Assembly: GCA_027371845.1 (NCBI GenBank)
Contig: DAHXLD010000005.1
Span: 1 to 32,490, forward strand
From: Candidatus Saccharimonadota bacterium
Lineage (GTDB): Bacteria; Patescibacteriota; Saccharimonadia; Saccharimonadales; UBA4665
DNA: 32,490 nucleotides
Direction: 5' to 3'
Each line of letters starts with the position of its first letter. Position 1 is the first letter of the stretch. The notes beneath the pieces were generated by a model. That model worked only from the letters and a program-made list of their open reading frames with translations. It made no database searches and had not been told where the DNA came from. Both the position numbers and the translations under genes were made by a program. This document shows, piece after piece, positions 1 through 32,490 of the stretch.

Positions 1-93
1 GACATACTTTGTAACTTTCAGCTAGATGAGTCGGAGTTGGCTATGTTGACTAAATCTTGAAGACTGCTTATAAAGCCACTTACTGACAATGAT

Positions 94-119
94 TAAAAAA
101 AGATTTCCAAAGAAATCTT
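94..119 (-). terminator. Intrinsic-terminator-like hairpin downstream of a tRNA 3' remnant
   Basis: Minus strand reads AAGATTT-CTTTGG-AAATCTT followed by a T run (plus-strand A run 95-101). It lies just 3' of the tRNA remnant at 124-157. Confidence 0.5.
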
Positions 120-123
120 ATAG

Positions 124-157
124 TGCTTATGCTTGGCTCCCCATACAGGTCTTGAAC
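124..157 (-). pseudogene. tRNA 3'-end remnant (T-loop plus acceptor 3' strand plus CCA)
   Basis: Minus strand reads TGTTCAAGACCTGTATGGGGAGCCAAGCATAAGCA: T-loop-like TTCAAGA, acceptor ATGGGGA, G73, CCA. No matching T-stem 5' side or tRNA 5' half is visible. Confidence 0.5.
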
Positions 158-487
158 ATTTTAATAGATATACTCCACGAAAAATGAGACATTTTGAGAC
201 ACTACATCAGGAGATTCGTGATAGTTAATTCTTTATTGGTTTCATTTTGTTCTCGGCAATGGTTTTAAGAGGTTCATCATGATTATACGGTAATTTTCCA
301 GTAATTGTTCTATCTGAAGAAGCTTTAACTCTGAATCAATAATATTTTTCCTGCATATGCTTGCTTCATATCCCCAGTTTCTTTGAGAGAATACTTGTTA
401 ATTACGCCATTGTTTATTAGAAAATTTATTTCTCATATTAAAGCCCACATACAAAGTCAATAGCATCAAGCAGGAGCTAACCAGAAG

Positions 488-507
488 CCACGGCTTTTAA
501 GCCATGG
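488..507. repeat. Inverted repeat / hairpin CCACGGCTT-TT-AAGCCATGG
   Basis: 9-bp arms with one mismatch (U.G if transcribed from the minus strand), just downstream of the minus-strand ORF ending at 525. Confidence 0.45.
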
Positions 508-524
508 AGTGCTAACTCAATGAG

Positions 525-833
525 TTAATTTAAGCTAAAGACAAGGTGTTCGCAGAAAGGATAGGTTGACAGAGCTAACATCCGGCCATTAATTGAACTA
601 TTAAGCACTACACAACCTGATTCATTTGCGTTTTTCATTATCTTTTTCAAGCGCATATTTCCTAAAACTTTTCTAACGCCACCTGCAGCAATTTGCTGTG
701 CAGCGGAAAATAGACGATCATTAAATATTTCTTTAGCTTGATTAAGACGTAACTGGTAATCTTCCATTTCTGAGGTGTCATATTCAATAACAAGCTGATC
801 GAGAGGGTCTTGACTTTCAAAATTCGCACTCAT
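525..833 (-). CDS. Hypothetical protein, 102 aa
   Basis: ORF track; ATG start with an AT-rich upstream. No recognisable family. Confidence 0.4.
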   Translation of the reverse strand: MSANFESQDPLDQLVIEYDTSEMEDYQLRLNQAKEIFNDRLFSAAQQIAAGGVRKVLGNMRLKKIMKNANESGCVVLNSSINGRMLALSTYPFCEHLVFSLN

Positions 834-870
834 AAGTATATGTATATATCAAATCTATAATTTTGCATAT

Positions 871-905
871 TGCTTATGCTTGGCTCCGAAGGTCGGATTT
901 GAACC
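871..905 (-). pseudogene. tRNA 3'-end remnant (T-arm plus acceptor 3' strand plus CCA)
   Basis: Minus strand reads GGTTCAAATCCGACCTTCGGAGCCAAGCATAAGCA. It shares a perfect 17-bp block (tgcttatgcttggctcc on plus) with 124-140. No 5' half with a TCCGAAG acceptor strand was found nearby. Confidence 0.55.
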
Positions 906-994
906 AAGTGCTTATACTACCTAAATTTTAGGATCGCTGTAGCTTAGCTGTTCAAATTGTCAAATTATTCTTAGATGCACTAAAATTACAAGGT

Positions 995-1026
995 CATTTA
1001 CTCAGACATTTACTAGGACATTTTAT
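995..1026 (+). promoter_or_regulatory. Three 12-bp-phased iterons (CATTTACT, CATTTACT, CATTTTAT), candidate operator
   Basis: CATTTACT at 995-1002 and 1007-1014, CATTTTAT at 1019-1026, each start exactly 12 bp apart, directly upstream of the Fic promoter. Confidence 0.65.
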
Positions 1027-1036
1027 GGAAAAGTTA

Positions 1037-1045
1037 TGATATAAT
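1037..1045 (+). promoter_or_regulatory. Extended -10 promoter (TGaTATAAT) of the fic gene
   Basis: TG-N-TATAAT with TATAAT at 1040-1045 and ATG at 1054, leaving 8 nt between the -10 box and the start codon. Confidence 0.6.
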
Positions 1046-1053
1046 GGAAGTAT

Positions 1054-2040
1054 ATGAAAGATTATTCACCAATCTATAAAATAACTCCGAAAATCACCAA
1101 TCTAGTATATCAAATAGCACAGGACTTGGAGCGTATAAATATTATACGTGAACAAGTTCTTACACCTTATCTGCGTCGAGAAAATCGTATTAAGACTATA
1201 CGTTCGTCACTATATATAGAGGCAAATACATTAAGCTTAGAGCAAGTAGCCGATGTTATTGACGGTAAGACTGTTATTGGCCTAAAGCGCGATATTCTAG
1301 AAGTTAAGAATGCTATTAAGGCTTATGATAAATTACTTGACTGCGATCCTTACAATGCCACAGATTTGCTAGCAGAACACGAGCAAATGACCAAAGATAC
1401 TGTCGAAGAGCATGGTCGGTTTCGAAGCGGTGGTGTCGGAGTATTTGCCGGTAAGATACCAATACATGTTGCTCCACCGGCAAATCAAGTGCCAGAACTT
1501 GTAGATCAACTACTAGTATGGACTAAAACAACTGATTTACCACAGATTGTAAAATCATGTATTTTCCATTACGAATTCGAGTTTATTCATCCATTCGCCG
1601 ACGGTAATGGTCGCATGGGGAGAATGTGGCAAACGCTACTCCTCTATCAGGAGAACCCAGTATTCGGATGGCTACCTGTTGAGACGATTATTGCAAGACA
1701 ACAAGAAGAGTACTATGCAGCAATTCAGCAATCTACTAAAGAAAATGATAGCGCCATCTTCGCAGAGTTTATGTTGATGGCGCTTGCCGAGGCGATATCG
1801 GAGTTTAAAAACAACCAAGGTGTGGTCGGCATACCTTTAGGTGCTCCCTTAAATAAGACCGAACAAGCTGTGCTAAAAGTCATAATAAACAACCCCTACG
1901 CTACTTACCTAGAGATTGCTAATAAGATCAACAAAACGTCTAAGACTGTCCAGCGTGCGCTTGCAAGTTTGAAAGAGCGCGGACATATTTCTCGCGTAGG
2001 TTCAGATAAATCCGGTTATTGGCTAACTAATGGGAAGTGA
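1054..2040 (+). CDS. Fic family protein (Fic_N plus Fic/DOC core) with C-terminal winged-HTH
   Basis: Fic motif HPFADGNGRMGR; N-terminal inhibitory-type motif SSLYIEANTL; C-terminus NKTEQAVLKVIINNPYATYLEIANKINKTSKTVQRALASLKERGHISRVGSDKSGYW resembles a wHTH. Confidence 0.93.
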   Translation: MKDYSPIYKITPKITNLVYQIAQDLERINIIREQVLTPYLRRENRIKTIRSSLYIEANTLSLEQVADVIDGKTVIGLKRDILEVKNAIKAYDKLLDCDPYNATDLLAEHEQMTKDTVEEHGRFRSGGVGVFAGKIPIHVAPPANQVPELVDQLLVWTKTTDLPQIVKSCIFHYEFEFIHPFADGNGRMGRMWQTLLLYQENPVFGWLPVETIIARQQEEYYAAIQQSTKENDSAIFAEFMLMALAEAISEFKNNQGVVGIPLGAPLNKTEQAVLKVIINNPYATYLEIANKINKTSKTVQRALASLKERGHISRVGSDKSGYWLTNGK

Positions 2041-2061
2041 AATGGGGATATATCAAGTAGA

Positions 2062-2080
2062 GATAACGTTACATGTTATC
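2062..2080 (+). repeat. Inverted repeat GATAAC-N7-GTTATC between fic and the primase-helicase gene
   Basis: Perfect 6-bp arms, ending immediately before an AGAGG Shine-Dalgarno-like sequence (2081-2085). Confidence 0.5.
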
Positions 2081-2093
2081 AGAGGATTTAGCT

Positions 2094-4205
2094 ATGCAGG
2101 CCGACGATAAGATTAAGCTATATCGTTCTTTATTTCGTGGGCGAGATGATGTGTTTGCCAGGAGATGGGACAAAACTGGCGGCTATTTCCCTGACTACAC
2201 CTTCGACTGGAACGAATTCAATGCTTATAAAGCTGTTGGCGGAACTATAAAGGATTTTAAAAATAAACAGTTAACAGCATTAACCGACTCGGTAATCCAT
2301 AAACACTTACTTGGACAGGTCACAATCGGGATTTATCCAATTCTTGAGGATAATACATCCTACTTCCTAGCAGCCGATTTTGATGGCAATAATTGGCTTA
2401 ATGATTGCCTAGCATATCACCAAGGCATGCAAAAAATTGGTCTCGTTTCATATATTGAGCGGTCAAGATCAGGTAACGGTGGTCACGTTTGGGTTTTCTT
2501 TGAGAATGCCTATCCCTGTCACAAATGCCGTACGATCGGGCTGGAAGTTGCGAGAAAAGCACTAGGCCTTTCGCCATTTGATAAAGAGGCTAGTTTCGAC
2601 CGATTGTTCCCAAGCCAAGATGCCATTGCCAAAGGAGGTTTTGGTAACCTGATCGCTTTGCCTTTCCAGGGTAAGTCAGTTAAAAGTGATAATACAATTT
2701 TTATCAATCCTGCAACTGCTGAACCATATGAAGATCAATTTCTAGTACTTAAAAAAATTAAGCGTTACTCAGATAGCGAGCTAGATACTGCCTACAATCT
2801 TGCTATTAACGAATCAGGCCAAGAAACCCTTTCGGTTAAGAGTAAGAAGCTGAAAATTAATGTCGGTCAGAATATTACACTTCAAAAAGCTCAGCTGAGT
2901 GGTCCACTTGTAGGCTTTTTAAAAGAACAACTCAATTTTCTCAATACGGAGTATTTAACAAAGAAACGACTGGGTATATCGATTTATCAAGTGCAAAAGT
3001 ACTTTCGTCTGATAGATGAATCCGATAAAAATATTACACTACCTCGTGGTTTTTTGTCACGGTTGCTCAGATTTCTTTACGAGAACGACATAAAATATGA
3101 TATTAGTTTCGATACACCAAAACTGCCTAAGTGTAGATTTAAAAGTAGTATTGTGCTAAATGAGAATCAAAAGAGTATTGTTGAATCGGCTGAGGCTGAG
3201 AAGCAGGGGGTTATAGTAGCGCCCCCAGGCAGTGGAAAAACTATGATGGGGATGGAGCTGATTGCCAGGCATCAAAGACCAGCATTAATACTAGTACATC
3301 GGAAGCAATTACTGGACCAGTGGGTTGATCGTATACAGACGGATCTAAATATTCCAAAAGCTCATATCGGTAGATTTTCCAGTACAAAAAAGGCTGTTGG
3401 CAAAGAAATCACAGTCGGCCTATTGCAAAGCTTTGCACGCGTCAAAGATTTAGGAGACTATAGGGATAAGTTCGGCACTATTATTGTTGATGAGTGTCAT
3501 CATATACCAGCCAAGACATTTCGTGGGGTTATAGCTAGCCTTAATCCAGAATATTTATACGGGTTAACAGCTACACCAAAACGTAAGCATAATGATGAAC
3601 AGTTAATTTATGTTTATATTGGCGATGTTATCGCTGAAATGCCGACCAAAAACGACGAATCATTCAAGCTTCAGCGCAAATACGATATTGTCATCCGAGA
3701 AACAAATTTGAGTATTCCGTTCAATTGGAAGACCGATCATTTTGATCTGATAGCTAAGGTTATCAGCTATGATACTTCTCGAAACGCCTTAATGATTGGT
3801 GATATTTTAGATCAGGTTAAACTCGGCCGAAAGACATTAGTGCTCAGTGAGCGTAAAGACCATCTAAAAATCTTAGAGCTATATCTTAAAGGACGATGCG
3901 AAACATTAATCTTTACTGGTGATGATTCAAATGCCAGTCGTATATCTAAACTCAAACAGATTGAGGACGGCCATTACCAGGTATTGTTGGCAACTGGTCA
4001 GATTTTCGGCGAGGGTATGAGCATAAAAAACATAGAGTCACTTGTCTTAGCCTTTCCTTTTGTATTCGAGGGGAAGCTAACTCAATACGTAGGGCGTCTC
4101 ATGCACAGCTCAAGCCCCAAAGTTCTGATTGATTATCACGATAATAAAATACCTTTTCTGGACAGGCAGTTCAAAAAGAGAAAACGTGCTTATGACAAGC
4201 TTTGA
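2094..4205 (+). CDS. TOTE-type archaeo-eukaryotic primase (AEP) domain fused to a DEAD/DEAH superfamily 2 helicase
   Basis: AEP motifs FLAADFDG (DxD) and SGNGGHVWVFF (GxH); helicase motifs APPGSGKT, IIVDECHH and GLTATP. The ORF track starts at 2073, but SD AGAGG at 2081-2085 favours ATG 2094 (MQADDKIKLYRSLFRGRDDVFARRW). Confidence 0.85.
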   Translation: MQADDKIKLYRSLFRGRDDVFARRWDKTGGYFPDYTFDWNEFNAYKAVGGTIKDFKNKQLTALTDSVIHKHLLGQVTIGIYPILEDNTSYFLAADFDGNNWLNDCLAYHQGMQKIGLVSYIERSRSGNGGHVWVFFENAYPCHKCRTIGLEVARKALGLSPFDKEASFDRLFPSQDAIAKGGFGNLIALPFQGKSVKSDNTIFINPATAEPYEDQFLVLKKIKRYSDSELDTAYNLAINESGQETLSVKSKKLKINVGQNITLQKAQLSGPLVGFLKEQLNFLNTEYLTKKRLGISIYQVQKYFRLIDESDKNITLPRGFLSRLLRFLYENDIKYDISFDTPKLPKCRFKSSIVLNENQKSIVESAEAEKQGVIVAPPGSGKTMMGMELIARHQRPALILVHRKQLLDQWVDRIQTDLNIPKAHIGRFSSTKKAVGKEITVGLLQSFARVKDLGDYRDKFGTIIVDECHHIPAKTFRGVIASLNPEYLYGLTATPKRKHNDEQLIYVYIGDVIAEMPTKNDESFKLQRKYDIVIRETNLSIPFNWKTDHFDLIAKVISYDTSRNALMIGDILDQVKLGRKTLVLSERKDHLKILELYLKGRCETLIFTGDDSNASRISKLKQIEDGHYQVLLATGQIFGEGMSIKNIESLVLAFPFVFEGKLTQYVGRLMHSSSPKVLIDYHDNKIPFLDRQFKKRKRAYDKL

Positions 4206-4350
4206 ATCGGTCATGGAACCAGGTCGGAATTTGTCCTGCTTGGTTGCCATATGGCTTAAGGTCGACTTCGGAACCGATTTACAAAGGCGTTAACGAGAGA
4301 ACCATCATTTTTTTCGGTTCCAACCTATATGTAACACATACACATTTTAA

Positions 4351-4370
4351 GGCAACCGGGCTCGAACCGT
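4351..4370 (-). pseudogene. Possible tRNA T-arm remnant
   Basis: Minus strand reads ACGGTTCGAGCCCGGTTGCC, resembling a T-arm with TTCGAGC loop. No CCA end and no cloverleaf. Confidence 0.3.
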
Positions 4371-4403
4371 CTAACAGAGAGAAGTTAATCTTAGATATGA
4401 CAA

Positions 4404-4427
4404 AGACCAGGTCTAGGAACCTGGTCT
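4404..4427 (-). terminator. Hairpin downstream of tRNA-Asn
   Basis: Minus strand reads AGACCAGGT-TCCTAG-ACCTGGTCT with a 9-bp perfect stem followed by TTG, about 20 nt after the tRNA CCA. The T tract is weak. Confidence 0.5.
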
Positions 4428-4447
4428 ACCTCTGTTGATGCTTGGTC

Positions 4448-4754
4448 TGGCTCCGGGGACTGGATTCGAACCAGCGACCTAGTGGTTACACTTATCTCCT
4501 ATTTTCAAAGGAGCGTGGACTATCTCATCATCCTATATTAAAGGATGCAGGGCGCTAATGAAGGATTATTGTTAGGCTCACCTTCTAGTCTCTGAACCTT
4601 CTAGAATCTTTTAACCTAATCCTAGCTTGGCTGCGGATTATCTTATCTAGAATTAGACTTAGACTTCCCGCAATTCACCCTGTTTTTCACTGTTCTGTTA
4701 CCAAAACAGGCTGCATATTTACAGCCACCCGCTCTACCGCTGAGCTACCCCGGA
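4448..4754 (-). tRNA. tRNA-Asn(GUU) interrupted by a group I intron (exons 4721-4754 and 4448-4488)
   Basis: Spliced minus-strand sequence TCCGGGGTAGCTCAGCGGTAGAGCGGGTGGCTGT/TAACCACTAGGTCGCTGGTTCGAATCCAGTCCCCGGAGCCA folds as a full cloverleaf with loop CTGTTAA, anticodon GUU and encoded CCA. Confidence 0.9.
4489..4720 (-). other. Group I intron (232 nt, no ORF) within the tRNA-Asn anticodon
   Basis: Minus-strand elements: IGS GCAGCC (4709-4714) pairs exon GGCUGU with U.G at the splice site; P AATTGCGGGAAG (4664-4675); Q AATCCGCAGCC (4629-4639); R TTCAGAGACTAGA (4584-4596); S GATGAGATAGTCC (4517-4529); terminal omega-G at 4489. Confidence 0.9.
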
Positions 4755-4814
4755 ATATTAAAGAACTAATTTATTCTAACTGCTATAGATTAGATTGTAA
4801 ATAACTAGAGATAA

Positions 4815-5270
4815 TCAGTTTTGTATTTGTCGTCTTATTTGTCTGTTTTCATCTTTAGCCTTTAGAACTTGTCGTTTATCGTATTTCTTTCTTCCTTTTC
4901 CTATCGCTATTTTTAGTTTGATGTATCTACTTTTAGTTAAGATTTCAATAGGTACTATAGTTCTACCAATGTTTTTTGCTTCAATTAAGTTAAGTATCTC
5001 TTTTTTTTTGGCAAGTAGCTTTCTTGGTCGGGTTTGTTCGTTTTCTTCGATAGGAACAGAGCTTGTTCCGTTGATGGTTGCATTAATTAAAAATAGTTCA
5101 TTGTCTTTTGTGGTAACGTAAGCTCCTCTTAGGTCTGCGTGTCCCATTCTTAGGCTTTTAGTTTCGGCTCCTGTAAGATTTATGCCAACAATTAGGCTGT
5201 CTCCAAGTTCATAATCGAATCGAGCCCGTTTGTTAGTTATATTGCCAGTTATCTTCTTTTTCTTAGCCAT
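4815..5270 (-). CDS. smpB: SsrA (tmRNA)-binding protein SmpB
   Basis: Characteristic ITGNITNKRARFDYELGDSLIVGINLTGAETKSLRMGHADLRGAYV and C-terminal GRKKYDKRQ(V)LKAKDENRQIRR. Confidence 0.95.
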   Translation of the reverse strand: MAKKKKITGNITNKRARFDYELGDSLIVGINLTGAETKSLRMGHADLRGAYVTTKDNELFLINATINGTSSVPIEENEQTRPRKLLAKKKEILNLIEAKNIGRTIVPIEILTKSRYIKLKIAIGKGRKKYDKRQVLKAKDENRQIRRQIQN

Positions 5271-5317
5271 AGATACATTTTAAGATAGTGTTTAGGTTTT
5301 TGCTAAATTAACTCTTG

Positions 5318-6701
5318 TCCAACGCAAAATGAGGCTAAAGTAGGGTTCGGTTTCCAACGCAAAATGAGGCTAAACGTAGTATGTGTGGCACTCTGGAGGT
5401 ATGACTACAACCATGGATACCACACATATACCAACAATAATACAAATGGCAGATTATGTCAGGGGCAGTAGTGCTGTTAATCTTCATTGCCAGGACAGAA
5501 AGGAAGCTTATAGCTATATAAAACGAGTACTTGTTGCTCATTGCTATATTAATCTAAAAAAGCCAGTAAAAAGCACCCTAAGGCAGTACTTAATGGCGGT
5601 AACAGGATACTCTAAGGCTCAAATAGATAGACTCATAGGCCAATATGTTACTAGTGGAGAAATTACTTTAGCTAATCGTACTCAACCAACTTTCGAAGGT
5701 AAATATTTACCAGAGGACATATTAGAACTAGCTAGGATTGATGAGATCCATGAAGACTTAAGTGGACCAGCTATGTGCCGAATACTAAAACGAGAATATG
5801 AGGTATTTGGTAATATGACCTGTATTCGTTTAAAAGATCTTAGTGCCTCTCATTTATATAACCTCAGAAAGACTAATTGTTACCAACGTCGACATATGAA
5901 GTTTACTAAAACCAAACCATCTCCAGTTAAGATTGGAGAACGGACTAAACCTAATAATCAAGGGAAGCCAGGTTTCCTTCGAGTAGACAGTGTTCATCAG
6001 GGAGATAAAGATAAAATGAAAGGCGTTTATCATATTAATCTAATTGATGAAGTTACCCAGTGGGAAGTGGTGGTAGTAGTAGAAGGAATTAGTGAACAAT
6101 TCATGATCCCAGCTTTAAAATCAGCCTTAGATTTATTTCCTTTTGTTATTCTTAACTTTCATGCAGATAATGGTTCTGAGTATATCAACCAGAGAGTAGC
6201 TGAACTACTAGAAAGAATGCTAGTCAAATTAACTAAAAGCCGTCCTTATCATAGTGGAGATAATGGACTAGTAGAAACCAAGAACGGATCAATTATCCGT
6301 AAAGCTTTAGGTTGGATACATATACCTAAGACATCAGATAATGTTGAGGCAATTAACCAGTGGTATAGAGCCTGGTTTGTTCCTTATCTTAACTTTCATA
6401 GGCCTTGTGGCTATAGAGTTACGGATATTAGTCCTAAAGGTAAAAGAACTCATAAATATCCAAAGGATGGTTATATGATGCCCTATCAGAAATTAAAGTC
6501 ATTATCTAATGCTAGTCAATATCTTAAACCAGGATTAAGTTTTGAACTCTTAGATATCCAAGCGTATGCTATGAGTGATACCCAATGGGCTGAATCTATG
6601 AATATAGAAAAGGCTATCATGTGGGAATCAATACAGTTTTAATAATTCAAATGAGTTGCCATATTTATCTATCTACTTAAGCCTCATTTAAGAATTGGAA
6701 A
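5318..6701 (+). mobile_element. Insertion sequence encoding a DDE (rve-fold) transposase with imperfect terminal inverted repeats
   Basis: Left tccaacgcaaaatgaggctaaa at 5318-5339 and again at 5353-5374; right end revcomp tccaattcttaaatgaggcttaa at about 6677-6699; transposase between. Exact outer boundary and target-site duplication are not resolved. Confidence 0.75.
5383..6642 (+). CDS. IS transposase, integrase catalytic core (rve/DDE)
   Basis: FLRVDSVHQGD...HINLIDEVTQWEVVV...NFHADNGSEYINQ...NGLVETKNGSIIRK gives a D-D-E arrangement. Start uncertain: GTG 5383, or ATG 5401 / 5413 after ggaggt. Confidence 0.88.
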   Translation: MWHSGGMTTTMDTTHIPTIIQMADYVRGSSAVNLHCQDRKEAYSYIKRVLVAHCYINLKKPVKSTLRQYLMAVTGYSKAQIDRLIGQYVTSGEITLANRTQPTFEGKYLPEDILELARIDEIHEDLSGPAMCRILKREYEVFGNMTCIRLKDLSASHLYNLRKTNCYQRRHMKFTKTKPSPVKIGERTKPNNQGKPGFLRVDSVHQGDKDKMKGVYHINLIDEVTQWEVVVVVEGISEQFMIPALKSALDLFPFVILNFHADNGSEYINQRVAELLERMLVKLTKSRPYHSGDNGLVETKNGSIIRKALGWIHIPKTSDNVEAINQWYRAWFVPYLNFHRPCGYRVTDISPKGKRTHKYPKDGYMMPYQKLKSLSNASQYLKPGLSFELLDIQAYAMSDTQWAESMNIEKAIMWESIQF

Positions 6702-6708
6702 AGACTAA

Positions 6709-7782
6709 TTATTTAAATTCTTTTTTAGCAATATTCCATAAAGAAGGATCGTGAAGTACTTCCATGCGATAGTACCAATATTCTGCTCCCCAGAAGTAAA
6801 CTTCTCTCATCCCAGTAGCTTTAGCAAAATTAAATCTATTGTTAAGCCTTAGGGCATTCATTGACTTATTTTGTACTTTTAAAGATGTTTTAGTTATGGC
6901 TTGTCCTCCAGGCGGCCAAGCTTCAGCTTGAAGTTCTGTTATAATCATGTTTTTCCCAGTAATAATTTTTTGGACTTCAGCTAGGAAACTGTAATACCAA
7001 GATGGGAAAGGATACTCTAGGTATCTATGGGTAATGCTAGCATCCCATACCCTTTTATATATTGATATACCAAAGACATCTGGAGTCGGAGCGTTAAGTG
7101 GGAATCCGATAGCGTTGTTGCTTCTAGTGATAAGGATATTTTTATGGGGAGCAAGTTTGTTAACTATATTATATTCGTGAATGAGTCTTGATCGCGAAAA
7201 ATTTAAGCAATCGCCAAATCCTTTAAGAAAGTATTCATTTTCAACCTGGAAGCCACTTAGAGCTGGATTAGTTTTATACCTATTAACTACTTTGGTGATA
7301 TATGCATAGAGTTCGTTTTCCCAAAGGCTGGTCTTTTGACCTTTTATCCAACTAGGGGGGTGACACTCTGGCCACCTAGGTTGCCTTAAGCCAACTACTA
7401 AAAGAACTTTAGCGTGATGCTCATTGGCTAATTTAAACTCTTGATCTAGCTCTTTAAAATTATATGAATTTTTAGTTGCCTCAATATCTGACCAATAGCT
7501 TACAAACCTAAAATTTTTGATATTTATATTAAGTAAAGCTTCAAGTGTTTTATTGGGGTTAAGGCCGAGGCTTTCGGCATAGTCTGGCACAAAAGTAACC
7601 CCCATCTGATAAGGAATGTTTCTTTCGGAGTAAATATATATTTGACCAAGTATGTAAATTATTAAAACTACTATAATAATTACACTAAAGAAGATTAATT
7701 TTATTTTTTGATACTTACCTTTAAGCCAATAATTTCTAAGAAGCATAAAGGGGTTGATTTCGTTTAAAGAGATTTTTAACAT
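6709..7782 (-). CDS. Membrane-anchored glycoside hydrolase-like protein (TIM-barrel, GH-A clan-like)
   Basis: N-terminal TM; paired candidate catalytic Glu in GFQVENEYF and MIITELQAEAWPP. Confidence 0.65.
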   Translation of the reverse strand: MLKISLNEINPFMLLRNYWLKGKYQKIKLIFFSVIIIVVLIIYILGQIYIYSERNIPYQMGVTFVPDYAESLGLNPNKTLEALLNINIKNFRFVSYWSDIEATKNSYNFKELDQEFKLANEHHAKVLLVVGLRQPRWPECHPPSWIKGQKTSLWENELYAYITKVVNRYKTNPALSGFQVENEYFLKGFGDCLNFSRSRLIHEYNIVNKLAPHKNILITRSNNAIGFPLNAPTPDVFGISIYKRVWDASITHRYLEYPFPSWYYSFLAEVQKIITGKNMIITELQAEAWPPGGQAITKTSLKVQNKSMNALRLNNRFNFAKATGMREVYFWGAEYWYYRMEVLHDPSLWNIAKKEFK

Positions 7783-7814
7783 ATAATTAGATATTGAAAG
7801 TTAATATTTCCTTG

Positions 7815-8666
7815 ATGAAATCTAAATTAGTTAGCATAGTAATTCCAGTATACAACGAAGGCCAATTTCTAGATGGGTGTTTAAAAGCTATCGCTAATCA
7901 AACTGTCATGCCCCTAGAAGTAATTGTGGTAGATAATAACTCTAATGATAGTTCAATAAAGATTTCTTCTAAATATAGATTTGCGAGGGTTGTTAAGGAA
8001 ACAAGACAGGGAGTAATATTTGCTAGGAATAAAGGGTTTGATTTAGCCAAAGGAAAGATTATTGGTAGGATTGATGCCGATAGTCATATCCAAGAGGATT
8101 GGGTTGAGACTGTTGAGAATATCTTTAAGGATAAAAACATTGATGCAGTTAGCGGAGGCGTCTATTATTACGACGTTATTTCTTCGAGGCTTTCGTATAA
8201 ATTTGACCTTTTCTTTAGGAAAGATTTAGCCATTAAGTTAAAAAACGAAGCTTTTCTGCAAGGTTCTAACATGGCTATAAAAAAAGAGTTATGGAATAAA
8301 GTAAAAGATAAAACTTGTACGGTTCCTGGTATACATGAAGATTTAGATTTAGCTATTCATTCAACAGACCTAGGTGCCAAGGTAGTTTTTTATCCTAAAC
8401 TAGTAGCAGGTGTGTCTCTTAGAAGGTATGAGGTTAGTTTTAAAAAGTTTTATCAATATATTAAGGTAACACCTTTTACATACAGGTATCATAATAAAAA
8501 GAGTGCTTCAAAATTTAATTTGATGTTTATCGTGTTAGTTTTGAGTTATTGGATAATTCTATTGGCTCATTTAGTCTATGATCCAAAAACTTCAAAAATA
8601 TCCTTACTGAGACCTTTTAATTATAAGCGTGAAGATCGAGTTGATCCAACTGTATTTACAAGCTAA
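7815..8666 (+). CDS. Glycosyltransferase family 2
   Basis: SIVIPVYNEGQFLDGCLKAIANQT, VDNNSNDSS, IGRIDADSHIQEDW. The ORF track begins at TTG 7794; ATG 7815 gives MKSKLVSIVIPVYNE. Confidence 0.88.
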   Translation: MKSKLVSIVIPVYNEGQFLDGCLKAIANQTVMPLEVIVVDNNSNDSSIKISSKYRFARVVKETRQGVIFARNKGFDLAKGKIIGRIDADSHIQEDWVETVENIFKDKNIDAVSGGVYYYDVISSRLSYKFDLFFRKDLAIKLKNEAFLQGSNMAIKKELWNKVKDKTCTVPGIHEDLDLAIHSTDLGAKVVFYPKLVAGVSLRRYEVSFKKFYQYIKVTPFTYRYHNKKSASKFNLMFIVLVLSYWIILLAHLVYDPKTSKISLLRPFNYKREDRVDPTVFTS

Positions 8667-9664
8667 GCAGCTTTGTCTATTTGTCGATGATAAGGATTGC
8701 TGGTTACGATTTCTATTCTAGGCTCCCCTAGTTTAATCGTTATTAAGGATCCTGATGGAATCACCCCAGTTTCTCCATCGGCCTGATAAGCTAAGGGTGA
8801 TTCATCGAGCGAACTTGCCGTGAATCTAACTACTTCACCGAGTTGGTGTTTATCATATAGTCCTAGAACTGCCTTTCCTAAACTTTTAAAAAATGTCGGA
8901 AAGCTTATCGGTCCAACGGCCATCTCTCCAAATTGGTCCTTGAAAGTTGAATTGCCGCTGAATCTTACTAACCCGCCGGCCATTCGATTGCCGTTAGGGA
9001 AAACATACTCATTAACCATGTCTGGTTCTTCATCTTCATGCTCTATTATGAGAGTGTCGTTGGTTTTTAAATTTTTAAGTATTTCATTTACTTGGTAGGC
9101 TTTTCGTACTTTTGGATTTTTGCTACTAACCTTTTCTCTGAATTCGTTACTATTGAAAATGGTCCCCATTTTGGCCGTAAATCCCAGGGCCCAATAAACC
9201 ATTGCTATGGTTTCGATTTTGTTGTCTGGAGCATTGATCTCGGGATGTTCCGCGGTTACTAGAAGTGGTCTATGGGGTAAAGACGGGCTACTTAAAGCTC
9301 TTCTAATAAAATAAGAATTAATAAAAGGGTGGACTTGACGAGCTAGGTCGCAGGCTCCACCTCCTCCCAGCGGATTCATTCTAGCTATATCGGGTTTAAT
9401 CTCGTAAAGGGCGCTATAAATATTATGGTTAACACCATCACCCCCTAGAATTATATGATCGGAGCTGCTAGATTCTAGGAGTAGCTGACGTGCCTCTGAT
9501 TCGTTACGGGGAGACTCAGCAACCATTAAGCCAAAACTAAGTCTTTTACTTAATTTTTCTAATTCCGACAAAGCGAAATCTACAAATCTAGGATCGGCTG
9601 GGTTGGGATGGCTAGTAACTAAAACTTCCTTGGGTATATGAGCTGTTTGCTCTAAATATTCCAT
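8663..9664 (-). CDS. Diacylglycerol kinase / lipid kinase-like protein (NAD kinase/DAGK fold)
   Basis: HIILGGDGVNHNIYSAL and NPLGGGGACDLARQ, with C-terminal substrate-domain-like region. SD-like AAAGGTG precedes ATG. Confidence 0.7.
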   Translation of the reverse strand: MEYLEQTAHIPKEVLVTSHPNPADPRFVDFALSELEKLSKRLSFGLMVAESPRNESEARQLLLESSSSDHIILGGDGVNHNIYSALYEIKPDIARMNPLGGGGACDLARQVHPFINSYFIRRALSSPSLPHRPLLVTAEHPEINAPDNKIETIAMVYWALGFTAKMGTIFNSNEFREKVSSKNPKVRKAYQVNEILKNLKTNDTLIIEHEDEEPDMVNEYVFPNGNRMAGGLVRFSGNSTFKDQFGEMAVGPISFPTFFKSLGKAVLGLYDKHQLGEVVRFTASSLDESPLAYQADGETGVIPSGSLITIKLGEPRIEIVTSNPYHRQIDKAA

Positions 9665-9707
9665 AGATCACACCTTTAAATGTTATTCTATTATACCCTG
9701 TTATGCT

Positions 9708-10277
9708 TTAAAAATCAATTCCCTTATTGGCCAGGAATTTATTGTCAAAATGATGCTTCTCTTTATGAATATTGCTTAGAATATCGACTAGATCTTTAAA
9801 TTCTTCTGGGAAATTCCTACCCGTTAAACATAGGCTAGTATTCTTAGCTTTTAAAACAATTAATTGTTTTAATTCTTTGTTGCTCAAAAGACCGTCGTGT
9901 ACAGCATTATTTATTTCATCACAGATAACTAGATCATATTCACCGCTGGATGATAGTTTTTGAGCTATTTTATAAGTTTTTTGAGCGCTTTTAAGATGTT
10001 CATTTTTAGAAATCTTGTGATCACTAAGTTCCCCCGCCTGATAAAAGCCCTTTCCTCCTTTGTAAAAAAAAAGATTATCTTTATAAATACTGGATATATC
10101 TCTAATAAAAATGTGCTCGCTAACGGGCCAGTGCTTAATAAATTGGATAAAAGCGACTTTCATTCGATTGCCTAAAGCTCTACCCATAAGCCCAAGGGCT
10201 GCCGATGTTTTCCCCTTGCCTTCACCGGTATAAACAATTACCACTGATTGTTTAGTTTGAAAATCTTCAAAACTCAT
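9708..10277 (-). CDS. Cob(I)yrinic acid a,c-diamide adenosyltransferase-like P-loop protein (BtuR/CobA/CobO family)
   Basis: VVIVYTGEGKGKTSAALGLMGRALGNRMKVAFIQFIK and YDLVICDEINNAVHDGLL. Confidence 0.82.
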   Translation of the reverse strand: MSFEDFQTKQSVVIVYTGEGKGKTSAALGLMGRALGNRMKVAFIQFIKHWPVSEHIFIRDISSIYKDNLFFYKGGKGFYQAGELSDHKISKNEHLKSAQKTYKIAQKLSSSGEYDLVICDEINNAVHDGLLSNKELKQLIVLKAKNTSLCLTGRNFPEEFKDLVDILSNIHKEKHHFDNKFLANKGIDF

Positions 10278-10294
10278 TAAATAATTATCTAATA

Positions 10295-10765
10295 TTAAGA
10301 CCTTTCGTTCAAGTCCGTAGTTTGTTCAAAACATACTGAAACTAAAACATTTAGAAAGTTTTTTAATTCTCTTAATTTAACGGCTGCCGCATCCATTGAA
10401 TAATCTAAAACAACAGCATTTAAAACATTAAAATATTTTTCTAAATAGGTATCTTCATATACCTTATCTAAAGCTTTTGATTCTTCGAACGGAATTGAAC
10501 TTGAGTTGTCAAAGAAATCCTGTAAATATTCTTGGATTTTAGGTCCTTCAGCCAGCGAAAACAGTCTAATACGGATTAAGAAATCTTTAGCAATATCTAC
10601 GACCGGAGTGTTATTAAAAATGTTTCTAGGTATTAAAGTACTATTAGCAAACATCTTTTGACCATCAGCCTCGTCACCACTAAAAGTTGAACTTAAAAAA
10701 GAGACTCTAGATCTGAAATCTATCAATTCCAAAGTTGATTCTTGTTCGGGTATGGTTTCTTTCAT
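10295..10765 (-). CDS. Hypothetical protein, 156 aa
   Basis: ORF in a compact minus-strand run; no family recognised. Confidence 0.6.
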   Translation of the reverse strand: MKETIPEQESTLELIDFRSRVSFLSSTFSGDEADGQKMFANSTLIPRNIFNNTPVVDIAKDFLIRIRLFSLAEGPKIQEYLQDFFDNSSSIPFEESKALDKVYEDTYLEKYFNVLNAVVLDYSMDAAAVKLRELKNFLNVLVSVCFEQTTDLNERS

Positions 10766-10807
10766 GCCAATCCCCTAATCTATTTTATCTTTTGTAAAGA
10801 TAAAAAG

Positions 10808-11059
10808 CTAGATAAGGCTATGGGCCTTTAAACTTGAATCAATTTTTGGTCGATCAAATCCAATAATAATATCGCCATCTATGTCAAGAACTGGGATACC
10901 CATTTGTTTGCTCTTAGATACGGCAGCTTGGGCTGCGCTGGGATCTTTCTCGACATCAAGATCGGTGAATTTAACGCCTAATTTATTTAAATAATCTTTT
11001 GCGGCATGGCAAAAACCACACCAACTAGCTGTATATATTGTTACGTCTTTATTACTCAT
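10808..11059 (-). CDS. Glutaredoxin-like protein
   Basis: MSNKDVTIYTASWCGFCHAAKDYLNKLGVKFTDLDVEKDP...MGIPVLDIDGDIIIGFDRPKI. Start at 11059 chosen over track 11119 because TATACT lies 7 nt upstream. Confidence 0.88.
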   Translation of the reverse strand: MSNKDVTIYTASWCGFCHAAKDYLNKLGVKFTDLDVEKDPSAAQAAVSKSKQMGIPVLDIDGDIIIGFDRPKIDSSLKAHSLI

Positions 11060-11162
11060 AATAATTAGTATACTACTATATTTAGTAAAGTAAATATTAA
11101 TTAAGTTGTAAGGTTCCAAAAAATTGACATATGGTTAATAAGTTAGTACAGTATCTTAAATT

Positions 11163-11588
11163 ATGACAGCTTCTAATGAAAACATATACCTAATGTGTTC
11201 AAACACATCTCCCGAAGGATTGATGTCGTTAAGCTTTTCTTCGTTTAAAAATGAGGAGGGTTTAATGGCTTCAAGCCAACAGATTCTTACTTTAAAAACA
11301 GTCGATCAACCACCGGAATCGGATATACCAAGCTTGGGGTTATTGATCGTGGTTAAAGAAGTCCCGAGCTTAATGCCCAAACCTAAACAAGAAGATATTT
11401 CGGTAGTTTCTGAGGAGCAATTAGTAAAATCATGTATTGATTTTTGCAAAAATAGTTTAAGTCGAATAAGAGCCGAGATCCATGCTGAAATTCCAGACGG
11501 CTTAAAATCTTTTCTAGCTAATCTATTAAACAATCCCGATAAGCCAGATGAAGATACTGGGCCTTATAAAACCGGTCAATATCTGTAA
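11163..11588 (+). CDS. Hypothetical protein, 141 aa
   Basis: ORF upstream of the ATP synthase operon; no family recognised. Confidence 0.5.
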   Translation: MTASNENIYLMCSNTSPEGLMSLSFSSFKNEEGLMASSQQILTLKTVDQPPESDIPSLGLLIVVKEVPSLMPKPKQEDISVVSEEQLVKSCIDFCKNSLSRIRAEIHAEIPDGLKSFLANLLNNPDKPDEDTGPYKTGQYL

Positions 11589-11619
11589 ATCTTTTATCAG
11601 TTAATTGGTTATAAATTTC

Positions 11620-11648
11620 TTGTAATAGTCTTATAGATAATATATACT
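11620..11648 (+). promoter_or_regulatory. Promoter of the ATP synthase operon (TTGTAA-N17-TATACT)
   Basis: -35 at 11620-11625, 17-bp spacer, -10 at 11643-11648, ATG at 11657. Confidence 0.65.
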
Positions 11649-11656
11649 TTTTATAG

Positions 11657-11962
11657 ATGAAAAAGACGAAAGCGCCGAACAAAGCGCCCTCGCCTCCTTC
11701 TAAAACGAAAGAATTGGTGGCCAAGGGGTCTAATCCAGGAGCTGTTTTTATGGCTATGGTATTTGATATGAGCTGGAAACTCATTATCGTTTTTCTAGTA
11801 CCTGTCCTTTTAGGTAATTATCTAGATGATCATTTTAAAGTTTCTTATCTTTATCTCCTGTTGGGATTTGCTATTGGATTAGCTTTAGCGATCTTAGTTG
11901 TTTATGACGTATATAAAAAGGCTTCTGAAGTCCAATATAAAGATAATGGTAATAAAAAATGA
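11657..11962 (+). CDS. AtpI/AtpZ-like ATP synthase-associated membrane protein
   Basis: First gene of the atp operon, two predicted TM segments: MAMVFDMSWKLIIVFLVPVLLGNYLDDHFKVSYLYLLLGFAIGLALAILVVY. Confidence 0.75.
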   Translation: MKKTKAPNKAPSPPSKTKELVAKGSNPGAVFMAMVFDMSWKLIIVFLVPVLLGNYLDDHFKVSYLYLLLGFAIGLALAILVVYDVYKKASEVQYKDNGNKK

Positions 11963-12798
11963 TTAGTTTTTTTGCTAGCACTGGTCCTATTATTCACGTT
12001 GCCCCTGGTCAAGTTATGGAGATTCTAGGTGTTCCCATTAGTAATTCTATTCTTTATGGTTGGATCTGTTTAATTGCCTTAGTCGTTGCTCTAATTATTG
12101 TGGCTAGAAGGATTACTATTAAACCTAAAGGCGGCTTAATCCAGTTTATAGAAATCGCCGTTACATTTATGGGTAACTTTGTGGAGAGTTCGTTTGAGGA
12201 TAAAAAAATAGGCAGAAAGTATGTCCCTTATTTTGTTACGCTTTTTTGTTTTATCTTGTTTAATAACTGGTTGGGGTTATTACCTTTTGTAGGAGAAGGC
12301 TTTACATCAAATGGTTTTCCTTTGCTTAGACCGTTTACCGGCGACTTAAACGCAACATTTGCGATGGGTCTTTTTACTATGGTTCTAGTTTATTATGCTT
12401 CAGTTAAAGAATCGGGCGGGATCAAAAGGTACTTACGACACTTTTTTGTTGGTAGCCCCAAGAATCCTCTTTTTCTCTTGATTGGACTACTTGAGATGCT
12501 AACTGACTTAACTCGAGTTATAAGCCTATCCCTCCGACTTTTCTTAAACGTTGCAATTGGAGAAATAGTAATTGCTGTATTTTCTTATCTTGGCCATTTT
12601 TTAGCGCCAATAACTGCTTTACCCTTTACTTTGATTGAGGTTTTTATTGGAGCTCTTCAGGCTTATATATTTGCAGTTCTTGGAACAATGTATTTAGCTG
12701 TAGCCGTAAATCATTCAGCCGAACATTTGAACGAACCTGATGGAAAAAGGGTACAAAGAATAAAGTCACAAACAAAGGTGGCCACGAGTGAAGTTTAA
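11959..12798 (+). CDS. atpB: F1Fo ATP synthase subunit a
   Basis: Multi-TM; LTDLTRVISLSLRLFLNVAIGE...IEVFIGALQAYIFAVLGTMYL. Confidence 0.95.
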   Translation: MISFFASTGPIIHVAPGQVMEILGVPISNSILYGWICLIALVVALIIVARRITIKPKGGLIQFIEIAVTFMGNFVESSFEDKKIGRKYVPYFVTLFCFILFNNWLGLLPFVGEGFTSNGFPLLRPFTGDLNATFAMGLFTMVLVYYASVKESGGIKRYLRHFFVGSPKNPLFLLIGLLEMLTDLTRVISLSLRLFLNVAIGEIVIAVFSYLGHFLAPITALPFTLIEVFIGALQAYIFAVLGTMYLAVAVNHSAEHLNEPDGKRVQRIKSQTKVATSEV

Positions 12799-12837
12799 TA
12801 ATATAATAATTGTAAAAGTAAAGGAGAATAAAATAAA

Positions 12838-13065
12838 ATGACTATTGCTGAAGCCATAAATACAGCCATTATTGGTAAAGGATTAATGATCGGTGGCGGT
12901 TTTATCGGACCGGGAATCGGTATTGGTTTAATCGGTGGTAATTATTTGCAAGCCGTTGGAAGAAACCCGGAAGCTGCTAAATTCTTAGGTCAAGCCCTAA
13001 TTTTCGTCGCTATTGTCGAGCTTTTCGGTTTACTAGCCTTTGCGTCAATATTTATCGTTAAATAA
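12838..13065 (+). CDS. atpE: F1Fo ATP synthase subunit c
   Basis: GIGIGLIGGNYLQAVGRNPEAAKFLGQALIFVAIVELFGLLAF; strong SD AAAGGAG. Confidence 0.96.
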   Translation: MTIAEAINTAIIGKGLMIGGGFIGPGIGIGLIGGNYLQAVGRNPEAAKFLGQALIFVAIVELFGLLAFASIFIVK

Positions 13066-13081
13066 AAGGATTATATAAAGA

Positions 13082-13612
13082 GTGTCTAATTTAATCATAT
13101 TTGCTACTAGTTCAAGTGGCTTAGGAGCCTTAGGAGTAAGCGGTTCAGCTTTTATAATTCAGCTTATAACCTTTATCTTGGGTTATATTGTTTTGCGTAA
13201 ATATGCCTTCGGGCCAATCATTAAAGCTTTAAACGAACGTCGTAAATTAATAGACGAAGGAGTCAAGCTGGGCGATCAAATGCGTCAAAAAAATGCTGAA
13301 TTTGAGGACCAAGTTAAACGTGATTTATTTAAAGCTCGAGCTAAGGCTGATCAAATTATTAGAGATGCTGAAACTAACTCTAAAGAACTAGTTTTAAAAG
13401 CCGAAAATGAAGCTCAAGTTAAAGCCAATTCTATTATAGAAGAAGCTACTCGAAGAACTGATCAAGATATGAAAAGAGCTAAAAGACAACTTGAAGGTGA
13501 GATTATTTCTTTAATCACGGAAGTTTCAGAAGCTTTAGCTCAAGATAAAATTGATTCCAAAAAGGACCTAGAATTTATTAATAGATCCTTAAGGGAGCAA
13601 GAGAGAGTATGA
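13082..13612 (+). CDS. atpF: F1Fo ATP synthase subunit b (GTG start)
   Basis: N-terminal TM and long charged coiled-coil between c and delta; KYAFGPIIKALNERRKLIDEGVKLGD. Confidence 0.93.
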   Translation: MSNLIIFATSSSGLGALGVSGSAFIIQLITFILGYIVLRKYAFGPIIKALNERRKLIDEGVKLGDQMRQKNAEFEDQVKRDLFKARAKADQIIRDAETNSKELVLKAENEAQVKANSIIEEATRRTDQDMKRAKRQLEGEIISLITEVSEALAQDKIDSKKDLEFINRSLREQERV

Positions 13613-14016
13613 AAACTTCACGAGTTGAATTAGCTAAAATTATTTCCAGTAAAATTGATAAAGGGATTAATTTTAGTCGCCTTTCGAAAGAAATTGCCTC
13701 CTATTTACTGGAAGAAAGACGAGTTAATGAATTAAATTCTCTCATTAGAGACGTAATTAGATATAGGGCATCAAAAGGTCTTAGTGAAATTGATGTTATT
13801 TCGGCCCACGAGATTTCGAAAGAAATCGAATCAGAGGTTAAAAGATATGTTAAAACTATTGATGAAAATGTTAAGTCCATTGTTATAAACTCAAGGCTTA
13901 ATAAAAGTGTTATCGGAGGCTTAAAGTTAGAGGTTAATGCTTCCAGGGCACTAGATTTAAGCGTTCGAGCTAGATTTAATAATTTTAAACAACTCATAAA
14001 TCAAGGAAAGGTATAA
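13609..14016 (+). CDS. atpH: F1Fo ATP synthase subunit delta
   Basis: Position between b and alpha; C-terminal [29 protein letters not shown]. Overlaps atpF by ATGA. Confidence 0.88.
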
Positions 14017-14018
14017 AA

Positions 14019-15566
14019 GTGTCAGACTTATCCATCAAAGAATTATCTTCAGATATTCGAAAAGCAATCGAAGATCTTAAGAATAGACCCGAAATAGAAG
14101 AAATCGGTATTGTTACTAGAATAGGTGACGGTATTGCTTGGATCTATGGTCTAGTTAATTGCGGTTTTAGCGAAATGATTGAGATCGAAGGTCTAGACGG
14201 TAATCAGGTAACGGCTTTTGCTTTTAACTTAGGTGAAGATGAAATTGGCGCCGTGTTACTTGGCGAAGATACTAACATTAAAGCTGGGGCCAAAGCCAAG
14301 CTCTCCGGGAAGGTTCTCGAAATACCAGTTGGCGAAGAACTAATTGGTCGAGTTGTTGATCCTCTAGGTAAACCTCTTGACGGTGGATCCAAGATTCAAA
14401 CTAAAACGACCAGTCGAGTTGAAAGAACGGCTCCTGGAGTGTTAGATCGCAAGGGAGTTTTTGAACCCATCATGACAGGTATTGTAGCTATTGACGCTAT
14501 GGTCCCAATTGGTCGTGGGCAGAGAGAGCTTATAATCGGAGATCGACAAACCGGAAAAACAGCCATAGCTGTCGATACCATGATTAACCAAACTCGGCAA
14601 AAGACGGGTGTCATTAATATTTACGTTGCAATTGGTCAAAAGCTTTCGAAAGTAGCTGCCCTAGAAAGCCGATTAAGAAAAGAGGGAGTTATGGATCAAT
14701 CTATAATTATTGCTACTTCCCCGGCCGATCCAGCCGCCATGCTCTATTTGGCTCCCTATTCAGGATGTGCCATTGCTGAGTATTTTAGAGATAATTCTAA
14801 ACACGCTTTAATTATTTATGATGACTTATCTAAACACGCGGCCGCTTATCGACAAATGTCACTTCTTTTAAGGCGTCCACCAGGAAGAGAAGCTTATCCG
14901 GGTGACGTTTTCTATCTCCATTCTAGACTACTTGAACGAGCTGCCAAATTGAACGATGAGCTTGGTGGAGGATCGTTAACGGCTTTACCAATTATTGAAA
15001 CTCAAGCTGGGGATATTAGCGCCTACATTCCAACCAATGTGATATCAATTACCGATGGTCAAATCTTCTTAGAGACTAGCTTATTCTACCAAGGAATTAG
15101 ACCTGCTATATCGGTAGGATTGTCTGTTTCGAGAGTTGGGAGTAGCGCTCAGACTAAGGCTATTAAATCGGTCGGAGGTGGGCTTAAGCTTTCCTTGGCT
15201 CAATTTAGAGAGTTAGCTTCTTTTAGTCAGTTCTCTACTGATCTTGACCCAGAAACTAGAAAAACTATTGAAAGGGGTCAACGTCTTACGGAACTTCTTA
15301 AGCAACCGCAATATAGCCCATATGCCCTTTGGCAAATGTATTCGATCTTATTAGCCGCTACGGAAGGTGCTTTTGATAAGGTTCCAATTAATAAGATCGC
15401 TTTAGCCGTTGAATCTCTTTTGTTCGAACTTAGTAAGAAACACTCTAAAATAGTTGAGCGAGTTAATAAGGGAGATAAGCCTAGCGATGATGATATTAAG
15501 ATCATTATTGATGTGGCTCAAGATATAGGCGGTAGTTACCAAATTTTAGAAGAAAAGGATAAATAG
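14019..15566 (+). CDS. atpA: F1Fo ATP synthase subunit alpha (GTG start)
   Basis: [68 protein letters not shown]. Confidence 0.98.
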
Positions 15567-15575
15567 TTAAATTTA

Positions 15576-17856
<2,281 letters not shown>

Positions 17857-17857
<1 letters not shown>

Positions 17858-18282
17858 TGTTTAGGTTTAAGTTGGTAGCTCCAAGTGGAACAAAATTTGA
17901 TGCTGATGTTCACGAGGTTATTCTACCTACTCTAGATGGTGAAATTGGGGTTTTAAGTAAGCACATGCCCTTAGTTAGTGTTGTAACTACTGGAGCAATT
18001 ATTGTTCGTCATAAAGAGAAAGAGAATGATTACAACCGAGACTTTTTTGCTACTACTGGGGGTGTTATAGAAGTTAGTAATAATACTCTAAGAGTTTTGG
18101 TCGATGAAGCCGATCATGCCGATTCGATTAATCTTGCTGAAGCTAAAGCCGCTCTTGATCGAGCCCAAAAACTTAAAGCTGAAGCCAAAGATCAAATTAG
18201 TTTAAGTAAGGCTCAAGCCCTAGTGGATAGACACAACGTTAGATTAAAAGTGGCTAATCTAAGACGAAGGCATCAAAAATAA
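17857..18282 (+). CDS. atpC: F1Fo ATP synthase subunit epsilon
   Basis: FKLVAPSGTKFDADVHEVILPTLDGEIGVLSKHMPLVSVVTTGAI. Confidence 0.95.
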
Positions 18283-18283
18283 C

Positions 18284-19144
18284 TTATCTTCTGATTTCGA
18301 TTCTATCTTCTTTAACACCCAAAGCCAGCATAATGCCGATAACGTCTATTAAGTCGGCCATTTCGAGTTTTTTAGTATCAAAGGGCATAATATCTCTTAG
18401 GGCTTTAAATATTTCTAATACAGCCCAACTATCGTGTTCATAGGATGGATTATTATTTTGGTTAGCTTGGTTGGTGTCGAGTGAAGTGTTACTTTTAAGG
18501 TTGATTATGCCTCTCTGAGCAAGGTGCTCACCTAAGACAATTGATTGGTTGACGCCTAGTTCAAGGGCTTTTCTAACTAAGTCCCTTCCAGAAACTTTTT
18601 GAGAAGCCAATGATCCCGATACTAATTTATGGGCCATAAATATACTTTTGGCTATTTCAATATCTTGTTCCTCTTGAAATAGTTCTTCTCTAAGTTTCTT
18701 AGCGATACCTAGTACTAAATTACTGTTTTCGCTAATAAAGAAACTAATGGCTTGACGTTTTTGAGCGAAGGCACAGCCAACGGACTCTATCGAAGGATCG
18801 TTAATGTTGATCGTGTGGTTATTGTGCTCGTTATTGCTGTCACTGTGCACGCCTAATTTTAAGTTTAAAGACGATACCATATAGGGTACTAAACTATTCA
18901 CGGTTTCTATAAAGTTAGGAGGGGTTGTTTCTGGGTTATTGGCAACAGTTAGAACCATTGAAAGGTAAGGAGCGTATAAAGCACCCCCAAAAATATGGAT
19001 AAATGGGTTAGAATAATCTATTTCTCGATCATCTCCACAACTAATTAAAGAACTTCTTATATCAACGTTAACAAAAGGAAGAACCTCAAGTTGGGGTTGA
19101 GCCTCTAAATCTAATGACATAATCTTACTTTCTGGATTAACCAT
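18284..19144 (-). CDS. Hypothetical protein with a CxDxR...H...C arrangement (possible carbonic-anhydrase-like)
   Basis: SCGDDREIDY...HIFGGAL...LGVHSDSNNEH...VGCAFAQKR. Family not securely recognised. Confidence 0.5.
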   Translation of the reverse strand: MVNPESKIMSLDLEAQPQLEVLPFVNVDIRSSLISCGDDREIDYSNPFIHIFGGALYAPYLSMVLTVANNPETTPPNFIETVNSLVPYMVSSLNLKLGVHSDSNNEHNNHTININDPSIESVGCAFAQKRQAISFFISENSNLVLGIAKKLREELFQEEQDIEIAKSIFMAHKLVSGSLASQKVSGRDLVRKALELGVNQSIVLGEHLAQRGIINLKSNTSLDTNQANQNNNPSYEHDSWAVLEIFKALRDIMPFDTKKLEMADLIDVIGIMLALGVKEDRIEIRR

Positions 19145-19152
19145 TTATTGTT

Positions 19153-19170
19153 TTGTGACTTTAATCACAA
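19153..19170. promoter_or_regulatory. Palindrome TTGTGA-N6-TCACAA in a divergent intergenic region (CRP/FNR-site-like)
   Basis: TTGTGActttaaTCACAA, perfect 6-bp arms, between starts at 19144 (-) and 19236 (+). Confidence 0.5.
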
Positions 19171-19235
19171 TATTTTAATTTAAGATTTATATTTTTTCAA
19201 GTTGATTTTAATATATAAATAGTTAGGAGTTGATA

Positions 19236-19727
19236 ATGAGAAATGAACATGAACCACGAACCATAACTCCAGAAAGATCATATGAGGGATTTTTAAGTCC
19301 TTTGGGGGTCGATGATTTTGTTAAAAAACTACAATTTTACGATGATAATTTATTAGATTTGTCTATTTTAGCATTGCAATCTCAACCAAACTTTCAGTTA
19401 GGCGGGTTTATCGTAGAGGCTAAAAAAGGCAATCTTAGCCATGATTATTTAGTTGGCCTGTCACTAGCCAATAACTTTTTAACCTTTTGCTTGCCCGTAG
19501 AAGTTGGTCCAGCTTTTGTTAATATTTTTAACCCTGGGTTATCTAATATTCTGGTTAAGGAACTTGAAGCTAAAAAAGTTTATAGATCTAAAAACCCTTA
19601 TTATTTTGAGGATTTATATTCAGCCTTAACACGAGAGAGTAGGATTATTTCACAAATGGATAAAGTCGCTGCCCAAAAAGGCTATTTGGATTACTTTAGG
19701 TTATTAAGATATTTACAGACGAGTTAA
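19236..19727 (+). CDS. Hypothetical protein
   Basis: ORF with TAGGAG SD; ATG 19236 preferred over TTG 19230. No family recognised. Confidence 0.6.
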   Translation: MRNEHEPRTITPERSYEGFLSPLGVDDFVKKLQFYDDNLLDLSILALQSQPNFQLGGFIVEAKKGNLSHDYLVGLSLANNFLTFCLPVEVGPAFVNIFNPGLSNILVKELEAKKVYRSKNPYYFEDLYSALTRESRIISQMDKVAAQKGYLDYFRLLRYLQTS

Positions 19728-19808
19728 CGATTCGGGTAAAACTATTTACAAAACATATAAATAAGGATATTCTAAGTTCATTATAACTAAGTGGAGGTAA
19801 AAAAATAA

Positions 19809-20564
19809 ATGGTAAAAAAAGGAAAAATAGCTGTAGTTCTAGCTGAGTTTCTAGGTACTGGATTGTTAACACTTTTAGTGCTAAGTGTACAACGTTCTAC
19901 CATTGGAGTGCCGTTTTTCGTATCAATGATAGCTGCTCTTTCGATGGTCGTGTTAGTATTTGCTTTTGGAGGTACTTCAGGAGCTATACTTAATCCAGCC
20001 GTTGCTTTAGGCTTATGGACTGCACGTAAATTACAAACCTTAACAGCTCTAGTGTATATCGGCGCTGAATTACTTGGTGCTTGGGCTGCTTATTATGTTT
20101 ATACCTATCTAATTCATACTAAACTTACACCAATTGGGGGTCATTTTTCGGGTCAAATTTTAGTAGCTGAGGCTATTGGATCTGGAATATTGGGTCTTGC
20201 TTGGGGTGCGGTTGCTTATAAAAAATGGAGTAATTCAATTAAAGCTCCAGTAGTGGGTATTGCTACCATGCTTGGTATGATTGTGGCCTCGACCGCCGGT
20301 ATTGGATTAATTAATCCAGGACTAGCTTTAGGTGTTCGAGCTTGGGTTTGGGGAACTTATGTTCTAGGTCCTGTAATCGGAGTACTAGTCGGTGTTAATC
20401 TATTTGGACAATTATTTGCTACGGCTAAAGAATTAGCGGTTGCTAAAGCTGAAGCCGTATCGATGTTGTCTTCATCGGTTGTTAAAAGCACACCTGTCGC
20501 AAAGTCTAGCCCGGTTAAAAAATCAACAAGGACTTCAAGCACTAAAAAAAGCTCTAAAAAATAA
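19809..20564 (+). CDS. MIP/aquaporin-family channel with Ser/Lys-rich C-terminal tail
   Basis: First half motif ILNPAVALG, second half motif LINPGLALG; about six hydrophobic segments; GGAGG SD. Confidence 0.85.
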   Translation: MVKKGKIAVVLAEFLGTGLLTLLVLSVQRSTIGVPFFVSMIAALSMVVLVFAFGGTSGAILNPAVALGLWTARKLQTLTALVYIGAELLGAWAAYYVYTYLIHTKLTPIGGHFSGQILVAEAIGSGILGLAWGAVAYKKWSNSIKAPVVGIATMLGMIVASTAGIGLINPGLALGVRAWVWGTYVLGPVIGVLVGVNLFGQLFATAKELAVAKAEAVSMLSSSVVKSTPVAKSSPVKKSTRTSSTKKSSKK

Positions 20565-20588
20565 TATTTTTTAGTTAAAATTTATATT

Positions 20589-20618
20589 AACCGCCCTTTT
20601 TAAAACTGGGTGGTTTTT
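20589..20618 (+). terminator. Rho-independent terminator of the MIP gene
   Basis: AACCGCCC-TTTTTAAAACT-GGGTGGTT followed by TTT; 8-bp stem with one G.U. Confidence 0.8.
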
Positions 20619-23600
20619 ATATAAGGTTATTTATTAAATCGTTCTCGAAACTTGTTATGCCTTTGTTGGTTTTTGGATATTTACTAGTATCTGGAAAGTT
20701 TAGATTAATAATATGTTGCCATACTTTTTCAATTAGAATTTTTAGTCTCTCCTCTTGATTATTATCAAAGATTAGATCTAAGCTAATAGTTTTTGATGGA
20801 TCTTGATTAATAAAGTCTATGCGGGACTTAATGTCTTTGTATCTTTTAAATTGATCAGAATTTTTAACCAGTAGTTGATAAAAGTAAAGTTGCCTTTGAT
20901 AGCTATTTAAATGGTCAATATTACTCCACTTTGAATAACTTTTATTTGAAGTTTTATAATCAATGATTATTAATTGGTTATTAGATTTACTTATACGATC
21001 GATCTTTCCGCTAATTAGAAAATTGTTTATTTTTATATCTTCTTTAAAAAAACTAAGTTCGATTAGGTCTTCTTTTGAGAAAGTAGTTTGGTATTTATTT
21101 ATATAATTCTCTAGAGACCTCTTTCCTTTAATCGCTAGATTCTTTTTTTCGATAGTGCTTATTTTTTGAAATGATAAAATGGTATTGAAATAATCAGTCA
21201 ATTCTTCAAAAGAGGCCAATCTATTATTTTCTTTAAAATTATTTATAAGCCATTCTAGCGAAGCATGAATTAGATTACCGTAAATTAGGGGTATTGATTT
21301 GCTAGATGGGTAACCTAACAAATGTCTATAGTAAAACAATTGAGGGCCTTGATCTATATTTAGAAAATCATTTAAAGCGGTTGGACTAAGTTTATAATTC
21401 TCTAAACGTTTTTCTAGATATTTATTAATTGGGATATTAGGCTGAAAAGGTCGATATTCAGCTCTCCAAGAATCTTTTAAGATAGCAAGTTCAATATTTT
21501 GATCGACCCTTTTTATTTCGGAGTCTTTTAATAATGGGCTTAATGCTTCTTCGTCAGATATAGTCTCCTCCATGTAACTTAAAGGAGTCATTAATTTGTT
21601 AGAATAATCATAATCATAACTTAAAATATTTAAATTAATTTTAGCTCTTGTAAGTGCAACATATAAAACTCTTAATCTTTGATCTCGACTTGATTGATCA
21701 AAACTTCTAATATAAATTAAATTTGATGGGAGACTAATTTTATTTGTATCGCCTTTATATTTTTCTCCCCAAAATTTTTCGTTAGCTGATATTAAATAGA
21801 CATCATCAAACTCTAATCCTTTTGCGCTAAAAGCTGACATAACCTTAATATTGCTAAGATCTTTATAGCTAATAGTGCTAGTTAATTTTTGATCGTTTTC
21901 TTTCAATTCGTCGATAAAACTAATGAGATCTTCAATTGAGATAAAATTTTTAGGAACAGGATAATAATCCTCTAAATGGTTTCTTAATGATTTGAGATTA
22001 GCAAATAGCTCAATTTCAATATATTTATTCTTTAGCTTAGATAAATAATTTAAAAAATTAGATTTATAATAGTTATTATCTAGTTCTAATTCTTCTAGAC
22101 CTATTAAGTAATCAATTATTTTATCGTAAGATAGTATCTCTGTTTTTGAGGAAAGCTTTATTAAAAATTTAAATATCTCACTAGTTTGTTCTAGTTCTAG
22201 CGAGACGTTAGACCAGTTTAGCCTATTATCACGAGAATCCCATGACATCTTCCAGACTATTTCGGTCGGGATATTTAAAAATTCAAAGTTCAATATTACT
22301 GGCATCAGATAATTGATTAAATTTTGATCTTTATGTTTAATGGCTACGATAGCTTTAGCTAAATAAACCAATTCCATAAAATATTGATTTTCTAAAATAT
22401 TCTCTCTTTTTTGATAATCTATTGATAACCCTTGCTCTTCTAATAAATTAGCTATTTTTTTAAGATCTTTATGTTTAGTAGAGATAATTGCTGAATCGGT
22501 TTTTACTTTGTTTTCAAGCTCTTTAGATAACCAGCTGTTTTGTTCTAGTTCAGTTTTAAAGTGTAATCTTTTTAGACTTCCTTTATTTTTATTAGCACTT
22601 ATAAAATTTTTATCTATTTGCGCTAGATCGTATTCTAGTTTCGATTCTATTTTAGAAGCAATCTTTTTAGAGAAATTAATAATGTCTTCACCTGATCGAT
22701 AGTTTACTTTTAAGGTTATAACCTTGACTTCTTTTAAGTCGTTAAAAAACTCAAGCATATGAGAATATTTAGCTCCTTGAAAAGCAAAAATGGCTTGGTC
22801 GTCGTCTCCAACTACTAAGATATTGGGTTTATTTTCGTTGACAGGGTTATCTATTAGAAGCTTAATTAAATTATTTTGAGACGCGTTAGTATCTTGATAT
22901 TCATCGATTAAAATATATTGAAACCTTTCTTGCAGATTATACTTTAGGTTTTCATTGTCTTGTAGCAATTTAATACTATTTATAATCATGTCGTCATAAT
23001 CGTATAACTTTTTATTCTTTAACTCCTCATCGTAAAGTCTAAATATTTCACTAAAGTCCAAAAGTTTTAAATTTTGTTCTTCCCCATTAAATATCTGCTG
23101 ATTTAGATTATTCTTAGCTAAATAATCGGCTTTCCATTTAGTGATTCTTTTTGTGGATCCTTCAATCTCGAAGAAATCTAAAGCTTCTTTTAGATTCGTC
23201 GCGATTATATTATTGAGGCTGTTTAGATTATTAAAGTCTTTTAGCTCACTAAGTTTTTTTAACAAGTCGTAAAATCCAGAAACATTCTTTTTTGAAACTT
23301 TTTGTAGTTTATCGTTTAATTCTAAGCTAATTAAGGAGGCCTCCTTAATAAAAGCTAAATTGTTTTGAGCTAAGTCTTTAATCCCTTCCCAGTTTAAATA
23401 AGCTTTTTTAGCCTCAGATATTGTGCTCTTTATATCTTTAGTAAAAATATTCATCTTTAAACTATTAGCATATGGCAGTTTATCTAAAATGGTTTTAATT
23501 ATATGGCTAGCCCCCAAGTCATTAATAGGATTTGCTTCGTTATATTGATCACTTTTTAATAAGTTATGGTTCAGTAAGTCATTGCCAAAGCCATGATAGG

Positions 23601-23877
23601 TTGAAACATAAACATTATTAGCTTCACTCGAACCCATAACATAGTTTAGTCGTTTCTTTATTTGGTTAACGCCAGATTCTGAAAATGTTAAACATAAGAT
23701 ATTTTCTGGATTAATGTCAGAAGTTTTTAAAATATTGGCGACTCTAAGTGAAAGAGTCTGAGTTTTTCCCGTACCAGGACCGGCTACTACTAAAACGGGA
23801 CCATCGATTGAATCGACTACTTTTTTTTGATCGCTGTTTAACAAGCTATAGAGCTGGTTAAATTTACTATTCTGCAT
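20617..23877 (-). CDS. UvrD/Rep/PcrA-like superfamily 1 helicase fused to a C-terminal PD-(D/E)XK (RecB-type) nuclease
   Basis: GPVLVVAGPGTGKT, ILIDEYQDTNASQ, VVGDDDQAIFAFQGA, YVALTRAKINL; C-terminal GNLIHASLEWLI and ISGKIDRISKSNNQLIIIDYKTS. Confidence 0.9.
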   Translation of the reverse strand: MQNSKFNQLYSLLNSDQKKVVDSIDGPVLVVAGPGTGKTQTLSLRVANILKTSDINPENILCLTFSESGVNQIKKRLNYVMGSSEANNVYVSTYHGFGNDLLNHNLLKSDQYNEANPINDLGASHIIKTILDKLPYANSLKMNIFTKDIKSTISEAKKAYLNWEGIKDLAQNNLAFIKEASLISLELNDKLQKVSKKNVSGFYDLLKKLSELKDFNNLNSLNNIIATNLKEALDFFEIEGSTKRITKWKADYLAKNNLNQQIFNGEEQNLKLLDFSEIFRLYDEELKNKKLYDYDDMIINSIKLLQDNENLKYNLQERFQYILIDEYQDTNASQNNLIKLLIDNPVNENKPNILVVGDDDQAIFAFQGAKYSHMLEFFNDLKEVKVITLKVNYRSGEDIINFSKKIASKIESKLEYDLAQIDKNFISANKNKGSLKRLHFKTELEQNSWLSKELENKVKTDSAIISTKHKDLKKIANLLEEQGLSIDYQKRENILENQYFMELVYLAKAIVAIKHKDQNLINYLMPVILNFEFLNIPTEIVWKMSWDSRDNRLNWSNVSLELEQTSEIFKFLIKLSSKTEILSYDKIIDYLIGLEELELDNNYYKSNFLNYLSKLKNKYIEIELFANLKSLRNHLEDYYPVPKNFISIEDLISFIDELKENDQKLTSTISYKDLSNIKVMSAFSAKGLEFDDVYLISANEKFWGEKYKGDTNKISLPSNLIYIRSFDQSSRDQRLRVLYVALTRAKINLNILSYDYDYSNKLMTPLSYMEETISDEEALSPLLKDSEIKRVDQNIELAILKDSWRAEYRPFQPNIPINKYLEKRLENYKLSPTALNDFLNIDQGPQLFYYRHLLGYPSSKSIPLIYGNLIHASLEWLINNFKENNRLASFEELTDYFNTILSFQKISTIEKKNLAIKGKRSLENYINKYQTTFSKEDLIELSFFKEDIKINNFLISGKIDRISKSNNQLIIIDYKTSNKSYSKWSNIDHLNSYQRQLYFYQLLVKNSDQFKRYKDIKSRIDFINQDPSKTISLDLIFDNNQEERLKILIEKVWQHIINLNFPDTSKYPKTNKGITSFENDLINNLI

Positions 23878-23895
23878 TAACTATATTGTACTAGA

Positions 23896-25098
23896 TCAAA
23901 AGCTATTTTTAGCCATTTTAGCTATATTGCAGACCGGACACTCTTCTTCAAGACTGGTGTGACCAATTATTTGCTTTGTAACTTTGTCCCAGGCTTCAAG
24001 GTCGTGGAATCCGATAACATCAGCCGAACCTCGAAGTAACCAGCCCAAGTAACCATATATCTTAATTTTCTTCCATACTAAAACAGCCCATTTCGGGCCA
24101 ACTGGGATAATAGTGATTGGTTTTTTAGCATTGTAGCTTCTAGGCTCTTTGCCGTCTTCAATTCTAATTAAGTTTTTAGCTACGAATTCAGCATCCCATA
24201 TCGCTGTTTGAGCCATACCACTATAAGGAGTATCGGCGTTATCCCCAATAACATAAATATCTTTTTCGGTGCTCAGATAGGTATTAACTGCTACTTTTCC
24301 TCTTGTTAAAATACTAAAATTATTTAGTACAAAAAAGGGATTATTACTAACTCCAGCGGTCCATACGACTGTTTTAGTTTTAATAACTTTATCTCCTATA
24401 AGGGCCTGATCATCGTCGAGTCTTTTGATAGCTTGTTTAGTTATGACGTTAACACCAATCTTTTTAAGCTTTCTTTGTATTGATACAGAAACTTCCTTTG
24501 ATAAATTGGGTAAGAGCTTTGGAGCTGCTTCAATCAAGGTTACCATGGGCTTATGCTCTTTAAGGCCGTGATTGTAGGATAATTGCCTTAAATAACCCGG
24601 AAGGGTCCCAGCAAGCTCTATGCCGGTCGGTCCTCCCCCTATGACTAGGTAATGTTTATCAAGTTTTTGATCCTCGATCATTTCTTTATGCAAATGAGAT
24701 TTAAATCTATTAATTTCCTCAAAATTTTTTATGGAATAGGAATTTTCTTTAAGGCCGGGTATTCCAAAATAATTAGTAACAACACCGAGAGCTAAGATTA
24801 AAATATCATATTTATACTCTAGGCCATCGGAAGCTTTTAGGGTTTTAGATTGACGATTAAGAGTCTTAGCTTCTTCAAAGATTAGCTTTATTCTCTTGCC
24901 AGTAAACAAATTTTTAATAGGTATTAAAGAATTGGGGTCACGATGAGAGGTAATGGTTTCATATAGAGTTGGATAGAAAACTAAGTCTTGAGATTTACTC
25001 ATTAAAGATACCTCAAAGCGAGGATCCTTACTTAGGATTAGGGCCGCTTTTACACCACCAAATCCACCACCAATAATTAATACATTTTTTCGAGCCAT
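23896..25098 (-). CDS. Type II NADH dehydrogenase (NDH-2)-like FAD oxidoreductase
   Basis: NVLIIGGGFGGVKAALIL, YLVIGGGPTGIELAGTL, VWTAGVSNNPF, IYVIGDNADTPYSGMAQTAIWDAEFVAKNL. Confidence 0.88.
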   Translation of the reverse strand: MARKNVLIIGGGFGGVKAALILSKDPRFEVSLMSKSQDLVFYPTLYETITSHRDPNSLIPIKNLFTGKRIKLIFEEAKTLNRQSKTLKASDGLEYKYDILILALGVVTNYFGIPGLKENSYSIKNFEEINRFKSHLHKEMIEDQKLDKHYLVIGGGPTGIELAGTLPGYLRQLSYNHGLKEHKPMVTLIEAAPKLLPNLSKEVSVSIQRKLKKIGVNVITKQAIKRLDDDQALIGDKVIKTKTVVWTAGVSNNPFFVLNNFSILTRGKVAVNTYLSTEKDIYVIGDNADTPYSGMAQTAIWDAEFVAKNLIRIEDGKEPRSYNAKKPITIIPVGPKWAVLVWKKIKIYGYLGWLLRGSADVIGFHDLEAWDKVTKQIIGHTSLEEECPVCNIAKMAKNSF

Positions 25099-25206
25099 TT
25101 TTATTATTTTAACAAACTTCTTATAATCTTAAAAGGTTACGCTTTTTGGCTTTTAATAGTTGTCAATTATTGTTATAATTTAATCAAGTTAAAGAATAAT
25201 AAAAAA

Positions 25207-26871
25207 ATGTTAGATTTAAAAAAAGGTATTATATCGTCAGGTTTTAAGGGTGATATTAAAGAGGATCAAGATTCCCTTTCTTTTTATAGTCATGACGCTT
25301 CTTTGTTTGAAATAGTTCCAAAAATTATTGTTTTTCCCAAAAACTCCCAAGATATTAAGACTTTAATTAAATTTGTTAATGACCACAGAAAGGATGATCC
25401 TAGTCTTTCTATTACCGGGCGATCAGCCGGCACTGACATGGCAGGAGGGGCTATTAATGATTCAATAATTATTGACTTTACCAAGTATTTTAATAAGATT
25501 TTAAAAGTCGATTCCTCGCACGCTACTACTGAGCCAGGAGTATATTATAGAAACTTTGAAAAAGAGACTTTTAAACACCACGCTTTAATGCCCAGCTTTC
25601 CGGCTTCTAGAGACCTAGCTTCAGTCGGTGGTATGGCTGCCAATAATTCGGGAGGAGAAAAGTCATTAGAATATGGTAAGACTAAGGATTTTGTTAATCA
25701 TTTAAAAGTTGTTTTAGCTGATGGTAATGAATATCTTATTAAGCCCATTAAAGGTAAAGAACTTAAGTCTAAGCTTGCTAAAAAGGATTTTGAGGGTCAG
25801 ATTTATAACCAGATATTTAAACTGTGTGACGATAATTACGATGTTATAAAAGCCGCTAAGCCGACCGTCAGCAAAAATTCTATGGGCTATACTTTATGGG
25901 AAGTCTGGGATCGTGAAACTGGTATTTTCGATTTAACTAAATTATTCGTTGGCTCTGAAGGTACTCTTGGTATGATTACCGAAATAGATTATCGATTAGT
26001 GCCCAAAAAAGATCACTCTGGATTACTGGTCTTATTTTTAAAAGATATTGATGACTTGGGTGAAATAATACCGACAGTCTTGAGCCACAAACCAGCAACT
26101 TTTGAGTCGTTTGATGATCAGACTTTATGGCTTTCAATTAGGTTTATGCCAAGCTTCTTAAAGTTACTTGGTGTGGCCGACTTCATTAAGCTAATAGTTA
26201 GTTTAATCCCCGACGGGCTACAATTACTTAGGGGTATACCAAAACTTATTCTTATGGTCGAGTTTACTGGTGATAGTGAAGATGAAGTTAGGAATAAAAT
26301 TAAATTACTTCATAAAGAATTAAATATTAAAAGAGTCAGATATGAGATAAACGGACTCGAGGAAGATCCAACCGAAGGCTCAAGTGAAAAATTTTGGGTT
26401 ATGCGAAGACAAAGCTTCAATCTTCTTAGAACTAAGGTTAAAGATAAACACACTGCTCCATTTATTGACGATCTAATTGTTGAACCAAAGTATTTAGTCG
26501 ATTTTTTGCCAAAACTTAGAAAAATAATTAAGAAATACGAATTATTTGCAACCATTGCTGGGCATATGGGGGATGGTAATTTCCATATTATTCCGTTAAT
26601 GAAGCTTGAAAATAAGAAAGATCGAGCTAAACTGCTCCCTGCCATGAAAGAAGTCGATGAATTAGTTTTAAAGTATAATGGCTCTCTTTCGGCCGAACAT
26701 AATGATGGGCTGGTTAGGGGTCCTTGGCTTAAGGAGCAATTTGGTGAAAAAGTCTATCTTTTATTTAAAGAAGTTAAATACATTTTTGATCAAGATAATA
26801 TCTTTAACCCTCATAAAAAATCGGATGCTACCTGGAGTTATAGTTTTAGTCATATTAGGGAACACTTCTAA
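25207..26871 (+). CDS. FAD-linked oxidase (GlcD / D-lactate dehydrogenase-like)
   Basis: SITGRSAGTDMAGGAI, MAANNSGGEKSLEYGKT, KLFVGSEGTLGMITEIDYRLVPK, GHMGDGNFHIIPL, SAEHNDGLVRGPWL. Confidence 0.92.
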   Translation: MLDLKKGIISSGFKGDIKEDQDSLSFYSHDASLFEIVPKIIVFPKNSQDIKTLIKFVNDHRKDDPSLSITGRSAGTDMAGGAINDSIIIDFTKYFNKILKVDSSHATTEPGVYYRNFEKETFKHHALMPSFPASRDLASVGGMAANNSGGEKSLEYGKTKDFVNHLKVVLADGNEYLIKPIKGKELKSKLAKKDFEGQIYNQIFKLCDDNYDVIKAAKPTVSKNSMGYTLWEVWDRETGIFDLTKLFVGSEGTLGMITEIDYRLVPKKDHSGLLVLFLKDIDDLGEIIPTVLSHKPATFESFDDQTLWLSIRFMPSFLKLLGVADFIKLIVSLIPDGLQLLRGIPKLILMVEFTGDSEDEVRNKIKLLHKELNIKRVRYEINGLEEDPTEGSSEKFWVMRRQSFNLLRTKVKDKHTAPFIDDLIVEPKYLVDFLPKLRKIIKKYELFATIAGHMGDGNFHIIPLMKLENKKDRAKLLPAMKEVDELVLKYNGSLSAEHNDGLVRGPWLKEQFGEKVYLLFKEVKYIFDQDNIFNPHKKSDATWSYSFSHIREHF

Positions 26872-26890
26872 AAATAAACTTAAGTTTTAT

Positions 26891-27889
26891 TTAAAAAACT
26901 AATTTTATAGTCGTTCCTTTATTTAGCTGACTGGTAACTATAATATTAATATCGTGAACTTCAGCTATCGATTTGGCTATCGAAAGTCCTATTCCGTAGC
27001 TTTCTTTTGAATCATTAGTCCTTGCTCTTGATATGTCTGACTTGTAGAAGCGATCAAAGATATGATCAAGATCTTTTTTATTTATCCCGATTCCCTGATC
27101 TTTAATAATAAGATTTTTAAAGTTTTTATTAGATTCAAAAACTAAGCTAATTTCTTTATTTGCGGGGCTATATTTAATAGCATTGTCTAAAAAAATCGTT
27201 AATAGTTGGATTAAGGAATTTTTGTCGCCAAGAATTTGATCATTTACCTTAACTTTGTTTATTATTTTAATATTTTTATATTTGGCTTGTTTATTAATAT
27301 TACTTAAAGCATCCTTAACAATTTCTTTAACGTATATAGGACTAAAATTCTTTTTAATTTCTTCCGATTCTAGACGACTTAGACGAAGTAAACTGTTGAT
27401 AAGATTTTCAATCTTAGTAGTTTCTTCAAGATTACTGGCTAAGGTAGCTTTGAGTTCGTCTTTAGTTAAATTAGAGTTCATAAGAGCGACTTCACTTTCC
27501 ATTCTGATGGCAGTTAATGGCGTTCTAAGTTCGTGGCTAACATCAGAAGTAAATCTTTTTTGTTGCTCATGAGTTTCTTCAATTGGACCTAAAGTTTTAA
27601 TGGCCAAAAAGTAGCTAGCGGCTCCAGCAAATATAAATACTATCGAGTTAAAAAACAGCAATCTCATTAATAGGATATGGTCGCCTCGTTCGATATCTTT
27701 AGATGGTTTTAAGATAGGATTAGATTCAAAGATTGGAAACTCATTATATATTCTTTCCGACTGTAATCTTATGCCATTAGCTATACCGTCTGATCCAACG
27801 GCGTAAACCACAATACTAAAGAAAATGCTAATAGCCATTACTATTATCAGGTACCAGATTGTAAGTTTAAAAGAGGCCGATCTAAACAT
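26891..27889 (-). CDS. Two-component sensor histidine kinase
   Basis: FTSDVSHELRTPLTAIRMESEV (H box), N box NAIKYSP, DQGIGINKKDLDHIFDRFYKSD, GIGLSIAKSIAEVH. Confidence 0.95.
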   Translation of the reverse strand: MFRSASFKLTIWYLIIVMAISIFFSIVVYAVGSDGIANGIRLQSERIYNEFPIFESNPILKPSKDIERGDHILLMRLLFFNSIVFIFAGAASYFLAIKTLGPIEETHEQQKRFTSDVSHELRTPLTAIRMESEVALMNSNLTKDELKATLASNLEETTKIENLINSLLRLSRLESEEIKKNFSPIYVKEIVKDALSNINKQAKYKNIKIINKVKVNDQILGDKNSLIQLLTIFLDNAIKYSPANKEISLVFESNKNFKNLIIKDQGIGINKKDLDHIFDRFYKSDISRARTNDSKESYGIGLSIAKSIAEVHDINIIVTSQLNKGTTIKLVF

Positions 27890-27897
27890 GATTATTC

Positions 27898-28575
27898 CTA
27901 AAGGCTTAATTTATATCCAAAGCCTCTTAAGGTGTGTATCAGGGGTTTTTTCTTTGGAAAGGGTCTGTCTATCTTGTTTCTTAAGTATCCAATGTATACC
28001 TCAATAGTATTAGGAAGAACATCTGAATCTTCATCCCATATATGACTAACTAGCATTTCTTTAGTAATCACCTGATTTTGATGATGAAGCATATATTCTA
28101 AAAGTGCAAATTCCTTATGAGATAATTTTATTACTTCGTCCCCTCTTTTAACTTCATAAGTCTGAGGATTAAGCGAAAGATCATCGAGCTCTAATTCTGT
28201 CCCGACATTAACTGGAGGTCTTCGAAGTAAGGCTTGAACTCGGGCTGTTAGTTCATCAAATGAAAAGGGCTTAACTAAATAATCATCAGCTCCGCTATTT
28301 AATCCCTGAACTCGATCTCCTATAGTCCCTCGAGCGGTTAACATAATAATAGGAGTATTAATTTTATCTTCTCTTAATCTTTGGCATAATTCAGTACCAT
28401 CAATTGTGCCCGGAAGCATTCGATCTAAAACTATTAAATCGTAATCAGGATCGCTAGCGTAAGAAAGTCCACTATCAGAGTCGTAAACGGCATCGACGGC
28501 ATAGCCTTTTAACTCTAGTCCTTTTTTAACGGCTTGAGCGATTTTTGGTTCATCCTCTATAACTAGTATTCTCAT
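27898..28575 (-). CDS. OmpR/PhoB-family response regulator
   Basis: MRILVIEDEPKIAQAVKKGLELKGY, DLIVLDRMLPG, SGADDYLVKPFSFDELTARVQALLRR, C-terminal wHTH. Confidence 0.96.
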   Translation of the reverse strand: MRILVIEDEPKIAQAVKKGLELKGYAVDAVYDSDSGLSYASDPDYDLIVLDRMLPGTIDGTELCQRLREDKINTPIIMLTARGTIGDRVQGLNSGADDYLVKPFSFDELTARVQALLRRPPVNVGTELELDDLSLNPQTYEVKRGDEVIKLSHKEFALLEYMLHHQNQVITKEMLVSHIWDEDSDVLPNTIEVYIGYLRNKIDRPFPKKKPLIHTLRGFGYKLSL

Positions 28576-28642
28576 AATTAATATTATACTTTAGATATTT
28601 AAATTAACCTTAAAAGATTTAAAGACCGAAAAACATGAAAAA

Positions 28643-29095
28643 CTAACCTTTAAGGATTATCAGGTCCGCTTGATTACTTGAGGTTGAAACTGGTTTTATT
28701 AGTACCGTTTGACCAGTTTGTAAGTTTGAAATAGTAATAGGCTGGTTATGGCTTTTAAATTTGGTATTAGCACTTATGTTAAAAGTTAAGGCTCCGAATC
28801 TTAAGGTCTTAATTGTAATTGAATTCGAGTTTATGCTTGTAATAACGCCAGTTTTAAATAAATGTAATCGAGATTTTTTACGCATATGTAAACTTTTACT
28901 ATTCATATTTAGTAAAGAATTCATTCTACTATTTCTTTGATAGATAGTCCCTCCAATAAAGGCTAGAATTATTAAAATAATAATAATCAGAGTTATCATT
29001 ATTGCGTTTAGACTAACTGTAATTGTTTTAGAGTTTTTTATTGGCTTAGTGCTAATAGTATTACTTTTTTCTTGATCGTTAAGATCTTTTGGCAT
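28643..29095 (-). CDS. Small single-TM protein with extracytoplasmic domain, linked to the ABC/HK-RR module
   Basis: One TM helix; C-terminal beta-rich TGVITSINSNSITIKTLRFGALTFNISANTKFK...TGQTVLIKP; overlaps the ABC ATPase gene. Confidence 0.65.
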   Translation of the reverse strand: MPKDLNDQEKSNTISTKPIKNSKTITVSLNAIMITLIIIILIILAFIGGTIYQRNSRMNSLLNMNSKSLHMRKKSRLHLFKTGVITSINSNSITIKTLRFGALTFNISANTKFKSHNQPITISNLQTGQTVLIKPVSTSSNQADLIILKG

Positions 29096-29771
29096 TAGAT
29101 CCTCCTTTTATAAATTTACCATCCTCAATTTTAAACGTTAGGTCTGAATTCTTAGCGATTTCCAGGTCGTGAGTTACAACAATTATGGTTGTGTTCTCGC
29201 TTTTGGCTAAATCTTTTAATAGTTTAAATATAACTTTAGCGGTATGACTGTCTAGGTTTCCGGTGGGTTCATCGGCTAGGACTAACTTTGGTTTTGTGAC
29301 GATTGCTCTAGCGATAGCTACTCTCTGTTGTTGGCCGCCACTTAATCTGGCAGGTTTTCTTTTAATCTGATTCTCATCTAAACCGACTGAAATAAGAGCC
29401 TCTTTAGCTAAGTTTTGACGCTGAGAAGATTCAACCTTATTAAATTCTAACGGGAGCATAACATTTTCAAGTGCACTTAAATTCGGAATTAAATTGTAGC
29501 TTTGAAATACAAATCCAATTTTAGATGATCTATATTTAATTAATTTTGAATCATTCATTGAAGTAATTTCTTTATTGCCTACCGATATGGATCCACTGGT
29601 CGGTTTATCTAACCCACCCATTAAACCAAGTAAAGTAGTTTTCCCGCTACCACTTCGTCCAACAATACTTGCAAAAGTCCCGTCTTTAATTGTAAAACTT
29701 ATATTTTCTAAAGCTTTAACTGTTTCAGAGTTTGTTTTAAAGATTCTAGTTAGTTTAGTGACTTTGATCAT
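29079..29771 (-). CDS. ABC transporter ATP-binding protein (MacB/LolD-like)
   Basis: [51 protein letters not shown]. Confidence 0.95.
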
Positions 29772-29774
29772 AGT

Positions 29775-31118
29775 TTACTCCGTTCTTATAACTTCTAAAG
29801 GTCTGATTTTAGCAATTATGCTTGAAGCCGCTAAACTTCCCAGTATTCCGATACCAATTGCAATCGCCACACCTTCTATTACAATTGACCAGCCCACAAT
29901 AGCGTGAACATTAATTAGATTACTTCTTAATCCTCCCAAGAATTGATGATTAAAATGATTTCTTAAATTGTTTATATTGGAGCCCGAAGATCCAAAGCCT
30001 GAACTTTGTGAAGTCCCAGATGAACTAGAGCTACTAACTAAGACTTTAGTAATTGGAGCTGAAGCTAAGAATCCGAATACAATTCCAACGATTGAACCAA
30101 GTAATGTTAGGGTTATAGCTTCAATGACAAATTGTAGAATTATTTTAGAGTTGGAGGCTCCAATAGCCTTTAAAACTCCGATCTCTTTTCTTCTTTCTCT
30201 AACTATCATTATCATAAGTAGGAAAATTATGACTGCCGCAGCAATTATTGAGCCAATAAAGCTATAAAGTGAAATTGTTTGAATATTCTTTAATGGGGTT
30301 AAGGCATTTTGAGTTTGTTGTATCGAATTAGTCACGTCGGCTGAACTACCTAAAGTGGAACTGATTTTAGACGTCAAAGCATCAATATTAGATAGGCTAT
30401 CTACTCCAACAATTACCTTAGTAACCGTATTGGGCTGAGAACTTAAATTTTGAAGAGCTAAGAGGGGTATAATTATCTGATCATTTGAAAAATTATTTCC
30501 TGAAGAATAAATTCCAATAACCTTAAAAGTTGATCCATAAGCCTTAAAGGTTGATCCGGTAGTCAAATTGTTCTTTGTGGCTAAATTAGTTCCTACTAAG
30601 GCTACGTCTTGATTTGGATTACCATTAAACGAGCTTCCGCTCTGAAGCTTAAAAGTTCCTCCTCCGATTGAGTTTGAAAGGTTGGTAGGGTCATTTGTCC
30701 CTTCTATCGTTACTGGAGGAGTAAAATTAAATGATGAATTTCCACTAAACTGATTCTGAAGAAATCTTCGTCCAAAGTTGTTTAAGTTTACATCAGCAAC
30801 AAGATTAGTTTGAGATGAATTTAAACGAGCATTTAAGCTTTCGCTTAACGAGGTAATGTGTTGGAAGTTTTTTATTTCATTTATTTGAGATTGAGTTAAT
30901 GGATTACCGGATCCTGAGAAACCCCTAATACCAGCTGGTTGAATTGTGATGGTTGTTCCAACGTTTGATTTTACTTGGTTAATTTTAGAATCTACTGCTT
31001 GTCTGGCTACGACCATTGCTAAACTAAGACCTATAACAATGCCCACGATTATAACTATAGCAACTAGCCTAGTAAAATTACGAAATGCATTTTTTATCCC
31101 TCTTGATATGACGTTCAT
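29775..31118 (-). CDS. ABC transporter permease (MacB/FtsX-like)
   Basis: N-terminal TM, large extracytoplasmic domain, IMIVRERRKEIGVLKAIGASNSKIILQFVIEAITLTLLG. Confidence 0.9.
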   Translation of the reverse strand: MNVISRGIKNAFRNFTRLVAIVIIVGIVIGLSLAMVVARQAVDSKINQVKSNVGTTITIQPAGIRGFSGSGNPLTQSQINEIKNFQHITSLSESLNARLNSSQTNLVADVNLNNFGRRFLQNQFSGNSSFNFTPPVTIEGTNDPTNLSNSIGGGTFKLQSGSSFNGNPNQDVALVGTNLATKNNLTTGSTFKAYGSTFKVIGIYSSGNNFSNDQIIIPLLALQNLSSQPNTVTKVIVGVDSLSNIDALTSKISSTLGSSADVTNSIQQTQNALTPLKNIQTISLYSFIGSIIAAAVIIFLLMIMIVRERRKEIGVLKAIGASNSKIILQFVIEAITLTLLGSIVGIVFGFLASAPITKVLVSSSSSSGTSQSSGFGSSGSNINNLRNHFNHQFLGGLRSNLINVHAIVGWSIVIEGVAIAIGIGILGSLAASSIIAKIRPLEVIRTE

Positions 31119-31191
31119 TAATTTTAACCTTTCTAGTTGATAAGCTTGAATTTATTCTTATATTCTTAAAAGAAACTTAAGATAACTTAGA

Positions 31192-31220
31192 TTGAGTTAA
31201 GATTCACTTTAGCTCATAAT
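31192..31220 (+). promoter_or_regulatory. Promoter TTGAGT-N17-CATAAT upstream of the GTG-start membrane protein gene
   Basis: -35 at 31192-31197, -10 at 31215-31220, 7 nt to GTG 31228. Confidence 0.55.
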
Positions 31221-31227
31221 AAACTAA

Positions 31228-32166
31228 GTGCATAAAGAACCTGCCTATTTAAAATTAAATTGGTTAAGAATCTTATATTTTATTTTAGTTATTTTATTTG
31301 TTGTTTTCTTAATAAATCAATTCCCAGATTTAGATAAAGGGTTTCATCAGTTAAAAATAACCAAGCTACCTTATTATTTGTTAGTTTTTATATTAAGTAT
31401 GTTAAGTTTTTTTATGGCAGCTTTAAGTTATTATTTTCTTTCTTTTAAAAAAATAAAATATTTTAGAACAGTTATCATGCAGTTCGCATCGAATGCTATG
31501 AATAAAATATTACCAGCTGGCATTGGAGCAATTGGATCTAATTATCTTTATTTAAAGCATAATGGATCATCGTCTCTTGCTGCCGGAGCGAGCGTGTTAG
31601 TTAATAATTTGTTAGGGGTGCTCGCCAGTATAGTTCTTTTTGTAGTTTTTGTTGGGTTAAACTTATCGCATAATTTTAGATTTTCGGTATCTGGACTTAT
31701 TTATATTCTAATTGCTTCTTTAATTATTATATTGGCTGTAGTTGGAATCTTGATGGTTAAGCGTCTTAGATCAAAACTTTTAGTTTTTATAAAAAAATTT
31801 ATTAATCAGGTTCTTGTATATAAAAAATTTAAAAGAAAAGTCTTATATGCTTTTTTGGCTCAATTATTTCTAGCCCTTTTTAATATTTTAGCTCTTTATG
31901 TGAGTCTTAGATCAATAGATTCTAATCTTAGTTTATTAGCCATAATGGTATCCTATAGCTTTGCTATTTGGATTGGTACCCTAATCCCTGCTCCTGGTGG
32001 ATTTGGAAGTGTTGATGCCGGACTTGTTTCAGCTCTTTTAGCCTATGGCGTAGCCTTACCATACGCCCTTGCCGGAGTGTTAATATTTAGATTAATTAAC
32101 TTCTTCATGCCTCTTATTATTGGAGTTCCTTCTTTGATATATGTTAGATTTAAACAGTATATCTAA
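31228..32166 (+). CDS. Lysylphosphatidylglycerol synthase TM-region / UPF0104-like membrane protein (GTG start)
   Basis: Multi-TM; LPAGIGAIGSNYLYLKHNGSSSLAAGASVLVNNL and IWIGTLIPAPGGFGSVDAGLVSALLAYGV. Confidence 0.8.
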   Translation: MHKEPAYLKLNWLRILYFILVILFVVFLINQFPDLDKGFHQLKITKLPYYLLVFILSMLSFFMAALSYYFLSFKKIKYFRTVIMQFASNAMNKILPAGIGAIGSNYLYLKHNGSSSLAAGASVLVNNLLGVLASIVLFVVFVGLNLSHNFRFSVSGLIYILIASLIIILAVVGILMVKRLRSKLLVFIKKFINQVLVYKKFKRKVLYAFLAQLFLALFNILALYVSLRSIDSNLSLLAIMVSYSFAIWIGTLIPAPGGFGSVDAGLVSALLAYGVALPYALAGVLIFRLINFFMPLIIGVPSLIYVRFKQYI

Positions 32167-32188
32167 TTAACAGTTAAGACCTTAGCTC

Positions 32189-32490
32189 TTACTTGGAGAT
32201 TGAATTCCTAAAATATGCATTACCCCCGACGCTAACTAAAGCCTCCAACCCCTCCACAGATGTTAAGCTTCTAAAATCTGCATTACCTCCGATGCTAGCT
32301 AAAGTTTCCAAACCCTCCGCAGAAGTTAAGCTTCTAAAATCTGCAAAATCTCCGATACTGACTAAAGTCTCCAACCCCTCCGCCGAAGCTAGGTTTCCAA
32401 AACTTGCATAACCTCCGATACTAGCTAAAGCCTCCAAACCCTCCGCAGAAGTTAGGTTCCAAAAATTTGCATAACCTCCGATACTAACTA
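32189..32490 (-). CDS. C-terminal part of a 21-aa tandem repeat (LRR-like) protein, truncated by the window edge
   Basis: Frame stays open to 32490: LVSIGGYANFWNLTSAEGLEA / LASIGGYASFGNLASAEGLET / LVSIGDFADFRSLTSAEGLET / LASIGGNADFRSLTSVEGLEA / LVSVGGNAYFRNSISK*. The TTG start in the track (32437) is not needed. Confidence 0.7.
   Translation of the reverse strand, partial: VSIGGYANFWNLTSAEGLEALASIGGYASFGNLASAEGLETLVSIGDFADFRSLTSAEGLETLASIGGNADFRSLTSVEGLEALVSVGGNAYFRNSISK
32222..32490. repeat. Direct tandem repeat, 63-bp period
   Basis: gctaactaaagcc at 32231, gctagctaaagtt at 32294, and so on at 63-bp spacing, about four and a quarter units visible. Confidence 0.85.

Follow-up and report, generated by a model that had tools for sequence, protein, structure and literature searches.

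Among bacterial tRNA genes, group I introns are known from those for tRNA-Leu(UAA) and tRNA-fMet (both in cyanobacteria), tRNA-Ile(CAU) (Azoarcus) and tRNA-Arg(CCU) (Agrobacterium). Bacterial tRNA introns of this kind have long been recognized, as set out in the available part of a review (PMC3984707); the accessible text of the tRNAscan-SE 2.0 paper (PMC8450103) notes fMet and Ile2 genes that were missed owing to group I introns, and that of a study of circular CPR genomes (PMC8172020) reports tRNAs with such introns. Additionally, a 2025 preprint by Nakagawa, cited in the part of PMC12641178 available to us, deals with a novel group I insertion site in tRNA genes of Patescibacteria. In a literature search of partial coverage, no description of a bacterial tRNA-Asn site was found.

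The window analyzed here, i.e. the whole 32,490-nucleotide stretch of DNA from a Candidatus Saccharimonadota bacterium, contains a tRNA-Asn(GUU) gene on the minus strand (4754–4448), with the anticodon interrupted by a 232-nt group I intron. An earlier note, made from the letters alone, had proposed precisely this arrangement, down to the insertion between anticodon positions 35 and 36, the halves that form a complete cloverleaf once the intron is removed, the U.G pair in P1, the elements of P4 and P7 and the G that closes the intron. The proposal holds to the base, and the sequence, a search against Rfam and the intron mode of ARAGORN bear it out. The Rfam group I model RF00028 matches positions 4730–4496 over its full length (1–253) with 93.6 bits (E 4.5e-23), compared with a curated cut-off of 50 bits; this is the sole Rfam match in the window, and the 530-kb genome assembly has one match to this model. 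With introns allowed, ARAGORN calls tRNA-Asn(gtt) and places a 232-nt intron behind what it counts as position 35. In standard numbering, the splice site lies between U35 and U36, so that the anticodon loop is divided into C32 U33 G34 U35 and U36 A37 A38; the predicted spliced exon junction reads ...GGCUGUUAACC..., and every cloverleaf pair is kept in the joined exons (100% paired). Run without introns, ARAGORN finds no tRNA across the window, and the Rfam tRNA model does not report the split gene either, in keeping with the expectation that tRNA callers would miss it. The features of the locus are collected in Table 1.

Table 1. Features of the split tRNA-Asn locus (coordinates in the window).
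Feature	Position	Strand	Evidence
smpB	4815..5270	-	PF01668, E 2.5e-40
Promoter-like TTTACA-17-TAGAAT upstream of the tRNA	4773..4801	-	10/12 matches; shuffles average 1.1 sites
5' exon of tRNA-Asn(GUU): acceptor 5' strand, D arm, anticodon stem 5' strand, C32 U33 G34 U35	4721..4754	-	Sequence; ARAGORN intron mode; cloverleaf pairs 100% kept
P1 exon strand GGCUGU, final U in the splice-site U.G	4721..4726	-	U.G kept in 15/15 sequences with both sides
Group I intron, 232 nt, without ORF; omega-G is the last base (4489)	4489..4720	-	RF00028, 93.6 bits
Internal guide sequence GCAGCC	4709..4714	-	GCAGC invariant in the alignment
P3 5' strand CAGGG (partner 4552-4548)	4678..4682	-	100% paired; two-sided changes in 3/5 pairs
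P4 5' strand UGCGG (partner 4636-4632)	4668..4672	-	100% paired; two-sided changes in 3/5 pairs
P7 5' strand with bulged A (partner 4522-4517)	4586..4592	-	100% paired, invariant
P7.1 hairpin	4560..4585	-	Two-sided changes in 4/5 pairs
P8 hairpin	4529..4547	-	Alignment pair count
P9 hairpin with GAAA loop	4496..4513	-	Alignment pair count
3' exon of tRNA-Asn: U36 A37 A38, anticodon stem 3' strand, T arm, acceptor 3' strand, G73, encoded CCA	4448..4488	-	Sequence; ARAGORN intron mode; cloverleaf pairs

The core sequence of the intron fits RF00028, and its secondary structure bears the hallmarks of group I: the P1 U.G pair (U34.G41 in gene numbering), the P3–P7 pseudoknot, the P4–P6 core, omega-G and P9.0. 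The elements P1 to P9 were placed on the window sequence and their pairs were counted over an alignment of 20 homologues, which was built from sequence only with the structure taken from its first row, a procedure that favors the percentage of paired cells and not the two-sided changes. In this alignment, which lends P1–P9 strong support, 94.0% of the cells are paired compared with 79.0% in shuffled alignments (none of the 500 shuffles is as good), 41 pairs show two-sided changes (228 cells compared with 62.7 in shuffles), and the covariation score is 0.461 compared with 0.161; when the partners are slid by 1–3 columns, only 33–45% of the cells are paired. P6 is 100% paired and P9.0 97.5% paired; P7 is invariant, so that its support comes from conservation rather than covariation, and a P10 pairing, when checked across the homologues, shows no conservation. 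The P7.1 loop CCUA (4576–4573) pairs with the P6 loop UAGG (4618–4615), an interaction that the 20-sequence alignment supports, with one of the loop pairs being A-U in 11 sequences and G-C in eight; this pairing may resemble P11 of subgroup IA introns. The split gene, with structure and covariation common to 20 homologues, is far beyond chance.

Introns of the same family occur patchily in Saccharimonadales and other Patescibacteria. BLAST searches with the gene detect the intron in 13 of the 94 genomes from the family of the window, and at least 51 of these 94 genomes carry an uninterrupted tRNA-Asn, with the two halves side by side. In a congener (G002), the uninterrupted gene adjoins smpB, as the filled one does in the window. 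Across the order, strong group I matches occur in 49 of the 392 genomes, and tRNA context assigns the intron to tRNA-Asn in at least 22 of the 392. A search of named genomes with a pattern for the 3' junction yielded 24 records, each a split tRNA-Asn on inspection, mostly from Saccharibacteria, along with Magasanikbacteria, Berkelbacteria and other Patescibacteria; the same pattern is found in eight of the 384 sampled genomes of the phylum, and the five new ones are tRNA-Asn genes as well. No matches were detected in viral contigs or phage records, and carriage of the intron by phages was rejected on these grounds. In the intron tree, six of the 28 inner branches are well supported, and given this weak support, only a single close pair (G078/G079) is used and no transfers are claimed from the tree. 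Two hits that carry the labels Anaerolineaceae (L144) and Nitrospirae (L153) resemble, in their exons, Saccharibacteria (UBA6223, L141) or a Patescibacteria record (L147); these hits may be misbinned and are left out of the evidence for other phyla. A putative further host, not named as a member of Patescibacteria, is a MAG labelled Candidatus Subteraquimicrobium (L152), with a tRNA-Asn interrupted at the same site and an intron core that is just 53% identical to that of the window.

Other group I introns are found in the order as well. A second set of tRNA introns, detected with ARAGORN, resides in a tRNA with a CAU anticodon, apparently at U33/C34, and is ~600 nt long in most cases (L091, L121, L123, L125, L127, L128, L131). 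Several genomes from the family of the window also have 23S rRNA group I introns, often several in tandem (L005, L014, L015, L019 and others). These contrast with the statement, in the accessible part of a study of CPR rRNA introns (PMC11270868), that short insertions without group I introns make up nearly all of those in Saccharibacteria rRNA; the contigs in question may be misbinned.

The copy in the window has only 6 nt ahead of the guide sequence and, in agreement with the earlier note, no homing endonuclease ORF; HNH ORFs are encoded in relatives only. Four of these (G069, G078, G110, G050) carry ORFs of 103–106 amino acids in the P1 loop, past the 5' splice site and ahead of the guide, with the motifs CxxC, LDLHH or LDFHH, and CANCHRE, and the end of the HNH ORF overlaps the guide sequence. 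The scores with the Pfam HNH model are weak, and one of the two ORFs tested reaches the cut-off (22.7 compared with 21.4 bits). G079, the sister of the ORF-bearing G078 in the intron tree (support 99/92; cores 87.8% identical), has just 38 nt ahead of the guide, a short P1 loop that would be explained most simply by deletion of the ORF. In another relative (G130), the ORF is broken and the terminal G is lost, and because of this decay, not every copy of the intron need be active.

In relatives, smpB adjoins copies of tRNA-Asn that have the intron as well as copies that lack it, and a similar promoter-like element lies upstream of the tRNA in two of the loci (L002 and L003). Downstream of the tRNA, on the same strand, there is a single-copy stretch that resembles a tRNA T arm (GGTTCGAGCCCGG, 4368–4351), with no Rfam matches. 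On the plus strand, a gene for a protein with Fic and winged-helix domains (1054–2040) is followed by one for a TOTE-type primase-helicase (AEP-TOTE, ResIII; 2073–4205), and this pair, possibly a defence or mobile module, ends ~240 bases from the 3' end of the tRNA. Divergently from smpB, the window encodes an integrase-core (rve) protein (5383–6642, plus strand), likely a transposase.

The possible dependence of the cell on splicing, which the earlier note had raised for the case that no other tRNA-Asn(GUU) gene is present, hinges on whether another tRNA-Asn exists. The genome of the window has 26 other tRNAs and none of these is for Asn; the assembly is 66% complete, so that another tRNA-Asn could sit in the missing part. 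The 26 genomes searched with a pattern for uninterrupted tRNA-Asn gave 30 matches that were examined with ARAGORN, and the remaining matches were judged by eye to lack a tRNA-Asn sequence. ARAGORN confirms an uninterrupted gene only in two intron-less genomes (G002 and G009), with the same sequence matched in a third (G007); this pattern search found none in the 22 intron-bearing genomes, five of which (G095, G110, G192, G206 and G244) are 97–99% complete. The lack of an uninterrupted gene in all 22 suggests that splicing is probably essential in intron-bearing genomes. The incompleteness of the assembly, together with the decayed terminal G and ORF in G130, speaks for the opposite reading, that the gene is a pseudogene or the intron dead and that a tRNA-Asn from the unassembled third of the genome reads the Asn codons. 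This is very improbable, given that all tRNA pairs and all core pairs of P3, P4, P6 and P7 are intact, that CCA is encoded and a promoter-like element is present, and that the five nearly complete genomes have no uninterrupted gene.

The identity of the tRNA could be questioned as well: intron-mode ARAGORN labels many relatives (G012, G023, G031 and others) Thr(tgt) i(33), i.e. tRNA-Thr(UGU) with the intron after U33, the kind of mis-call that had been expected of tRNA callers. With a cut after U33, neither the conserved U.G pair nor the terminal G would have a role, and in orthologues without an intron, located at the same smpB-linked site, the sequence is CTGTTAA, with the anticodon GUU; the U.G, the terminal G and these orthologues all demand a cut at 35/36, and the threonine reading, hardly credible on these grounds, was rejected. 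For a protein-spliced (bulge-helix-bulge) or other non-ribozyme insertion, we found no supporting points; the complete group I core with covariation speaks against it, archaeal-type tRNA introns are not known from bacteria, and its likelihood is practically negligible.

Accordingly weighted, the reading in which we have strong confidence is that of a tRNA-Asn(GUU) gene with a group I intron that represents, within a family of homing introns of Saccharimonadales and further Patescibacteria, the stage lacking an endonuclease. The intron almost certainly removes itself by self-splicing, a mechanism that homology makes well founded. Before splicing, P1 would form between GGCUGU at the exon end and the guide GCAGCC, placing the U.G at the junction; a guanosine bound in P7 would attack after U35, and the 3' OH of U35 would then attack after omega-G (4489) and ligate U35 to U36, with the anticodon stem also holding the exons. 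In intact members of the family, the HNH protein encoded in the P1 loop probably cut uninterrupted tRNA-Asn genes.

The tRNA for every AAU and AAC codon seems to depend on ribozyme splicing in streamlined bacteria, including those with near-complete genomes. With empty alleles and filled ones, and with forms that have an ORF and forms that lack it, all at a single locus, the cycle in which homing introns are gained and lost can be traced. Furthermore, because gene callers miss or mislabel the split tRNA, bias enters the tRNA inventories of Patescibacteria and the estimates of how complete their genomes are. It is conceivable, and no more than a tentative proposal, that a homing-intron family fixed on position 35/36 of tRNA-Asn(GUU) in several classes of Patescibacteria, in which HNH-bearing copies coexist with ORF-remnant, mini and decaying ones and the tRNA-type core has gained a pairing between the P6 and P7.1 loops, is so far undescribed.

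Like the known tRNA group I introns of bacteria, the intron of the window is a small ribozyme in the anticodon loop that matches RF00028, with an exon U in the U.G pair, a terminal G and exons held by the anticodon stem. It differs from these in the host, tRNA-Asn(GUU) cut at 35/36, and, in many of its homologues, in the P7.1 hairpin with its pairing to the P6 loop; the Azoarcus intron is not known to have such a pairing. The introns of the 2025 preprint, compared by its title alone, share the intron kind, the phylum and the tRNA hosts. The group I introns in CPR rRNA, as covered by the accessible part of PMC11270868, come from the same radiation and likewise include ORF-bearing and ORF-less forms; however, they reside in rRNA genes and mostly encode LAGLIDADG enzymes, whereas the tRNA introns of the window family have HNH ORFs. 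The mechanism is that known from bacterial tRNA group I introns, and the case of the window is a well-supported further example, with an intron that recurs in relatives, in part together with an ORF for a homing enzyme, and with a site that is empty in others.
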